A DNA stretch of 64,000 bases from Parvularculaceae bacterium (GTDB lineage: Bacteria; Pseudomonadota; Alphaproteobacteria; Caulobacterales; Parvularculaceae): NCBI GenBank assembly GCA_021776475.1, contig JAJFFV010000005.1, forward strand, positions 124,001 to 188,000. The letters are read 5' to 3'. The notes below the pieces were generated by a model. That model saw only the letters and a list, made by a program, of their open reading frames with translations, made no database searches and had not been told where the DNA came from. The translations under genes were made by a program, and so were the position numbers. Shown piece by piece: positions 1 to 64,000 of the stretch. How positions within the stretch are numbered: position 1 is the first letter of the stretch; every line of letters begins with the position of its first letter.

Positions 1-2231
1 AAAGAGATATCATCGTCCGCCCATTGATACTCACCATCCGGATCAAAGCGTATCTTGAACGCTTCGTGATGGTTCAGTGTATCGAGTACGGCCATGCGAA
101 TCACCTGCTTGTCCAGCTCCCCGGCGATTAAGACGGAATCAGACTCGTTGAACGCGCAGGACGCCTCATCTCCCATCTGGCAGGCGAGCCAGACATGGCG
201 CTGCGCGTCCGTCAGCTCAAACTGGCGCCGGAAGGTAACTGTTTTGCCAGCTGGAGTGGCGAGAATTCCGTCTACCTGCATTTCAAATATACTGTCTTTG
301 GCGGCTGCAATAACCGCATCAACATCTTCATCCGTATGCGCGGCTGTCATGTAAGTCGGGAAGCCCTCAAGCAGATGAATGCCGCGATCGCGCATATGAT
401 AGAAAAACAGCGTTGAAAGCTCGTTGTCTTCTTTATTACGTATAAACATCTGCGAGGCAAAATGCGGCACTTCGATTTTGACGCCCTGGTCCTTGAAAAA
501 ATCTGTAAGGGTTGTCGCAAGACGCGTTGCTTTTCGGTTGATCCCGTCTTGCAGCGCCGGACCTGCGTTTTTCAGATAGCTGAGGGAAGCGTGCGCCGCC
601 GCCATCGCGAGCGGGTGCCGGACAAATGTGCCGGCGAAGAAGGTAACGCCGGCGGTCGGTTTACTATTGTCACCATACTGCCACATGCCGCCATCGAATG
701 TGTCCATAAACCTTGCCCGGCCAGCAACGACGCCGATGGGCATGCCGCCGCCAATAATCTTGCCGTAGGTTGCCAGATCGGCTTCAACGCCGAAATACTC
801 CTGCGCGCCACCTGGACAAGTTCGGAAGCCGGTTATCACTTCGTCAAAAATCAGGACAATCTCTTCATCGCTTGTCAGTTTACGAAGCGCCTGCAAAAAC
901 TCTTTTGGTTGCAATTCCGGACAGCGACTTTGTATCGGCTCAACCAGAACCGCAGCGATTTCATCCGCACACGCTTTTATTTCATCGAGTGCGCCCATGT
1001 CACCATAGTCAAGCACCAAGACATTGCTGACGGCATCGAACGGGATACCGGGCGCTAGCGGGTAAGTACGCCTACCCTTGGCGGACTTTGTGCCACGCAC
1101 CAGGACTTCGTCAAAATTGCCGTGATAATCACCGGAAAAGACAACGATTTTGTCACGACCTGTCACCGTACGCGAGATGCGGATCGCCGCTTGCACGGCT
1201 TCGGAGCCTGTATTTACCCAGCTGACCCGATCCATCCCGGTTAATTCACACAACAGCTTAGCTGCCTCTCCTGCGCGCGGCGTTTGCGGTCCAACTTCAT
1301 AACCGTTTTCGAGTTGCCCTTTCAGGGCTTCGGTGACGAACGGCGCATTGTGACCGAAAAAATTCGGTCCAAAACCGTTCAACATATCGATATACTGATT
1401 ACCGTCTGCGTCCCAAAGGTGACAACCGCGCGACCGCTCCACGACGATCGGATAGACCATTTCCTTCCACAACGGATTAAACCCGGCAGCCGTGCGCGGG
1501 TCGGCATGATGCACCCTGTCTGCTTGTGTGCGCTGTTTTGAAATCGCGGTCTTCGCATTGTAGCGCGCAACCAGCCGGTCGATATGGGCCCTTTGGCTCG
1601 GCGTCAGCGTCTCGTTGGTCAACGCCGTCGACTGCGGCGGCCCAAACCCTTTTGGCAGTTGCGGGGTTGGTTTTTCCTCGGACCTTGTTGTTTCTATTGA
1701 TGCGGTGGGCGCATCCGATTTGACGGGACCTGGCGCTACTTTTCCGGCCCGAGCAGCGTTCAGCATCTGCAACTGCTGGGTCATCAAATTGATCTGCTCG
1801 GCAAAGATCCCGGCCAACCCCTCGGCTGAAGTATCTCCTGGTACAATAGGTAATTCGAGCAACGATGGCATCGGAAAGACCGCGGTGTTGGTGCCTGAAG
1901 TTTTGGCACCAGCAACAGGTTTGGCGGTTGGCGCCGGTGCCTCAACCGGTGCTGCTTCTACCGGCAGTTTGGCATCAATATAATCGGACAGGGAGGCGAG
2001 CGTTGGCACTTCATCAAATAACTGGCGGAACAATACCTTGACCTTGAATTCCTTTTGGAACGCGGTCGCGAGCTGCGTCAAAAACAGCGAATCGAAACCA
2101 AGCTCCAGAAAGGTATGCGTCGGGATCAAATCGCTTTCGTCATAACCTGAAAGCTCCGCGGTCATCTGCGTTAACCGGGCCATGATCGACACACGCCGCG
2201 CACTTTCAGTTGTTTTGTTTTCGTCTGTCAC
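1..2231 (-). CDS. ACP–aminotransferase–condensation protein of a PKS/NRPS line (partial)
   Basis: The frame is open from a GTG at 2231 to the left edge, about 743 residues, with the C-terminus missing. Residues 1-85 form an acyl carrier protein with the phosphopantetheine serine in LELGFDSL (Ser48). A Pro/Ala/Thr-rich linker follows. From about residue 230 there is a class III, glutamate-1-semialdehyde-type PLP aminotransferase with the lysine motif TYGKIIGGG (Lys491) and the upstream FDEVITGF motif. From about residue 665 an NRPS condensation domain begins (LTDAQRHVWLACQ, NHHEAFKIRF); its HHxxxDG motif lies outside the window. The same ACP-AMT-C order is known from mycosubtilin/iturin-type synthetases, where the aminotransferase turns an ACP-bound beta-keto acyl chain into a beta-amino acyl chain. 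The GTG is preceded by GAGGGAA and lies 13 bases after the stop of the KS-AT gene, so the two are co-transcribed. The function is inferred from domain order; the product is unknown. Confidence 0.9.
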   Translation of the reverse strand, partial: MTDENKTTESARRVSIMARLTQMTAELSGYDESDLIPTHTFLELGFDSLFLTQLATAFQKEFKVKVLFRQLFDEVPTLASLSDYIDAKLPVEAAPVEAPAPTAKPVAGAKTSGTNTAVFPMPSLLELPIVPGDTSAEGLAGIFAEQINLMTQQLQMLNAARAGKVAPGPVKSDAPTASIETTRSEEKPTPQLPKGFGPPQSTALTNETLTPSQRAHIDRLVARYNAKTAISKQRTQADRVHHADPRTAAGFNPLWKEMVYPIVVERSRGCHLWDADGNQYIDMLNGFGPNFFGHNAPFVTEALKGQLENGYEVGPQTPRAGEAAKLLCELTGMDRVSWVNTGSEAVQAAIRISRTVTGRDKIVVFSGDYHGNFDEVLVRGTKSAKGRRTYPLAPGIPFDAVSNVLVLDYGDMGALDEIKACADEIAAVLVEPIQSRCPELQPKEFLQALRKLTSDEEIVLIFDEVITGFRTCPGGAQEYFGVEADLATYGKIIGGGMPIGVVAGRARFMDTFDGGMWQYGDNSKPTAGVTFFAGTFVRHPLAMAAAHASLSYLKNAGPALQDGINRKATRLATTLTDFFKDQGVKIEVPHFASQMFIRNKEDNELSTLFFYHMRDRGIHLLEGFPTYMTAAHTDEDVDAVIAAAKDSIFEMQVDGILATPAGKTVTFRRQFELTDAQRHVWLACQMGDEASCAFNESDSVLIAGELDKQVIRMAVLDTLNHHEAFKIRFDPDGEYQWADDDIS

Positions 2232-2244
2232 CCGATATTCCCTC

Positions 2245-5118
2245 TTACTGCCCGCGTAGCATTCTCAATTGGTCAGAAATCACATTCAGTTGTTGTTTGA
2301 TCAATTCCTCGACGTCGTCTGGCGAGCCAGAACCCGTATTCTCCGCGCTACCGTTCGCTCGCGCGACGCTGTCTTCTGTTCGGACCGGTGCAACTGCCGG
2401 CGATTGTGTTTTTTTCGGCTCGACCCAAAAACTTTTGCGCTCAAACGGATAGGTCGGCAGCGCTACCCGGCGCGGCGTGCCATCATGCAACGCGTCCCAA
2501 TCAGGCGTTACACCGCTCACCCATAATTTGCCGACAAGGGCCAACAGGTTCTGATAGTCTGACCCGGGATCGCGCACCGGCCCCATCGCTGTGAAGACTG
2601 GCCGTTTCAGCTGCCCTTTCAAAGTCTGCCGGGCGAACGCGCCGAGCGCCTGACCCGGTCCGATTTCGACGAACACTCTATGGGCATCCGCCGTAGCGCC
2701 TGCTTCCAGGGCCTCCTGGAACAGGACAGGCTGCATGATTTGGCGCCCCCAATAGTCAGGCTCTGCATACTCTCCAGAATTGATCGGGCCTCCTGTGACA
2801 GGCGACAGGTTTTCGAACCGGCTTTGGCCCCTTTCAGGCAATTTCGCCACTTCCTCAGCGAACAGCTTTTCCGCTGCAGCCATCATTGGCGAGTGGAATG
2901 CGTGAGAGGTGGCGAGAGGCGTTGTCTTGATTTGCTTGCGCCCGAGGATTTCTGCAAAGGCATCAATATAGTCGGCATCGCCACTAACGACAGTCGCTGT
3001 CGGCGCATTAACAGCGGCAATGGCCAGGGTATCGGGCAAAAGGTCCCGCACTTGGTCTGCCGGCAGTAGAACCGCAAGCATCTTGCCGGCAGGCAGATCG
3101 TGTATCAGGCGCCCACGATTGGTAATCAGATGGGCTGCATCTTCGAGAGAAAATATCCCGGCGTGACAGGCAGCAGCAAACTCACCGACGCTGTGGCCAA
3201 GCACCGATGTCGGAACGACACCCCAGCTTTCAAGCAGGCGCGCGACGGCGATTTCAACCGCAAAGATCGCTGGCTGGGTAAGCCAGGTCTGAGCGAGATC
3301 GGCGACGGCCTTGTTCCGTGGAATAGGGCTGGTATTTTCTGCCCATAGAAGATAGTGACGCAGATCAGTTTCAAAGCCGTCATGGACAAGCAATGCGTCG
3401 GACACATCATCGATGGTTTTCCGGAAGACCGGCTCAAGCTCATAAAGCTCCCGGCCCATACCCGGATATTGCGCGCCTTGGCCCGGGAACATGAAAACCA
3501 GGTCCGGGTTTGAAACGGTGATCTTGCCAGATTGCCCTGCTTGCGGATCAGACCGCAGGCGCTGCACCAGATCACCCGAACCGCTGCCCATCACAAACCG
3601 GCGATGGTCAAAAACACGCCGGCCCTGTTGCAACGTATACGCAACATTGCCGAGTTCGGTTTCACGATTGGTATCAAGATAATCAGTGAGTTGTTCTGCC
3701 TGCGCTTCCAGAGCGCTTTCACTACGGGCAGATAAGGGCAGAATTTGAGTTGGCCGATTACTCCGCACTTCCGGCATCAAGGGGGCTTCCTCGATCACCA
3801 CATGGGCATTGGTTCCGCCGACACCGAATGAACTGATCCCGGCGCGCCGTGGCCATGAATTTTCCGGCCAGTGTTTCAAATCGGTATTCACGTAAAAGGG
3901 TGAGCTCTCGAAACTAATATTGGGATTGGGGGCGGTGAAATGCAGCAATGGCGGCAGCACCTTGTTGTGGAGCGCCAGCGTGGTTTTGATCAACCCGATG
4001 GCGCCCGAGGCGCAATCAAGATGGCCGAGATTGGCTTTGACCGAGCCGATCGCGCAGAACTGATTATCATCTGTACCCGTGCGGTAAGCTTTGGTAAGTC
4101 CGGCGATTTCGATCGGATCACCCAGCGGCGTCGCCGTGCCGTGAGCCTCAACATAGCCGATAGTGCGTGGCTCTATCTGACCCATGCCGAGAGCGAGAGA
4201 AATCACTTCCGCTTGCCCGTCAACACTTGGTGCGGTGTAGCTAACCTTTTGGCCGCCATCATTGTTCATCGCGTAGCCTTTGATCACACCATAAACCGTA
4301 TCATTGTCGGCGATCGCGTCTTCTAGGCGCTTCAGGAGAACCACCGCTGCGCCATTCGAGAACACCGTACCTGCAGCGTGCTGATCGAATGGTCGGCAGC
4401 GTCCATCCGGCGACAACATCCCGCCTTCTTTGTAGAAGTAGCCTTTTTTCTGTGGCAGAACGATGGTGATCCCACCAGCCAGAGCCATGTCGCACTGAAA
4501 GGCGTCAAGGCTCTGGCAGGCCGTCGCAATCGAGACCAGCGATGTCGAACACGCGGTCTGCAATGTCATCGCCGGTCCGCGCAGTCCGAGCTTGAATGCA
4601 ACGCGGGTTGCCAGATAATCCTTGTCGTTGCCCAGTTCAGTTTGCAAGGTCCCGACCTGAATGGACTCGACCAGCTTTGCACGAAACGCTTCATCTGAAC
4701 ACAGATTATAAAGGACATAGGTGTCCATATAGCAGCCGCCATAAACGCCGATGGCACCTTCATAGCGTTCTGAATCGTAGCCAGCGTGCTCAATCGCTTC
4801 GGAACAGATTTCGAGGAAAATGCGATGTTGCGGATCCATCACTTCGGCTTCCTTTGGCAGATAGCCGAAAAAGCGTGCGTCGAACATGTCGATATTTTCA
4901 AGCAGGCCCTTGGCACAGACATAGTCGCCCGCATCAGAGGTGTCTGCACTTTCCGGTATCGGAATTTCCAGTTGTTCCGGTGGAAACCGCGTGATGGTTT
5001 CTTGGCCTTCGGTCAGGTTTTTCCAAAAGGCTGGCACATCGTTTGCGCCTGGAAATCGTCCGGACATGCCAACGATCGCGATGCCTTCTTGCACTGTCTC
5101 GTTATTGTTACCCGTCAT
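2245..5118 (-). CDS. Type I polyketide synthase, KS-AT module without a carrier domain
   Basis: A 957-residue modular PKS protein. The ketosynthase spans about residues 12-440 with active-site Cys190 in TACSTS, His326 in VEAHGTATPLGDP and His366 in NLGHLD. The acyltransferase spans about 540-850 with the nucleophile in GHSVGE (Ser643). The HAFH motif at 739-742 is the signature of malonyl-CoA-specific ATs. No ketoreductase, dehydratase or ACP is present. The C-terminus is a Pro/Val-rich linker followed by a short amphipathic helix that could dock to the next protein. The ACP it needs is at the N-terminus of the downstream protein. The start overlaps the FkbH-ACP stop by four bases (ATGA). It is expected to extend a starter with one malonyl unit and leave a beta-keto group for the aminotransferase. 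Confidence 0.95.
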   Translation of the reverse strand: MTGNNNETVQEGIAIVGMSGRFPGANDVPAFWKNLTEGQETITRFPPEQLEIPIPESADTSDAGDYVCAKGLLENIDMFDARFFGYLPKEAEVMDPQHRIFLEICSEAIEHAGYDSERYEGAIGVYGGCYMDTYVLYNLCSDEAFRAKLVESIQVGTLQTELGNDKDYLATRVAFKLGLRGPAMTLQTACSTSLVSIATACQSLDAFQCDMALAGGITIVLPQKKGYFYKEGGMLSPDGRCRPFDQHAAGTVFSNGAAVVLLKRLEDAIADNDTVYGVIKGYAMNNDGGQKVSYTAPSVDGQAEVISLALGMGQIEPRTIGYVEAHGTATPLGDPIEIAGLTKAYRTGTDDNQFCAIGSVKANLGHLDCASGAIGLIKTTLALHNKVLPPLLHFTAPNPNISFESSPFYVNTDLKHWPENSWPRRAGISSFGVGGTNAHVVIEEAPLMPEVRSNRPTQILPLSARSESALEAQAEQLTDYLDTNRETELGNVAYTLQQGRRVFDHRRFVMGSGSGDLVQRLRSDPQAGQSGKITVSNPDLVFMFPGQGAQYPGMGRELYELEPVFRKTIDDVSDALLVHDGFETDLRHYLLWAENTSPIPRNKAVADLAQTWLTQPAIFAVEIAVARLLESWGVVPTSVLGHSVGEFAAACHAGIFSLEDAAHLITNRGRLIHDLPAGKMLAVLLPADQVRDLLPDTLAIAAVNAPTATVVSGDADYIDAFAEILGRKQIKTTPLATSHAFHSPMMAAAEKLFAEEVAKLPERGQSRFENLSPVTGGPINSGEYAEPDYWGRQIMQPVLFQEALEAGATADAHRVFVEIGPGQALGAFARQTLKGQLKRPVFTAMGPVRDPGSDYQNLLALVGKLWVSGVTPDWDALHDGTPRRVALPTYPFERKSFWVEPKKTQSPAVAPVRTEDSVARANGSAENTGSGSPDDVEELIKQQLNVISDQLRMLRGQ

Positions 5119-7223
5119 GACGCCGCTTCTCGTTGTTGTCGGTGCGCAGCTGCCCGCCGGTCCCGGGCCTGCCGCATCTTTTGCGCACGATTGACAGCAG
5201 AGAACGCAGAATGACCTTGCTGTTGTAGTGAGCCAAGGCTTTTTGCCAGCGAAGCAATCGTGCCATGCTCGAACATTGCCGTGAAGTCGAACTCGATTGA
5301 AAGCCGTTTTTGAACAAGGCTGTGAATCTGAACAAGCTGGATGGATTTTCCCCCTAGGTCAAAAAATGAATCACGACTGCCAATCGGCGTTACACGGAGC
5401 ACTTCTTCCCAGATATTCGCAAGCGCTTTTTCATGGATGGAAGACGGCGCCACATAGCCTGTTGCTAGCTCCGGGCGCTCTTGCACCCTACCACGCATCG
5501 CATCAATGATTGCTTTGGCTGTCGTCAGCTCAAGTGCAATCGACTGATAGGTGAGCCCGGAGCCAAGCTTCCATGGTTCATCACCGATCAGTGGGTTTGG
5601 TTTTTTAAAAACAACTTCCTCGCTGCTCGAGGCTGCCGGTGTGAAGACTGTGCCCATCGCCGTCTCCGCCAGCAGTACCAGCCTTCCTTCTTCCAGCAGA
5701 TTATTTTCAGACGCCGACAGACCCACAAGAAATTGTTTTGCCGGTTGATTGCGAGGCCCTTCATCGTAGACTACCGCAACTTTTCTGAGGCCCGCGTCAA
5801 CCGCAACCTTCCCGAGTTCTGCGATCATTTTATGTTCGATACCGCGCCCCAATGCCCGGCAGCTCAACAGGAAAATATCAGCCACAAGTTTGTCATTTCG
5901 TGACTGCGCGCGCATCGCGCCGACAATACCATAATCACCAAATCGGTCCTTCGCGCTGATAATCCGCAGCGTCGTACCGTCATCACCCAGGTCCTGTTGT
6001 AGCTCTTCAATGGCGACCCGCTCCATACTTGCATTGAACTGGTTTGTCCGTTGGGTCAGTTGCGAAAACCGCTCAAGCTGATCGGTGTCCGGTTGGTCGA
6101 TCGCAACCTCGAGCTCAAGCGTCTTGAAAAATTCAGACAGCGATACAGCATCCCGCCTTGATGCCTCACGTGCTGTCTGATCCTTATACATCTGCGCCCT
6201 TGACTTATCTTCAGCCGTGACACCTTGCTGGTCAAATAGCCATAAATGATCAGTAAACGACCTGAACTGCGCATCGTCCGCGGGAATCTGAACCGTCATG
6301 ACCTCCGGACAACGCGCGCGCATTTCGGCGCATTCAACCATACTGTCATCGAGAAACAACACGCTATCCAGTCCCAGATTCAACTCAGCCGTTACTTCAA
6401 TCAGATTGACCGGTTTGGGAAGCCAGTTGATGCGCCGGGAAACGATGTGCTCTTCGCCGAGCAACATCTCAGGCCTGTTCCGGAACACGGCCAACACATC
6501 TTCTTCCCGGTTTTTACTGAATACGGTAAGAACGCGGCCCTTGTCGGTCTGGTTGATCAGTTTTTTCTGCAGGCATCGATGCCCGTCAGCAATCCGCAGG
6601 CCCTCTTCACCGTCTTCCCCGACAACGCCGGCCCACAGCGTATTGTCACAGTCCAGCGCCAGCACCTTGACCGGTTTTCGCTGCGCGTAATCCCACCAGC
6701 GGAAAATCGACGTGCCAATAGAGGTCATGGCCTCCTGTGTATAAGGAATGTGCCCGGTTCGCTCTGTCAGATGGTCATAGGCTTGTGACACGTTGTAGGA
6801 TGAGAAGCTGACAGCAGCATCGATAACACTGATCGTTGAACTTCCCGACACGGCATTTTTGAAGATCTCGTTCGCCTCGGCAGCATCTGCCTCTCGACTA
6901 TCCTCGGGACACAGCACAATCAGCATCGGCACCTGGCTGTCCATCGACAATACCGCGTCCGTCAGCTCGCGGGCCGCCCGCGCATAGGCCTGCGGCAATG
7001 CAACCGCGAGGTCCTTCCAGCGGACCAGGAGAACATTCGCACCGACCCGGTTGCAGCGCAGATCGCTGTAAGGATCGAGCAACTGCTGATAAACCTGCCC
7101 GTAGGGCGCGATCACGGCTTCAACTGACGCGTTTAATCGCAACGCCCAGAATCCAATCACGTCGTTGATCTGGTCTGCAGTGAAGGTTGCCGATACAACA
7201 ATATGCCGGGGCATCTCTGACAT
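5115..7223 (-). CDS. FkbH-like HAD domain fused to an acyl carrier protein (glyceryl-ACP loading)
   Basis: 702 residues. The HAD-superfamily IIIC/FkbH catalytic motif DCDNTLWAG lies at 191-199 with nucleophile Asp191 and Asp193. A second HAD stretch (VLFLDDSMVECAEMRA) and an FkbH-type acetyltransferase-like region (ISAKDRFGDYGIVGA) follow. The C-terminal 110 residues are a carrier domain with the phosphopantetheine serine in FFDLGGKS (Ser627) and a basic, Arg/Gln-rich tail. FkbH enzymes take glycerate from 1,3-bisphosphoglycerate, release phosphate and load it on an ACP. The usual methoxymalonyl partners (FkbG, I, K) are not seen nearby, so a starter-loading role is more likely than an extender role. 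The start ATG has AGGAAA upstream. It is the first gene of the assembly-line operon, 139 bases downstream of the PPTase gene. Confidence 0.9.
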   Translation of the reverse strand: MSEMPRHIVVSATFTADQINDVIGFWALRLNASVEAVIAPYGQVYQQLLDPYSDLRCNRVGANVLLVRWKDLAVALPQAYARAARELTDAVLSMDSQVPMLIVLCPEDSREADAAEANEIFKNAVSGSSTISVIDAAVSFSSYNVSQAYDHLTERTGHIPYTQEAMTSIGTSIFRWWDYAQRKPVKVLALDCDNTLWAGVVGEDGEEGLRIADGHRCLQKKLINQTDKGRVLTVFSKNREEDVLAVFRNRPEMLLGEEHIVSRRINWLPKPVNLIEVTAELNLGLDSVLFLDDSMVECAEMRARCPEVMTVQIPADDAQFRSFTDHLWLFDQQGVTAEDKSRAQMYKDQTAREASRRDAVSLSEFFKTLELEVAIDQPDTDQLERFSQLTQRTNQFNASMERVAIEELQQDLGDDGTTLRIISAKDRFGDYGIVGAMRAQSRNDKLVADIFLLSCRALGRGIEHKMIAELGKVAVDAGLRKVAVVYDEGPRNQPAKQFLVGLSASENNLLEEGRLVLLAETAMGTVFTPAASSSEEVVFKKPNPLIGDEPWKLGSGLTYQSIALELTTAKAIIDAMRGRVQERPELATGYVAPSSIHEKALANIWEEVLRVTPIGSRDSFFDLGGKSIQLVQIHSLVQKRLSIEFDFTAMFEHGTIASLAKSLGSLQQQGHSAFSAVNRAQKMRQARDRRAAAHRQQREAAS

Positions 7224-7362
7224 TCTGCCGATATTTCCTGCGGGGGGGACCGCCGTTTTGGAACAGGGTAAACGAAGAATTACTATTATCGGTAAGTTTT
7301 TACATTTGAGAGCTTAACCAGGTGTAAAACATCAGGGTTTGCGGCGGTTTATCGAACAGGCT

Positions 7363-8145
7363 TCATGTCCCGTTTTGGCACAGTCGGAGAAAGTTTAGGG
7401 CCGGCATTCGCCCTTCGGTCACCAGCGCTGCGACGGAACCGCTGACCGGTGTAAAAACCCGCACGCTCCAGTCTCGGCTGGCGTTCGTTTGGTCATCGAA
7501 CAGACCGGTCATTATCAACTCTTCTCCTGCCTGCGTCGCCTCAATTTGCCGCGGTGACACCGAGAGCCCTTTGCCAACTGCCTTTAGCGCCGCTTCTTTT
7601 TGGGTCCACAGGCGATAGAATATCCCCAGCCATTGCTCTTGGCCCGCATTTTTGAGAACCGCCCGCTCGGCAGCTGTGAAATTATCAGCTGCAACGAGGT
7701 CCAGCGCCGATTGTTTGGTCATCACTTCAAGATCAATCCCGACCGCGCCACCCCTTCTGACACACAAAAGCCCCGCCGCGCCGCTATTGCTCGCATTGAA
7801 TTCAAGGACCGGCTGGTCCAAGCTAAAAACCAGCGCAGGTTTTTCGGCTCGGTCTTCCCTGTAGGTTATGTCTTGCGGATCGACACCGATATACGCAGCA
7901 AGAATTTTCCGCTGAAGGCCGCGGCGAATAACAAAATGCTGTCGATCTCGATCAAAGTGGAAGTGTTTAGCCCGCGCCTTCTCATTGTCATCTAGCGCCG
8001 AGGTGAACCGGACCAAGTTTTTACCATCTGTGCTGAACCGGAAACACCAGATATGTATGTCCGTGCCAAGTGACCGGGCAGTAGGCGCCAGCCCGTCCTC
8101 GTCGACATCCCTCCAGCGTACCTGATCACCGGCGCCATCATTCAT
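7363..8145 (-). CDS. 4'-phosphopantetheinyl transferase, Sfp/HetI type
   Basis: 260 residues. The two signature blocks of group II phosphopantetheinyl transferases are visible: GGAVGIDLEVM (Mg-binding acidic residues) and FYRLWTQKEAALKAVGKGL. The N-terminal half has the RRGLQRKILAAYIGVDP segment typical of the family. It transfers phosphopantetheine from CoA to carrier-domain serines. Its position directly upstream of the FkbH-ACP gene on the same strand implies that it activates the three carrier proteins of this line. Length and motifs are complete. It lies 97 bases downstream of the hppD stop, so a shared transcript with hppD cannot be excluded. Confidence 0.93.
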   Translation of the reverse strand: MNDGAGDQVRWRDVDEDGLAPTARSLGTDIHIWCFRFSTDGKNLVRFTSALDDNEKARAKHFHFDRDRQHFVIRRGLQRKILAAYIGVDPQDITYREDRAEKPALVFSLDQPVLEFNASNSGAAGLLCVRRGGAVGIDLEVMTKQSALDLVAADNFTAAERAVLKNAGQEQWLGIFYRLWTQKEAALKAVGKGLSVSPRQIEATQAGEELIMTGLFDDQTNASRDWSVRVFTPVSGSVAALVTEGRMPALNFLRLCQNGT

Positions 8146-8242
8146 GGTTCAACAATCCGTACTGAAAACGCAACAAGAGGTTAGCGACATTTCCCGACTG
8201 AGCCAGAATTTGTTGCCCAGCCACGGATCTGTCGGAGGTCGG

Positions 8243-9310
8243 TCAACCTTTTTCAGCCAGAACGCCGCGGTTGATCTGATCAAGTTCAATTGATTCAAAC
8301 AGCGCCTGAAAGTTGCCTTCACCAAAGCCTTCATTACCCTTGCGCTGAATGATCTCGAAGAAAATTGGCCCGATTGCGTCCTGCGTAAAGATCTGCAGCA
8401 GCAGGCCCTGCCCTTCGGTTGGGGCGCCATCTACCAGAATATTTTGCTTGTGCAAGGCCTCGACATCCTCACCGTGGCCCGGCACACGCTCGTCAATCGC
8501 CTCGAAATAAGTGTCCGGCGTTTCCTGAAATGGAATACCGCGCCCGCGCAATCCTTCAACTGTCGAGTAAATATTATCCGTACCCAAAGCGATATGCTGA
8601 ATACCTTCGCCATTGTAGCGCTGTAGGAATTCTTCAATCTGCGATTTCTCGTCCTGACTTTCATTCAGCGGAATCCGTATTTTGCCGCAAGGCGATGTCA
8701 TCGCCTTGGAGACGAGCCCGGTCAGTTTGCCTTCAATATCAAAATAGCGAATTTCACGGAAGTTAAACACATCCTCGTAATAGGCCGCCCATTTGTCCAT
8801 ATTTCCCCGCATGACATTATGGGTCAGGTGGTCAACATAAGTGAGCCCCGCATCATTCTTCGACGGGTCAGCGCCTTCAATCGGCTCAAAATCGACGTCA
8901 TAAATGGAGCGCGCGCCATAACGGTCGACCAGATACACTATAAGGCCACCGATCCCTTCAATCGCCGGAATGTTCAATTCCATCGGGCCGGTAGACGGGG
9001 CGACTTCCTTGGCGCCGCGCTTCACCGCTTCTTTCAGGGCGGCTTGCGCATCCTTCACCCGGAAGGCCATCGCATTGGCACCAGCACCATGAATATTACG
9101 AAAAGATGAAGGCTGCCCGTCCTGCTCGCGGTTCAAAATGAAATTGATATCGCCCTGGCGATAATGCACCACATATTTTGAGCGATGCTTGCCGACCGCA
9201 GTGAACCCCATCTGCTCAAACAACGCCGCCAGCTTATCTGGGTCGGGGCCGGTATATTCCACAAATTCAAAACCATCTGTCCCAATGGGGTTTTCAAACA
9301 AATCTGCCAT
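8243..9310 (-). CDS. hppD: 4-hydroxyphenylpyruvate dioxygenase
   Basis: 355 residues from the ATG at 9310 (MADLFENP), chosen over an in-frame upstream start because GGAAAGGGA precedes it and family members begin here. The Fe(II) facial triad is recognisable: His in YVDHLTHNV, His in GEGIQHIALGT, and Glu in GPIFFEIIQRKG. The C-terminal gating helix GNFQALFESIELDQ is present. It converts 4-hydroxyphenylpyruvate to homogentisate in tyrosine breakdown, and homogentisate is also a plastoquinone/pyomelanin precursor. A MarR-family gene is divergently transcribed 82 bases away and is the likely regulator. No homogentisate dioxygenase or later gene of the pathway lies in the window. Confidence 0.96.
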   Translation of the reverse strand: MADLFENPIGTDGFEFVEYTGPDPDKLAALFEQMGFTAVGKHRSKYVVHYRQGDINFILNREQDGQPSSFRNIHGAGANAMAFRVKDAQAALKEAVKRGAKEVAPSTGPMELNIPAIEGIGGLIVYLVDRYGARSIYDVDFEPIEGADPSKNDAGLTYVDHLTHNVMRGNMDKWAAYYEDVFNFREIRYFDIEGKLTGLVSKAMTSPCGKIRIPLNESQDEKSQIEEFLQRYNGEGIQHIALGTDNIYSTVEGLRGRGIPFQETPDTYFEAIDERVPGHGEDVEALHKQNILVDGAPTEGQGLLLQIFTQDAIGPIFFEIIQRKGNEGFGEGNFQALFESIELDQINRGVLAEKG

Positions 9311-9371
9311 GCCATGTCCCTTTCCAGAATATGAAGTGGTTTCCCGTTTCTTAAGGCTGGACAAAACTAAT

Positions 9372-9393
9372 TTCAAGTGTAATTAAATTTGAA
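9372..9393. promoter_or_regulatory. Candidate MarR operator between hppD and marR
   Basis: TTCAA (9372-9376) and TTGAA (9389-9393) form an inverted repeat with a 12-base AT-rich spacer. It lies in the short divergent region and touches the ATG of the MarR gene. Such a position would let the regulator repress both genes. The half-sites are short, so this is a suggestion only. Confidence 0.35.
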
Positions 9394-9875
9394 TGAACTC
9401 AACTGCGTCCACCTCGCCCGACCGGCCAGCGCCCTTCCATCTGGCTGATTTTTTTCCCTACAGGTTGTCGATCCTATCGAACCGGGTCAGCAATCTGATC
9501 GCCCAGGATTACGCCGAAAAATTTGATCTGCGTGTCCCCGACTGGCGGGTCATCATGGTCCTTTATGAGCCGGACCAGCTCACCGCCTCGGAGATTGCTG
9601 AGGCCACCTTGATGGATCGGGTCCGGGTGACCCGTACGCTGCAACAGCTATTGACAAAAGAGATCGTCTCGCGCCGCGCCTCCAAAACCGATGGCCGCTC
9701 TGCCTACATCACCCTCACCGCGAAAGGCCGCGAGATTTACGACGCAGTTATCCCGCTGGCGCTAGACTATGAGCGACAGGTACTCAGTGTATTGAGTGAA
9801 ACCGAGAAAGTAGCATTGACCGGCATGATGGAAAAGCTGGATGGCCGGTTGAAGGAGCTGGAGCGTCCAGACTAG
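9393..9875 (+). CDS. MarR-family transcriptional regulator, divergent from hppD
   Basis: 160 residues with a full winged helix-turn-helix: recognition region ASEIAEATLMDRVRVTRTLQQL at about 67-88 and wing SRRASKTDGRSAYITLTAKG. Flanking helices provide the dimer interface. The family usually represses adjacent catabolic genes and releases on binding an aromatic ligand; here the target is presumably hppD. The ATG has no clear Shine-Dalgarno sequence and sits inside an AT-rich stretch, so the mRNA may be leaderless. No other in-frame start upstream is convincing. Confidence 0.9.
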   Translation: MNSTASTSPDRPAPFHLADFFPYRLSILSNRVSNLIAQDYAEKFDLRVPDWRVIMVLYEPDQLTASEIAEATLMDRVRVTRTLQQLLTKEIVSRRASKTDGRSAYITLTAKGREIYDAVIPLALDYERQVLSVLSETEKVALTGMMEKLDGRLKELERPD

Positions 9876-10043
9876 ACCGACACATCCAAACCCGGCTACT
9901 GATCAAATTGCACACTACATGCCTCGCCAATTTCAAGAACGTCAAAGTTCGCCGCAGCGAAATACTGATCTGCAGTAAATGTAGCAATAGCGCCGCGGCG
10001 GCGGCTTGAGGAGCAAAATGTAGAAAAAAATCCCGCCGAACAG

Positions 10044-11117
10044 CTAATTTCGATGATACCCATGCTCGATCTGCAGCGCCAAATCCCCGAGATCTGCAAA
10101 GTACGGCGCTAGAAGATCTTCATCGACGGCACCAAGTGTATCCGGCGACCAGGCGGGGTTGCGGTCCTTGTCGATAATCTGTGCCCGCACCCCTTCATGG
10201 AAATCCGGCCCTTCCATGATTTTGCGGACGATGCCGAATTCCATTTTCACGCACTGGTCAAAAGACAAAGCACCACCGCGATTGATCTCTTCAAGGCTCA
10301 GTTTGAGCGAAATCGGCGACATACTCTTAAGCTTTTTCAGTGTTTGCTGCGCGAACCCGCTGTTGTTGCCGGCAAGCTGGCCCATCAAAACCTCAACACA
10401 GGCAAGGCCAAAAAAATACTGATCAATCTCGCCGCGAATATCTTTGAGCGGCGTTTCCTGGGCGACATGGAAATCGCCGACGCAGGCATCAATATCGGAT
10501 TGTACCAGATTGTTCGAGGCGATATTTGTCAGCGCCTCTTCGAGCATGCCAAATCTGTCTTCCGGCACCAGATGCGTCGCGATCCCGGCATAAACCGCCG
10601 CTGCGCCATCAAGCCGGTGACCGGTGAGGCCAAGATAAGGCCCAAGCCCGCCTTCTAGCCGCGGCAAAAAATAACTCCCGCCCACATCAGGCACCATACC
10701 GATCCCGGTTTCCGGCATCGCCCAGATGATATTTTTGCCAACGATCCGGGTCGATCCCGAGATCGAAACGCCAACACCGCCGCCCATAACAACGCCGTGC
10801 ATCAGTGCGACAAAGGGTTTCGGAAAATGATGGATTAGAGAGTCTAGATTATACTCTGTACGGAAGAATTCTGCTGTGCCTTGCGGGTCGGTTTTGGACT
10901 GATCATAGAGCCAGCGAATGTCGCCGCCAGCGCAAAATGCTTTCTCGCCTGCCCCTTTTATCAGAACGGCTTTTATCCCTTCCTCGCTCGCCCACTTTGT
11001 TAGCCGCGCCAGCATCAGCCGGCACATATTCCAGGTGAGTGCGTTCAATGCTTTCGGCCGGTTTAGCGTAATGATGCCCCAGCCGTTTGCTTCAGCAAAG
11101 AGAACTTCGTCTTCCAT
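10044..11117 (-). CDS. 3-hydroxyisobutyryl-CoA hydrolase (enoyl-CoA hydratase/isomerase fold)
   Basis: 357 residues, the length of HIBCH proteins and longer than simple enoyl-CoA hydratases (about 260). Crotonase-fold blocks are visible: LNRPKALNALTWNMC, oxyanion-hole loop KAFCAGGDIRWLYDQ, and HGVVMGGGVGVSISG. The MPETGIGMVPDVGGSYFL block is characteristic of the hydrolase subgroup, as is the C-terminal MEFGIVRKIMEGPDFHEGVRA region. It hydrolyses 3-hydroxyisobutyryl-CoA in valine degradation. The gene is alone; its 3' side faces the MarR gene across 168 non-coding bases. Its start lies 36 bases from a tRNA-His gene. Confidence 0.92.
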   Translation of the reverse strand: MEDEVLFAEANGWGIITLNRPKALNALTWNMCRLMLARLTKWASEEGIKAVLIKGAGEKAFCAGGDIRWLYDQSKTDPQGTAEFFRTEYNLDSLIHHFPKPFVALMHGVVMGGGVGVSISGSTRIVGKNIIWAMPETGIGMVPDVGGSYFLPRLEGGLGPYLGLTGHRLDGAAAVYAGIATHLVPEDRFGMLEEALTNIASNNLVQSDIDACVGDFHVAQETPLKDIRGEIDQYFFGLACVEVLMGQLAGNNSGFAQQTLKKLKSMSPISLKLSLEEINRGGALSFDQCVKMEFGIVRKIMEGPDFHEGVRAQIIDKDRNPAWSPDTLGAVDEDLLAPYFADLGDLALQIEHGYHRN

Positions 11118-11153
11118 CGTAACGAACTTTCGATTTTCACGATTGGAGAAATG

Positions 11154-11227
11154 TACCGCCTTCCGGGATCGAACCAGAGACCTCTAGATCCACAATCTAG
11201 CGCTCTAACCTACTGAGCTAAGGTGGC
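11154..11227 (-). tRNA. tRNA-His (GTG), copy 1
   Basis: The reverse strand folds as a cloverleaf of 74 bases: D-stem GCTC/GAGC, anticodon stem CTAGA/TCTAG around loop TTGTGGA (anticodon GTG, bases 11191-11193), and T-arm TCTGG/CCGGA. Position 73 is A and the 3' CCA is not encoded (ACA follows). The acceptor stem has an A-C mismatch at the fourth pair and a G-U first pair. It shares 69 of 74 bases with the second copy at 24491-24564. Confidence 0.9.
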
Positions 11228-11229
11228 AT

Positions 11230-11481
11230 CTAGGGCTTCTCAGTCAAATCGACCAGTACGACAATTTTCCGATTTCGAGGTTGATCCAATATTTGCTGTT
11301 CTACATACCTAAATCCACGATAAAATGAACCACAATATTCATTGATTGAGGCTTCCTCAGGAGGCATCGCACTGCTCACATCCTTAAGGTAAAAGGCGCG
11401 CGGTCGGATTCTGAAACTGGCAGGTTGATCTTGTTGTAAACACAAAATGCCAAGATTCGCCCGTCGCCACAAATCCAGCAT
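11230..11481 (-). CDS. Small hypothetical protein beside tRNA-His
   Basis: 83 residues from the ATG at 11481, which has AAGGA seven bases upstream; a longer in-frame start at 11505 lacks this. The protein has no transmembrane segment and no motif I recognise. The C-terminus (NRKIVVLVDLTEKP) reads like a short beta strand. It sits between tRNA-His copy 1 and the hemerythrin gene, inside the nar block. It could be a genuine small gene or a fragment. Confidence 0.4.
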   Translation of the reverse strand: MLDLWRRANLGILCLQQDQPASFRIRPRAFYLKDVSSAMPPEEASINEYCGSFYRGFRYVEQQILDQPRNRKIVVLVDLTEKP

Positions 11482-11635
11482 TAATGTTCCTTCGCGTGCA
11501 TGCAATCGCCGTTGGCGTCAGTGGCTCCACACTTCTTCAGTATATCACTGGAACCACGATCAAGGCTAGCAATGTAGTCGACACTCTGCCGCCCAGCATG
11601 AAAGAGCAGTGGGCCAAGGTGCCCCGAATCGACCC

Positions 11636-12223
11636 TTATCTTGCCCGCCTTTCTTTCAGCATTTCAGATACGAACATGAGCGAGTCAGTATCGATACGCA
11701 CACGGGCAATCGGCAGCAAGATGGCGTTCTCGATTGCAAGGTGCTGACGAATATGCTTTGCAAAAATCGTGAGCCGCTTTTTATCAGACGCGGTAAGCTG
11801 ACGTCCTGACAAAAGGTTGCGCAGGCTGTCTACCACGTGATCGCCAACGAGTTCATCTTCCCTGTGTTCATCCGCGAGCCGGCTCAGCAAGTCCTCTATT
11901 TTATCTTCAGGCTGACATTGTTTTTTTAGAAGCGGAAAAAAGATGATTTCCTCATCTGCAACATGGTCAACAAAGTCTTGATCCAGAAATTTAACCAGAT
12001 TACGGACGCCATCGTCGTCAAACGCCCCTCCCGCAATTGCATCAAGGATGAACGACGCTTGGCGTTGGCGTTGGTGTTCCGCGAAGAGGAATTTCAATGG
12101 CTCGTCCATCAAGCCTACTGACATTTGATCAATTTGCCAGATGTCAATGCACGGACGCATTGATCCATCAGGCTTCCCCTCGGTCTGTGATGTCTCGTCA
12201 GATGTATTTTTTGGGCTCGTCAT
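11636..12223 (-). CDS. Hemerythrin HHE domain protein
   Basis: 195 residues from the ATG at 12223; a longer frame would overlap the porin gene. The di-iron ligand pattern of hemerythrin is spread over four helices: FLFAEHQRQ, FVDHVADEEIIFFPLL, RLADEHREDELVGDH and FAKHIRQHLAIENAILLPIA. Such domains bind O2 or NO, or store and repair iron. It begins 14 bases after the porin stop, so it belongs to the nar transcript. That position suggests a role in coping with nitric oxide or oxygen during nitrate respiration, in the way YtfE/Ric-type hemerythrins do. The last is inference. Confidence 0.88.
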   Translation of the reverse strand: MTSPKNTSDETSQTEGKPDGSMRPCIDIWQIDQMSVGLMDEPLKFLFAEHQRQRQASFILDAIAGGAFDDDGVRNLVKFLDQDFVDHVADEEIIFFPLLKKQCQPEDKIEDLLSRLADEHREDELVGDHVVDSLRNLLSGRQLTASDKKRLTIFAKHIRQHLAIENAILLPIARVRIDTDSLMFVSEMLKERRAR

Positions 12224-12237
12224 ATCCGGTGCACCCG

Positions 12238-13488
12238 TCAGAGTTGAAACCTTAAGGAAAGCCATAAAATATTACGATCAGCAAAGCCGCCATTCCCACT
12301 ATACGAGGCACCCTTGAGTTCTGCCGACCAATGATCATTAATTCTTAGCGACGCGCCTGCATCAAATTCTTCACCAAAATCCATGCCGCCACGATCAGCA
12401 TTGAAATCGTGATAGGTTGCGAAAATCTTTGCACTCTTGCCGACTGGCGGGTCGTTCCATTGATAGCTGACGCTGCCATACACATCCGCTATCCCGTTCA
12501 CCGGCGTCGTTAGGAAAACGTCTGCAAACCCCTGGAACTTGTGCTGTGTGGCAAGGGGTGTTGAAAAACCGATGGTACCGTCTCCGCCAAGACGTTCATA
12601 CCCGACTTTCGCCGTGACTGGCCATGCAACTACCTGCGCCTCGCCATGCACATATGTTTCGCGATAATCGAACGGATTGTTCGCCCGGTCAGTCTGGACG
12701 GCAAATTCTGCGATAACACCGAAACTGACATTTGAAACGTCTGTCGGTTTGGTCTTTTTCTCGTAGCGCAGCCCCCAAGTTGAGGAGGAAAGTGCCGGTG
12801 CCTCATCGAAATCCAGCAGCACGCCGTACCCCGTGAACTTACCGTACTCTTTGGCATCGTAGGCGGCCGAAATAACGTGACTGTCACTGTCAAACTCACC
12901 TAGCGGATTGTCGTCGCCGAAGATGCGGTGTACCCGATCGATATATAGGTAGTCGACGGTGAGGTTATCGATAAACGAGGTCGCGATGCGCGCTGCGTCG
13001 AATGTTTGTTCATTCTGCCTGAAACCAACCGCACCCACGAATCGCTGATTGGCCAGGTTATAACGCTGCCGGCCAGCCACAATGGTAGTGTCTGGAATGC
13101 CGGTATATGTTATCTGAGCGCGATTGATTTCGGTTGTGTCCGGGTCGGCAATTACCGGAAACTGGCCGCGGCCGTTGGTCGTGCTGTTAAAATGGTCATC
13201 GCCTATCGTTGTGACATTTTCAACTTCGACAAGAAACTTGAACTGATGAAACTCGCCTGTTTCAAACCCGAGGCGGGTCCGCAACGTGTTTGCCTGAGCA
13301 TCCCCGGCAAAACCCTCCTGATCCTTTGATTCAAACCGATAACGCGCATCAAGGGTGAATTTACTAGCCTTTAGCGCTTCAGAGATCCTACTGTCCGATT
13401 CAGAAGTAACCAGTTGTTCCAGTGCGGTGGCTGGGTGCAAAGCCACGGCTACCGAGCAGAAACACGCAATCGTTATTTTCGTTTTCAT
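12238..13488 (-). CDS. Outer-membrane beta-barrel porin, alginate-export-like family
   Basis: 416 residues with a signal peptide (MKTKITIACFCSVAVALHPATALE). The remainder is alternating polar/aromatic beta strands ending in LWLSLRFQL, as expected for an outer-membrane barrel. Segments such as INRAQITYTGIPDTTIVAGRQRYN and FRQNEQTFDAARI resemble alginate-export/AlgE-type porins of about 400 residues. It lies 52 bases downstream of narI and upstream of the hemerythrin gene on the same strand. A role as outer-membrane channel for nitrate or nitrite is a reasonable guess from position only. Confidence 0.8.
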   Translation of the reverse strand: MKTKITIACFCSVAVALHPATALEQLVTSESDSRISEALKASKFTLDARYRFESKDQEGFAGDAQANTLRTRLGFETGEFHQFKFLVEVENVTTIGDDHFNSTTNGRGQFPVIADPDTTEINRAQITYTGIPDTTIVAGRQRYNLANQRFVGAVGFRQNEQTFDAARIATSFIDNLTVDYLYIDRVHRIFGDDNPLGEFDSDSHVISAAYDAKEYGKFTGYGVLLDFDEAPALSSSTWGLRYEKKTKPTDVSNVSFGVIAEFAVQTDRANNPFDYRETYVHGEAQVVAWPVTAKVGYERLGGDGTIGFSTPLATQHKFQGFADVFLTTPVNGIADVYGSVSYQWNDPPVGKSAKIFATYHDFNADRGGMDFGEEFDAGASLRINDHWSAELKGASYSGNGGFADRNILWLSLRFQL

Positions 13489-13540
13489 AGCCCTTACTCC
13501 AACAAGTTATTCCTAATCGCATGCCGTCCCCACGGCAGGT

Positions 13541-14239
13541 TCACGAGGCTCGCGTCGTTTTGGTTCGGACGAGTTGGTACCCACGGCGATTCAGGTACCA
13601 GACTGGCGCACTTAAAATGTGCACCAGGCGGGTGAATGGAAAGATCAGAAAAATTGTCATTCCAAGGAATAAATGTGCTTTGAAGATTGGATGAACGGCG
13701 GCGACAAGCTCCGCAGCACCACCGCGGAATGTCAAAATGCGCTGCGCCCATTCCATAAATTTGACCATCTCGTGTCCATCAAGATGCTGAAGAGAGACAA
13801 ATATTGTCGATAAACCGAGAAGCAGCTGTACAAACAGAATCAACAGAATCGACGTATCGCCAAAGCTGGAAGTTGCGCGAATGCGGGCATCAAACAATCG
13901 CCGGTGAATCAAAAGCAGCATGCCGACAAGGCACATAAGTCCAGCGAAACCACCAGCAACGATCGCCAGCAGCTGCTTGGCGCCATGTGAGACCCCCATG
14001 GCGTCGAAAATCCAGATCGGTGTTAACAACCCAACGAGGTGGCCAAAAAATATTATCAGAATGCCAACATGAAACAGGATGCTGCCCAGCACTAGCTGCT
14101 TCCTACGAAGCAACTGGCTCGATCCGCTGCGCCAGGAATACTGGCCGTACTCGAAGCGCAGAACACAGCCGACTATGAAGACCGTGAGGCAGATATAGGG
14201 ATAGAAACCGAAAAAAAACTGATTGAGAAAATTCGCCAT
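13541..14239 (-). CDS. narI: Respiratory nitrate reductase gamma subunit (cytochrome b)
   Basis: 232 residues with five predicted membrane helices. Haem-b histidines are visible in helix two (FHVGILIIFFGH) and helix five (HPIFKAHLFLGM and FTRLVH). NarI anchors NarGH to the cytoplasmic membrane and takes electrons from quinol. It starts five bases after the narJ stop. Length matches the family. Confidence 0.96.
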   Translation of the reverse strand: MANFLNQFFFGFYPYICLTVFIVGCVLRFEYGQYSWRSGSSQLLRRKQLVLGSILFHVGILIIFFGHLVGLLTPIWIFDAMGVSHGAKQLLAIVAGGFAGLMCLVGMLLLIHRRLFDARIRATSSFGDTSILLILFVQLLLGLSTIFVSLQHLDGHEMVKFMEWAQRILTFRGGAAELVAAVHPIFKAHLFLGMTIFLIFPFTRLVHILSAPVWYLNRRGYQLVRTKTTRAS

Positions 14240-14244
14240 AGCCG

Positions 14245-14952
14245 TCAGCTCCCTAGACCTGTGATATTGCGCCTGCTTCCACCATCATCAACGTTCATGC
14301 GCTTTAGTACCTCGTCGATTTTTGGGCAGCCTTCCTGTCCGGGACCAAACGTTATCGGCCGATCTTCCCAAGCAGCATCCAGAGCCTCAAAATCATTTGG
14401 ATCATCATCTGGCGCTTTGCGAAGCTCTTCGATTTCCGATTTTTCCGGCTCCTTGCCGACAATCGACTCAAGAAAATAAAAAACCGCCGTGTAAGGCGTA
14501 TTCCGTTTCGCCAGACGCTCCTTTAATGCAACCAGAACGCCGATGGCCTCAGCAAGCAAAGTACGCGCCTCATCGTCCGATCTGGTTGACAAAAACTCAA
14601 GAAACAGCGGCAAATAGTCGGGCAGTTCCCGAGCGTCAATTTCCAGACCGCCCTGGGCATAGAGGGTCTGCAAATCAACCATCGCCTGGCCACGATCGCG
14701 CGATTCACCATGTACATGCTCGAACAAATGCAATGAAAGCGAACGCGTCCTGTCAAAAAGGAGCACGTAGCGCTCCTGCAATTCATTAAGATCCTGTGTC
14801 TCAAAATTATCAATAAGAGGTTGAACGCTCTGAAGTACTGACAGCGGCACCAGCATCTCTTCGAAAAGAATCGTTCGAATTTCGCCGGCAGCCGCTTGTA
14901 TATCGGCCGTTGGGTAGGACAACAATGCGCTCAACGCCTGGTATGTTTTCAT
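14245..14952 (-). CDS. narJ: Nitrate reductase assembly chaperone NarJ
   Basis: 235 residues from the ATG at 14952 (MKTYQALSALLSYP); a longer in-frame version would run into narH. The family pattern is visible: LSYPTADIQ at the start, LFDRTRSLSLHLFEHVHGESRDRGQAMVDL in the middle (here in two parts around residues 75-105), and LPDYLPLFLEFLS. NarJ binds apo-NarG and is needed for insertion of the molybdenum cofactor and of the iron-sulfur centre. It starts 16 bases after narH. Confidence 0.95.
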   Translation of the reverse strand: MKTYQALSALLSYPTADIQAAAGEIRTILFEEMLVPLSVLQSVQPLIDNFETQDLNELQERYVLLFDRTRSLSLHLFEHVHGESRDRGQAMVDLQTLYAQGGLEIDARELPDYLPLFLEFLSTRSDDEARTLLAEAIGVLVALKERLAKRNTPYTAVFYFLESIVGKEPEKSEIEELRKAPDDDPNDFEALDAAWEDRPITFGPGQEGCPKIDEVLKRMNVDDGGSRRNITGLGS

Positions 14953-14968
14953 GATTTCATCCGATCCT

Positions 14969-16486
14969 TTATGCTTTTTCTTTTGATGGCGTTTTTGCGA
15001 ACAAGCCCGTCCACTCGACAGCATGCTTTGGCTCACCGCAGCCTTCACCGAAACTGAAACCGCAACCGCCTTTCAAATCGTAAGCGTTCTCCGCATACTC
15101 CCTATGAGAAGTCGGAATGACGAAACGATCTTCATAGTTAGCGATGGCCATCAACTGATACATTTCATCAATCTCTTGACCGGTCATGCCCACCCTACCG
15201 GGGATTGTCTCGTCCACCTCGCCCTCGTAGGATTTCGAGCGCATGTAAGAGCGCATCGCGATTAGTTTTTCGAGCGCTTTTACGACCGGCTCTTCATCAC
15301 CAGCGGTCAGGAGATTGGCGAGATACTGCATTGGTATGCGCAAATTGCGCACGTTCGGCATTGCGCCCTTTTCTCCAAACGCTCCGGCCTGTGCCATCGA
15401 CTGAATTGGCGACAGCGGAGGCACATACCAGACCATTGGAAGCGTGCGATACTCTGGGTGCAGTGGAAATGCGATTTTCCACTCCATCGCCATCTTCCAG
15501 ATCGGCGAGTTGCGTGCCGCCTCCAGCCACGCCTCTGGAACGCCATCTTCGCGAGCTTGCTCTTGAACCTCAGGATCGTTTGGATCTAAGAAAATATCAA
15601 GATGGCTCTGATAGAGATCGGTTTCTTGTTCAACGCTGGCGGCCTCTTCGATCCGGTCAGCATCGTAAAGCACGACACCTAGGTAACGTATGCGACCAAC
15701 ACAAGTTTCTGAACAAACCGTTGGTTGGCCTGCTTCCAGACGTGGGTAACAAAGAGTGCATTTTTCCGATTTGCCAGTGTTCCAGTTGTAGTAGATTTTT
15801 TTGTATGGACAGCCTGACACGCACATGCGCCAACCCCGACACTTGTCCTGGTCGATCAGTACGACGCCGTCTTCCTCGCGTTTGTAAATAGCGCCAGATG
15901 GGCAAACTGCGACGCAAGCTGGGTTTAAGCAATGTTCGCATAGTCGCGGCAGATACATCATGAAGGTGTTTTCAAACTGGCCATAGATCTCTTTCTCGAC
16001 TTTCTCGAAATTGTAGTCTTTCGAGCGTTTTGAGAATTCGCCGCCGAGAATTTCTTCCCAGTTTGGGCCCTTGCTGATCTTCTCGATACGCTCACCGGTG
16101 ATCAACGATCGTGGCCGCGCTGTCGGTGCGGTCTTCATCTCCGGTGCTTTTTGAAGATGCTCGTAATCAAAGGTGAAAGGTTCGTAGTAGTCGTCGATCT
16201 CCGGCAGATGCGGGTTAGCGAAAATCTTCGACAGGACGCCGAGCTTGCCGCCCATTTTGGGTTGGAGTTTGCCGTTTTTCTTGCGTTCCCAGCCGCCCTT
16301 CCAGCGGGCCTGGCTTTCCCAGTCATCGGGATATCCTATGCCGGGTTTTGTCTCGACATTGTTGAACCAGGCATATTCGACACCTTCGCGGGTCGTCCAG
16401 ACGTTCTTACAGGTGACAGAACAGGTGTGGCACCCGATACATTTATCGAGGTTTAAAACCATGCTGATTTGGGCGCGGACCTTCAT
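14969..16486 (-). CDS. narH: Respiratory nitrate reductase beta subunit (iron-sulfur)
   Basis: 505 residues. Four cysteine clusters are present: CIGCHTCSVTCKN at the N-terminus, CEHCLNPACVAVCP, CRGWRMCVSGCP with tryptophan in place of one cysteine (the [3Fe-4S] site of NarH), and CTLCYPRLEAGQPTVCSETC. The long C-terminal part is NarH-specific. It passes electrons from NarI haems to NarG. The start overlaps the narG stop by four bases. Confidence 0.97.
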   Translation of the reverse strand: MKVRAQISMVLNLDKCIGCHTCSVTCKNVWTTREGVEYAWFNNVETKPGIGYPDDWESQARWKGGWERKKNGKLQPKMGGKLGVLSKIFANPHLPEIDDYYEPFTFDYEHLQKAPEMKTAPTARPRSLITGERIEKISKGPNWEEILGGEFSKRSKDYNFEKVEKEIYGQFENTFMMYLPRLCEHCLNPACVAVCPSGAIYKREEDGVVLIDQDKCRGWRMCVSGCPYKKIYYNWNTGKSEKCTLCYPRLEAGQPTVCSETCVGRIRYLGVVLYDADRIEEAASVEQETDLYQSHLDIFLDPNDPEVQEQAREDGVPEAWLEAARNSPIWKMAMEWKIAFPLHPEYRTLPMVWYVPPLSPIQSMAQAGAFGEKGAMPNVRNLRIPMQYLANLLTAGDEEPVVKALEKLIAMRSYMRSKSYEGEVDETIPGRVGMTGQEIDEMYQLMAIANYEDRFVIPTSHREYAENAYDLKGGCGFSFGEGCGEPKHAVEWTGLFAKTPSKEKA

Positions 16487-19400
16487 TCAGCAATCTCCTT
16501 TTTTTTCGCCGGCTCATCGAGCCAATCAACTTTGTTCATTTTTCGGACAATGACGAATTCATCGCGGTTTGAGCCAACGGTCCCGTAGTAGTTGAAACCG
16601 TAAGATTGCTGCGCATAGCCGCCGATCATATGAGTTGGTTTTAATACGGTGCGGGTGACGGAATTGTGTATGCCACCACGCTGGCCTGTTATCTCCGAAC
16701 CCGGCACATTCACGATTTTCTCTTGTGCATGATACATCATGACCATGCCGGGCTTGATACGCTGGGAGACCACAGCGCGGGCTGTCAGTGCGCCATTGGT
16801 GTTGTACGCTTCAATCCAGTCATTATCTTCAATGCCCACGTCTTTGGCGTCATCTTCACTCAGCCACACAATCGGTCCACCGCGCGAAAGCGTAAGCATC
16901 AATAGGTTATCTGTGTACGTTGAGTGTATGCCCCATTTCTGGTGTGGCGTGATAAAATTGAGCACGATTTGCTTGTTACCGTTTGGTTTTTTGTCAATGA
17001 TCGGGGCAATCGTTTTCATATCAACAGGCGGTCGATAAACGCAAAGCGATTCCCCGAATGCCCTCATCCATAGATGGTCCTGGTAGAGTTGTTGGCGCCC
17101 TGTCAGGGTTCGCCACGGGATCAACTCATGCACATTGGTGTAGCCAGCGTTGTAGCAAACTTTTTCAGACTCGATGCCCGACCATGTGGGGGAAGAAATG
17201 ATTTTCCGCGGCTGCGCAACGACATCGCGGAAACGGATTTTTTCATCTTCTTTCGGTCGTGCAAGATGTGCGTGCTCACGTCCGGTGATTTTTTCAAGCG
17301 CGCCCCACGCCTTAACGGCAACTTCGCCGTTCGTTTCTGGCGCCAGCATCAAGATCACTTCTGCTGCATCTATCGCACTATCAATGCGCGGCATGCCTTT
17401 AGTCGGGCCCTCTTCTTTGACAACTCCATTGATTGCTCTGAGATGTTCAACTTCATGTTCTGTTTTCCAGGCAATGCCTTTACCGCCGTTGCCAACGCTG
17501 TCCATCAATGGGCCAAGCGCAGTAAACCTTTTGTGGAGGTTGGGGTAATCTCTCTCAACAACTGCAATTGCTGGCATCGTCTTACCCGGGATCGGTTCGA
17601 TTTCACCTTTCTTCCAGTCTTTCACGTCAACGGCCTGGGCCAACTCGCCTGGCGTGTCGTGCAGGATCGGCGTCAAGACGACATCTTGCTCAGCGCCCAG
17701 CACTTCGGGTGCGACATCGGAAAAAGACTGCGCGATGCCCTTGAAAATATCCCAGTCGCTTTTGCATTCCCATAAGGGGTCAACTGCGCTTGTCAACGGA
17801 TGGATAAACGGGTGCATATCCGACGTATTGAGATCATCTTTTTCGTACCAGCTTGCGGTCGGCAGCGCGATGTCGGAGTAGACACAGGTCGTCGACATGC
17901 GGAAATCGATGGTCACGAGAAGGTCGAGTTTCCCTTCAGGCGCGTCCTCATGCCACACTACATCTTCGGGTTTCTGACCGCCAGTCTCGCCGAGATCCTT
18001 GCCCTGGACACCGTGCGTCGCACCAAGCAGATGTTTCAGAAAATACTCGTGCCCCTTGCCAGAAGAACCAAGCAGGTTTGACCGCCAGACAAACATGTTG
18101 CGCGGCCAGTTCGCCGGATCGTCCGGATCCTCGCAAGACATTTTGAGAGTGCCGGATTTCAATTCTCTAGCGACATAGTCTGCTACTTCCACGCCGGCGG
18201 CGGCCGCATCATTAGCTATTTCCAGGGGATTGCGTTGAAGCTGAGGCGCAGATGGTAGCCACCCCATCCGCTCGGCACGCGCGTTCAAATCGATGAAGCT
18301 GCCATCCGAAACGCCGTCTGGCGCAAGAGGTGACATGATTTCATCAACACCGACTGTTTCGTACCGCCATTGATCCGTGTGGGCATAAAAGAAAGATGTT
18401 GAATTCATCTGGCGTGGTGGACGGGCCCAATCGAGGCCAAATGCAAGCGGTTGCCAACCGGTTTGGGGACGCAGCTTTTCCTGGCCCACATAGTGCGACC
18501 ACCCACCACCAGACTGGCCGACGCAACCACACATCACCAGCATATTGATGATGCCGCGATAACTCATGTCCATGTGGTACCAGTGGTTAAGACCGGCACC
18601 GAGAATGACCATGGATTTGCCGCGGGTCTTCTCGGCATTGTCAGCGAAACCACGCGCGACAGCAATTACCTTGTCGCGCGACACACCGGTGATTGCTTCC
18701 TGCCATGCCGGCGTGTAGGGAATATCGTCGTCGTAGGACGTGGCTGCCCCGTCAGCGCCCAAACCGCGATCAAGCCCGTAATTGGCAACGAGCAAGTCAA
18801 ACACTGTTGCGACCAGTGTCTCACCATCTTGTAGTTGTAGTCGTTTGGCTGGGACGCGGCGTTCAAGCACATCTGGATGGTCAGTACCGGTAAAATGATC
18901 ATGCGCACGATTGCCAAAATAAGGAAACGCAACATCTACTGCGTCATCGCGGTGATCAATCAGCGAGATAGCAAGATCGGTATCAACGCCCGCGCCGGAT
19001 TTTTCTTCAAGATTCCACTTGCCCTGCTCGCCCCATCTAAAACCGATTGAACCACGCGGGCAAACAATTTTGCCTGCCTTCTGGTCAAAGGCAATGGTCT
19101 TCCATTCAGGGTTATTGCTTTCATTAAGACCATTGTCGAAATCGGAAGCGCGCAGCAGGCGGTCCGGAACGAGATGCCCGTCTTTTTTGACCAGCCGAAC
19201 CAGCATCGGCATGTCGGTATATTTCCGCGCATACTCCTGAAAATATCCAACCTGCCGGTCGAGATAGAATTCCTTGAGAATGACGTGACCGAATGCCATC
19301 GCGAGTGCCGCGTCAGTTCCCTGCTTTGGTGATAACCAGATGTCTCCAAATTTCGATGCTTCAGAGTAATCCGGCGAGACCACAACGCTTTTAGCACCCT

Positions 19401-20217
19401 TGTAGCGAACCTCGGTGTAGAAATGCGCGTCGGGTGTTCGGGTCTGCGGTACGTTAGATCCCCACAATATCAGGAACCCTGAATTGTACCAGTCAGCGCT
19501 TTCAGGAACATCAGTTTGTTCACCCCAGGTCATCGGGCTCGCCGGAGGCAGGTCGCAATACCAGTCATAAAAACTCATACAGGTTCCACCAAGCAGTGAC
19601 AGATAGCGCGAACCTGCAGCATATGAGACCATCGACATCGCTGGGATCGGTGAAAAGCCGATGACCCGATCTGGTCCGTATTTCCTGGCCGTGTACGCAT
19701 TAGCGGACGCAATGATCTCATTGACCTCAGGCCAGCTTGCCCGAACAAAGCCGCCAAGGCCGCGTTGTTTCACGTAAGAGTCACGCGTTGACTGATCTTC
19801 AACAATGGACGCCCAGGCAGCGACAGGCGTGCGGATTGCCCGCGCAGCGCGCCAGGCTTGCATCAACCTGCTGCGGATCAACGGGTGTTTCAGCCGATTG
19901 CCGCTATATAGATACCAGCTGTAGCTGGCACCGCGGGAGCAACCACGCGGTTCATGATTTGGTAGATCGGGGCGCGTTCTTGGGTAATCCGTTTGCTGTG
20001 TTTCCCACGTCACAATACCGCCCTTGACGTAGATTTTCCAACTGCAAGACCCGGTGCAATTCACGCCATGGGTGGAGCGCACAATCTTGTCATGCTGCCA
20101 GCGCTTCCGGTAGGCATCCTCCCAAGTGCGATCTTCTTGCGTCACGACACCATGACCGTTGGAGAAATTGCTGACCTGTTTTTTGAAATATGTCAGCCTA
20201 TCCAGAATATGGCTCAT
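16483..20217 (-). CDS. narG: Respiratory nitrate reductase alpha subunit (molybdopterin)
   Basis: 1244 residues, the normal NarG size. The N-terminal FS0 cluster ligands are HGVNCTGSCSW with the last cysteine in PRGCSRGASYSW. The WGSNVPQTRTPDAHFYTEV segment is typical of membrane-bound Nar enzymes that bind Mo-bisMGD. There is no Tat signal, as expected for the cytoplasm-facing enzyme. It reduces nitrate to nitrite. It overlaps narK and narH by four bases on each side, so all five nar genes are translationally coupled. Confidence 0.97.
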   Translation of the reverse strand: MSHILDRLTYFKKQVSNFSNGHGVVTQEDRTWEDAYRKRWQHDKIVRSTHGVNCTGSCSWKIYVKGGIVTWETQQTDYPRTRPDLPNHEPRGCSRGASYSWYLYSGNRLKHPLIRSRLMQAWRAARAIRTPVAAWASIVEDQSTRDSYVKQRGLGGFVRASWPEVNEIIASANAYTARKYGPDRVIGFSPIPAMSMVSYAAGSRYLSLLGGTCMSFYDWYCDLPPASPMTWGEQTDVPESADWYNSGFLILWGSNVPQTRTPDAHFYTEVRYKGAKSVVVSPDYSEASKFGDIWLSPKQGTDAALAMAFGHVILKEFYLDRQVGYFQEYARKYTDMPMLVRLVKKDGHLVPDRLLRASDFDNGLNESNNPEWKTIAFDQKAGKIVCPRGSIGFRWGEQGKWNLEEKSGAGVDTDLAISLIDHRDDAVDVAFPYFGNRAHDHFTGTDHPDVLERRVPAKRLQLQDGETLVATVFDLLVANYGLDRGLGADGAATSYDDDIPYTPAWQEAITGVSRDKVIAVARGFADNAEKTRGKSMVILGAGLNHWYHMDMSYRGIINMLVMCGCVGQSGGGWSHYVGQEKLRPQTGWQPLAFGLDWARPPRQMNSTSFFYAHTDQWRYETVGVDEIMSPLAPDGVSDGSFIDLNARAERMGWLPSAPQLQRNPLEIANDAAAAGVEVADYVARELKSGTLKMSCEDPDDPANWPRNMFVWRSNLLGSSGKGHEYFLKHLLGATHGVQGKDLGETGGQKPEDVVWHEDAPEGKLDLLVTIDFRMSTTCVYSDIALPTASWYEKDDLNTSDMHPFIHPLTSAVDPLWECKSDWDIFKGIAQSFSDVAPEVLGAEQDVVLTPILHDTPGELAQAVDVKDWKKGEIEPIPGKTMPAIAVVERDYPNLHKRFTALGPLMDSVGNGGKGIAWKTEHEVEHLRAINGVVKEEGPTKGMPRIDSAIDAAEVILMLAPETNGEVAVKAWGALEKITGREHAHLARPKEDEKIRFRDVVAQPRKIISSPTWSGIESEKVCYNAGYTNVHELIPWRTLTGRQQLYQDHLWMRAFGESLCVYRPPVDMKTIAPIIDKKPNGNKQIVLNFITPHQKWGIHSTYTDNLLMLTLSRGGPIVWLSEDDAKDVGIEDNDWIEAYNTNGALTARAVVSQRIKPGMVMMYHAQEKIVNVPGSEITGQRGGIHNSVTRTVLKPTHMIGGYAQQSYGFNYYGTVGSNRDEFVIVRKMNKVDWLDEPAKKKEIAE

Positions 20218-22967
20218 GCAACTTCTCCGGTTTGCAAGTTAACGGGTTCAGATGATTTTGTTGGCTGGCCGCGCTCAATGGCATGCAGCACCCCACCCTT
20301 GCGGGAGTAGACAAACCAAGTAAGCGCCGCACAGGTCGCATAGAAAACAAGGAATGCCCAAAGCGCACCTTCGGGGCCACCAGTCATTGAAATTGAGGTT
20401 CCGTATGACTTGGGAATGAAGAATGCGCCGTAGGCGGCGATCGCTGATGTGAACCCGATAATTGCGGCCGATTCTTTTTCCGCCTGACGCAACCGCGCCG
20501 CCGGGTCAAGTTGTGGCGCGAGCCGCCCTACTTCTTCGCGCATGATGATCGGGATCATCTGGAAAGTGGAGGCGTTGCCGACCCCTGTCGCAAAGAACAA
20601 GATCATGAACATCACGAAGAACCCCCAGAATGCGCCTGCTTGATCCTTGATCCCAAGAAAATACAGAACGCCGCCGACCGCGATGATCATGGTCAAGAAC
20701 ACCCAGAATGTGACCCGGGCACCGCCCCATTTGTCAGAGATCCAACCGGTCATTGATCTGGATAAGGCGCCGACCAGCGGCCCTAGAAAGGCGAATTGCA
20801 GAACATTTACCTCGGGAAATTGCGTTTTCATCAATAACGGAAATCCCGCCGCATACCCAATAAATGAGCCGAACGTGCCGGTATAAAGCCAGCACATGAT
20901 CCAGTTGTGACGACGGGTGAAGATCACCGACTGCTCTGCGAACGATGCTTTGGCCGACGCAATATCATTCATGCCGAACCAGGCAGCTGCAGTTGCAATC
21001 AGAAGAAACGGCACCCAGATGAAGCCGGCATTTTGCAACCACATCAACTGTCCATCGTTAGTGGTCTGCGGCTCACCACCCAACACACCAAAGACGCTTG
21101 CTGTAATGGCAATCGGCACCGCGAATTGCATAACGCTGACGCCAAGATTTCCAAGACCGGCGTTCATCGCCAACGCATTGCCTTTCTGTGCTTTTGGGAA
21201 GAAAAAGCTGATATTCGCCATTGAGGAGGCAAAATTGCCGCCGCCAAAACCGCACAACAAAGCAAGTACAAGGAACAGAAAGTATGGTGTTGCCGGATTT
21301 TGCACGGCATAACCGATACCAAACGCCGGGATAAGCAAGGACGCAGTGGTCAATGTCGTCCACAATCGGCCACCCACAATTGGCACCATGAATGAATAGA
21401 AAATCCGCAAACTCGCACCGGATAGACCCGGCAGCGCCGCCAGCCAAAACAACTGATCTGTTGAGTAGGCAAAACCGATAGAGGGTAATTTCGCAACAAC
21501 GACGCTCCACACCATCCAGACGGAAAAAGCAAGAAGCAGCGCGGGGATTGAAATCCAGAGGTTACGGTTGGCGATGCGGCGCCCTTTTTCCTTCCAGAAC
21601 GCCTCATCTTCTGGCCGCCAGTCCTCAAGCACCGGGCTGACTTTCTCGGCGCGTTCTTTGGTGTGTATTTCCTGCATTTCCGGAAATTGCGGCAATGCTT
21701 CCAGTTCCGTACCAAAGGCTTTCTGCTCCATATGGCGGATCGCGAAGTGCATCCAGATGAGTGAGACGCTGGCCACGCCAAAAAGCAGCATGAAACAACT
21801 GGTCCAGATACCTGTTAAATCGTTCATCACACCGAACATAATCGGTAAGACAAATCCGCCGAGACCACCGACCATCCCGACAAGGCCGCCAACGGCCCCT
21901 ACGTGTTCGGGATAATAAACCGGGATGTGCTTGTAGACCGCTGCCTTGCCGAGCGACATGAAAAAACCGAGAACGAAAATCACAACAACAAAAGGCGCGA
22001 GCCCCATTTGGGTTGAAAACGTAATGTTGCCTTCAATGCCATGAATTATATAATCCGTATGAGGATAGGCCAACATGAAAAGGCAAAGAGCCGATACCGC
22101 GAACGTCCAGTACATAACTTTTCGAGCGCCTATTTTGTCGGACAAGTATCCGCCATACGCCCGAAAAAGGCTCGCGGGAATTGCGTAGGCCGCCGCGAGC
22201 ATGCCGGCGGATTTAATATCGAGGTCATAAACGCCGATCAGATAGCGGGGCAACCACAGTGCAAGAGCTACGAAAGCACCGAAGACAAAGAAATAGTAGA
22301 GAGCGAATCGCCAAACCTGAAGTCTGCGAAGCGGGGACAATTCCATCAGGGCATTGCGAGGTTTTTCGCCGCGCGCTTTCCTGGCGATAGTCGCCGGGTC
22401 CTCTTTGGTAAACAGGAAAAAGAGTATCGCAACCACAACCAAGATCACGGCATAGACTTGCGCCGTGCGCTCCCAACCGAGGGCCACCAACAAAAACGGC
22501 GCCCCGAAGCTAGTTATAGCTGCACCGACATTTCCCATGCCGAAAATGCCGAGAGCTGTTCCTTGATGTTCGCTGTCGAACCATTTTGACGTGTAGGCTA
22601 TACCAACAGCAAAAGATCCCCCGGCGAGCCCCACGCCCAGTGCGGCCACTAGGAACATCGGGTAAGTACTGACGGTTGATAAGAGCCACACGGCTATTGC
22701 CGACAGCAGCATAACCATCGTGAAAACCCTGCGCCCACCAAACTGATCGGTCCAAATGCCAAGAAAAATCCGGCTTAGTGAGCCCGTCAGGATAGGCGTT
22801 GCGACGAGGATACCAAATTGGGTCTCACTTAGCCCCAGGTCCTGCTTGATCCTCACACCAATGATCGAAAATATTGTCCATACTGCAAAACATGCTGTGA
22901 ACGAAATCGTACTTGTCCACAATGCTTGTTGTTGCTGGCTTTTTGTTACCCCTTCAAGATTTTGCAT
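20214..22967 (-). CDS. narK: Nitrate/nitrite transporter, fused NarK1-NarK2
   Basis: 917 residues, about twice the size of a single major-facilitator protein, with two sets of about twelve membrane helices. The first half carries LSETQFGILVATPILTGSLSR and WTDQFGGRRV; the second half repeats the pattern (LPGLSGASLRIFYSFMVPIVGGR). A charged cytoplasmic linker lies at about residues 420-470. Fusions of this kind are known from Paracoccus-type denitrifiers, where one half acts as nitrate/proton symporter and the other as nitrate/nitrite antiporter. It is the first gene of the nar operon and faces a Crp/Fnr regulator. Confidence 0.94.
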   Translation of the reverse strand: MQNLEGVTKSQQQQALWTSTISFTACFAVWTIFSIIGVRIKQDLGLSETQFGILVATPILTGSLSRIFLGIWTDQFGGRRVFTMVMLLSAIAVWLLSTVSTYPMFLVAALGVGLAGGSFAVGIAYTSKWFDSEHQGTALGIFGMGNVGAAITSFGAPFLLVALGWERTAQVYAVILVVVAILFFLFTKEDPATIARKARGEKPRNALMELSPLRRLQVWRFALYYFFVFGAFVALALWLPRYLIGVYDLDIKSAGMLAAAYAIPASLFRAYGGYLSDKIGARKVMYWTFAVSALCLFMLAYPHTDYIIHGIEGNITFSTQMGLAPFVVVIFVLGFFMSLGKAAVYKHIPVYYPEHVGAVGGLVGMVGGLGGFVLPIMFGVMNDLTGIWTSCFMLLFGVASVSLIWMHFAIRHMEQKAFGTELEALPQFPEMQEIHTKERAEKVSPVLEDWRPEDEAFWKEKGRRIANRNLWISIPALLLAFSVWMVWSVVVAKLPSIGFAYSTDQLFWLAALPGLSGASLRIFYSFMVPIVGGRLWTTLTTASLLIPAFGIGYAVQNPATPYFLFLVLALLCGFGGGNFASSMANISFFFPKAQKGNALAMNAGLGNLGVSVMQFAVPIAITASVFGVLGGEPQTTNDGQLMWLQNAGFIWVPFLLIATAAAWFGMNDIASAKASFAEQSVIFTRRHNWIMCWLYTGTFGSFIGYAAGFPLLMKTQFPEVNVLQFAFLGPLVGALSRSMTGWISDKWGGARVTFWVFLTMIIAVGGVLYFLGIKDQAGAFWGFFVMFMILFFATGVGNASTFQMIPIIMREEVGRLAPQLDPAARLRQAEKESAAIIGFTSAIAAYGAFFIPKSYGTSISMTGGPEGALWAFLVFYATCAALTWFVYSRKGGVLHAIERGQPTKSSEPVNLQTGEVA

Positions 22968-23174
22968 GGTGACCGCCTCGATTTTCTCTACGTCAGATAG
23001 ATCCTAAAGCCAGCATTTCTGCCTTGCTTCATGAACTCATCCTCATTGACAGCAAATATCGGTGATCACCCTCTTGGCGCAAGTGCAGTGTGCCGAATTT
23101 CATCCGTGAACCGAAGAAACAAGACATGCGGCGTGAAAAGTCGTCTGGTGATTTGCAGTTTTGGGGAGCAGGCA

Positions 23175-23188
23175 TTGATCACAATCAA
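23175..23188. promoter_or_regulatory. Fnr box, perfect match TTGAT-N4-ATCAA
   Basis: The sequence TTGATCACAATCAA matches the Fnr/Anr consensus exactly. Its centre is about 214 bases from the narK start. It probably activates narK under oxygen limitation, either through an Fnr protein encoded elsewhere or through the adjacent regulator. Confidence 0.8.
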
Positions 23189-23218
23189 TGACTGACTTGG
23201 CAGGGCAGATGACGCCGC

Positions 23219-23232
23219 TTGACAAATGTCAA
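23219..23232. promoter_or_regulatory. Second Crp/Fnr-type palindrome TTGAC-N4-GTCAA
   Basis: TTGACAAATGTCAA is a perfect inverted repeat of the Crp/Fnr superfamily type, variant in the outer half-site base. Its centre is 44 bases (four helical turns) from the first box and about 51 bases from the regulator's chosen start. It could serve autoregulation or be the target of an Nnr/NarR-type protein. Confidence 0.65.
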
Positions 23233-23276
23233 GTGAATGTCGGATACGGATGGCAGGAAGCAGCGAGGGAAAGCGG

Positions 23277-23969
23277 ATGCGCAACGCAGAAAAGGAAACT
23301 GTTCGTTCGCTCGAACTATTCTCCGACATGTCGGATAAACATTTCGAAGAGCTGTTAGTTGGCAGCTTCCTGCAACGCTTCCCCGCCTCGGTCATTTTGT
23401 TCTCCGAGACCGATCTGACGGACTTTCTACATGTCCTGATTGATGGTCAGGTCGAGCTGTTCGCCAGCACAAATAACCGAGAGGGCACGATGACCCTGAT
23501 CAGGCCAGTCGCAACATTTGTACTGGCATCGGCAATAACAGACGGTGTCTATCAATTGTCAGCACGAACTCTGCAGTCATCGCAGATTCTGATGATACCA
23601 GCACAAAATATCAGAGCGGCGATGTCTGAGGACCGAAAGTTTGCGGAACGGTCTGTGCGTGAACTGGCCCACTGTTATCATGGAGTTGTTCGAGCCTACA
23701 AAAATATGAAGCTCCGAACTGCGGTGGAACGTCTCGCGAACTATCTGCTGGTGCAACACAGACGCCAGGGCGAGAGTCATGCACTGGTATTGCCCGTGGA
23801 AAAACGTGTCCTTGCATCCATGCTTGGGATGACGCCAGAAAATCTGTCACGCTCGTTTGTGACGTTGAAACCATATGGCGTAAAAGTCGATGGTAGCGAA
23901 GTCAGCATCACAAAACTGAAAGACCTGGAAACCCTCGCCAAACCATCTGCGCTGATCGACAACAAATAA
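23277..23969 (+). CDS. Crp/Fnr-family regulator of nitrate respiration (NarR/Nnr-like)
   Basis: 230 residues from the ATG at 23277, preceded by GAGGGAAAGCGG; upstream ATGs lack this and one lies in an operator. A cyclic-nucleotide-type sensor barrel spans about 20-120, a long dimer helix about 120-150, and a helix-turn-helix about 175-205 (VLASMLGMTPENLSRSFVTL, with the E..SR recognition pattern of Fnr proteins). No cysteine cluster for an iron-sulfur centre is present, so it is not a classical oxygen-sensing Fnr. NarR- or Dnr/Nnr-type sensing of nitrate, nitrite or NO fits the neighbours but is inferred. Confidence 0.88.
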   Translation: MRNAEKETVRSLELFSDMSDKHFEELLVGSFLQRFPASVILFSETDLTDFLHVLIDGQVELFASTNNREGTMTLIRPVATFVLASAITDGVYQLSARTLQSSQILMIPAQNIRAAMSEDRKFAERSVRELAHCYHGVVRAYKNMKLRTAVERLANYLLVQHRRQGESHALVLPVEKRVLASMLGMTPENLSRSFVTLKPYGVKVDGSEVSITKLKDLETLAKPSALIDNK

Positions 23970-23985
23970 GGGAGGATGTTCATCC

Positions 23986-24306
23986 ATGGCCAAAGAGAAA
24001 TTACCGTCAGCTGCTGGTGGCGTTGCAAGCGATTTTCCGAACGTGTGGAAAGCCTATGCAGCACTTGGCAAAGAAGTATCAGAGGCCGGCTTGCTCGATG
24101 CTAAAAGCCGCCGGCTCGTGAAACTTGCACTTTCGATCGGTGGCAGCTCTGAGGGTGCCGTTCATTCACATACCAGGCAGGCGCTCGCTGAAGGAATCTC
24201 TGCGGATGAAATCAAGCACACAGCTCTTTTGGCGATAACAACTTTGGGATTTCCAAATGCCATCGCCGCATTGAGCTGGATTGAGGATATCACCGATCCG
24301 GACTGA
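23986..24306 (+). CDS. Carboxymuconolactone-decarboxylase/AhpD-like protein lacking the CxxC
   Basis: 106 all-helical residues. The pattern LLDAKSRRLVKLALSIG ... HSHTRQALAEGISADEIKHTALLAITTLGFPNA is that of the CMD/AhpD family. In peroxidase-active members the central motif is ExxCxxCH; here it reads EGAVHSH, with both cysteines missing. It starts 16 bases after the regulator stop, so the two form an operon. Its role is unknown; a thiol peroxidase activity is unlikely given the missing cysteines. Confidence 0.82.
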   Translation: MAKEKLPSAAGGVASDFPNVWKAYAALGKEVSEAGLLDAKSRRLVKLALSIGGSSEGAVHSHTRQALAEGISADEIKHTALLAITTLGFPNAIAALSWIEDITDPD

Positions 24307-24351
24307 GATCCGCCGGGAAGGTTCGCTTCTGGTGGGTCTGGCTTTTCCTTT

Positions 24352-24395
24352 GCCGCCCAAAAAGGGCGGCCCCGGAGACGATGGCCCGCCATCGT
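24352..24395 (+). terminator. Two consecutive hairpins after the regulator operon
   Basis: GCCGCCC-AAAAA-GGGCGGC (24352-24370) is followed by ACGATGG-CCCG-CCATCGT (24378-24395). Both stems are perfect. No T-run follows either, so a factor-independent terminator is not proven. They lie between the CMD gene and tRNA-His copy 2. Confidence 0.4.
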
Positions 24396-24487
24396 GAGCG
24401 AAAGGCGGCATCAACTGTTCGTTTGGCAAATGAGTGCCTGAAGGAATAGATACGTGACTATCCGTTGACCTGTTTTCAAATCTTTAG

Positions 24488-24564
24488 TGGTACCGCCTCC
24501 TGGGATCGAACCGGGGACCTCTAGATCCACAATCTAGCGCTCTAACCTACTGAGCTAAGGCGGC
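24488..24564 (-). tRNA. tRNA-His (GTG), copy 2, with encoded CCA
   Basis: Reverse-strand cloverleaf with anticodon loop TTGTGGA (anticodon at 24528-24530). The acceptor stem GCCGCCT/AGGCGGT pairs fully except for a terminal G-U. CCA is encoded at 24488-24490. The discriminator is A73 rather than the C73 usual in bacteria, although a G precedes the first base. The T-stem has a C-A mismatch at the third pair. This copy looks the better preserved of the two. Confidence 0.93.
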
Positions 24565-24628
24565 CTGTCTGAAAATGAGCGCGCAACCTAGTCGCACTCA
24601 TTCTGATTTTCAAGTGTAAGATGGTGAC

Positions 24629-25441
24629 CTAAATCTCGTAGCCCATGGCCTTAATTTCGGCTTTCAGCGAAGCAATACGAGTTGAATCAGCCGGGTGTGT
24701 CGATAGGAATTCTGGCGGGGCAGCGCCTGCTTGAGATTTTGCCTGCGCCATTTTGGTCCAGAACCGGACCGCTTCGCGCGGATCATAGCCAGCGCTCGGC
24801 ATGTAACGAAGGCCGACACGATCGGCTTCTGACTCATGGCTCCTCGAGAACGGCAGCAGGAAGCCAACCTGCGCGCCCACACCGAGCGCTTGTTGAATGG
24901 CTTGCGAGTTTTGCGGCGAGCGTGAATCGAGGATCGCACCGGCGGCGCTAAGCCCGAATTGTGTCGCGGCTGATTGTCCATAACGTTGACCGGAATGGTT
25001 CAGTTTCACATGCGCAACTTCATGACCCATGACCACGGCGATCTGGTCATCATTCTCCATCACATCGAGAATGCCGGTGTAGATGCCGATCTTGTTCCCT
25101 GGCAGGGCAAAAGCATTCAGCGACTTGTCATCAAACGTCACAACTTCCCACGCGGCCGGATTTTCACCGGCTGCCCGCAGCACTTTTAGAGCAACCCGAT
25201 TGACCCGGCTCGTGTAGCGCGGATCGGTAGATGCCCGTTGTTTCTGTTTCAGCTCGGCCCAGGCCGGACCTGCGGCCTGTGCCATTTGCGCCTGCGACGG
25301 CGTGAACGCGGTTGCAACCGTCGAGCATCCCGGCGCTAGCGCAATTGCCGTTCCACCAGCAAGACCGCGCAACAAATCGCGTCGGCTTAACGACGGCTGG
25401 TGTACTTCCTGATTTTCAGTCTCCTGATAACAACCACACAT
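24629..25441 (-). CDS. M48-family zinc metallopeptidase with Tat-like leader (downstream copy)
   Basis: 270 residues from the ATG at 25441, preceded by the strong AGGAGGTGGG ribosome site. About 16 residues of hydrophilic N-terminus (MCGCYQETENQE) precede SRRDLLRGLAGGTAIALAPGC, a twin-arginine motif with hydrophobic stretch and a possible but imperfect lipobox. The peptidase motif HEVAH and the third ligand in ESEADRVGLRY are present, as is the membrane-associated M48 pattern SLNAFALPGNKIGIYTGIL. It resembles periplasmic BepA/LoiP-type proteases in outer-membrane quality control. It follows a paralogue by 39 bases. Confidence 0.9.
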   Translation of the reverse strand: MCGCYQETENQEVHQPSLSRRDLLRGLAGGTAIALAPGCSTVATAFTPSQAQMAQAAGPAWAELKQKQRASTDPRYTSRVNRVALKVLRAAGENPAAWEVVTFDDKSLNAFALPGNKIGIYTGILDVMENDDQIAVVMGHEVAHVKLNHSGQRYGQSAATQFGLSAAGAILDSRSPQNSQAIQQALGVGAQVGFLLPFSRSHESEADRVGLRYMPSAGYDPREAVRFWTKMAQAKSQAGAAPPEFLSTHPADSTRIASLKAEIKAMGYEI

Positions 25442-25480
25442 GCGACCCACCTCCTGCTCTTTCCGGTACATTCGGGTGAG

Positions 25481-26410
25481 CTATACCCAGCCCTGACTTC
25501 TGATATAATTGCGCAGATTTTCTGCACGGTACAATGGATCAGGGTGCGTGGATAGCCAGCTTGGGCCACGCGACTGTGATGACTTTGCCATTTTCTGCCA
25601 CAGACTGACTGACTGCATCGGATCATAGCCACCGTTGTACATATACTTGGCACCCAGTGTATCAGCCTCAAGCTCATGACGACGCGAGTAAGGCAAGATG
25701 ACACCAAACATCAACCCGGCACCCAGCGCAGCTCCCAGCAGCTGCGTGTTGCGGCTGGCATTACGCTGACAATTATTTACGGCCGCCACTTCCTCGCGGG
25801 TGTAACCGCCGGGCGCGTAGGCTTCTTTCAACTCCTCGCATTTGCGGTTCATTTGCGACGCGCCGATCATTGTGCCACCTGCGACCGCGAGTTGGCCCGC
25901 CATTTGCTGACTGACCCGTTCAGCGGCATGGCGGCCGCTCACATGCCCAACTTCATGGCCCAGGATTGCACCGAGCTGATCGTCATTATCGACGAAGTCC
26001 ATCATGCCTTTGTAAAATCCGACCCGATTACCCGGCAACACGAAGGCGTTCTTTGTGTTCGAGTTAAACACGGCATACTCAAAGCGCTGGTCTGCGCGTC
26101 CGGCGCCTTTTGCGATGCGACTGCCCACAGATTCAAGTCGCCGATTGTAGGACGTGCCGTTGAGTGTCGGCTGTGATTTCTTCGATTCAGCCCATGAAGA
26201 CGCTGCCATCTGGGCAAGCTGACCATCCGAGACGAGGATTAGCTGGCTGGCGCCGGTTTCCGGGTTAGTTGAGCAACTTGTCAGCGCGGTTGGAATTGCC
26301 GCCATGACAGTGCCTGCCGCAAGCCCGCGCACCAGGTCCCGGCGCGACATCTGAACAATGTCCAAGCCCTTGATTTTACCTACAATTTTTCGATTTTCAC
26401 CGTCACACAT
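25481..26410 (-). CDS. M48-family zinc metallopeptidase with Tat-like leader (upstream copy)
   Basis: 309 residues from the ATG at 26410 (AGGAGGTGGGGCT upstream). A 25-residue hydrophilic start leads to MSRRDLVRGLAAGTVMAAI and the lipobox LTSC, so a Tat-exported lipoprotein is predicted. HEVGH is the zinc motif and HELEADTLGAKYMY carries the third ligand. An insertion with four cysteines in total (KCEELKEAY, NNCQRN among them) after the active site distinguishes it from its neighbour. The two genes share leader architecture and probably arose by tandem duplication. Confidence 0.9.
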   Translation of the reverse strand: MCDGENRKIVGKIKGLDIVQMSRRDLVRGLAAGTVMAAIPTALTSCSTNPETGASQLILVSDGQLAQMAASSWAESKKSQPTLNGTSYNRRLESVGSRIAKGAGRADQRFEYAVFNSNTKNAFVLPGNRVGFYKGMMDFVDNDDQLGAILGHEVGHVSGRHAAERVSQQMAGQLAVAGGTMIGASQMNRKCEELKEAYAPGGYTREEVAAVNNCQRNASRNTQLLGAALGAGLMFGVILPYSRRHELEADTLGAKYMYNGGYDPMQSVSLWQKMAKSSQSRGPSWLSTHPDPLYRAENLRNYIRSQGWV

Positions 26411-26530
26411 AGCCCCACCTCCTGATGCAGTCTCGCTGCATATGGTAACCATGTGGAGTATTCTTGCAAGACAATGGCGCGAAAATGGCCCGGTGATGGC
26501 AAAAGCCAGGTTAAAACCACAATATCGTGA

Positions 26531-29413
26531 TCAGGTTGACAGCGCTTCTTTCACCTTGGCCGCGACGACTTTCAGACTGAAGGGTTTCTGCAAATAGCCT
26601 GCGCCTTCGATGGCAGCGAGCTTTTCGCGCATTGCGCCTTCAGCATAACCTGACATGAAGATAATTTTACTGGCGCCGAGTTTTTCACCCGCCTCTTGAA
26701 TCAGTGTCGGTCCATCCATTTCCGGCATCATAATATCAGTCAACACAAGGTCGAACGGCTTTTCCTCATCCTGAATAATCTCAAGCGCTTCATCGCCATC
26801 GGTCGCTTCAACGATGTCGTACCCACACATCTGCAACGCCCTGACAATGATAGAGCGCGCGCCGTCCTCATCTTCAACGATCAGGATACGCCCCTTACCA
26901 GTTAAGTCTGCGGACTCACCTGGTTTTCTCGCAGCCTCTGCAGCGGCAACAGCAGCTTCGCGCTCAATTTCTTCTGCATCCATCTGGTAGGCGGGCAGGA
27001 AGATGCGGAATGTTGCCCCTTCTCCTGGTCGGTTATCTAGAAATATACGACCGCCCATCTGACCGATAATACCGTACACGGTTGAAAGACCAAGTCCCGT
27101 ACCCTTGCCCTCTCCTTTTGTCGTGAAAAACGGCTCGAAGATCTTGTCAGCTATTTCCGGCGGCACACCGCTGCCTGAATCAGCAACTTCAATGAGAACG
27201 TGATCCATCGCATCCAGAACCGCATAACCGTAATTCACGACATCATCTGCATCGATCAGCTTGGTTTCGATCGTCAGTTCTCCACCATCCGGCATCGCAT
27301 CGCGCGCATTTACGGCGAGGTTCATAATGGCGAGCTCCAATTGTCCCTTGTCAGCTTTGACCTTGGGCAAGCCCCGACCGTTGACAACGTTTAAGTCAAC
27401 GCGTTCGGTGAGCGATCGGTTGAGGAACGGTGAGAAATCCCGCAACAAATCAGTAATTGACAAGATTTCGGAACGCAGGGTTTGCTTTCTAGAAAACGCT
27501 AGAAGATTGCTGGTGAGGTTCTTCGCGCGCTGGGCATTCTGCTGGATAAGAACAAGATCAGGATAAGACGGATCGCCAGCCGCATGCCGGCGCGTTAGGA
27601 ATTCGCATGACCCCATGATCACCAACAAAAGGTTGTTGAAATCATGCGCGATACTGCCCGCCAGATGACCGATTGTCTTGAGCTTCTGATCCTGCGAATA
27701 GTCTTCTTCCATCCGTTTCTGGAATGAAACGTCCACTGAATAAAGAACAGTCTGTCGCTTGCCGTAGCTGCCGCGGCGGCGCTTCACCGGCCGTGCATGG
27801 AGGTGCATGATCTTGGCCGATTGACCTTCACCGAGATGCACTTCGACCGGGCGCGCCAGTAGGGAATTGGCGCTGCGATTCTTGATCGCGGAGGCAAGAT
27901 CCTTGATGACTTTTTCTTCGAAGCATTTCGACATGATCGGTGTGTTGCCGCTGATGCCAAAAATCTCAGTGAAAACTTTGTTTGCATCTGCAATCTTCGC
28001 GTCGGAGCCAATGTCCCCTTCGATCACGGCAACACCAAATGGCGCCTCACTTGCGTCACCCAGCAGAGAATCGGCTGCTTCACTCGGCGCGACTTGCAAC
28101 TCCGGTTGCAGCTCAACACAAACGAACCCCTCACCCACACCACCGCGTGAAAATGGTGTCAGTTGCACATCCATGCCGCCGCCACTGCGGCGACGCATAC
28201 GTGCATCAATCGGTGCAAGTTCTTCCTCCCATAGGCCAGCGACAAGTTCATCGGTTTCTCCCAAGATGAAGTCGCCGAGGTCCAAAGAGTTCGTCAAAGT
28301 GCCAACCCATTCTGCCAGGGCCTCATTATACCAGGCAATCCGGCCCGATCGTTCAAGACCAAAAACTGGCCGGGGGTATTTTGCATATGCGGTCGAGAGG
28401 GCATCAACGATGTCCTCCACTTCCTGCTCGCGCAGGCGCCATGCGATGTGTTGGCCATTGTCGCGCATTGGGCGCAGGGAAACTTCAAAACGTCGCAATT
28501 TCGTTGCGCCATTTCCGCTGCCCATCATCTGGGTAATGATTTCTTCTGTTGCCACACCGCTTTTGGCTGCGCGGCATAGATGAAAGACTTTCCGGGACTC
28601 CGAGCCCGACTGAGCAAACAGCCGGTCCATACGGGGAGGCAAGCCTGACGGACCGGAAATACCTGCATCTTTCGCCATCTGTTGATAGGCATCATTTGCA
28701 TAAACAACGACACCGTCTTTTGTCGTGACAAGCCGGGCGTCGATATCAACGTTGAGAATATCCTCAGCAATGCCAAGGGGTTGCAGAATATCACGGCCAG
28801 CAAGCTCAACGGCATCCATCTTGTTATGACCAGTTGCGCGGTGCATCATGAAACCAGTTAACATCATCGGTGAAAACGACTTGGTGGCAGCGCCGAGCAC
28901 GAACAGACTGATCAGCAGCGTAAGCCCGCCAACCAGTATCAACCACGGGATACCGGAGGCAACGCCAACTATCAGGGCGTAGCCAATGCTGGCAACGACA
29001 CAGGCCATAGAACTCCAGATGACCCATGGCGCGATTTGCGCCAACAGGCTTTCAGTGCTCAGCGCATCGAGCGCCTCACCGTTTGGATCGTCCAGAGGAG
29101 CAGATTTTTTTTCTTTTTTTTGGGCATGCGGGCCAATTTGTTGCGCCGCGGTTTTCGCCGCATCCAGCTGAGCCAGGATGTCCTGGGGTGAGGCAATTTT
29201 CGGTGGCGCAGGTAAAGGCGCGGGTCCGGGCTCGTTGGCTTCAAACGCGGCATCAAAACTCTCATCAACGGGTCCGATGGCAGCGGCTGCAAGATCGGAT
29301 GATTGCAGAGCATCCTCGAAATCATCGTCAAAGGATTCTGGCGCCACCCTCAGTCCTTCCGTGATGCTTTCCAGCGACACTTTTTGAGATGGGTTTTTGA
29401 GGCTGTTTTGCAT
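26531..29413 (-). CDS. cckA: Cell-cycle hybrid histidine kinase CckA
   Basis: 960 residues. A 125-residue acidic, Pro/Ala-rich region precedes two membrane helices (about 128-150 and 155-175). PAS-like modules follow to about 560. The phospho-accepting His590 lies in [14 protein letters not shown], the exact CckA-type H-box. An HATPase domain ([28 protein letters not shown]) and a C-terminal receiver (842-960, Asp893 in [12 protein letters not shown]) complete it. CckA feeds phosphate through ChpT to CtrA and controls division or motility in alphaproteobacteria. The N-terminal extension before the membrane helices is longer than in Caulobacter. It stands alone between the M48 pair and the ybjQ operon. 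Confidence 0.93.
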
Positions 29414-29590
29414 AGGGTACCGTTAACTAAGTTATTGTTTTTTCGCGCATTTTTGTCGAAGCGACATAGTTTGCAAGCGTTCGCATCTGATGACTAGAGA
29501 AGGAAAAGAATTTTTATCCATGCCTGCCGCCAGCATCCGGGCAGAATAGTTACCAATTTCTTACCGTGAGAAGGATCGGCAAAGCCGCGA

Positions 29591-29914
29591 TTATCGCAAG
29601 GTTACCGCTGTGCCCGAACAGGAGACCATCAACATGGCACCTTTTTGAGTATCGATACTCTCGTAATCAATATCGATCGCAATGACAGCATCGGCGCCGA
29701 GCGTCTGGGCTTCTTCAATCATATCATTCATGGCGTGGTCCCGGGCCTCGCGCAGGGCCTTCTGGTAGCCACCCGAACGGCCACCGATGATATCTCTCAA
29801 CCCTGCAAAAAGGTCGCGAAAAATGTTAACGCCGAGAATCGCTTCGCCTGTGATCACACCTTTTATTTCAGCAACTTCACGTCCGGGAAGGTCCGGCGTT
29901 GTTGTCGTGATCAT
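29591..29914 (-). CDS. YbjQ family protein (UPF0145)
   Basis: 107 residues with the family pattern throughout: [33 protein letters not shown] (two parts), [29 protein letters not shown] and a short terminal strand. Members form small oligomeric beta-barrel-like rings of unknown function, often called putative heavy-metal-binding. It is the last gene of a three-gene operon, 11 bases after the preceding hypothetical protein. Confidence 0.93.
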
Positions 29915-29925
29915 CTATCGTACCT

Positions 29926-30348
29926 CTAAAATATGCCGAGAAACTTCTTGCGTTTATCCCGGCCCTTCCCGGCCTGATACTGATGCGAAACATTCAGATA
30001 GTCCATCTCTCGACGAACCGTCAGGTTCTCTGTGGTTTTCAGGTCCTGCGTCAACTTGTCCTGTTCCATCACGGGTACGGACAAGTCCTGCTGGCGGTTT
30101 TGAACCTTGCCCTTTTTGTCAAAGCTGGTGAGACGCTCGCGCAGCGCGGCAAAAGCAGCTTCGGCAGGCTCGGTCACACCCTCCGGCATCGGCACGGATG
30201 CGGCTTCGTGGGCGTTTTCTAAGAGCGAACGATGGCGCTCCATTTCTTCAGTCACCGGCCGCGGAATATTATCAACGCCGGACCCAGTCAGGTTTCGGCT
30301 CGTTGATTCTTCAAACCGGCTCCAGATTTCTTTCAGGTGGTCAGTCAT
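29926..30348 (-). CDS. Hypothetical charged protein, middle gene of the Ntn-like operon
   Basis: 140 residues, rich in Glu, Arg and Lys, predicted mostly helical, with no membrane segment or signal peptide. Not recognised. A proline-containing loop (GVDNIPRPVTEEMERHRSLL) and a basic C-terminus (GKGRDKRKKFLGIF) are the main features. It starts three bases after the stop of the proteasome-like gene and ends 11 bases before ybjQ, so it is translated with them. A partner or adaptor of the upstream protein is possible but only from position. Confidence 0.75.
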   Translation of the reverse strand: MTDHLKEIWSRFEESTSRNLTGSGVDNIPRPVTEEMERHRSLLENAHEAASVPMPEGVTEPAEAAFAALRERLTSFDKKGKVQNRQQDLSVPVMEQDKLTQDLKTTENLTVRREMDYLNVSHQYQAGKGRDKRKKFLGIF

Positions 30349-30351
30349 CGT

Positions 30352-31635
30352 TTACATCTCCGGCTTTTCTTTTTTCCATTCAAGACCGCCATTGCGCGTG
30401 ATCACCGCGACATCAATCGGGCCGCCGACAGTTTCAATGGAATTCATCACCTTCTGCTGGAAGGAGTTGAGTTTGATCAGGCTCGCCGCGGTCTCGCCAA
30501 GCTCTTTCTTTGGCAGGGTCTGAATGGCACGATAAATCGGCAGGGTATGGACCGCGTATTGGTACTGATCAATTGACCCAAAAAATTCCCGCAGGGCATA
30601 GCCGAGGTTATTTTCGGAGTAATCCTGCCACAGGGTCTGACGCTGTTCGTCCGAGAGGCCTGGTGCCCGGCCAATAAGGTCGGTTGCCATGTTGACCGAC
30701 AGTTTGAGCGTTTCACCGAACATGAAGTGCCGCAAATAGGTATCCATGCCGGTGAGGAAAGTACGGATCATCCGGTCTTGCGCAAAGGGCTGCACCACTG
30801 GCCCAGTATCGGACTTCATGTCGGCCGCCCGGTCCTGGCGATGTTTCAAAAGTCCCAATACGACAGAAGAAGTGAGATAAGAGCGCATTGACGGGAATTT
30901 GTCCTGACGCCCAAAACCAGCAAAGACGACGCCGGTATAATGCTCAAAGAATGCATCCTTCGTCACCGAGAACACGGCAACATCATGCAGCCTGCTGCGC
31001 GTCGTGTCAGACACCGTCAAAGTCGGGTGATCCTGTTTCAAAGAGCCGACTAGTGAGTCAACCAACTGACCGATTTCATCCTTGTACCGCCGGCGGACCT
31101 GCTCGGTCATGCCTGACGGGAAACAGTCGAGTTCACCGCGCGGGCTGTCATCAAGGCTCTTGTCATAGTCATTCAATAGCTGATCAACCACAAACTCGAA
31201 AATCGAGCTGACATGGTCGCGCACGCGCCCAGCCTGCGCGTCGCGGAATTTTAGGACCTGATGATCGAAATCCTGCGCCAAAATCGTAAAAATCACCGCG
31301 ATATGTTTGAAGAACTCTGTATCTTGATGATCCGCCGGGAAAAGTTCCGGATTGCCGGAAATGAAATTCATGAAATCCTGCGCGTAACCATCAACCGTAT
31401 CGAAACTTTTGCCCCCTGCCTGTTCCCGATACAGGGAGATTACCGTCTCCCAGGGCACCGACATGATCTCGGCATTGTTGTAGATCATCACCGCAACCGG
31501 CTGTCCATCGATCAGCGGGAACAGTTTGTCCACCGACTGATAGGTTTTCAGATAGTTGGCACCGCTGATCGTGACCGCGCTATCTGCGGCCATGGCGACT
31601 GACTGTCTGTTCATTAACACGACTTCTGACGTCAT
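30352..31635 (-). CDS. Large protein with a proteasome-like Ntn-hydrolase N-terminus
   Basis: 427 residues from the ATG at 31635, which places Thr directly after the initiator Met. The first 60 residues follow the 20S proteasome beta pattern: T-S-E-V-V-L, then SVAMAADSAVT, then YQSVDKLFPLIDG and PVAVMIYNNAEI. Counting from Thr1, the Asp of AADS is residue 17 and the Lys of VDKLF is residue 36, close to the Thr1/Asp17/Lys33 catalytic set. Proteasome and HslV subunits are 170-250 residues; here about 250 extra residues follow that I do not recognise (FPSMRSYLTSSVVLGLL, QPFAQDRMIRTFLTGMD among them). Release of Met would expose Thr as nucleophile. Activity is inferred. It leads an operon with a hypothetical gene and ybjQ. 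Confidence 0.75.
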   Translation of the reverse strand: MTSEVVLMNRQSVAMAADSAVTISGANYLKTYQSVDKLFPLIDGQPVAVMIYNNAEIMSVPWETVISLYREQAGGKSFDTVDGYAQDFMNFISGNPELFPADHQDTEFFKHIAVIFTILAQDFDHQVLKFRDAQAGRVRDHVSSIFEFVVDQLLNDYDKSLDDSPRGELDCFPSGMTEQVRRRYKDEIGQLVDSLVGSLKQDHPTLTVSDTTRSRLHDVAVFSVTKDAFFEHYTGVVFAGFGRQDKFPSMRSYLTSSVVLGLLKHRQDRAADMKSDTGPVVQPFAQDRMIRTFLTGMDTYLRHFMFGETLKLSVNMATDLIGRAPGLSDEQRQTLWQDYSENNLGYALREFFGSIDQYQYAVHTLPIYRAIQTLPKKELGETAASLIKLNSFQQKVMNSIETVGGPIDVAVITRNGGLEWKKEKPEM

Positions 31636-31873
31636 TCTTGCCCCGACTCCCAAGTTTTGACGCCCGTGACAGCGCCGACCCCACAGTTATCGGCCATGTT
31701 AGACGGTTTCAGCCCCCGTGCAAGCAAAGGCTCCGGCCCCTGTTCAAAAGCCAGGGAGCTGTTGCAAAACAGTTGCTTAACAGGCGTGGATTTGTCTCAA
31801 GACGGCGCAATTTCACGCGCAACGCGGGTTGACGCGACAGGTGGAAAGCGCCAGAAAGCGCGCTCGTTTCGCG

Positions 31874-31958
31874 GCCCCTGTGGCGGAATTGGTAGACGCG
31901 CGTGATTCAAAATCACGTTTCTTCGGAAGTGCCCGTTCGATTCGGGCCAGGGGCACCA
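31874..31958 (+). tRNA. tRNA-Leu (CAA)
   Basis: 85 bases including encoded CCA. Acceptor GCCCCTG/CAGGGGC, anticodon stem CGTGA/TCACG around TTCAAAA (anticodon CAA at 31918-31920), a long class II variable arm TTTCTTCGGAAGT, and T-arm GCCCG/CGGGC all pair perfectly. It reads UUG codons. Confidence 0.97.
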
Positions 31959-32242
31959 ACCTTCGCCGTCGATTGATACGCCAACCGGCTGCACTCTTAG
32001 GGTGTCGGCTTGTTGTATGTCAGCTTGGCATTTTCTATTTTAACCCTTTGATTTTATTACCTTCTAGTGCCGAATTTTTTGAACTGGCAAGTTTGGGCCG
32101 GTGGTTGCACATCGCCAGCCTGGCATTTTCTGCTACGGCGGGAAAAAAGTTTCTCGGTTCCGCCCTCAGGCGACGTCAGAATTGCCAATTTTCTCGAAAT
32201 CACGGGCCCAAAATTTAACGCAAGCGACGTCGTTTCCCGCCA
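31959..32242. other. Non-coding stretch between tRNA-Leu and the TolB/TPR remnant
   Basis: 284 bases with no supportable gene. GGCATTTTCT occurs twice (near 32028 and 32122). It may contain decayed sequence of the pseudogene that follows, but no homology to the intact paralogue could be seen here by eye. No second copy of the tRNA-Leu 3' end was found in the window. Confidence 0.5.
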
Positions 32243-32461
32243 CTTCTTTTTGAAACATACGACCGGGGTGTCGTTGGCAGGGCCCTGCTTGCTTTGTGGG
32301 GCAATTGGGACGCAAGCAGGCAAATTCGCCAGCACCCGGAATTTCCGGCTTTTGCCGAACGTATTGGTATGGCGGATTTCTGGCGCCTCTATGGTTGGCC
32401 GGATCTGTGCGCGCCGATACCGGGTACAGACGGAATAGACGGCAAGTTTGAGTGTTTGTGA
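32243..32461 (+). pseudogene. C-terminal remnant of a TolB/TPR-family gene
   Basis: A 72-codon in-frame stretch plus stop matches the C-terminus of the intact gene at 32660-34588: LLFETYDRGVVGRALLALWG against LLFETYQEGLIGKDMALRDL, then PEFPAFAERIGMADFWRLYG against PDFPAFAERIGMADVWRLYG, and a final KFECL against QFECL. The last 22 bases around both stop codons are identical. No start codon or upstream domains are present, so the 5' part is deleted or decayed beyond recognition. The remaining 198 bases up to the intact gene hold nothing obvious. Confidence 0.85.
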
Positions 32462-32659
32462 GCGCGAACAGCTGGCAGGTCACGGTATGGACAACACCTT
32501 GCGCCTCTGATTTTGTGCTCGCCCTGATCAACGCCGCTGCTGGGATCACTCTGACAGAGGAGCGTTCTATCCGATCAACCCGGGCGATCTGACGACATTT
32601 CCAGCCTTGGCAATCATCTGATCTTATTGGATACTGACCAAAGCCATTGGGGGGAGCGG

Positions 32660-34588
32660 ATGCCCAACTTTTTCACAGAACTTCAACGGCGCCATGTTGT
32701 CCGGATTGCGGGGCTTTACCTGGTTGTCGGCTGGGTCATCATGCAAGTGGTTGAGGTGATGTCACCAGCGCTCGGTCTGCCGGACTGGACCAACTCTATG
32801 GTCGCAATGCTGCTGATTATCGGTTTTCCGGTCACTGTTTTGTTTGCCTGGGCGTTTCAAGTAACGCCGGAAGGGCTGAAACGGACCGTGGCGGCGTCCA
32901 CACAAGCCAGTACAGACGAGCGGCGTTGGATCGACTATGTCATCGTTGCCGGGTTCGTTCTTGTTGCGGTGATGATTATTGCAGACCGGTTTGCGGCAAA
33001 TCCACCACAAATGCAGCAAGCTAATAGCGAGCCTAATGTCGGCAACATTGCTTCAGATGGCATACAAATCGCGAGGAACGCGGCGGCTGATGTCGAGAAG
33101 CCGGAACAGGTCTCGATCGCCGTACTGCCGTTCGTCAATATGTCTTCCAACCCGGAGCAAGAATATTTTTCCGATGGAGTCACAGAAGAAATTTTGCACG
33201 CACTAGTCCGTGTACCAAATTTACGGGTCGCCGGGCGCCGTTCCTCTTTCTCTTTCAAGGGTCAGAACAAGGGTCCGCAAGAGATTGCCACGGCTCTTGG
33301 TGTTACACATCTTCTCGATGGATCTGTGCGCCGGCAGAACGGGTCAGTGCGGATTGCCACGCAATTGGTGCGTGCCGCAGACGGCGTTCAGATATGGGCT
33401 GAGACTTATGACGGGTCGATCAAGGACATATTTGATCTGCAGGATACGATTGCGAACACGGTAACGACCAAACTGGAGGTAATATTCAACCGAGATGCCA
33501 TGCCGCGCCTGGCTGTTCAAATGACGGACAATGCACAGGCCTACGAACATTTTTTGCAGGGCCGCGCCTTGTTTTTGCAACGCTGGGGTTACGGCGCAAT
33601 TGCAAAAGCAACTGAGCACCTCGAAGACGCCGTTGCGCTTGACCCTGAATTTGCCGAGGCGTGGTCACTTCTTGGGTTTGTCTACTATCTGTCACCTCTT
33701 TATGTGCCAAATACTGATCCTGATCTCGCTCTGATCAAAGCTGACGAAGCTGTTCTGAAGGCACGCGCGCTCAAACCATCCCTCGCTGAAGCGTTGTCAA
33801 CGCTCTCGGCAATTGAGTTCAGTCGTAACAACAATCTTGAATCGAGAAAATTGATTGAGCAAGCCATCGCTCTTGAGCCTTTTAATGCCCTAGTTGCCAA
33901 TGACCACGGCTTGCGGGCTGCTCTAATGGGGCAAACTGCAACGGCCATGCAAAGCCTGGAGCTAGCCGTCAAGCTAGATCCCGTTCACAGCTATGCGGTC
34001 GCCAACCTTGCCTATGTAAAACTTGATGCAGGCCTCCTTGATGAGGCAGAAGCGCTGGCGCAACGTGCCATTGATCTTGGTGATGTGTCCGCCTACGAAA
34101 CATTGTCGAGGATCGCCTTCGCGCAGGGTGATCGCGAGGCTGCCTCTCGCCATCTGTTTCAAATCTATGAACTGGCAGGTGATCAGCTTGCACCACAATT
34201 TGCCGATCGACGAATCTGGGAGGCGGGGGCGCGGGCTTTCTATGAAGACAGTGAACCGGATCGCCTGGCCCTGATCGGCCTCGCCGAGGCCTATCTGGCC
34301 TCACCTGATGCGGTCGTGAACTCAGCTATCTTTAATATACTGGCGCGAACCGGTTCTGCTGAACTATTATTTGAGACCTACCAGGAAGGCTTAATTGGCA
34401 AGGATATGGCTCTTCGTGACTTGTGGGGACCTTCCGGGCCCGGGAGAAAGGTTCGGCAACATCCGGATTTCCCGGCATTTGCAGAGCGCATTGGCATGGC
34501 CGATGTTTGGCGCCTTTATGGCTGGCCTGACCAGTGCAAACCGACGACCGGTACGGATGGCACTGGTGGCCAGTTTGAGTGTTTGTGA
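32660..34588 (+). CDS. Membrane-anchored TolB-like/TPR protein
   Basis: 642 residues from the ATG at 32660, with GGGGGGAGCGG just upstream. The N-terminus (MPNFFTELQRRHVVRIAGLY) leads into three hydrophobic segments at about 15-35, 45-65 and 98-118. A TolB/FlgO-like domain follows at about 155-290 (VSIAVLPFVNMSSNPEQEYF, DGVTEEILHALVRVPNLRVA, GVTHLLDGSVRR). The rest is tetratricopeptide helices (AIAKATEHLEDAVALDPEFA, ALAQRAIDLGDVSAYETLSR). Many proteobacterial relatives carry an N-terminal cyclase or DNA-binding domain instead of membrane helices; none is present here. Function unknown, probably a membrane scaffold. A truncated paralogue precedes it. Confidence 0.88.
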   Translation: MPNFFTELQRRHVVRIAGLYLVVGWVIMQVVEVMSPALGLPDWTNSMVAMLLIIGFPVTVLFAWAFQVTPEGLKRTVAASTQASTDERRWIDYVIVAGFVLVAVMIIADRFAANPPQMQQANSEPNVGNIASDGIQIARNAAADVEKPEQVSIAVLPFVNMSSNPEQEYFSDGVTEEILHALVRVPNLRVAGRRSSFSFKGQNKGPQEIATALGVTHLLDGSVRRQNGSVRIATQLVRAADGVQIWAETYDGSIKDIFDLQDTIANTVTTKLEVIFNRDAMPRLAVQMTDNAQAYEHFLQGRALFLQRWGYGAIAKATEHLEDAVALDPEFAEAWSLLGFVYYLSPLYVPNTDPDLALIKADEAVLKARALKPSLAEALSTLSAIEFSRNNNLESRKLIEQAIALEPFNALVANDHGLRAALMGQTATAMQSLELAVKLDPVHSYAVANLAYVKLDAGLLDEAEALAQRAIDLGDVSAYETLSRIAFAQGDREAASRHLFQIYELAGDQLAPQFADRRIWEAGARAFYEDSEPDRLALIGLAEAYLASPDAVVNSAIFNILARTGSAELLFETYQEGLIGKDMALRDLWGPSGPGRKVRQHPDFPAFAERIGMADVWRLYGWPDQCKPTTGTDGTGGQFECL

Positions 34589-34689
34589 GCGCGGAGGGGT
34601 GCGCTAAAGAAAGCACTCTAGCCAGCCGGTCTGGATTCGGTTAAATCAGCAGCAGTTCCCGTCCATCGCGCATCGAAAAACCGCCTCTG

Positions 34690-35400
34690 ATGTCTGACAC
34701 TTCCGCCCCCGACCCCGGTGGTCTGCCCCGCAGCGCCGCTGCCAAACTGAAAGCCGTTCTCGAAGGGCTCGCTGCGGCACCGGTAACAGACCGCGAGATG
34801 CGCCCCGCGCAGGCTGAATCTAAGGGTGAAGCGGCGAGCAACGAGAGCGGACCAACGGCAACCCTTGGTGACCTGATTAATGCGCTTGATGAGCGCGCCT
34901 ATGGCTTGTTGCTGTTATTGCTGGCGCTGCCTTGCACGTTGCCCTTCGTCTATATCCTGCCGCAGATTGTCGCATTGCCGATGCTGGCATTGGCGGCGCA
35001 AATGGCCATGGGCAAAGAAGCGCCCTGGCTGCCGGACACGCTTAACCAACGCGCATTCAAAATCAGCCTGATGCAGGGAACCGTCGAGCGCGCCGAGCGC
35101 TATCTGGGCTGGATTGAGCGGATTACCCACCCACGGCTGCCGCAATTATCCGACGGGATCGGCGGGCGGATCGTCGGGGCATTGTTGTTGATCCCGTGTG
35201 CATCGATCCTCGTGCCGCTACCGCTGACTAACTCAACCCCGGGTGTCGGCGTTGCGATCGCCGCCATTGGCCTGATCGAGCGTGACGGGCTGTTAATTAT
35301 TCTGGGACTGTTAATCGGTATAATCTGGGTCTTCGTATTGATTTTTCTCGGTGCCGAGGCTGTCAGCTTTGCTAAGGACTGGCTGTTGGCACAGTTTTAG
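34690..35400 (+). CDS. ExoD-family membrane protein
   Basis: 236 residues. A 50-residue Ala/Glu-rich cytoplasmic start precedes LGDLINALDERAYGLLLLLL, the family's opening block. Further blocks are LPCTLPFVYILPQIVALPML, the conserved NQRAFKIS helix, and two C-terminal membrane segments. ExoD proteins were first linked to exopolysaccharide production and alkaline tolerance in rhizobia; the biochemical role is unknown. It precedes the DsbB-like gene by a few bases. Confidence 0.9.
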   Translation: MSDTSAPDPGGLPRSAAAKLKAVLEGLAAAPVTDREMRPAQAESKGEAASNESGPTATLGDLINALDERAYGLLLLLLALPCTLPFVYILPQIVALPMLALAAQMAMGKEAPWLPDTLNQRAFKISLMQGTVERAERYLGWIERITHPRLPQLSDGIGGRIVGALLLIPCASILVPLPLTNSTPGVGVAIAAIGLIERDGLLIILGLLIGIIWVFVLIFLGAEAVSFAKDWLLAQF

Positions 35401-35416
35401 AAGCTGATTGCAGGAT

Positions 35417-35977
35417 ATGCTGGATAAATTAAGCCGAATTACCCGACCTGGCGTTGCCCTCATTGTCTGTGCTGTCGTCAGTGCACTGTTGTTGGCCGGC
35501 GCTCACGGATTTGAGCGGATCGGCAAGCTTGCGCCTTGCGCGCTTTGCCTTGATCAGCGCGAAGTGCACTGGATGGTTCTTGGTGTGGTTGCTATAGGTG
35601 GCGTTGGCTGGCTGGTCTTGAAGTCGGAGAAACTTCTGACAGCCACGCTCGGTCTGATCGCCTTGGTATACACTTACTCGACCTTCCTATCGGGATATCA
35701 TGCCGGGGTTGAATGGAAATTCTGGCCGGGGCCGGCGACCTGTTCAGCCGGCACGGCGTTAATCACGGTGACTGATCCAAGCGATCTTTTGAGCCAGCTC
35801 GACACGGCGCCGATTGTCTCCTGCACGGATGCAGCCTGGCGGATGTTCGGCATCTCAATGGCTGGATACAATGCGGCGATCTCGCTCGGTCTGATGATGC
35901 TTGCAGGGAGCGCCGCCTTCAGGCTGGCCAAACAAACAGGCCTTGTAACGGTTGCAGATAAGGGCGTCGGGGCTTAA
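35417..35977 (+). CDS. DsbB-family disulfide bond formation protein
   Basis: 186 residues with four membrane helices. The quinone-linked redox motif CALC is in LAPCALCLDQREVHW; the second periplasmic loop carries YHAGVEWKFWPGPATCS and, further on, IVSCTDAAWRMFGISMAGYN, giving the second cysteine pair. It passes electrons from a DsbA-type thiol oxidase to ubiquinone. The start is uncertain: an ATG at 35417 with a too-close AGGAT, or a TTG at 35408. It lies between exoD and coq7 in what appears to be one operon. Confidence 0.9.
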   Translation: MLDKLSRITRPGVALIVCAVVSALLLAGAHGFERIGKLAPCALCLDQREVHWMVLGVVAIGGVGWLVLKSEKLLTATLGLIALVYTYSTFLSGYHAGVEWKFWPGPATCSAGTALITVTDPSDLLSQLDTAPIVSCTDAAWRMFGISMAGYNAAISLGLMMLAGSAAFRLAKQTGLVTVADKGVGA

Positions 35978-35986
35978 ATCTTGACC

Positions 35987-36553
35987 ATGAGCAAAACTGA
36001 CGCGTCCCTCTTTGCCAATCGTCCCGGCCCACGCCGGAAACGGATCCAGGAAATGCTGCGCGTTGATCATGCAGGCGAATATGGCGCCGTTCAAATCTAC
36101 AAAGGTCAGCGGGCTGTTTTTGACAAACTGCCGCAAAAGGCCAGGATCGCCGCGCTGCTGGAAGATATGGAAGACGGGGAGCAAAAGCACTTGGCGCGAT
36201 TTGACGAGTTGCTCGCCGAGCACAAAACAAGACCCACCTTGTTTGCGCCGGTCTGGAATGTGGCTGGTTTTGCGCTCGGTGCCGGCACGGCGCTGATGGG
36301 TGAGAAGGCTGCGATGGCCTGTACCGCCGCCGTCGAGGAAGTGATTGAGCAGCACTACGCTGATCAGGCGACAGAACTGGCCGACAGCGAGCCGGAACTG
36401 CGCGAGATGATCCTCGAATTCCGCGACGACGAGCTGGAGCACAAGGACAGCGCCCTTGAAGAAGGGGCCGAACAGGCCGTGGGATATGGCGCGTTGAAAG
36501 GGATGATCCAGGCCGGTTGCCACCTGGCCATAAAGATCAGCGAAAAAGTCTGA
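35987..36553 (+). CDS. coq7: Demethoxyubiquinone hydroxylase Coq7
   Basis: 188 residues from the ATG at 35987. The di-iron carboxylate ligands appear in order: E in DHAGEYGAVQIY, ExxH in MEDGEQKHLARF, E in AVEEVIEQHY, and E/ExxH in FRDDELEHKDSA. It introduces the C6 hydroxyl in ubiquinone synthesis. It is ten bases downstream of the dsbB-like stop. Confidence 0.95.
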   Translation: MSKTDASLFANRPGPRRKRIQEMLRVDHAGEYGAVQIYKGQRAVFDKLPQKARIAALLEDMEDGEQKHLARFDELLAEHKTRPTLFAPVWNVAGFALGAGTALMGEKAAMACTAAVEEVIEQHYADQATELADSEPELREMILEFRDDELEHKDSALEEGAEQAVGYGALKGMIQAGCHLAIKISEKV

Positions 36554-36664
36554 TTTTCCAAGGCTTGTAACAAGTTTTACATCTTCTATTTGCCCGTGCT
36601 AGGGTGTGCGCTTCTGCGGTTGGGAGGCTGCAGGAGCCCGTAAAACTGTCAATAGAGGTTCAAA

Positions 36665-38521
36665 ATGAATTCCAGAAAATTGCTGACCGGCGCCGCGCTG
36701 GCGGGGGTCTCACTTCTTGTGTTGGCTGCCTGTAGCGAGACGTCTACATCCACAACAAAAACACCGACCACCGAAACATCTGAAGCGAGCGGACCAACGA
36801 TTGCCGATGTCGAGGCGTTCCTTGATGCAACAGAGGCAGAGCTTGATGTCCTGTTCACCAGATCATCTGTCGTCAATTGGCAATATGCCACAGACATCAC
36901 CGAAGAGCATGAAAAGCTGGTTGCAGAAGACGGTGCGCTTTTGACCGAGAAGCTCGTTGATCTCGCCAATGCGACCAAGAAATTTCAAGGTCTTGACCTG
37001 CCCGATGATCTGCAACGGAAAGTGGATATTCTCCGTGGCGGGATAACTATTCCCGCCCCCTCTACAGAAGGCGCAGCCGTTGAACTTTCAGATATCAATA
37101 CTCGGCTAAGTTCCGCCTACTCGACCGGCAAGATCAACTTTGACGGCGCGGAAGTTGCCCAAAATCAGACCGAGCTTTTGATGCGCGAATTGAAGGATGC
37201 GGACAAGCTGGAAGAGGTCTGGACCAGTTGGCGCGAGAATGCCAAAAACATGAAGGCCGACTATATGCGGATGGTCGACATCGCCAACGAGGGCGCCCGC
37301 GAGCTCGGCTACAACGATGTCGGCCAGATGTGGCGCTCCGGCTATGACATGGACCCCGATGCGTTCGCGGCGGAAACCGACCGGCTGTGGGGTCAGGTAA
37401 GTCCGCTTTACGAAAACCTTCAGTGCCATGTAAAATACAAACTGAATGCGCAGTATGGTGACGAAGTCGTGCCACTTGACCAACCGATCCGCGCGGATTT
37501 GCTTGGCAACATGTGGGCTCAGCAATGGGGCTCACTTTATGACAATGTGAGGCCTGCTTCCGCATCGGAGGGATCATCCGTCGATGTGGATGCGTTGCTG
37601 GTTGAAAACGGCTATACGCCGATCAAGATGGTGGAAGCAGGCGAGGCGTTCTTCTCGTCGCTTGGTTTTGAGCCATTGCCGGATACGTTCTGGGAGCGGT
37701 CGCAATTTGTGAAGCCGGATGACAAGGAAGTGGTTTGCCACGCGTCTGCCTGGGATATCGACAATCAGGAAGACATCCGCATCAAGATGTGTATCAATGT
37801 GGACGCGGAGGATTTCCGCACTATCCATCACGAGCTTGGCCACAACTATTATCAGCGCGCTTATAAAGAGCAGCCATTGCTGTTCAAGAACGGCGCCAAT
37901 GATGGCTTCCATGAGGCGATCGGGGATATGGTGGCACTCTCTATCACGCCTGAATATTTGCAACAGATTGGGTTGCTCGATAACGTGCCGGGCGCTGAAG
38001 GTGACCTCGAATTGCTGATGCAACAGGCACTCGAAAAAATTGCCTTCCTGCCGTTTGGTCTTCTGGTCGATAAATGGCGCTGGCAGGTATTCTCCGGCGA
38101 ACTTACACCTGACACCTATAATGATGGCTGGTGGGCGCTACGTGAACAGTATCAGGGTATCCGTCCGCCGAATGAGCGCCCGGCTGATGCGTTTGATCCG
38201 GGCTCAAAATATCATGTCCCGAACAACGTACCGTATACGCGGTATTTCCTCGCACATATCCTGCAGTTCCAGTTCTACAAAGCTGCTTGCGACCAGATCG
38301 GCTGGGAAGGCCCGCTGCACCGTTGTTCGTTCTATGGCGCCAGTGAAATGGGTGACAAGTTCAATGCCATGCTGGAAGTTGGTCAGTCGCAACCATGGCC
38401 TGACACTTTGGAGCTTTTCACCGGCACCCGCGATATGGATGGCTCGGCGATCATTTCATACTTCCAGCCGCTGATGGAGTATCTGGAAGAACAGAACAAG
38501 GATCGCAGCTGCGGCTGGTAA
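36665..38521 (+). CDS. M2-family peptidyl-dipeptidase (ACE-like) lipoprotein
   Basis: 618 residues. The N-terminus is a lipoprotein signal ending in the lipobox LAAC (SLLVLAACSE), followed by a Thr/Ser-rich spacer. The zinc motif HELGH lies at 389-393 with the third ligand Glu417 in DGFHEAIGD. The downstream block PYTRYFLAHILQFQFYKA is that of the angiotensin-converting-enzyme family. Length equals one ACE domain. It should remove dipeptides from the C-terminus of peptides at the cell surface. It is alone in its transcript and is followed by a strong terminator. Confidence 0.94.
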   Translation: MNSRKLLTGAALAGVSLLVLAACSETSTSTTKTPTTETSEASGPTIADVEAFLDATEAELDVLFTRSSVVNWQYATDITEEHEKLVAEDGALLTEKLVDLANATKKFQGLDLPDDLQRKVDILRGGITIPAPSTEGAAVELSDINTRLSSAYSTGKINFDGAEVAQNQTELLMRELKDADKLEEVWTSWRENAKNMKADYMRMVDIANEGARELGYNDVGQMWRSGYDMDPDAFAAETDRLWGQVSPLYENLQCHVKYKLNAQYGDEVVPLDQPIRADLLGNMWAQQWGSLYDNVRPASASEGSSVDVDALLVENGYTPIKMVEAGEAFFSSLGFEPLPDTFWERSQFVKPDDKEVVCHASAWDIDNQEDIRIKMCINVDAEDFRTIHHELGHNYYQRAYKEQPLLFKNGANDGFHEAIGDMVALSITPEYLQQIGLLDNVPGAEGDLELLMQQALEKIAFLPFGLLVDKWRWQVFSGELTPDTYNDGWWALREQYQGIRPPNERPADAFDPGSKYHVPNNVPYTRYFLAHILQFQFYKAACDQIGWEGPLHRCSFYGASEMGDKFNAMLEVGQSQPWPDTLELFTGTRDMDGSAIISYFQPLMEYLEEQNKDRSCGW

Positions 38522-38541
38522 TCCCTAAACCACTGAACGAC

Positions 38542-38572
38542 AAAAGCCCCGCCAATTTGGCGGGGCTTTTTT
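38542..38572 (+). terminator. Rho-independent terminator after the M2 peptidase
   Basis: The stem GCCCCGCCAA/TTGGCGGGGC is preceded by AAAA and followed by TTTTTT. It can act in both directions, so it may also end the SFPD-repeat gene from the other side. Confidence 0.92.
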
Positions 38573-38592
38573 CATTTCACTCCGGGTACCAG

Positions 38593-38937
38593 CTACGGCA
38601 ACCCCGGGAAGCTTGTCACTTCGCGGATTTTGATATCCGGAAATGAGTCCACATACTGAATTTTGAAATCCGGAAATGAATCCACTTTTTGCCACTCCCC
38701 ACAATCGTCGGCAAAAGAACTCACAAATTCAACATTCAGATCCGGAAAACTCTCTTCAACCTGTACTTTGATATCCGGAAAACTGGTTACAACCTGCACT
38801 TTGCCGTACAGCTTGATACTATTCCAGGTACAGTCACTATCAATTGGCTGATCTAACATCATCGCCAGTGTCTCGGGCACAGACATTGACAAGGCTAATG
38901 CCATGACGCCGATCAGCCCTGGCCGGCGCACTCTCAT
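38593..38937 (-). CDS. Small exported SFPD-repeat protein
   Basis: 114 residues from the ATG at 38937, preceded by GAGGGAAGG; a longer in-frame version to 39171 has no such site. Residues 1-25 (MRVRRPGLIGVMALALSMSV) form a signal peptide. The mature part is five to six copies of a roughly 11-residue unit with consensus V-x-x-V-x-S-F-P-D-[IFL]-[KN], for example VQVVTSFPDIK and IQYVDSFPDIK. One degenerate unit carries DDCGEW, and a second cysteine lies in SDCTW before the repeats, so a disulfide is possible. A regular beta-solenoid is likely. The family is not one I can name and the function is unknown. Confidence 0.78.
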   Translation of the reverse strand: MRVRRPGLIGVMALALSMSVPETLAMMLDQPIDSDCTWNSIKLYGKVQVVTSFPDIKVQVEESFPDLNVEFVSSFADDCGEWQKVDSFPDFKIQYVDSFPDIKIREVTSFPGLP

Positions 38938-39112
38938 TGGCCTTCCCTCTTTCTGGTCTACATGTCGTAGTATACGCCGAAAAACCGGGGATGTCAGGTA
39001 ACATGTGCTGATATTGCGGCGCAACAAAGCGGGGTGATGACGCGTTTTTCTAGCTGCTTGCTGACCAAACAGCGTCCATAGTACAGCTTCAGTACAAGGG
39101 AGTATCGCGCAA

Positions 39113-39748
39113 ATGCGATCACGAAACAGTGGCCCGCGATCCGGTGCAGGTTCACAATCTAAATTGACCAATCAGAGTTCATTCGATCCGCAACAAGAGG
39201 AAATCAGTTGCGTCGCCGAGAAATATTATACTGACTATGCAAAAGTCAAAAAACCGATCATTCGGCAGCTGCCGATGCACCCTGATTTTCTAATGCCTGT
39301 ATCAATCCGCGATGTTGAAAATTTGCTGGGCACCCTGCCCAAGCGATTCACACATGCGCTCAAAGCCGTCTTCTTGCTCGGCGGCTCAAAAAAGCAGGCC
39401 ATCAGCTGGTCAAAGTTTGCCTATGGGACATATTCCGAAGATGTGGTTTATCTCCACCCGTTTCCAAAGGCCCAGATGAAACGTGTTTACAAAAACCCTT
39501 TTCAACCTCATCTGCTCGAGGAATACCGACGGGCTGGTGCGCGGCTGATACAAAAGCCGCACCAATTCATTATCGAATTTGACCGGCACTCACTCAAACA
39601 ACTTTATCTGTGGGACGTATTGATTCACGAAATCGGCCACCATGTCGATCGGACAAATTTCGGCAAGAAACGCCTGAGTCGCGAGGAAAGTTTCGCCGAA
39701 TGGTTTGCAACCGAATATGGGTTCCGGTTACGGGACATCGAGAGTTAA
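39113..39748 (+). CDS. Putative zinc metallopeptidase-like protein (HEIGHH)
   Basis: 211 residues, no signal peptide. Near the C-terminus LIHEIGHHVDRTNF holds an HExxH zinc motif (His172, Glu173, His176), followed by LSREESFAEWFATEYG, where a glutamate could be the third ligand. The N-terminal 110 residues are unrecognised; the start is Ser/Arg/Gln-rich and probably disordered. GGGAG precedes the ATG at a longish distance. It converges with the HNH gene six bases beyond its stop. Confidence 0.75.
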   Translation: MRSRNSGPRSGAGSQSKLTNQSSFDPQQEEISCVAEKYYTDYAKVKKPIIRQLPMHPDFLMPVSIRDVENLLGTLPKRFTHALKAVFLLGGSKKQAISWSKFAYGTYSEDVVYLHPFPKAQMKRVYKNPFQPHLLEEYRRAGARLIQKPHQFIIEFDRHSLKQLYLWDVLIHEIGHHVDRTNFGKKRLSREESFAEWFATEYGFRLRDIES

Positions 39749-39753
39749 AAAAT

Positions 39754-40320
39754 CTAGGGTTCCAGCTCGGTATCCCAATAGAGGTAATCGTGCCAGCTTT
39801 CATGCAGGTAGTTGGGCGGAAAGGCGCGACCCTTTTCGTTCAACTCGTACATGTTCGGCCGGTACGGCTTTTGGAAGGGCTGCATCCGTGCGTCTTTAGG
39901 TGAGCGCCCGCCCTTCTTCAGATTGCACGGAGAGCAGGCAGCAACGATGTTGCCCCAAGTCGTCCTTCCGCCTTTTGAGCGCGGCGTCACATGATCAAAT
40001 GTCAGAATCTCGCGGTTCATGTCGCCACAATACTGGCAAGAGAAGCTGTCTCGCAAGAACACGTTGAACCTTGTGAAGGCAGGTGCCCGCGCGTGATTAA
40101 TATATCTCTTTAGAGCGATGACTGATGGCAGCCGCATCTCGAAGCTCGGACTACGGACGGTATTTTCATATTCCGCCACGACATCGACGCGATCAAGGAA
40201 TACAGCTTTCAGTGAATCCTGCCACGACCAGAGGGACAAGGGAAAGTAGCTTAAGGGGCGGAAGTCCGCATTCAAGACCAGAGCCGGGCAGCTGTCGGGT
40301 GATTTGCGGTTCAGGTGCAT
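39754..40320 (-). CDS. HNH endonuclease family protein
   Basis: 188 residues. The HNH/zinc core is clear: FSCQYCG, then LTFDHVTPRSKGGRTTWGNI, then VAACSPCNLKKGGRSP. The N-terminal half (ALVLNADFRPLSYFPLSLWS, WQDSLKAVFLDRVDVV) is shared by a large proteobacterial HNH group of unknown role not tied to restriction or introns. There is no methylase partner. About 254 non-coding, AT-rich bases separate its start from the AlkA-like gene. Confidence 0.92.
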   Translation of the reverse strand: MHLNRKSPDSCPALVLNADFRPLSYFPLSLWSWQDSLKAVFLDRVDVVAEYENTVRSPSFEMRLPSVIALKRYINHARAPAFTRFNVFLRDSFSCQYCGDMNREILTFDHVTPRSKGGRTTWGNIVAACSPCNLKKGGRSPKDARMQPFQKPYRPNMYELNEKGRAFPPNYLHESWHDYLYWDTELEP

Positions 40321-40574
40321 CGTTGCGCTCCCCTACCACAAATATGGCGTGTCGAGAGCTTTTTCCGGTCAGAAAATTCTGGCCTGATGCTGTAGCAAAT
40401 TAGATTTGTATCTGTAAACCAACTGAACGCGCATTCTCCATTAACTAGAACAAACTAACGTCGTTTATCCTTCTCGGCAACCTACCTGATTCGCCGTGAC
40501 ACTTTTTACGACAAAGCAGCGGTAATTCTGCAACATAGCACAAAATCCGTCTCAGATCGTTAATTCCGGGCCGT

Positions 40575-41198
40575 TCAGATCGGCTCACGCCCGCGTAAAT
40601 ACGCATAGTAGGTCCAGAGAATATGCGCCGCCATGCCGCGCCACGGCAGCCATTTCTCCGCCAGCGCATCAAAATCTTTCATGGCAGGTTTGGTTGAAAA
40701 TCCACTGGCGGCGGCATAAGCCGCGAGCAGTGCGACATCACCTCGCGGCCAGATATCCATGCGGCCTTCGCAGAACAGGAGATAAATCGCTGCCGTCCAC
40801 GGACCGATACCTTTGACCCGGCAAAGATAGGCAGAGGCTTCGACGTCATCGAGGCTCGAGAGGTTTTGTAGTTGCAAAGAGCCATCGAGGATCGCGTTGG
40901 CCGATGCTTGAAGGTATCGGATCTTGGGACCAGAGAGGCCGCAGCTGCGCAACTCTTCTTCGCTCATGTGACTGACTATTTTTGCGTCAAGTTTTGGAAG
41001 GCGGGCATCGCAGCGGGCCTGAATTGCCTGGGCACTGGGGACGGATACCTGCTGTGCAATGATGATCCGGAACAGGCCTTCATACCCGCCGGGCCGACGC
41101 CGAATATGGGGTTTGTGACCAATGGCTTTTGAGGCAACAGCGAGCGCATTACTGATTTTGGAAAGCCCAGCGCAGGCTTCCATCATCTCATCGGTCAT
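40575..41198 (-). CDS. DNA-3-methyladenine glycosylase II (AlkA-like)
   Basis: 207 residues from the ATG at 41198, which overlaps the upstream stop as ATGA. The helix-hairpin-helix with catalytic aspartate is LCRVKGIGPWTAAIYLLF followed by DIWPRGDVAL. It lacks the N-terminal AlkA domain, as many short bacterial members do. It removes alkylated purines in base excision repair. Another alkyl-repair protein (AlkD-like) lies 8 kb away. Confidence 0.92.
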   Translation of the reverse strand: MTDEMMEACAGLSKISNALAVASKAIGHKPHIRRRPGGYEGLFRIIIAQQVSVPSAQAIQARCDARLPKLDAKIVSHMSEEELRSCGLSGPKIRYLQASANAILDGSLQLQNLSSLDDVEASAYLCRVKGIGPWTAAIYLLFCEGRMDIWPRGDVALLAAYAAASGFSTKPAMKDFDALAEKWLPWRGMAAHILWTYYAYLRGREPI

Positions 41199-41704
41199 TG
41201 GCCCTCTACATGCGCTTTGTAACGGGCAAGCAGGTTTGGCCAAACTTCAGTGAAATAGCCAAAGCCCTGATCCCACTTTTCGCCTTCTCCGAAGCCTTGG
41301 TGGTAGAGCCGGATCTGTGTTGTGTCATCGTCGATTTTATCAAACCACATCTGAATATAGGTGTGGTGCGGACGAATTTCAGGGATGTATGGCGGCATGC
41401 TCCATGTGAACGAGAGCATGCGCTCGTTTTGAAAACCGAGAATGCGGCCGTCTTCGTGCCCGCGTCCGCCCGGTTCAGCGTCAGGCAAAAAATGCACCTC
41501 ATAGAGACCATTGGTTGTCAGCTCGAGGATGACTTTTGGACCGAAGAAACCCTGCTGGCCTTCCGCGGTTGACCAATCCTGCCAGACTTCTGCGATCCGG
41601 ACATCAACCGTTATCTGTGCCGCGATAACTCGAGGATTTTCTAACGCCGTCGCAGGTTCTAAGAATGTTGCAACGAGAATTATTGCTAGTACTGCCCGTA
41701 TCAT
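41195..41704 (-). CDS. Exported SRPBCC/AHSA1-like protein
   Basis: 169 residues from the ATG at 41704 (GGGAGAGAACCGA upstream). A signal peptide (MIRAVLAIILVATFLEPATA) is followed by a START/AHSA1-type helix-grip domain: VDVRIAEVWQDWSTAEGQQGFFGPK and, near the end, TQIRLYHQGFGEGEKWDQGF. Such domains bind hydrophobic ligands and are usually cytosolic, so the leader is notable. It is co-transcribed with the glycosylase gene. Ligand unknown. Confidence 0.82.
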   Translation of the reverse strand: MIRAVLAIILVATFLEPATALENPRVIAAQITVDVRIAEVWQDWSTAEGQQGFFGPKVILELTTNGLYEVHFLPDAEPGGRGHEDGRILGFQNERMLSFTWSMPPYIPEIRPHHTYIQMWFDKIDDDTTQIRLYHQGFGEGEKWDQGFGYFTEVWPNLLARYKAHVEGQ

Positions 41705-41849
41705 TCGGTTCTCTCCCGCCCAGATTGCCATTGTTATTCCGTCTCTGCTCGCATTATCGCAGAGACCAGGACCACCATAAAGCCGACTATATAGCCGCGC
41801 GGCTCCTCATCAAAACGGCATCATTAACAGCAAGGCCTAAAACCATCGC

Positions 41850-43226
41850 TCAGAACGCGTATTTCTCGAACACCTTGCGCATGTCACGATCAAATTCATC
41901 TTCAAATTCCGCCAGTAGACGTTCTGCCATGGTTGTGCCTGTATCAGCTATTTCCTGCAAGGGTTGAAGGAAACCAGTTTCGTCGTTGCCGCCGGTGTCG
42001 TGGCGCGCGCGGCCGCGCAGACCCTCGCGCGCGATTGCCAACACCTCGTTGGCAATCGCGCGCAGCGAATGCTTCCCGATTTTTGCTTTTAATCCATCAC
42101 GTGCAGCATCGAGCCGCAATTCGTGGCGTTGTTCGACGGTCCAGTTCCTTGCGATATCCCAGGCGGCATCAAGGCAACCGCCATCATACAAAAGCCCGAC
42201 CCAGAACGCCGGCAGGGCGCAGATGCGTGACCATGAACCGGAATCAGCACCGCGCATTTCGAGGAATGTTTTCAAGCGTACTTCCGGGAACGCGGTCGAG
42301 AGGTGGTCCTGCCAGTCTTCCAGGCTCGGCCGCTCGCCCGCTGCCAGGTCCAGCTTGCCGTCTATGAAATCCCGGAATGATTTGCCCGTCGCGTCGAGAT
42401 AATCGCCGTTGCGAAACAGGAAATACATCGGCACATCGAGCATATATTCCGTATAGCGCCCAAAATCGAACCCGTCCTCAAAGACAAAATCCAAAAGACC
42501 TGTTCTGTTCGGGTCTGTATCCGTCCAGATCTGGGCCCGCCGTGAACACCAGCCGGTGTTTTTGCCTTCTACCAGCGGTGAATTTGCAAACAGCGCCGTT
42601 GCCAAAGGCTGCAAAGCAAGGGAGGTGCGGAATTTTTTGACCATGTCTGCTTCAGAAGAAAAATCGAGATTGACCTGAACCGTGGCCGTCCGGTGCATCA
42701 TATCAAGCCCGAGCTTGCCGACCTTCGGCATGTAATTGCGCATGATGGTATAACGGCCCTTAGGCATGTGGGGCATTTCGGCTCTGGTCCAGTTCGGCGT
42801 GTGGCCAAAGCCGATAAAGCCAACCTCGACAGGATCGGTCACTTGCTTGATTTGATCGAGGTGACTGTGGACCTCGTTACAGGTCTCATGCAGGTGCTTA
42901 AGCGGCGCCCCGGAGAGCTCAAACTGTCCCCCCGGCTCAAGGGTGATCGAGGCGCCGTCTTTTTTTAACGCAATAAGATGGTCGCCTTCGTAGATCGGGT
43001 TCCACTCAAACTGATCGGCCAGGCCCTGCAGGATTGCTCGAATTGAGCGCAAGCCGTCATACGGCAGCGGCGTCAGGTCGCGCCAGCAAAAGCCGAATTT
43101 TTCGTGCTCGGTACCTATCCGCCACTCTTCTTCGGGTTTGCAACCGGCAGCGATAAACCCGGTCAGGTCATCGACACGTTCTACCGGCACCGCGTCTTTT
43201 CTGGCGGAGGCGTCAAGCTGGGTCAT
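41850..43226 (-). CDS. gshA: Glutamate-cysteine ligase (alphaproteobacterial/plant type)
   Basis: 458 residues. Family blocks: EEWRIGTEHEKFGF, GASITLEPGGQFELSGAPL, MLDVPMYFLFRNGDYLDATG, and the C-terminal AERLLAEFEDEFDRDMRKVF. This type is unrelated in sequence to the E. coli GshA. It makes gamma-glutamylcysteine, the first step to glutathione. It follows rsmE by 74 bases on the same strand. Confidence 0.95.
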   Translation of the reverse strand: MTQLDASARKDAVPVERVDDLTGFIAAGCKPEEEWRIGTEHEKFGFCWRDLTPLPYDGLRSIRAILQGLADQFEWNPIYEGDHLIALKKDGASITLEPGGQFELSGAPLKHLHETCNEVHSHLDQIKQVTDPVEVGFIGFGHTPNWTRAEMPHMPKGRYTIMRNYMPKVGKLGLDMMHRTATVQVNLDFSSEADMVKKFRTSLALQPLATALFANSPLVEGKNTGWCSRRAQIWTDTDPNRTGLLDFVFEDGFDFGRYTEYMLDVPMYFLFRNGDYLDATGKSFRDFIDGKLDLAAGERPSLEDWQDHLSTAFPEVRLKTFLEMRGADSGSWSRICALPAFWVGLLYDGGCLDAAWDIARNWTVEQRHELRLDAARDGLKAKIGKHSLRAIANEVLAIAREGLRGRARHDTGGNDETGFLQPLQEIADTGTTMAERLLAEFEDEFDRDMRKVFEKYAF

Positions 43227-43300
43227 GCGATCGACTTTCAGAAAACAAGTTGCTTGTCCCTACCCGTTTATGTGGATGTGGGGAAGCTTCGGGTGGCTGC

Positions 43301-44086
43301 TCACTCATTAGTGAAGTCTCCCAATACGGCCTGCCATAGCGTTATCGCGGCGAAGGCGGCAGTGTCGGCGCGCAGGAGACGCGGGCCGAGCCTGACGGGT
43401 ACGACAAAATCCTGGCCTCGCAGAAGGTCACGCTCTTGTGCTGAGAAGCCTCCTTCCGGTCCGGTCAGGATCGCCCAAGGCGCGCCGAACTCAAACCGAC
43501 CCAGTGCTTCGAGCATTGGCGGCGCCAAGCCTGCACTCCCGCCCCAACGCTTTTTCGCGTCATCTCCCGCCTCATCGCAGAAGATGATCCGGCGGTCCGG
43601 ATTTTTTCCTCGCCAGTTTTCGATCAGCGGTGCCAGTTTTTCAAACGGCCTTATTTCGGGAACATCGAGACGTTCACATTGTTCGGCGGCCTCGATGGCA
43701 TTGGCCAGCAAGCGATCCTCGCGCACGCGGGTGACAATGGTGCGTGCGGTTTTTATCGGTTGCATGAGCAAGACACCGAGCTCGGTGGCTTTTTGGGCAA
43801 TTTGATCAAGCGGCGCCCGCTTTACCGGCGCAAACAGCAGCCAAAGATCGGGAGATTTTTTTTGCGGTCTGGTCTGCTCGATCAGTTTTGCAACTGCTCT
43901 GGATTTGATGATCTTGGCCAATTCAGCCGACCACTCACCATCGCGTCCGTTAAAAAGCAACAACGGCGCGCCTGCCTCCCGCCGCATCACACGGCCAAGA
44001 TAGTGTGCTTGAGCCGGCGCAAGCGCGACCTCACTGTCGGGTTTAAGGGGCTGATCAGTGAACAGCCGCAAGGATGGCTGGCTCAT
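43301..44086 (-). CDS. rsmE: 16S rRNA (uracil-1498-N3)-methyltransferase
   Basis: 261 residues. The N-terminal PUA-like part includes AHYLGRVMRREAGAPLLLFN; the SPOUT domain contains QKATELGVLLMQPI, AAEQCERLDVPEI, ILTGPEGGFSAQE and the terminal LLRADTAAFAAITLWQ, which forms the SAM-binding trefoil knot. It methylates 16S rRNA at U1498. It opens the rsmE-gshA unit, divergent from ubiA. Confidence 0.95.
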   Translation of the reverse strand: MSQPSLRLFTDQPLKPDSEVALAPAQAHYLGRVMRREAGAPLLLFNGRDGEWSAELAKIIKSRAVAKLIEQTRPQKKSPDLWLLFAPVKRAPLDQIAQKATELGVLLMQPIKTARTIVTRVREDRLLANAIEAAEQCERLDVPEIRPFEKLAPLIENWRGKNPDRRIIFCDEAGDDAKKRWGGSAGLAPPMLEALGRFEFGAPWAILTGPEGGFSAQERDLLRGQDFVVPVRLGPRLLRADTAAFAAITLWQAVLGDFTNE

Positions 44087-44087
44087 G

Positions 44088-44112
44088 TTAACCTTTCTTA
44101 ACGGGTATTAAC
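44088..44112. promoter_or_regulatory. Three TTAAC elements at 10-base spacing upstream of rsmE
   Basis: TTAAC occurs at 44088-44092, 44098-44102 and 44108-44112, on one face of the helix. The last extends to TTAACCAT, a known CtrA half-site. The paired spacing is six bases rather than the seven of the classical TTAA-N7-TTAA site. The array is directly in front of rsmE in the rsmE/ubiA divergent region. Confidence 0.45.
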
Positions 44113-44240
44113 CATAACATACTGAAATTCCTGACACATTGAAAAATAGCAGAATCCGCTAGAAAGTTGGACTAAGATCAGCTTGACTTAACGGATAGCA
44201 AATTCGACGTCGCGCGTACCAGATTTAAGGACTTTGACCG

Positions 44241-45176
44241 GTGGTTGACGAGACTATTCAATCTTCGGCAACACCTGACGCGCCAGCGCTGAGCTGGGTT
44301 GATGGGATGCCCGCATTCGTTCGGCCGTATCTGCGGTTAATGCGGGCTGACCGGCCAATTGGCACCTGGCTGTTGCTGATTCCCTGTTGGTGGGGCCTGA
44401 CTTTGGCGGCTCTGCAGACAGGCGGCGTCACTCCTTGGCAGTTTTTTTCTGACGCGATTTTATTTGGCATCGGCGCATTCGTGATGCGCGGCGCGGGCTG
44501 TGTTTATAACGATATTGTTGACCGAGATTTTGATGCACAAGTCGCCCGCACCGCAAACCGGCCTTTGCCGGCCGGCCACCTCAAAATCTGGCAGGCATGG
44601 GCATTGCTTTTAGGATTGAGCCTGATCGGTCTCGTGGTTTTGCTGCAGTTCAACCGGCCGACCATTTTCACCGGGCTTGCCGCCCTGATACTGGTTGCCG
44701 CCTATCCGTTCATGAAGCGGATCACTTGGTGGCCGCAAGCCTGGCTTGGTCTAACGTTTAACTGGGGGGCGCTTGTCAGCTGGACCGCCATCAGCGGATC
44801 GCTGGCGGCGCCCGCGATCTTGATTTATCTTGGCGGCATATTCTGGACCCTTGGCTATGACACGATTTACGCCCATCAAGACAAGGATGACGACGCCCTG
44901 ATCGGGGTAAAATCCACTGCGCTGCGGTTCAAGCAAAACACCAAAACCTGGCTGCTGATTTTCTACACTGGGATGATTTTTTTCATCTCGCTGGGCGGGT
45001 TGGTTGTCCAGCTTGGACATTGGTTTTATATCGGGCTTGCCGCACCGGTCTTGCACCTTGCCTGGCAAATATGGCGCCTTGATCAAGATGACAGCGATAT
45101 TTGCTTGGGCCTGTTCAAATCTAACCGCGAGACCGGACTAATGATTGTACTTGCGTTTCTGCTCGGTCATTTCTGA
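44241..45176 (+). CDS. ubiA: 4-hydroxybenzoate polyprenyltransferase
   Basis: 311 residues from a GTG with AAGGA upstream. About nine membrane helices. The two prenyl-diphosphate/Mg motifs are VYNDIVDRDFDAQVARTANR and YDTIYAHQDKDDDALIGVKS. It attaches the polyprenyl chain to 4-hydroxybenzoate in ubiquinone synthesis. Confidence 0.95.
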   Translation: MVDETIQSSATPDAPALSWVDGMPAFVRPYLRLMRADRPIGTWLLLIPCWWGLTLAALQTGGVTPWQFFSDAILFGIGAFVMRGAGCVYNDIVDRDFDAQVARTANRPLPAGHLKIWQAWALLLGLSLIGLVVLLQFNRPTIFTGLAALILVAAYPFMKRITWWPQAWLGLTFNWGALVSWTAISGSLAAPAILIYLGGIFWTLGYDTIYAHQDKDDDALIGVKSTALRFKQNTKTWLLIFYTGMIFFISLGGLVVQLGHWFYIGLAAPVLHLAWQIWRLDQDDSDICLGLFKSNRETGLMIVLAFLLGHF

Positions 45177-45267
45177 TATTCGCGGAGCCTGCTTCACGCC
45201 TGCGCGAGAGATGTTTCGCCAGCTGCTAAAGTACCCTATCTTAATTATTCCAACCTTGGAGGAGAAC

Positions 45268-45777
45268 ATGAGCAAAATGAGCAGACGTGGATTTTTGGGC
45301 GGAATTCTTGGCGCGTCGGCAGCGACCGGCGCCAGGGCAAAAGACGGCGAACCCGACCGCGACGCAATTCCGGATTATGACAAATGGCAGCTTTCCGAGG
45401 CCGAATGGAAACAGCGCCTGACACCAGAACAATTCCGGGTTCTGCGCAAGGAAGATACCGAACGTCCCGGCTCATCCGCGCTCAATGATGAGAAACGAGC
45501 TGGTGTTTTTGCCTGCGCCGGATGCGAACTGCCGCTGTTTGATGCGAGCACGAAATATGAATCCGGCACCGGCTGGCCATCTTTTTTCAACTATCTGCCG
45601 TACAGTCTCGGGTTCAAAACCGATTTCAAGCTGGTCTATCCGCGTAAGGAATATCATTGCGCCCGCTGCGGTGGCCACCAGGGTCACGAATTCCCCGATG
45701 GTCCGCTGGATGAAACCGGCAAACGCTATTGCAACAACGGCATCGCGCTGCTGTTCACGCCCGCCAAAGACGCCTGA
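45268..45777 (+). CDS. msrB: Peptide-methionine (R)-S-oxide reductase with Tat-like leader
   Basis: 169 residues from the ATG at 45268 (GGAGGAGAAC). A twin-arginine leader, MSRRGFLGGILGASAATGARA, precedes the MsrB fold. Zinc cysteines are CAGC and CARC; GTGWPSFF and HQGHEFPDG are conserved. The catalytic cysteine lies in KRYCNNGIAL, where Gly replaces the usual Ser. It reduces methionine-R-sulfoxide, probably in the periplasm. Confidence 0.93.
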   Translation: MSKMSRRGFLGGILGASAATGARAKDGEPDRDAIPDYDKWQLSEAEWKQRLTPEQFRVLRKEDTERPGSSALNDEKRAGVFACAGCELPLFDASTKYESGTGWPSFFNYLPYSLGFKTDFKLVYPRKEYHCARCGGHQGHEFPDGPLDETGKRYCNNGIALLFTPAKDA

Positions 45778-45834
45778 GATATTTTTTTGCTGACACTGCC
45801 ACGGTTTAGACCGCTTGCGGTGTCGGCCATCCTC

Positions 45835-45852
45835 TGTCGCAGATGTGCGACA
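45835..45852. terminator. Hairpin between convergent msrB and methyltransferase genes
   Basis: TGTCGCA-GATG-TGCGACA is a perfect seven-base stem in the 153-base convergent gap. No T-run follows on either side, so termination is only suggested. Confidence 0.4.
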
Positions 45853-45930
45853 CTCAGCCATCTGGGTGATGACTATTGTTAACGCCCCACCGGCGAACGA
45901 CAAGCCGTGATCGGCGAGGAAAGCCCACTT

Positions 45931-47010
45931 TCAGACTTTCCGGAACGCCGTCACCTTGGTCAGGAAACCCCATTTGTCATGCTCAGGCTTCAGCCCAACC
46001 TCGCCGAACAGCTCGGCCAGATCTTCACGGCAGTAGCTGTCGTAATAAGGCTCATGAACGGCCCGCGGAAAGCTTTCGAGCAAGATGTCAACGCCTTCAT
46101 TATCGCCATACTGAATAGTATCAAGGTGCAAATAAAGCCCGCCCGGTTTGAGGACACGGGTGATTTCAGCTGCAACCTCGCGGCGCACTTTCGGCGGTAG
46201 TTCGCGGAACAGGTAGACTGTCATCAAAAAATCGGCGCTGTTGTCGGCGAGTGGTATTTCCTCTGCCTGGCCTTCAATGAACTGAACGCCGGACCAATGC
46301 TTCAGATTTTTTTGCGCTTCTTTAAGGTAGTCCGGAGACAGATCAATCGCGATGGCAGGCATCTCGCCAAAATTGTCTTTTATGTGGGTGAGCAATCTGC
46401 CAGTACCGCAGGCGAGATCAACAAATATGGTCTGGCTCTCCGCCTGCCCCGTCGCCTTCAGGCGTACAAGTTCGTCGCGGATGAACGGCAAAGCCTGCCG
46501 GCGCATGGCATCGGCGGCGCCGGTGAACAGGGCCTCGACCTGCATGTCATAGACGCGAGCTGAATCTTCCGACAACCATCCGCCGCTTTGATAATGGAAA
46601 TTCTGCAGGTAGTAGCGCGGATATTTTTTTCGAGTTTCTTCGTCGAGAATTTCTGAATGACCGCCCTCACGATGGGCCCGGCGGCTCACGGCTTCGGCCT
46701 CTTTCATGTATTGGCGGCTACCCGCGAACATTTTCCCGAGATTGGGCAGGCGACGCATATCGTGCGGCAATTTGTAGGCGCCCGCCTCAATCATATGCCA
46801 TTCGTCGCGGAACAACTGGCGAAATGATGAGATCAGATCCTCGCGGTCATAGGCGCCAAACCTGCTCGCTGGGGGCACTTCGCCTGGCGGGGTTATTGAC
46901 CCGACCGTGTGGCGGCCGGCAAAATAATGCAATGAATACCAGCCGATGCGCGCGGCCTGTGACATGCTGTAGGCGACGCGCCTGGCTCCGTTTTCGATCG
47001 GATTGCTCAT
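45931..47010 (-). CDS. Class I SAM-dependent methyltransferase, unknown substrate
   Basis: 359 residues. The Rossmann motif I is IFVDLACGTGRLLTHI at about 185, followed by AIDLSPDYLKEAQKNL and the ubiE-like LFRELPPKVRREVAAEITRV. The first 170 residues (RIGWYSLHYFAGRHT, IEAGAYKLPHD) are conserved in a proteobacterial subgroup but not assignable to a reaction. It starts two bases after the stop of the RNA methyltransferase gene. Confidence 0.85.
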   Translation of the reverse strand: MSNPIENGARRVAYSMSQAARIGWYSLHYFAGRHTVGSITPPGEVPPASRFGAYDREDLISSFRQLFRDEWHMIEAGAYKLPHDMRRLPNLGKMFAGSRQYMKEAEAVSRRAHREGGHSEILDEETRKKYPRYYLQNFHYQSGGWLSEDSARVYDMQVEALFTGAADAMRRQALPFIRDELVRLKATGQAESQTIFVDLACGTGRLLTHIKDNFGEMPAIAIDLSPDYLKEAQKNLKHWSGVQFIEGQAEEIPLADNSADFLMTVYLFRELPPKVRREVAAEITRVLKPGGLYLHLDTIQYGDNEGVDILLESFPRAVHEPYYDSYCREDLAELFGEVGLKPEHDKWGFLTKVTAFRKV

Positions 47011-47012
47011 CT

Positions 47013-48350
47013 TTAGGCCTCCCGCCGGAAAATGCCGGCAAGCTCAATATGGGGTGAAAACAGAAACTGGTCCACTGGTCGAACGGTTTCGAATGTGTAA
47101 CCGCCATCGACCAAGGCTCGTGCATCTCGGGCGAAGCTCTTCGGGTTACAGGAGATCGAGACAACAAGGGGGACGCTGCTTTTTGCCAATTGTGCGGCCT
47201 GCGCCTGCGCGCCGGCACGGGGTGGATCCATGATGACCACATCGAAATTTTTAAGTTCGGGTGGCATCAGCGGTTGCCGGTAAAGGTCACGGGTTTCCGC
47301 CGTGACCGTTTTAATTGCCGGGCCTTGATGGGCGCGCGCGATGGCAGCACCGGCTGTTGCGTCTGCCTCAACCGCATGGACGGATGCGTGCTGCGCCGCA
47401 GCAAAGGTGAGGGTGCCGCAGCCGGAAAAAAGGTCGGTGATCTTGAATGCGCCGCGGACAGCGTTGCTGACAATTTCCTGCAATGCCTGTTCGCCTTCTT
47501 TTGTCGCCTGCAGGAACCCACGCGGCGGCAACGCCACCCGCGTGCCGGCGAATTCTGCCAACACATCCTGTTTTTGCCAGAACGGAGCGCTATTGATTGT
47601 CAGCCTGATGATGTTGCTGTCTTTGAGAAGCGCGACAACTGTTTCACGCTCGGTCAGCGTGAGTGTTCCTTCATCCAGGTCACCAGCAAGGTCGAGGTCG
47701 ATGCCGTTTGTCGCCAACGTGACATGGGCAGTGAGCGTTAACTCTGTTCGAGTATCGAAGAATGGCCGTGTGACGGTTGCGATCTCATCTTTTGCCGCGA
47801 AAACAGCCGGGTGCAGGACGTGGCACTCCTGCACCGGAATAATCTGCTGGCTTTGTCTCTTGTGAAAACCGATAAGGAGGTTGCCAGCGACTTTCTTTAG
47901 AGTGAATCCGGCCCGGCGGCGGCTTTGCACGGGCGAGTTGATCGTTGGCAAGATCTCTACGTGGTCAAAGCCCACATGCGCCAACGCGCGCTGTACAACG
48001 TCCTGCTTGAAGCGTGCATAATATGCCGGACCCAGATGTTGAAGCGCACAACCACCGCATTCGTCTGTTTCCGGCCCAAAATGGTGACACGCTGGCACGG
48101 TCCGGTCCGGTGACGGCTCGATCAATTCCAGCAGCCGCCCCTTCCTGCCCTGCACGGAGAGGTTTACCCGTTCGCCGGGCAACACATAGGGCACGTATAC
48201 CGCGGCCCCATTGATCTCAGCAACGCCATCGCCCTGCAGACCAAGGGAGGAGATCATTGCCTCAACTTCACGAACCACTGCTGGCTTGTTTTTTCGTGCA
48301 CGTCGTTTATTTCTGGTTGGTCGCACCAATGAAGAACTCCCTGTTGCCAT
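47013..48350 (-). CDS. RlmD/TrmA-family RNA (uracil-C5) methyltransferase
   Basis: 445 residues. A TRAM-like N-terminal domain (GLQGDGVAEINGAAVYVPYV) precedes the iron-sulfur cysteines CHHFGPETDECGGC. The catalytic half has FSGCGTLTFAAA, MDPPRAGAQ and the nucleophile in SISCNPKSFARD. It probably makes m5U in 23S rRNA. The start overlaps tlyA by 44 bases; a GTG at 48278 is an alternative. Confidence 0.93.
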   Translation of the reverse strand: MATGSSSLVRPTRNKRRARKNKPAVVREVEAMISSLGLQGDGVAEINGAAVYVPYVLPGERVNLSVQGRKGRLLELIEPSPDRTVPACHHFGPETDECGGCALQHLGPAYYARFKQDVVQRALAHVGFDHVEILPTINSPVQSRRRAGFTLKKVAGNLLIGFHKRQSQQIIPVQECHVLHPAVFAAKDEIATVTRPFFDTRTELTLTAHVTLATNGIDLDLAGDLDEGTLTLTERETVVALLKDSNIIRLTINSAPFWQKQDVLAEFAGTRVALPPRGFLQATKEGEQALQEIVSNAVRGAFKITDLFSGCGTLTFAAAQHASVHAVEADATAGAAIARAHQGPAIKTVTAETRDLYRQPLMPPELKNFDVVIMDPPRAGAQAQAAQLAKSSVPLVVSISCNPKSFARDARALVDGGYTFETVRPVDQFLFSPHIELAGIFRREA

Positions 48351-49038
48351 CGCCGCCAGTGATCGGGCTTTCTGTGTAACCGCTCACGGTCCAACCATTT
48401 GCGCGAAACCACGCTGTTATATCTTGCGCGACTGCATAAGAATTTTTGTAACTATCTTTGACCATACCTCCCTTGCCAATTTTGGCACGCCCGACTTCGA
48501 ACTGAGGTTTTATCAGCGCCAATAACCGGGCCCCTTTCACACAAAGCGCCATTGCCTGTGGCATGGCTTTCTTCAAGCTAATGAAACTGACGTCGCAAAC
48601 AAGAATCTCAATCGGATCAGGTATTAGTTGAGGTGACAGATCCTTTGAGTGCGTCTTTTCAAGATTGATGATCCGCGGGTCCTTCGCAAGGTCAGTGTGA
48701 AGCTGGCTGTGTCCAACATCAACAGCATAAATTTTAGCAGCCCCCGCACGAAGAAGAACGTCACTGAACCCACCCGTGGAGGCGCCCAGATCGAGACAGA
48801 TTTTTCCTTCTGGCTTAACGTCAAAGGTACCTATAGCCTTCGCCAGTTTTAACCCGCCGCGCGAAACATAATTGTGGACAACGCCGTCAATCCCAATTTC
48901 ATCTTCAAGAGTTACCGGTTTTGATGCTTTACTGGTGACCACGCCATTAACCAGTACCTTGCCCGCCTTGATTAAGGCCTGTGCCCGTGCGCGGCTATCG
49001 GCAAGGTTTTTTTCAACGAGGTAGATATCAAGGCGCAT
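48307..49038 (-). CDS. tlyA: TlyA-family rRNA 2'-O-methyltransferase/hemolysin
   Basis: 243 residues. An S4 RNA-binding domain at the start (MRLDIYLVEKNLADSRARAQ, LIKAGKVLVNG) is joined to an FtsJ-type methyltransferase (CLDLGASTGGFSDVLLRAGA, VCDVSFISL, ALIKPQFEVG). Family members modify 16S and 23S rRNA. In alphaproteobacteria it commonly follows dxs; here an AlkD-like gene lies between them. Confidence 0.94.
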   Translation of the reverse strand: MRLDIYLVEKNLADSRARAQALIKAGKVLVNGVVTSKASKPVTLEDEIGIDGVVHNYVSRGGLKLAKAIGTFDVKPEGKICLDLGASTGGFSDVLLRAGAAKIYAVDVGHSQLHTDLAKDPRIINLEKTHSKDLSPQLIPDPIEILVCDVSFISLKKAMPQAMALCVKGARLLALIKPQFEVGRAKIGKGGMVKDSYKNSYAVAQDITAWFRANGWTVSGYTESPITGGDGNREFFIGATNQK

Positions 49039-49236
49039 CAGGCGATCCCCTAAACTGATCTCACGTCCCTAACAAGCGATTGCAGATCAGCGCAGGTTCT
49101 GGACCCGATCATACCAGAAATCATTTGAGGGGGACATTACAGGTGGATCCTGAATGACCGCTGGACGGTTTTCAGGATGCCGACAGAAAATCCTCGCGGC
49201 TACTCTCGCAACCAAAACGCTGATCCCGGCCATTGC

Positions 49237-49941
49237 CTAAAGCCCGAGCTTCTTCTTCACGGTGTCACCGGTTAGGTGTTTCATAACATCCAGTGGCTCG
49301 CAGCTGTTGTCATCGCCGTAGTCGATATCGACCTTGCCGATAACTTTCGCGGCTTTAATCGCTGCTTTGTTGAGCTTCCTGTTACGAAAGCCGATCCCCA
49401 TCAAGGCCGAATTCATTGCTTCGCGCACCCACATGTCCTTCTCGCTGTGAACCGAGTCCTGGATACGCTGGATACATCCCAAAAAGAACTCGTCGCTTTG
49501 CGCCTTCTTACCCTTGTCCTTTGCGAACTCGTATATGAGACCCCATGCAGATCGACGGCGCGGCGCGTCAGTTGAACCCATCCATTCGCGGGCGAGTTCG
49601 AATGCAAAAGACGTCTTGGGCAGGGTCGCCCCGCATGTTGCAAAGACATGCGCCAGATAGCCCGCTTCGAGATTGTCCACCTGCTCTTCTGCGCGCTCAC
49701 GGGTCAGTTGCTTCGGATCGTCGATTAGTAGGGCGACAACCTTGGCGTCATAGACATTGCTCGCCCATAGCTGCCGGGCGAGTTTGTGATCACGCCCAAT
49801 AGTCTTTGCCAACTTGCGCAGCTGCGTCAGGCCGATTCCAAAACTCTTCAACTTTGGCGTGGTCTTGCTTTTATTCCAGTTGGCAATGCCGCGATTGTTC
49901 TGGTTTTCCCTTAGCAGCGCCATGACTTCTGTTTTGTTCAT
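49237..49941 (-). CDS. AlkD-like DNA alkylation repair protein
   Basis: 234 residues from the ATG at 49941 (GCGAGGAGACGCC). All-helical HEAT-like repeats with LKSFGIGLTQLRKLAKTIGRDHKLARQLW (in two parts) and DMWVREAMNSALMGIG. AlkD enzymes remove bulky N3/N7-alkyl purines without base flipping. It sits between dxs and tlyA, with 198 non-coding bases on the tlyA side. Confidence 0.88.
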   Translation of the reverse strand: MNKTEVMALLRENQNNRGIANWNKSKTTPKLKSFGIGLTQLRKLAKTIGRDHKLARQLWASNVYDAKVVALLIDDPKQLTRERAEEQVDNLEAGYLAHVFATCGATLPKTSFAFELAREWMGSTDAPRRRSAWGLIYEFAKDKGKKAQSDEFFLGCIQRIQDSVHSEKDMWVREAMNSALMGIGFRNRKLNKAAIKAAKVIGKVDIDYGDDNSCEPLDVMKHLTGDTVKKKLGL

Positions 49942-50023
49942 GGCGTCTCCTCGCCAAAAAAGGGGTCTGAACGCGACAATATTTCTGCCCTGCAGGTGGA
50001 ACAACTAAGCTTTCCAACGTGTG

Positions 50024-51943
50024 TTATGCCCGCAGATCACCGCCCTGTGCCTGTAACTCGACACCGAGCGCGTCGGTGACGGCTTTGGCTATTTGTGGTG
50101 CGTTCAAGCATGCCTGCTCATACATCCGGGCCGGACTGGCCTGATCCTGAAAAACGTCCGGCAATGTCAGTGTGCGGATTTTGACACCGCCATCAAGCAA
50201 GCCTTCATCTGACAGAAAGTGCAGGACAAAGGCACCAAAACCGCCGCGTGAGCCTTCTTCGACCGTCACAACGACCTCATGATGGGCAACAAGTTGTTTG
50301 ATCAGGCCGTGATCAAGCGGCTTTGCAAATCTTGCGTCAGCAATGGTGGTGGAGAGGCCCTGCGCTGCCAGGATATCTGCGGCACGATGGCACTCTGCAA
50401 GACGGCCACCGAGGCTCAACAGCGCAACACTGGTCCCTTCACGGACGATCCGGCCTATGCCGAACTCCAGGAATTGCGGCTTGTCCGGCATTTCGAGACC
50501 GACACCTTCTCCGCGTGGGAAGCGAAACGCGATCGGCCCTTCATCATAAAGCGCCGCGGTATGTGTCATGTGAACAAGTTCAGCTTCATCACCTGCCGCC
50601 ATGATGACCATGCCCGGCAGGCAACCGAGATAGGCAAGATCGAAAGCGCCAGCATGGGTCGCACCATCCGCGCCGACAAGGCCTGCCCTGTCCATCGGGA
50701 AGCGCACAGGCAGGCGCTGCAAGGCGACATCATGGACAACAGAATCATAGGCGCGTTGCAGGAAGGTCGAGTAAATCGCGGCGAATGGTTTCATCCCCTC
50801 AGCGGCCAGGCCCGCGGCAAAGGTTACCGCGTGCTGCTCGGCGATGCCGACATCAAAGGTACGGTCCGGGAATTCATTCATGAATTTGTCGATGCCGGTG
50901 CCGCCCGGCATTGCGGCGGTGATGCCGATTATCTTCTCGTCCCTCTTTGCTTCTTCTATCAGCTGATTGCCAAAAACGGATGTGTAGGACGGGGCGTTGC
51001 TCTTTGCCTTGTGCTGTTTGCCTGAGATTACATCAAATTTGGCAACACCGTGATATTTGTCCGCAGACGTCTCAGCCGGGGCGTAACCTTTGCCCTTTTG
51101 CGTCACTACATGGACAAGCACAGGGCCGTTATCGAGGTCACGAACATTCTCAAGGACCGGGATCAAATGGTTCATGTCATGACCGTCAATCGGGCCGACA
51201 TAATAAAAGCCAAGTTCTTCAAACATGGTGCCACCCGTGACCATGCCGCGCGAAAACTCTTCCGCTTTCGCCGCTTTGTTATAAAGCGCCTTTGGCAGTT
51301 TCTTGACCAGCTGTTTGGCGAAATTACGGAAGCCGTGATAAACGCCCGACGATGTGATCCGCGCGAGATAAGCGCTCATAGCGCCAACCGGCGGGGCAAT
51401 TGACATGTCATTGTCGTTCAAAATAACGATCAGTTTCTTGTCGAGATGGCCAGCGTTATTCATCGCTTCATAGGCCATGCCGGCGGACATGGAACCGTCG
51501 CCGATTACGGCGATGACATTGTTGTCGTCCCCGCGAATATCGCGCGCGACCGCCATGCCGACAGCTGATGAAATCGAGGTTGCGGCATGGGCTGCGCCGA
51601 ACGGGTCATATTCGCTTTCACTGCGTTTGGTAAATCCTGATAGACCTTCTTCCTGACGCAATGTGCGGATGCGCTCTCGCCGGCCAGTGAGAATTTTGTG
51701 TGGATAGCATTGGTGCCCCACATCCCAGATCAGTTTATCCCGCGGCGTGTCAAACAGATAATGCAAGGCGACCGTGAGCTCGACGACGCCGAGGCCTGCC
51801 CCCAAGTGACCGCCGGTCTCCGAGACCGCGTCGATCACCTCGTCGCGCAACTCATCGGCCAATTGGCGCAACTGCCCGGTGTCCAGTTTGCGTAAATCTT
51901 CAGGGTAAGTGACCTGGTCCAAAAGGGGGGTGTTTACAGCCAT
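50024..51943 (-). CDS. dxs: 1-deoxy-D-xylulose-5-phosphate synthase
   Basis: 639 residues from the ATG at 51943; an in-frame upstream extension has no family match. TPP-binding blocks: [37 protein letters not shown] and [19 protein letters not shown]. The transketolase-like glutamate is in [17 protein letters not shown]. It condenses pyruvate and glyceraldehyde-3-phosphate for isoprenoids, including the ubiquinone tail. It follows xseB by 138 bases. Confidence 0.97.
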
Positions 51944-52081
51944 ACGGGTACTCTTTGGTTGCGGTGCATATTTGTGAAGTTTCGTCCCACGCGTTCGCGG
52001 CAGGATAATGACACGCGCGCGATAACACAATGATATCTATGACATTTGGGAGGCAGCGCGGGTGCCGGCAAATCATTGTGA

Positions 52082-52324
52082 TCAGTCAAATCGCGCCGGC
52101 TCAGCTTTCGGCGTACCGTTTTCATCAAGGATGATTTTCTCGACCTTCTCGCGCGCGGCCTTGAGGCGAGCCTCACAATGAGCTTTCAGCGCCGCGCCGC
52201 GTTCATAAAGTGAGATAGAATCCTCCAACGCGGCATCGCCATTCTCAAGCTTCTGGACGATTTCCTCGAGTTCCTTGAGGGCATCTTCGAACGATTTCTT
52301 GGCGACATCCTTGTGATCAGCCAT
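52082..52324 (-). CDS. xseB: Exodeoxyribonuclease VII small subunit
   Basis: 80 residues with the family block FEDALKELEEIVQKLENGDA, then LEDSISLYERG. It pairs with XseA (not in the window) to degrade single-stranded DNA. It lies 15 bases after the histidine phosphatase stop, in a deacetylase-xseB-dxs order that is frequent in alphaproteobacteria. Confidence 0.96.
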   Translation of the reverse strand: MADHKDVAKKSFEDALKELEEIVQKLENGDAALEDSISLYERGAALKAHCEARLKAAREKVEKIILDENGTPKAEPARFD

Positions 52325-52339
52325 GCCTGTTCCTTCTTG

Positions 52340-52963
52340 TTATTCAGCCGCTTCCGCTGCCGGTTGCTGCGGGGTCACGATTTCCATCGCTGGCAATTTG
52401 TAGGCACGCCACGACCAATAGTTGTTTTGGCCGTCACGCGCGACCCGTTTCCAACCCCGATTCTTGCGCATATGCCGGTCGATCATCCAGTTGAGATACC
52501 CATGAGCGCAAAGCACAACATCGCCCTCAGCTGCCAATTCGGTCAGCTTATCGGCGATAACCGAAACACGCCGCCAAGTCGCAAGATGGTTCTCGGTCTT
52601 GCCCGGTGCGAAGCCGAGGAACCAGAAACTGCGCGAAATCACGCCCCAAGTGCCAGGTTTCAGCTTGATGAACGGGACCGGTGGCGGCGGGAGAGGCGCT
52701 TCGATATAGAGCACATCCTGCCGCACGGTCCGCGTTTCATCCGTTATCATCCCGGCGGTTTCAATCGCCCGTGGCAGGGTTGAGCAAATCACATGGGTCG
52801 CGGTTTGCCCGGCCTCAATCAGTGATGCAGGGGGCTTTTCATCCGGGTGCAGGCCGCTCTCATCATATCGCGCCCACCAGTCGCCATATTCGCGAGCGCT
52901 AAGGCGAACTTCTCGGGACAAATTGGGCATCCCGTGCCGTGCTGTCATAATTCTGCCAACCAT
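52340..52963 (-). CDS. Histidine phosphatase superfamily protein
   Basis: 207 residues from the ATG at 52963; a GTG at 52972 is possible. The phospho-histidine motif is TARHGMPN near the start (RHG). The second histidine is in VVLCAHGYLNWMIDRH and a conserved arginine in STLPRAIETA. Phosphatase or mutase activity on an unknown substrate. Inserted between the deacetylase and xseB genes. Confidence 0.88.
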   Translation of the reverse strand: MVGRIMTARHGMPNLSREVRLSAREYGDWWARYDESGLHPDEKPPASLIEAGQTATHVICSTLPRAIETAGMITDETRTVRQDVLYIEAPLPPPPVPFIKLKPGTWGVISRSFWFLGFAPGKTENHLATWRRVSVIADKLTELAAEGDVVLCAHGYLNWMIDRHMRKNRGWKRVARDGQNNYWSWRAYKLPAMEIVTPQQPAAEAAE

Positions 52964-52987
52964 CGGGCACACGAGTTAACCGATTTA

Positions 52988-53920
52988 TCAGAGGCTGGCG
53001 AGGGCTTTCACATGGACGGCGGCACTTTTTGCCAATGCATCAAGGTCGTATCCGCCTTCCAGAAACGAGACGATGCGGCCGCCGCATTTATCCTGGGCAA
53101 CTGCCATGATTTCATTCGTAACCCAGGCGAAGTCGTCTTCGGTGAGACGAAGCCCGCCAAGCGGGTCCGCATCATGCGCGTCAAAACCAGCTGAAATGAT
53201 GATGAAATCAGGGTCGAAATCGCTGAGGGCGGGGAGTAGATTGTTGCCCCAGGCACGGCGAAATGCATCACCGCCCTCTCCGCTCGCCAAAGGCGTGTTG
53301 ACGATCTGACCATATGTCCCGGTTTCCTGTTCACGGCCCGTACCGGGATATTGCGGCCATTCATGGGACGACGCGAAGAATGCGTTCTCCCGATCCCAGA
53401 AAATCGCCTGGGTGCCGTTGCCGTGATGGACATCGAAATCAACCACGGCGACGCGCTTGCAATTATGGGCGTCTTGCGCGTGCAAGGCGGTGATCGCAGC
53501 TGAATTAAAGACGCAAAAACCCATCGCCTTGTCCTGTTCGGCGTGGTGACCGGGCGGTCTTGCAGCGACAAAGGCGTTCGCCGCTGTGCCAGACATAATT
53601 GCGTCAACAGCTACGACCCCGGCGCCCGCTGCCCGGCGGCTCGCGGACAGAGTGTGTGCACCCATCCATGTGTCGGGATCGAGTTGGATGGTGCAATCGC
53701 CTTCCGGGGCTGCGGCACGAACCGCCTTGATCAAACTGTCAGGATGCGCCAGCGCGACGCGGTCCCAGGCAACTTCCGGCGGACTGCATTTTTCCAGCGC
53801 ATCGAATTCCGGCGTCGAGAGTTCCTGCAAGACACGGGCGTAACGTGTCCGGCTTTCAGGATGGCCTTGCGGTGTTTCGTGCAATCCAAAATCATCATGA
53901 GTGTAGAAAAGTGTGGTCAT
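52988..53920 (-). CDS. Histone-deacetylase-like amidohydrolase
   Basis: 310 residues from the ATG at 53920. Zinc/charge-relay blocks: ARPPGHHAEQDKAMGFCVFN, VAVVDFDVHHGNGTQ, ISAGFDAHDADPLGG and the catalytic tyrosine in LEGGYDLDAL. Bacterial members act on acetylpolyamines, acetoin-related or unknown acetyl compounds. The start overlaps the phosphoesterase stop by four bases (ATGA). Confidence 0.94.
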   Translation of the reverse strand: MTTLFYTHDDFGLHETPQGHPESRTRYARVLQELSTPEFDALEKCSPPEVAWDRVALAHPDSLIKAVRAAAPEGDCTIQLDPDTWMGAHTLSASRRAAGAGVVAVDAIMSGTAANAFVAARPPGHHAEQDKAMGFCVFNSAAITALHAQDAHNCKRVAVVDFDVHHGNGTQAIFWDRENAFFASSHEWPQYPGTGREQETGTYGQIVNTPLASGEGGDAFRRAWGNNLLPALSDFDPDFIIISAGFDAHDADPLGGLRLTEDDFAWVTNEIMAVAQDKCGGRIVSFLEGGYDLDALAKSAAVHVKALASL

Positions 53921-54864
53921 GTGTTTCTCCCGCAAGGGGCATAGCTTATGTTCAGCACATCAACAACCGGCGGCACATTGAAGCGCATCGGCAGGCCACC
54001 CATGCCGGTGCCGGAGGAGACGAACAAGTTGCCGCCGCCGCTTTTCCTGTAGCCATAGCGCTGGACCCGGCAGGCGTATGTTAACTTGCAGGTGAGCCAC
54101 GGCAAGTTGATTTGTCCGCCATGGGTGTGACCGCTGACCATCAGGTCAAAATCAGCAAGCCGTTTGCGCCTGATAAAGGCCTCGGGATTATGTTGTAAAT
54201 AAATTGTCAGATCCGCCGGAGACGATGGCAACTTCGGGACAACCGGCAGCTGGTCGCGCTGCGCTGTCCACAGATCCGTCATGCCAACGATCCTGATTGT
54301 ATCGCCATGATGTCCAAGATCTTCAGTGGCGCCATCAAGAACTGTAACACCCATGCTCGTCAGCACGGAAATTAACTCGTCGGTCAGATCAGGTCCGTTT
54401 GGGATGCCTTCGTCATGATTGCCCATAACGGCATAGGCCGGCATGGCGAGGTCCTTCAGGGGGGCAAATGTGTCAGCCATTTTTGCTGGTGTCAGGTGAT
54501 AGGTAAAATCACCCGGGAGCAACAGGATATCCGGCTTGAGATCATTTACCCGCCTGACAATGCGAGAGATCGGCATGACGTTTGGAAAGAGGCCGATCTG
54601 CGGGTCTGCGACCACTCCAACGCGCAGCATACCCCGCTCAGCTGAGCACAAAGTGATCTCGTGTTCCTTGCTCAAAAGGATCCGCGGTTCAACAAAACGG
54701 GCCCAGGCAACCACGCTGATCACCGTCAGAAACGAGACCATCGCGAGCTTGATGATTGGCCTACTGAACTTTCCCTGCCGGCGCAGGAGCAACCAGATCA
54801 GGCATGGCGCGACGATGAAATACGCATAACTCGCGTAGTAGATGAAGAGTTTGAGAGAGATCAT
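53917..54864 (-). CDS. Membrane-anchored metallophosphoesterase
   Basis: 315 residues from the ATG at 54864, 28 bases after the acyl-CoA dehydrogenase stop. Two membrane helices at about 10-28 and 42-60 precede the calcineurin-type domain: VVADPQIGL, LLPGDFTYH, AVMGNHDEG, YLQHNPE and VSGHTHGGQINLP. This arrangement is seen in YaeI/YkuE-type phosphoesterases acting near the membrane. The substrate is unknown. Confidence 0.92.
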   Translation of the reverse strand: MISLKLFIYYASYAYFIVAPCLIWLLLRRQGKFSRPIIKLAMVSFLTVISVVAWARFVEPRILLSKEHEITLCSAERGMLRVGVVADPQIGLFPNVMPISRIVRRVNDLKPDILLLPGDFTYHLTPAKMADTFAPLKDLAMPAYAVMGNHDEGIPNGPDLTDELISVLTSMGVTVLDGATEDLGHHGDTIRIVGMTDLWTAQRDQLPVVPKLPSSPADLTIYLQHNPEAFIRRKRLADFDLMVSGHTHGGQINLPWLTCKLTYACRVQRYGYRKSGGGNLFVSSGTGMGGLPMRFNVPPVVDVLNISYAPCGRNT

Positions 54865-54892
54865 TGTTCCGAGATTGATTGTGAGTTGAATT

Positions 54893-56692
54893 TCAGCCCA
54901 CCAACAGACCAGGCTCCATCGGCGCAAGAGGAGCTGCACCTGCGCTCACGGCTGGGACCAGTCCTTCGGCACGCGGCAGAAGATTGTCGGCATAAAAACG
55001 AGCAATGGCTATTTTTGACTGGTAGTACGCAGCGGATCCGCTTGCTTCTTCGGCAAGTTTGGCCGCGGCGAGAGCGCCCTTCGCCAGATAGTGCCCACCT
55101 GCAACATAGCCGAACTGATCCTGATACGGCGTGGCGCCGGCAAGACTGTCTTGTGGATCACGGGCCATGGCGTCGATCATCCAGTCGGTGGTTCCCTCCA
55201 GCGAGGTTGCCGCGTGATGCAGGCGCTTACCAATCTCCTGCAGATCGCGATTTGATGACGCTGCCAATCCGGCGGCATTTTTTCTCACTTCGATGATGAA
55301 ATCCCGGGCCAATTTCCCGCCACCCATAGCGAGCTTGCGGCCGGCAAGGTCGATGGCCTGAATACCGTTGGTGCCTTCATAAATCGCTGAGATCCGCACA
55401 TCGCGCATATGCTGGGCAGCGCCGGCCTCTTCGACAAAGCCCATACCACCATGGACTTGAACGCCGATTGAGGTTACCTCGTTGCCGCGATCGGTCGAAA
55501 AAGATTTGGCGATGGGCGTCAACAGATCTTCCCTCTCGCGCGCCAGCTGCGCCGTTTCGGCGTTAAGAGAACGACGCCCAACATCATGCGCCACCATGGC
55601 TGCATAACAGATCGCCCGTGAAGCGTCAGTGAAGGCTTTCATGGTGTATAGGTTGCGCCGAACATCCGGATGCTGATAGATCTCGACAGGCTCACCTGAT
55701 TTGACACCATGGGCCCGCCCCTGTTTGCGCTCAGTCGCGAAGGCAAGGGCCGCTTGAAAGGCTCGCTCTGACAACGAACCGCCCTGCATGCCGACGTCAA
55801 TGCGGGCCGCGTTCATCATCACGAACATGTTTTTCATGCCTTCGTGTTCCCTGCCGACAAGCGTACCGTAACATTCACCGCTATCGCCATAAGCCATGGA
55901 ACAGGTCGGGCTGCCATGCTGTCCGAGCTTTTCTTCGAGCCCCGTAACTTTCGCATCGTTGCGTCCGCCAAGTGACCCGTCATCATTGACATGAAACTTC
56001 GGTACAAGGAACATCGAAATTCCGCGCGTTCCCTCCGGCGCATCCGGCAGGCGCGCCAGCACCAGATGGCAGATGTTCTCAGCGAGGTCATGATCGCCAT
56101 AGGAGATATAAATCTTGGTGCCATTGATCTTGTATCGACCATCACCCACGGGCGTCGCTTTAGTTCGCAGGTTGGAGAGGTCCGAGCCGGCATGAGGTTC
56201 GGTCAGGTTCATGGTACCGGTCCATTCTCCAGTGACCATTTTCGGCAGGTACAAACGCTTCTGCTTGTCGGACCCGTAGGCAAGCAATGCTTTTACAGCA
56301 CCGGTCGTCAGGGTCGTTCCCATGGAGAAACCGAGGCAGGCAGCAAACAACGTATCCGAAACTGTCAACGCCAGTGATTGCGGCAGCCCTTGCCCCCCAA
56401 ATTCTTCCGGGAATGCCAACGCGTTCCAACCGCCTTCGACATATTGCTGATAGGCTTCCTTGAAGCCCGGCGAGGTGTAGACCACGCCGTTTTCGAGCCG
56501 GGCACCGTTCAGATCAGCGTCACGGTTCATTGGTGCAATAACATTATCTGCCAGTTTGCCCGCTTCGAGCAGCACCGCCTCAACCAGGTCATGGCTGAGA
56601 TCGTCAAACGCCCCGGTCATCCGGACGGCATCAAAGTCTGCCATATGGTTCAATACAAATTGCATGTCGCGGACGGGCGTTGTGTAGGTCAT
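54893..56692 (-). CDS. Long-type acyl-CoA dehydrogenase (DmdC-like)
   Basis: 599 residues, longer than standard acyl-CoA dehydrogenases (about 390). FAD-binding blocks: GTMNLTEPHAGSDLSNLRTK, KINGTKIYISYGDHD, QVHGGMGFVEE and AIYEGTNGIQAIDLAGRKL. Proteins of this length include 3-methylmercaptopropionyl-CoA dehydrogenase (DmdC) and its relatives in fatty-acid breakdown. No other dmd gene is nearby, so the DMSP link is not supported. Confidence 0.92.
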   Translation of the reverse strand: MTYTTPVRDMQFVLNHMADFDAVRMTGAFDDLSHDLVEAVLLEAGKLADNVIAPMNRDADLNGARLENGVVYTSPGFKEAYQQYVEGGWNALAFPEEFGGQGLPQSLALTVSDTLFAACLGFSMGTTLTTGAVKALLAYGSDKQKRLYLPKMVTGEWTGTMNLTEPHAGSDLSNLRTKATPVGDGRYKINGTKIYISYGDHDLAENICHLVLARLPDAPEGTRGISMFLVPKFHVNDDGSLGGRNDAKVTGLEEKLGQHGSPTCSMAYGDSGECYGTLVGREHEGMKNMFVMMNAARIDVGMQGGSLSERAFQAALAFATERKQGRAHGVKSGEPVEIYQHPDVRRNLYTMKAFTDASRAICYAAMVAHDVGRRSLNAETAQLAREREDLLTPIAKSFSTDRGNEVTSIGVQVHGGMGFVEEAGAAQHMRDVRISAIYEGTNGIQAIDLAGRKLAMGGGKLARDFIIEVRKNAAGLAASSNRDLQEIGKRLHHAATSLEGTTDWMIDAMARDPQDSLAGATPYQDQFGYVAGGHYLAKGALAAAKLAEEASGSAAYYQSKIAIARFYADNLLPRAEGLVPAVSAGAAPLAPMEPGLLVG

Positions 56693-56780
56693 GTCATCGC
56701 TCCTGATATCTCGGCCTGTATGGCGCGAATACGTCGTTTTTTGTAGCGTCTTGCGCAGTTGCAGCGCATAGAAATCGATT

Positions 56781-57731
56781 ATGCGAGATAAAATTACGCC
56801 ATATGCTGCCGACAGCGCCGAGAAGGCTGCTGATCTTTTGCGAGCGGGCGGGCTCGTCGCGATCCCAACAGAAACCGTTTATGGCCTCGCAGCTGACGCG
56901 ACCAACGATCTTGCTGTGGCAAAAATTTTTGAGGCTAAACAGCGACCGTCGTTCAATCCGCTGATTATCCATGTGTCTGACCTTGCCATGGCGCGTGGCT
57001 TTGCCGATGTCTTGCCGCTGGCGGCAAAGCTGGCCGAGGCGTTCTGGCCAGGTCCATTGACGCTGGTGTTACCACGAAAACTTGGAACGAAGCTGTCGCA
57101 TCTGGTCTCGGCAGGACTTGAAACAGTCGCCATCAGGTGCCCCGCCGCAGAACCGGCACAGGCAATTCTTGGAAAGTTTGGGCGGCCTTTTGCGGCGCCA
57201 AGTGCCAACCAGTCCGGGTCGATCAGCCCGACACTGGCAACCCATGTTGCGGTAAGCCTTGGCGATGCGGTTGAGATGATTCTCGACAATGGCCCGTGCC
57301 CGGTCGGTGTCGAATCGACAATCCTGAAAGTCACCGAAAATGGCGCGGCGCTGTTGCGCCCTGGCGGCCTCCCGGTTGAAGAAATACTCTCCGTATCGGG
57401 ACCACTGGTAGAGGCGCAGGCCGGCAGCATGCCGCAGGCGCCTGGGATGCTGGCACGCCATTATGCACCGACGGCAACACTGCAGCTTAATGTACGCAAG
57501 CCGCAAGTCGGCGCCGCATATCTCGGCTTCGGCAGCTACACCCAGAGAGGACCCCTTTTCCGTAACCTCAGTCCGGCCGCTGATTTGCGCGAGGCTGCGG
57601 CAAATCTGTTCCGCTATATTCATGAACTCGATGTACTGGCCGACCGGATCAATGTCGCGCCGATCCCCAAAGAAGGGCTGGGGCTGGCTATAAATGACCG
57701 CTTGCGGCGGGCCGCCGCCCCAAGGGAGTGA
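56781..57731 (+). CDS. L-threonylcarbamoyladenylate synthase (Sua5/YrdC)
   Basis: 316 residues. YrdC domain blocks: GGLVAIPTETVYGLAADATN, KQRPSFNPLIIHV, FWPGPLTLVLPRK, RCPAAEPAQAILG and SANQSGSISPT. The extra C-terminal Sua5 domain (about 220-316) starts after PQAPGMLARHYAPTATL. It makes threonylcarbamoyl-AMP for t6A37 in tRNAs. It is divergent from the acyl-CoA dehydrogenase. Confidence 0.95.
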   Translation: MRDKITPYAADSAEKAADLLRAGGLVAIPTETVYGLAADATNDLAVAKIFEAKQRPSFNPLIIHVSDLAMARGFADVLPLAAKLAEAFWPGPLTLVLPRKLGTKLSHLVSAGLETVAIRCPAAEPAQAILGKFGRPFAAPSANQSGSISPTLATHVAVSLGDAVEMILDNGPCPVGVESTILKVTENGAALLRPGGLPVEEILSVSGPLVEAQAGSMPQAPGMLARHYAPTATLQLNVRKPQVGAAYLGFGSYTQRGPLFRNLSPAADLREAAANLFRYIHELDVLADRINVAPIPKEGLGLAINDRLRRAAAPRE

Positions 57732-57822
57732 ACAGGCCCGTTCAAAATATTACAGGTGATTAATACGCCGAGGCCTGCAATAGGCGTATTTTCAACCCAC
57801 GGAAACGAGGAGAATTTTAGAG

Positions 57823-58656
57823 ATGTCTTTCAAATATTCATCGCTTGCCGCCCTTACCTTGATGCTGGGGCTCGGCGCATGTGGTCGAAACGCTGACGAG
57901 GCGGTGCCTGGCACCGATGCGCCGCGAGCTACGGAACAATCCTCGCCACGGCAAGAAGCCTCAAGCCCCCTTGATTATGCTGCTTTTCTGACGGCAGAAA
58001 CACGCCCGGAGGCAGACGCCGCCGATGACGCGGCGCGCAAGCCCGCGGAGGTCATGGCGTTCATGGGTGCCGCGGCAGGCTGGAATGTTCTCGAAGTCGA
58101 AGCCGGCAGTGGTTACTACACGGAACTCCTGTCGATGGCGGTTGGCGAGACCGGCAAAGTATACATGCAGAACCCGGCCGAGTTTGACGAATTTCTCGGC
58201 GACGGGCTGACGAACCGGCTGGCAGATGGCCGCCTCGGTAATGTTGAGTATTTAAAATCTCATTTTGACGCCATTCCGCTCGACGCTGAATCAGTAGATT
58301 TGATAACCTGGATTTTGGGGCCACACGAATTGTACTTCTTCCCGGAAAACAAGCCAGAAGGGTTTGGTGACCCGGCAACAGTCTTTGCGAGCCTCCACAA
58401 TTTTCTGAAACCCGATGGCCAACTCGTCATGCTGGATCATGCCGCAGCAGCAGGCGCGCCTGAGACAACTGGTGGCACGACCCACCGGATTGACCCGGCG
58501 ATTGTCATCGGACTTGCTGAGGCTGCCGGATTTGTCGTTGATCAGCAAAGTGATCTTCTAGCCAACCCTGAAGACGACTATGAAAAAATGGTTTTTGACC
58601 CGTCAGTGCGCCGAAAGACTGACCGGTTCTTGATCAGCTTCAAGAAGGCCGGGTAA
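57823..58656 (+). CDS. Lipoprotein with a class I methyltransferase fold
   Basis: 277 residues. The signal MSFKYSSLAALTLMLGLGAC ends in a lipobox (LGAC). After a charged spacer comes a SAM-methyltransferase-like domain with VLEVEAGSGYYTELLSMAVG (motif I), a GNVEYLKSHFDAIPLDAESV stretch, and LKPDGQLVMLDHAAAAGAP. This is the predicted-methyltransferase group that is often exported. SAM is not known in the periplasm, so the domain may bind something else. GAGGAGAA precedes the ATG. Confidence 0.85.
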   Translation: MSFKYSSLAALTLMLGLGACGRNADEAVPGTDAPRATEQSSPRQEASSPLDYAAFLTAETRPEADAADDAARKPAEVMAFMGAAAGWNVLEVEAGSGYYTELLSMAVGETGKVYMQNPAEFDEFLGDGLTNRLADGRLGNVEYLKSHFDAIPLDAESVDLITWILGPHELYFFPENKPEGFGDPATVFASLHNFLKPDGQLVMLDHAAAAGAPETTGGTTHRIDPAIVIGLAEAAGFVVDQQSDLLANPEDDYEKMVFDPSVRRKTDRFLISFKKAG

Positions 58657-58745
58657 TTCCCGCGAGGCCATTTTGCCCTACCTGGAAGACGCCTCAGCTT
58701 TTGGAGAGGCATTTTTTGGTGTATGCGTTGCTATGAAGGACCCTG

Positions 58746-60149
58746 ATGAAACTCTCAGATCAACAAAAAAGCGCGCTTACTGACATCACCGGACCCAAAG
58801 GGGTGATCATTGATGCTGATAGTGCGCCCTATCTGACCGAGTGGCGTGATCGCTGGCCCGGAAAGACACCTCTTATTCTGGCGCCGGCAACAACCGGCGA
58901 AGTCTCGAAGATCGTCGGCCAATGCCATGACCACGGGATTGGTATCACACCGCAGGGTGGTAACACTGGTCTCGTCGGCGGCCAGATCCCGCATGGCGAA
59001 ATCTTGATCACCTGCAAACGGCTCAACCAGATTCGTGAGGTCTCGGCGCTCAACAACACTATTAGCGTGGATGCTGGGGTAACGCTGACCCAAGCGCAGA
59101 GCGCGGCAAAAAACGCAGACAGACTATTTCCTCTGTCGATCGGATCGGAAGGCAGCTGCCAGGTTGGCGGCGCCATCTCAACCAATGCCGGCGGCGTCAA
59201 TGTCATCCGTTACGGCAATATGCGGGATCTTGTTTTGGGCATTGAGGCCGTGTTGCCGAATGGTGATATTTGGAATGGGCTCAACGCTCTGCGAAAAAAT
59301 AATACTGGCTATGACCTGAAGCATCTGTTTATCGGCGGCGAAGGCACCCTTGGAATTGTTACCGGTGCGACACTGAAGGTTTTTCCACGTCCGCAGGAAA
59401 CCGTGACTGCTTTTGCGGCTGTGCCGGACCCACAAGCCGCGGTAGATCTGTTGAGCCATATGCAGGACGCGACCGGTGGACTTGCGACGAGTTTTGAATT
59501 GATGTCCGATTTTATGGTTGATCTTGTCATGCAGAATATCTCCGGTATGCGCCGGCTGCTTGCTGATCGCTCAGCTTGGTATGTCTTGATGGAGTTCTCC
59601 ACAGGGCGCGCAGGTGGCCTCAAAGCTTCTGTCGAATCGATTTTGTCGGGCGCGTATGAACGAGGCCTGATCAGCGACGCCACGATCGCGGAAAACGGGA
59701 CGCAAGCGGACCAATTCTGGGCGCTCCGGCACAATGCCGCGCCAGCGATGGCCAAGGACCCCGCCCGTAGCGTCAAATGCGATATCTCGGTTCCTATTCA
59801 TCGCGTCCCCGGATTTCTGGATGCAGCGGACGAGAGGGTCAAGCAGCAGGCGCCCGGCGCCAGAATTGTTGCTTTTGGCCATATAGGCGACGGCAACATC
59901 CATTATGATGTTCTGGGGCCAGAAAATCAGGACCAGTCAGGGTTCACCAAAATTCGATCTACCCTTGAGCTGTCGATCCATGATATTGTCGTGGCGTATG
60001 AAGGCTCCATCTCCGCCGAGCATGGCATTGGTGTCCTAAAACGCGACGAACTCAAAACACGAAAATCCCCGGTCGAGCTTGCGATGATGCAGGCGGTAAA
60101 ACAGGCGCTTGATCCGAAAGGCATTATGAACCCGGGCAAGTTGCTGTAG
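58746..60149 (+). CDS. FAD-linked 2-hydroxyacid dehydrogenase (D-2-hydroxyglutarate/lactate type)
   Basis: 467 residues. FAD-binding PP-loop GITPQGGNTGLVGGQIPHG; GSEGSCQVGGAISTNAGGVN; FIGGEGTLGIVTGATLKVFP. The C-terminal cap carries FGHIGDGNIHYDV and EHGIGVLKRDELK. The family includes D-2-hydroxyglutarate dehydrogenase, D-lactate dehydrogenase (DLD) and GlcD. Best fit is the D2HGDH group. Confidence 0.92.
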   Translation: MKLSDQQKSALTDITGPKGVIIDADSAPYLTEWRDRWPGKTPLILAPATTGEVSKIVGQCHDHGIGITPQGGNTGLVGGQIPHGEILITCKRLNQIREVSALNNTISVDAGVTLTQAQSAAKNADRLFPLSIGSEGSCQVGGAISTNAGGVNVIRYGNMRDLVLGIEAVLPNGDIWNGLNALRKNNTGYDLKHLFIGGEGTLGIVTGATLKVFPRPQETVTAFAAVPDPQAAVDLLSHMQDATGGLATSFELMSDFMVDLVMQNISGMRRLLADRSAWYVLMEFSTGRAGGLKASVESILSGAYERGLISDATIAENGTQADQFWALRHNAAPAMAKDPARSVKCDISVPIHRVPGFLDAADERVKQQAPGARIVAFGHIGDGNIHYDVLGPENQDQSGFTKIRSTLELSIHDIVVAYEGSISAEHGIGVLKRDELKTRKSPVELAMMQAVKQALDPKGIMNPGKLL

Positions 60150-60176
60150 CTTTCAACCGGATCACCAAAAAGGAAA

Positions 60177-60584
60177 ATGAAGATGATCGATCAGTTAATC
60201 GAGCAGATTGCCAGTAAAGTTGGACTTGATGCGGGCACGGCCCGAAAAGCAGTGGGCGTTGTACTTGGTTTGATAAACAAGGAAGGCGACGCGTCAGCAG
60301 TTTCCGACCTGTTTGGCAAAATTCCAGGCGCGGCGGACCTTGCCGGCGAATTCAAAGGTGGCGTGGGCGGCGGCATGGGTGGCCTGCTTAGCAAAGTCAG
60401 CGGCATGTTAGGCGGCGGCAGCGCCTTGTCGGCGATGGCGGCGCTTAAGCAAGCTGGCGTGTCCATGGATCAGGCAAAAGATATGATGCCAGTCGTCAAA
60501 GGTTTTCTGTCGGAAAATGCCGGTGAAGACATCGCGAGCAAGGCGCTCGGCTCCGTGCCGGCGTTGAAAGATCTTCTCGGCTGA
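60177..60584 (+). CDS. Small glycine/alanine-rich protein
   Basis: 135 residues. A helical start (MIDQLIEQIASKVGLDAGTA) leads to a glycine-rich centre (GGVGGGMGGLLSKVSGMLGG) and a helical end. Members of a family with this layout (DUF2780/DUF937-like) are known, but I cannot assign one firmly. No signal peptide. It starts 27 bases after the dehydrogenase stop with AAAGGAAA, so it is probably co-transcribed. Confidence 0.8.
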   Translation: MKMIDQLIEQIASKVGLDAGTARKAVGVVLGLINKEGDASAVSDLFGKIPGAADLAGEFKGGVGGGMGGLLSKVSGMLGGGSALSAMAALKQAGVSMDQAKDMMPVVKGFLSENAGEDIASKALGSVPALKDLLG

Positions 60585-60588
60585 TACA

Positions 60589-60623
60589 ATAAAGGCATGC
60601 TTCTATCACAAGCATGCCTTTAT
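60589..60623. terminator. Bidirectional terminator-like hairpin
   Basis: ATAAAGGCATGCTT (60589-60602) and AAGCATGCCTTTAT (60610-60623) pair perfectly around a seven-base loop. It lies between two convergent genes and is AT-rich at the stem base on both sides. Confidence 0.75.
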
Positions 60624-60642
60624 CAACAAAAATCAGTCTTGC

Positions 60643-61023
60643 TTAAGAGCGACGCTGACCATTTTGCCAGAATGAATTTCCATACCGGTCCGTGTAGTAA
60701 TAACGCCCGGCACGCTGATCATAATACAGCGGCTCACCATTCGGGCCGGTACGCTGGGCCTGATTGCCTCGGCCATACTGTCCCTGCTGGCGCTGGTCTT
60801 GATCATAACCGCGCACTGCGCCGGCCGCACCGCCAAGCAGAGCCCCGACAGCGGCCCCGTTTTCTACGTTTCCGTCGCCTGTATTGTTGCCGATGATGCC
60901 ACCAATAATCGCGCCAACGGCTGCACCACCGGCAGCGTTGCGCTCAACATTGCCGGTCTGTGTACAACCGGCAGCAAGGATGCCCAGTGAAAATACCGCG
61001 ACAGCCAGTTTCAGTTTCTTCAT
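60643..61023 (-). CDS. Glycine-zipper lipoprotein
   Basis: 126 residues from the ATG at 61023 (AAAGGAGATTACGAG). Lipobox LAAGC in LGILAAGCTQ. A glycine-zipper pair of helices follows (AAGGAAVGAIIGGIIGNNTG, GAAVGALLGGAAGAV). The C-terminus is Gln/Tyr/Arg-rich (YYDQRAGRYYYTDRYGN). Such 17-kDa-antigen/SlyB-like proteins sit in the outer membrane or insert in the envelope. Confidence 0.88.
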   Translation of the reverse strand: MKKLKLAVAVFSLGILAAGCTQTGNVERNAAGGAAVGAIIGGIIGNNTGDGNVENGAAVGALLGGAAGAVRGYDQDQRQQGQYGRGNQAQRTGPNGEPLYYDQRAGRYYYTDRYGNSFWQNGQRRS

Positions 61024-61248
61024 CTCGTAATCTCCTTTGGAGCTGATCGCCCCCATTGGGTTCAGTTACATTTTCGCCCGACGCATGAAGTCCAGTTAAA
61101 ATTCGAAATGTGGCAAAAAAATATCCATCGCCTTGTTTTTTCTATAACGATTTCGTGAGGCTATTCCGTCGCCGCATCTCTGGCCTCCCGTCTGCCAATG
61201 AGCTAAACGAAGCGGAGATCAACGCTCAACCGAGGTGACAGGAATTTC

Positions 61249-62040
61249 ATGATCATTCTTCTTTCTCCAGCCAAAATGCTCGATTTTTCGCCGGCGCCGG
61301 AAGGCCTTGAATTGACTAAACCTGGCCTGTTCGCCGAGACGAAGAAGCTGTCGGATACAACGCGCCAATTGAGCCGCAGCGACCTGAAACGGATGATGGG
61401 CATTTCCGACGCTTTGGTCGATTTGAACTATGAACGCTTTCAGGCATTCAAGAAAACCGCGATCCCGAAAGCTGCCAAACAGGCAGTGCTGACCTTCAAC
61501 GGCGACGTGTACAGGGGACTTGAGGCAACGAGCTTTTCAAAAGACGATCTCGCTTTCGCGCAGGACCACTTGCGGATGCTCTCCGGTCTGTACGGACTTT
61601 TACGCCCGCTCGATGCAATCCAGCCCTATCGGCTTGAGATGGGCTCTAAACTGAAAACCGAGCGCGGCAAAACACTCTATGACTACTGGAAGGGGCATAT
61701 TGCGGCTGAAATCAATAAAACGCTCGCCGGTTCAAATGATCCATTTGTACTGTGTCTGGCGTCCAACGAATATGCCAAATCGGTTGACCGAAGGGCGCTC
61801 AAGATGCCGATGATCACACCGGTTTTCAAGGAAGAAAAAGACGGCAAATCGCGCGCCTTGATGCTCTACGCCAAACAGGCACGCGGAATGATGGCACGCT
61901 GGATCATTCAGAACCGGGTCACGAAACTTGCCGACATAAAGAAATTCGATGTCGGCGGCTATCGCTTCCAAACCGACCAGTCGGACGATCTAAGCTGGAC
62001 ATTTTCGCGCCCACAACCCGCGCCAAAGAAGGCTGCTTAA
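61249..62040 (+). CDS. yaaA: Peroxide stress protein YaaA (UPF0246)
   Basis: 263 residues. Family blocks: MIILLSPAKMLDFSPAPEG, AVLTFNGDVYRGLEATSF, LSGLYGLLRPLDAIQPYRLE and LMLYAKQARGMMARW. In E. coli YaaA lowers free iron and DNA damage under hydrogen peroxide. Alone, 51 bases ahead of bdhA. Confidence 0.95.
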   Translation: MIILLSPAKMLDFSPAPEGLELTKPGLFAETKKLSDTTRQLSRSDLKRMMGISDALVDLNYERFQAFKKTAIPKAAKQAVLTFNGDVYRGLEATSFSKDDLAFAQDHLRMLSGLYGLLRPLDAIQPYRLEMGSKLKTERGKTLYDYWKGHIAAEINKTLAGSNDPFVLCLASNEYAKSVDRRALKMPMITPVFKEEKDGKSRALMLYAKQARGMMARWIIQNRVTKLADIKKFDVGGYRFQTDQSDDLSWTFSRPQPAPKKAA

Positions 62041-62091
62041 TTGTTCAGCTGCTGCTCCATGCGTTGAACACTGACCATAAAGGAATACGCC

Positions 62092-62877
62092 ATGACTGAT
62101 CTTAAAGGCAAAACGGCTGTCATCACCGGCTCCACTTCCGGCATCGGCCTTGGCTTCGCGCAAGGCCTTGCGCAGGAGGGTGTCAACATTGTGATGAACG
62201 GGTTTGGCGATGCTGACGAAATTGAGGCAAATCGCAAGGCACTGGAGGGGCATGACATAAAAGCTGTTTACGATGGCGCCGATATGACCAGACCTGACCA
62301 AATTGGCGCTCTGATCGGCAAAGCAAAAGCGACATTCGGCACGATTGATATTCTGGTGAACAATGCCGGTATTCAGAAAGTCTCGCCGATTGAGGATTTC
62401 CCGGATGATAAGTGGGACGCGATCATCGCGATCAATCTCTCATCCGCTTTTCACACGATCAAACATACCGTTCCGATCATGAAAGACCAGGGACATGGGC
62501 GGATCATCAATCTTGCTTCTGTACACGGCCTTGTCGCGTCACCGTTCAAGTCAGCCTATGTGGCAGCCAAACACGGTATTATTGGACTAACCAAAACCGT
62601 CGCCCTGGAAGTGGCCGAGTTTAGCATTACCTGCAATGCGATCTGCCCCGGCTATGTGGCAACCCCGCTGGTCGCCGGCCAGATTGCCGATACGGCAAAA
62701 GCGCGTGGCATGACTGAACAGCAGGTCCAAAACGATGTCATGCTGAAGGCTCAGCCAACCAAGAAATTCATCACCTATGACAACCTTAACGGTCTTATTG
62801 TTTATCTGTGCTCAGATGCAGGGAGCGGCGCTAACGGGGCATCGTTTACGGTCGACGGCGGCTGGGTTGCGCAGTAA
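62092..62877 (+). CDS. bdhA: 3-hydroxybutyrate dehydrogenase
   Basis: 261 residues. Short-chain dehydrogenase motifs: TGSTSGIGLGFAQ, LVNNAGIQKVSPIEDFP, catalytic Ser in NLASVHGLVASPFKS and YVAAKHG. The NGFGDADEI segment after strand 2 and the C-terminal FTVDGGWVAQ match D-3-hydroxybutyrate dehydrogenases. It interconverts 3-hydroxybutyrate and acetoacetate. A patatin gene follows 32 bases later. Confidence 0.94.
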   Translation: MTDLKGKTAVITGSTSGIGLGFAQGLAQEGVNIVMNGFGDADEIEANRKALEGHDIKAVYDGADMTRPDQIGALIGKAKATFGTIDILVNNAGIQKVSPIEDFPDDKWDAIIAINLSSAFHTIKHTVPIMKDQGHGRIINLASVHGLVASPFKSAYVAAKHGIIGLTKTVALEVAEFSITCNAICPGYVATPLVAGQIADTAKARGMTEQQVQNDVMLKAQPTKKFITYDNLNGLIVYLCSDAGSGANGASFTVDGGWVAQ

Positions 62878-62909
62878 GCTCAAACGGCGGGTCTGTCGAA
62901 GGGAACGAC

Positions 62910-63968
62910 GTGCCAAACAGTAATTCAAAGAGGATTGATATCGCCCTGCAGGGCGGCGGGTCTCATGGCGCCTTTGCCTGGGGCGTGCTCGATTACCTTC
63001 TGGAAGACGGCCGGCTTCAATTTGCCAGCATAACCGCAGCTTCGGCTGGCGCGATGAATGCCACTGTCATGACCTATGGTCTTGGCACCGGCGGACCGGC
63101 GCAAGGTCGGGCGTGTCTTGAGAATTTCTGGCGCGATGTCAGCCAGTCGCAGTTTAGTTTCGATGCCCTCAAGCCATCTATCCTCGATGATATGTTTCCG
63201 CATATTCAAGAGGCTAAGGAGTGGATGTCCTATCTGATGATGGGCAGTTTTACCCATGCGGTATCTCCTTATCAGTTCAACCCGATGAACATCAATCCGC
63301 TTAAAGATATTCTGCTGAAGAATGTAGATTTTGACATTCTGCATGAATGCAATACATCGAAGCTTTATATTTCGGCGACCAATGTGCGCACCTGTAAGGC
63401 GAAGGTGTTTTCCCGCGAGGAAGTGACCGCCGACGTGGTGATGGCGTCTGCCTGTCTGCCCAACCTGTATCAGGCGGTTGAGGTTAACGGCGAATTTTAC
63501 TGGGATGGCGGTTTTACCGGCAACCCGCCCTTATGGCCTCTGTTTTATGACCGCGAAAGTCGCGACGTTCTCGTGATCATGCTGAACCCGCTCGAGCGTC
63601 AAGAAATTCCAAAGACAGCGGCTGAAATCCATAACCGGATGAACGAGATTTCATTCAACTCATCTTTGCTGAAAGAAATGCGCGCTGTTTCGTTTGTACA
63701 AAAACTGATCCACAAGGATATGCTGAAGGAGGAATTTCGCGATCACTACGTGGACATGTTATTCCACAATATTCGCGCCGATCAATATCTGCAGGATTTA
63801 TCGGTCGCAACAAAATATTCGACCGACTGGAAATTCCTGACGACCTTACGCGATCGCGGCCGCAACTCCGCTAAAGACTGGCTCAACAAGAGCTATGATA
63901 AAATCGGGATAGAATCTACGGTCAGCCTGCGCGATGAGTTTTTTGAAGCCAGCCCTGGCGGGGATTAA
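62910..63968 (+). CDS. Patatin-like phospholipase
   Basis: 352 residues from a GTG preceded by GAAGGGAAC. Oxyanion loop GGGSHGAFAWGVLDYL; nucleophile serine in TAASAGAMNATV, where the first Gly of GxSxG is Ala; catalytic Asp in YWDGGFTGNPPLWP. The C-terminal 130 residues (EIHNRMNEISFNSSLLKEMR) form the extension typical of bacterial patatins of this size. Cytosolic lipid hydrolase, possibly tied to hydroxybutyrate storage by its neighbour. Confidence 0.92.
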   Translation: MPNSNSKRIDIALQGGGSHGAFAWGVLDYLLEDGRLQFASITAASAGAMNATVMTYGLGTGGPAQGRACLENFWRDVSQSQFSFDALKPSILDDMFPHIQEAKEWMSYLMMGSFTHAVSPYQFNPMNINPLKDILLKNVDFDILHECNTSKLYISATNVRTCKAKVFSREEVTADVVMASACLPNLYQAVEVNGEFYWDGGFTGNPPLWPLFYDRESRDVLVIMLNPLERQEIPKTAAEIHNRMNEISFNSSLLKEMRAVSFVQKLIHKDMLKEEFRDHYVDMLFHNIRADQYLQDLSVATKYSTDWKFLTTLRDRGRNSAKDWLNKSYDKIGIESTVSLRDEFFEASPGGD

Positions 63969-64000
63969 TTATTTGATTTCTGCGTCTTTGTTCTTGGTCA
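63969..64000 (-). CDS. Possible C-terminal end of a minus-strand gene (edge fragment)
   Basis: The last bases read, on the reverse strand, TKNKDAEIK followed by TAA at 63969-63971. This is compatible with a charged protein tail converging on the patatin gene. Ten codons are too few for a firm call. Confidence 0.2.
   Translation of the reverse strand, partial: TKNKDAEIK

Follow-up and report, generated by a model that had tools for sequence, protein, structure and literature searches.

Many widespread homologues of the proteasome, beyond HslV and the 20S particle, have no known function. A reading frame in a 64,000-nt window of a Parvularculaceae genome (the whole stretch analysed here, from GenBank assembly GCA_021776475.1, contig JAJFFV010000005.1) raises the question of what one such protein is and what it might do. 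Its 427-residue product was originally predicted to be a diverged Ntn hydrolase carrying a single insertion or extra domain of about 250 residues, outside the known HslV, Anbu and BPH types. Here we ask whether sequence conservation, modelled fold and genomic setting bear this out, and what they suggest about function. The features on which the argument rests are listed below, with positions counted from the first letter of the window.

30352..31635, minus strand: gene for the proteasome-like Ntn hydrolase (PHROG 5990), 427 aa, identified by open reading frame scan, PHROG match, structure model and fold search.
31630..31632, minus strand: codon of Thr2, the predicted nucleophile after Met removal (equivalent to proteasome Thr1), in 141/141 homologues.
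31582..31584, minus strand: codon of Asp18, in AADS (equivalent to proteasome Asp17), in 141/141 homologues.
31525..31527, minus strand: codon of Lys37, in VDKLF, mature residue 36 (equivalent to proteasome Lys33), in 141/141 homologues.
31021..31353, minus strand: first helical insertion, approximately residues 95-205, separating the early strands from strand GVVFAGFG (model helices 101-133, 135-158 and 176-202; boundaries estimated).
30517..30669, minus strand: second helical insertion, approximately residues 323-373, between the presumed H3 and H4 (model helix 329-373; boundaries estimated).
30409..30435, minus strand: ETVGGPIDV motif, before the next-to-last strand (V403 in 140/141 and G404 in 138/141 homologues).
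29926..30348, minus strand: partner gene, 140 aa, starting 3 nt past the enzyme's stop codon and identified by its co-occurrence with the enzyme in genomes of the family.
29929..29949, minus strand: C-terminal tail KKFLGIF of the partner (41/46 partners end in [FL]G[ILV][FL]).

The N-terminal residues of the enzyme, MTSEVVLMNRQSVAMAADSAVT, place a threonine directly after the methionine encoded by the ATG at 31635, and Asp17 and Lys36 of the mature protein follow at proteasome spacing, confirming the predicted positions. A TTG lies 18 nt upstream of this ATG and its use would extend the reading frame. Because Met-Thr is constant across the homologues and the residues preceding it are variable, the ATG is likely the start codon. 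The residue before the threonine in the homologues is the methionine or start-codon residue, and the propeptide of most beta subunits is not present. Methionine aminopeptidase would be expected to remove Met1 and expose Thr2, the predicted nucleophile acting with Asp18 and Lys37.

Thr2, Asn9, Asp18, Lys37, Gly235 and Gly240 are each found in all of the 141 distinct homologues compiled (50 close copies from the family itself, 72 from phage and viral contigs, 4 from plasmids and 15 others), a count to be read with the proviso that extraction searched for MT...D, so that Thr2 and Asp18, though not Lys37, were presupposed. Among homologues with less than 70% identity, Thr2, Asp18 and Lys37 are each kept in 68/68, so a chance motif can be ruled out, and the loss of these residues among homologues, which would have spoken against the original prediction, was not encountered. 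The examination covered 80 of 162 viral relatives and 7 of 13 phage records, and the extraction script missed L043, L049, the second piece of L100, seven further loci and L181. L043, which has a masked stretch, and L100, which is split into two frames, were omitted; L049 and the seven further loci were added to the set later and contain all three residues, as do L181 (by inspection) and plasmid copies L250-L253, which lie outside the 141. Wherever the rows dropped by extraction are readable, the catalytic residues are present. The ETVGGPIDV motif presumably occupies the position of the D166..SGG segment of proteasome beta subunits, two of which align below threshold over this region (profile positions 392-407).

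An AlphaFold model of the enzyme, built from an alignment of 52 sequences, has a mean pLDDT of 87.4 and a pTM of 0.83. Searching the PDB with this model using Foldseek returned 48 chains at E ≤ 0.001, all of them proteasome entries, with 20S proteasome chains as best matches (best E 4.0e-5); a fold lacking the four-layer sandwich was not seen. The target-normalised TM-score of these matches is about 0.5 and their rmsd is large, because of the big insertions. In a search of a viral library, the second match for the enzyme is named proteasome beta subunit. On our reading of the model, helices 101-202 and 329-373 would be additions to the proteasome core, which agrees roughly with the predicted total of about 250 extra residues but distributes them over two places instead of a single insertion or domain. 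In a PDB profile search with the family profile, a coiled-coil chimera (E 0.0065) ranks ahead of the proteasome subunits, which appear only from E 0.3 upwards. The weak match to yeast PRE3 pairs three segments in matching order (N-terminus, strand preceding GFG, and segment FAQ...F..G) and aligns the PRE3 helix preceding that strand with the last helix before the strand in the enzyme. If this pairing holds, the first insertion would fall between H1 and H2, not after H2.

Known families cover the protein sparsely. PHROG 5990 matches residues 1-424 (E 1e-76), but its function is unknown and no proteasome link is named for it. Pfam, NCBIfam and PADLOC searches with the enzyme yielded weak unrelated matches or none, with no match to PF00227, and PADLOC searches with the enzyme and nine homologues gave only matches at E above 0.004. 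Weak sub-threshold matches to PF00227, HslV-type and archaeal-proteasome families occur over the N-terminus of distant homologues, and in NCBIfam two of these weakly match proteasome and HslV entries; the sole PF00227 match in this genome is at another locus. The enzyme resembles HslV in its proteasome-type fold and in its N-terminal threonine with Asp17 and Lys33 equivalents, but the HslV-like proteins of relatives are about 175 aa long and start with TTIL, and a profile of 52 homologues did not match the HslV profile (probability 0.4%). With no HslV match in Pfam or NCBIfam either, we rejected the reading of the enzyme as HslV in disguise. Anbu and BPH were set aside on the missing Pfam match, the profile comparison having covered HslV. 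Subunits of the 20S proteasome are the best structural matches, but the enzyme has two large insertions and no propeptide. As far as these comparisons reach, then, the predicted placement outside HslV, Anbu and BPH stands, with no PF00227 match, 20S chains in the fold search and all three residues kept.

The wider claim that the protein lies outside all known types is probably wrong. Fuchs, Alva and Lupas (2021) described 22 new proteasome homologues, among them PMI-4, where PMI denotes Proteasome homolog with Multiple Insertions (PMC8665760). According to that paper, PMI-3 and PMI-4 share an insertion after H1/H2 and another between H3 and H4, and of the two PMI-4 alone is numerous, with 501 sequences at 90% identity, as well as broadly distributed and found in phages. 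The enzyme likewise has the proteasome-type catalytic set, together with additional segments both in the region of H1/H2 and between H3 and H4, and its relatives occur in hosts from Pseudomonadota, Bacillota and Bacteroidota and in phages, satellites and plasmids, much as PMI-4 spans many bacterial phyla and phages. From these two insertions and the abundance, breadth and phage occurrence of PMI-4, the enzyme is probably PMI-4, an assignment made by comparison with the published description rather than with PMI-4 sequences. The insertion between H3 and H4 is found in the model as helix 329-373. For the long insertion after H1/H2, helices 101-202 are extra in the corresponding region, but the PRE3 alignment would place them between H1 and H2, which weakens the label. 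Connectase, a proteasome-like protein ligase, also has a helical insertion, described as two helices between S3 and S4 in a protein lacking H1/H2 (PMC8665760); the model of the enzyme, in contrast, has no helix between the third and fourth strands, and its helices come after the fifth or sixth. As a protein, then, the enzyme is probably not new. A literature search limited to open papers found no experimental work on the PMI-4-like group.

What is new in this analysis is a two-gene unit, an arrangement that none of the searched papers was found to describe. The 2021 study reports no genomic context pointing to a specific function for the proteasome homologues (PMC8665760), whereas the enzyme analysed here has a partner gene beside it, which did not figure in the original prediction. 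A close copy of the enzyme occurs in 56/60 genomes of the family (this genome included, and G054 as fragments), and the partner is present in the same 56; a search of 40 other related genomes found no partner. Both genes are absent from G021, which is 66% complete, and from G029, G034 and G037, which are 98-100% complete. Because the latter three are near-complete, the pair is dispensable and can be lost. A wider operon was considered and rejected: a YbjQ gene lies near the enzyme in 18/47 close loci and a CckA-like kinase in 9/47, some loci being short, so the regular unit consists of two genes. In the window, a CckA-like hybrid histidine kinase is encoded at 26531-29413, downstream of the pair and of the YbjQ gene, in an order kept in some relatives only.

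Ten positions are the same in all 45 aligned partners (I8, W9, F12, L20, P31, P61, A65, T106, R112 and Y117) and four more are nearly invariant (K134, K135, G138 and F140); one of the five partners without the [FL]G[ILV][FL] end, L011, reaches the end of its contig without a stop codon. Residues 125-140 carry a net charge of +5 and end in FLGIF. In G087, G091 and G095, three genomes from a different family of the order, the downstream gene has an unlike body but ends in a similar way, with tails RRKFLGIF, KRKLFGLF and RKKFLGLF. No paralogue of the partner was found in this genome at E ≤ 1, and its structure model is poor (pTM 0.30). The codon pattern of KKFLGIF, searched with AAR lysine codons, has one exact match in the genome, which is the partner itself; the 36 places with one or two mismatches, compared with 52 in a backward control, were taken as noise and not as further tail-bearing proteins. 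The tail recalls the docking tails of activators of the proteasome family, but it is not the C-terminal hydrophobic-Tyr-X (HbYX) motif, as FLGIF contains no tyrosine. HslU is reported to lack HbYX and yet to bind HslV through its C-terminus (PMC11475706).

Small genes also follow the enzyme in distant homologues. Within a set of 100 homologues, 58 are less than 70% identical, and for 52 of them the sequence extends 300 nt or more downstream; 42/52 are directly followed by an ORF of 35-85 aa, compared with 70/411 control genes taken from the same loci (Fisher p 3e-20), where the ORF had to begin with ATG between -30 and +40 nt from the stop codon with no longer ORF there. Six of the remaining ten are followed by a longer ORF and four by none, and L097, L105, L116 and L177 have no downstream ORF of this kind. 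The small proteins fall into several unlike groups, nine partners (seven of them small) scanned against PHROG shared no family, and the partners in phages lack the KKFLGIF-type tail.

Enzyme genes are unevenly distributed. Scans yielded 48 genome loci, of which 47 are close (66-89% identity) and one, L049, is distant (32%). In a set of 100 related genomes, 63 have a match, this one included. Across the phylum the enzyme is sparse (10/398 genomes, again counting this one), compared with 56/60 in Parvularculaceae. Relatives were found in 10 plasmid and 13 phage records, and an alignment-based scan of IMG/VR gave 162, of which 80 were kept; an initial viral scan with the single enzyme sequence had found nothing. 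A tree of 72 rows, obtained by thinning 125 rows at 75% identity, rooted at the midpoint and drawn largely from viral collections, groups the common copies of the family (five rows) in one clade with support 100/100, a stem of 0.99 and short inner branches. L049, on a long branch, and a Mesorhizobium plasmid copy lie nearest to this clade, and most other rows derive from phages. Phage-type divergent copies in Parvularculaceae (L082 in G031 and L084 in G037) sit elsewhere in the tree; G031 has both a close and a phage-type copy, and G037 has no close one. This topology fits a single capture in Parvularculaceae followed by vertical keeping.

Copies in phages and satellites occupy cargo-like positions. 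In two Streptococcus satellites the enzyme gene sits close to the end and in a third it is followed by seven genes, and in phages it appears as the last gene after the lysin, on the opposite strand beside the holin, or between methylase and holin genes. Among 76 nearest neighbours at 40 viral loci, the commonest PHROG families are transcriptional repressors or regulators (the CI-type repressor family phrog_4 accounts for 8/76), then Q-type antiterminators, with endolysins also present. Flanking genes on the opposite strand (27/74 versus 73/307, p 0.04) were judged too weak to use as evidence of cargo status. Of eight loci outside the common copies, three (L083, L096 and L099) have defence-type neighbours by direct scan, a count from few loci with a small control, and PADLOC matches can be general ATPases, as at L083; in six Parvularculaceae loci, none of the 61 neighbours matched PADLOC. 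An Enterococcus plasmid carries a PD-Lambda-1 homologue about 5 kb from the enzyme, and a Ruegeria plasmid a PDC-S51 homologue 2 kb from it. Two further E1-E2 matches are attributed to the ThiF proteins at L097 and L100. Plasmid copies in Rhizobium and Mesorhizobium lie 1-2 kb from multiubiquitin/ThiF genes. At L100, L250 and L251, on Rhizobium plasmids, multiubiquitin, ThiF, DUF6527 or a similar gene and ClpP-like genes stand in a row at this distance from the enzyme.

Residue conservation, the modelled fold, the pairing and the spread are what the data show; catalysis, docking and a role in defence are inferred. We consider it likely, well short of certain, that the locus encodes a catalytically competent proteasome-like Ntn hydrolase, likely a protease and probably PMI-4, together with a small partner that most likely docks on it and switches or directs it, that mobile copies are plausibly protective, and that the pair was captured once in Parvularculaceae. 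Because the helical insertions lie close to the elements that build the ring contacts of the 20S proteasome, the assembly would probably be unlike a plain double ring. From its position, size and conserved ends, the partner would most likely act by docking, as an activator or an inhibitor. On phages, satellites and plasmids the pair would be accessory cargo, plausibly protecting the carrier cell, and in Parvularculaceae it would seemingly have become a nearly universal chromosomal pair after one capture. A more specific version, in which a self-contained threonine protease gated by a tiny co-encoded activator docking through its C-terminus forms a minimal proteasome-like defence system, spread by phages and satellites and acting beside ubiquitin-like tagging genes (multiubiquitin, ThiF, DUF6527) on rhizobial plasmids, strikes us as distinctly unlikely. 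The ubiquitin-like neighbours come from two lineages (three Rhizobium plasmid loci fetched and one Mesorhizobium plasmid), so that co-location in islands explains them equally well.

Adjacency of a large gene and a small variable one, often on mobile elements, together with RelBE and Xre-RES genes in two neighbourhoods, would also suit a toxin-antitoxin module in which the enzyme is harmful when freed by infection or loss of the element and the small partner is its inhibitor. We hold this to be unlikely: the antitoxin gene often comes first in typical pairs, whereas the small gene is second here, and retention in 56/60 family genomes, together with the conservation of the partner ends, points to a positive role. 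Cleavage of a phage repressor or other lysogeny regulator by prophage-borne copies, as performed by ImmA-type metalloproteases in other elements, would account for the repressor and regulator families that predominate among nearest neighbours, but it appears highly unlikely given that other copies adjoin lysis, head or tail genes or sit in satellites and on plasmids.

Two further readings concern the tail itself. The net charge of residues 125-140 and the terminal FLGIF could mark a membrane anchor, a basic stretch and hydrophobic residues holding the enzyme at the membrane, an idea we regard as improbable, since the pattern hardly varies and stops precisely at the C-terminus, like docking tails, although this is not decisive. 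The conserved C-terminus could instead be the substrate or tag of an enzyme acting as a ligase or amidase on one substrate, for which connectase is a precedent (PMC8665760). This seems quite unlikely, because the insertion site differs from the S3-S4 insertion of connectase, which lacks H1/H2, and phage partners do not have the tail. The regular partner gene offers a concrete experimental handle on the PMI-4-like group. If mobile copies do defend cells, they would add a proteasome-like effector to bacterial immunity, and Parvularculaceae would be a case of a defence effector turned standard cell component.

Elsewhere in the window, the genes of two M48 metallopeptidases lie side by side at 24629-26452, both products matching a TAT signal weakly, and a TPR protein with a TTG start at 32627-34588 has a middle part weakly similar to HilA/CadC regulators.
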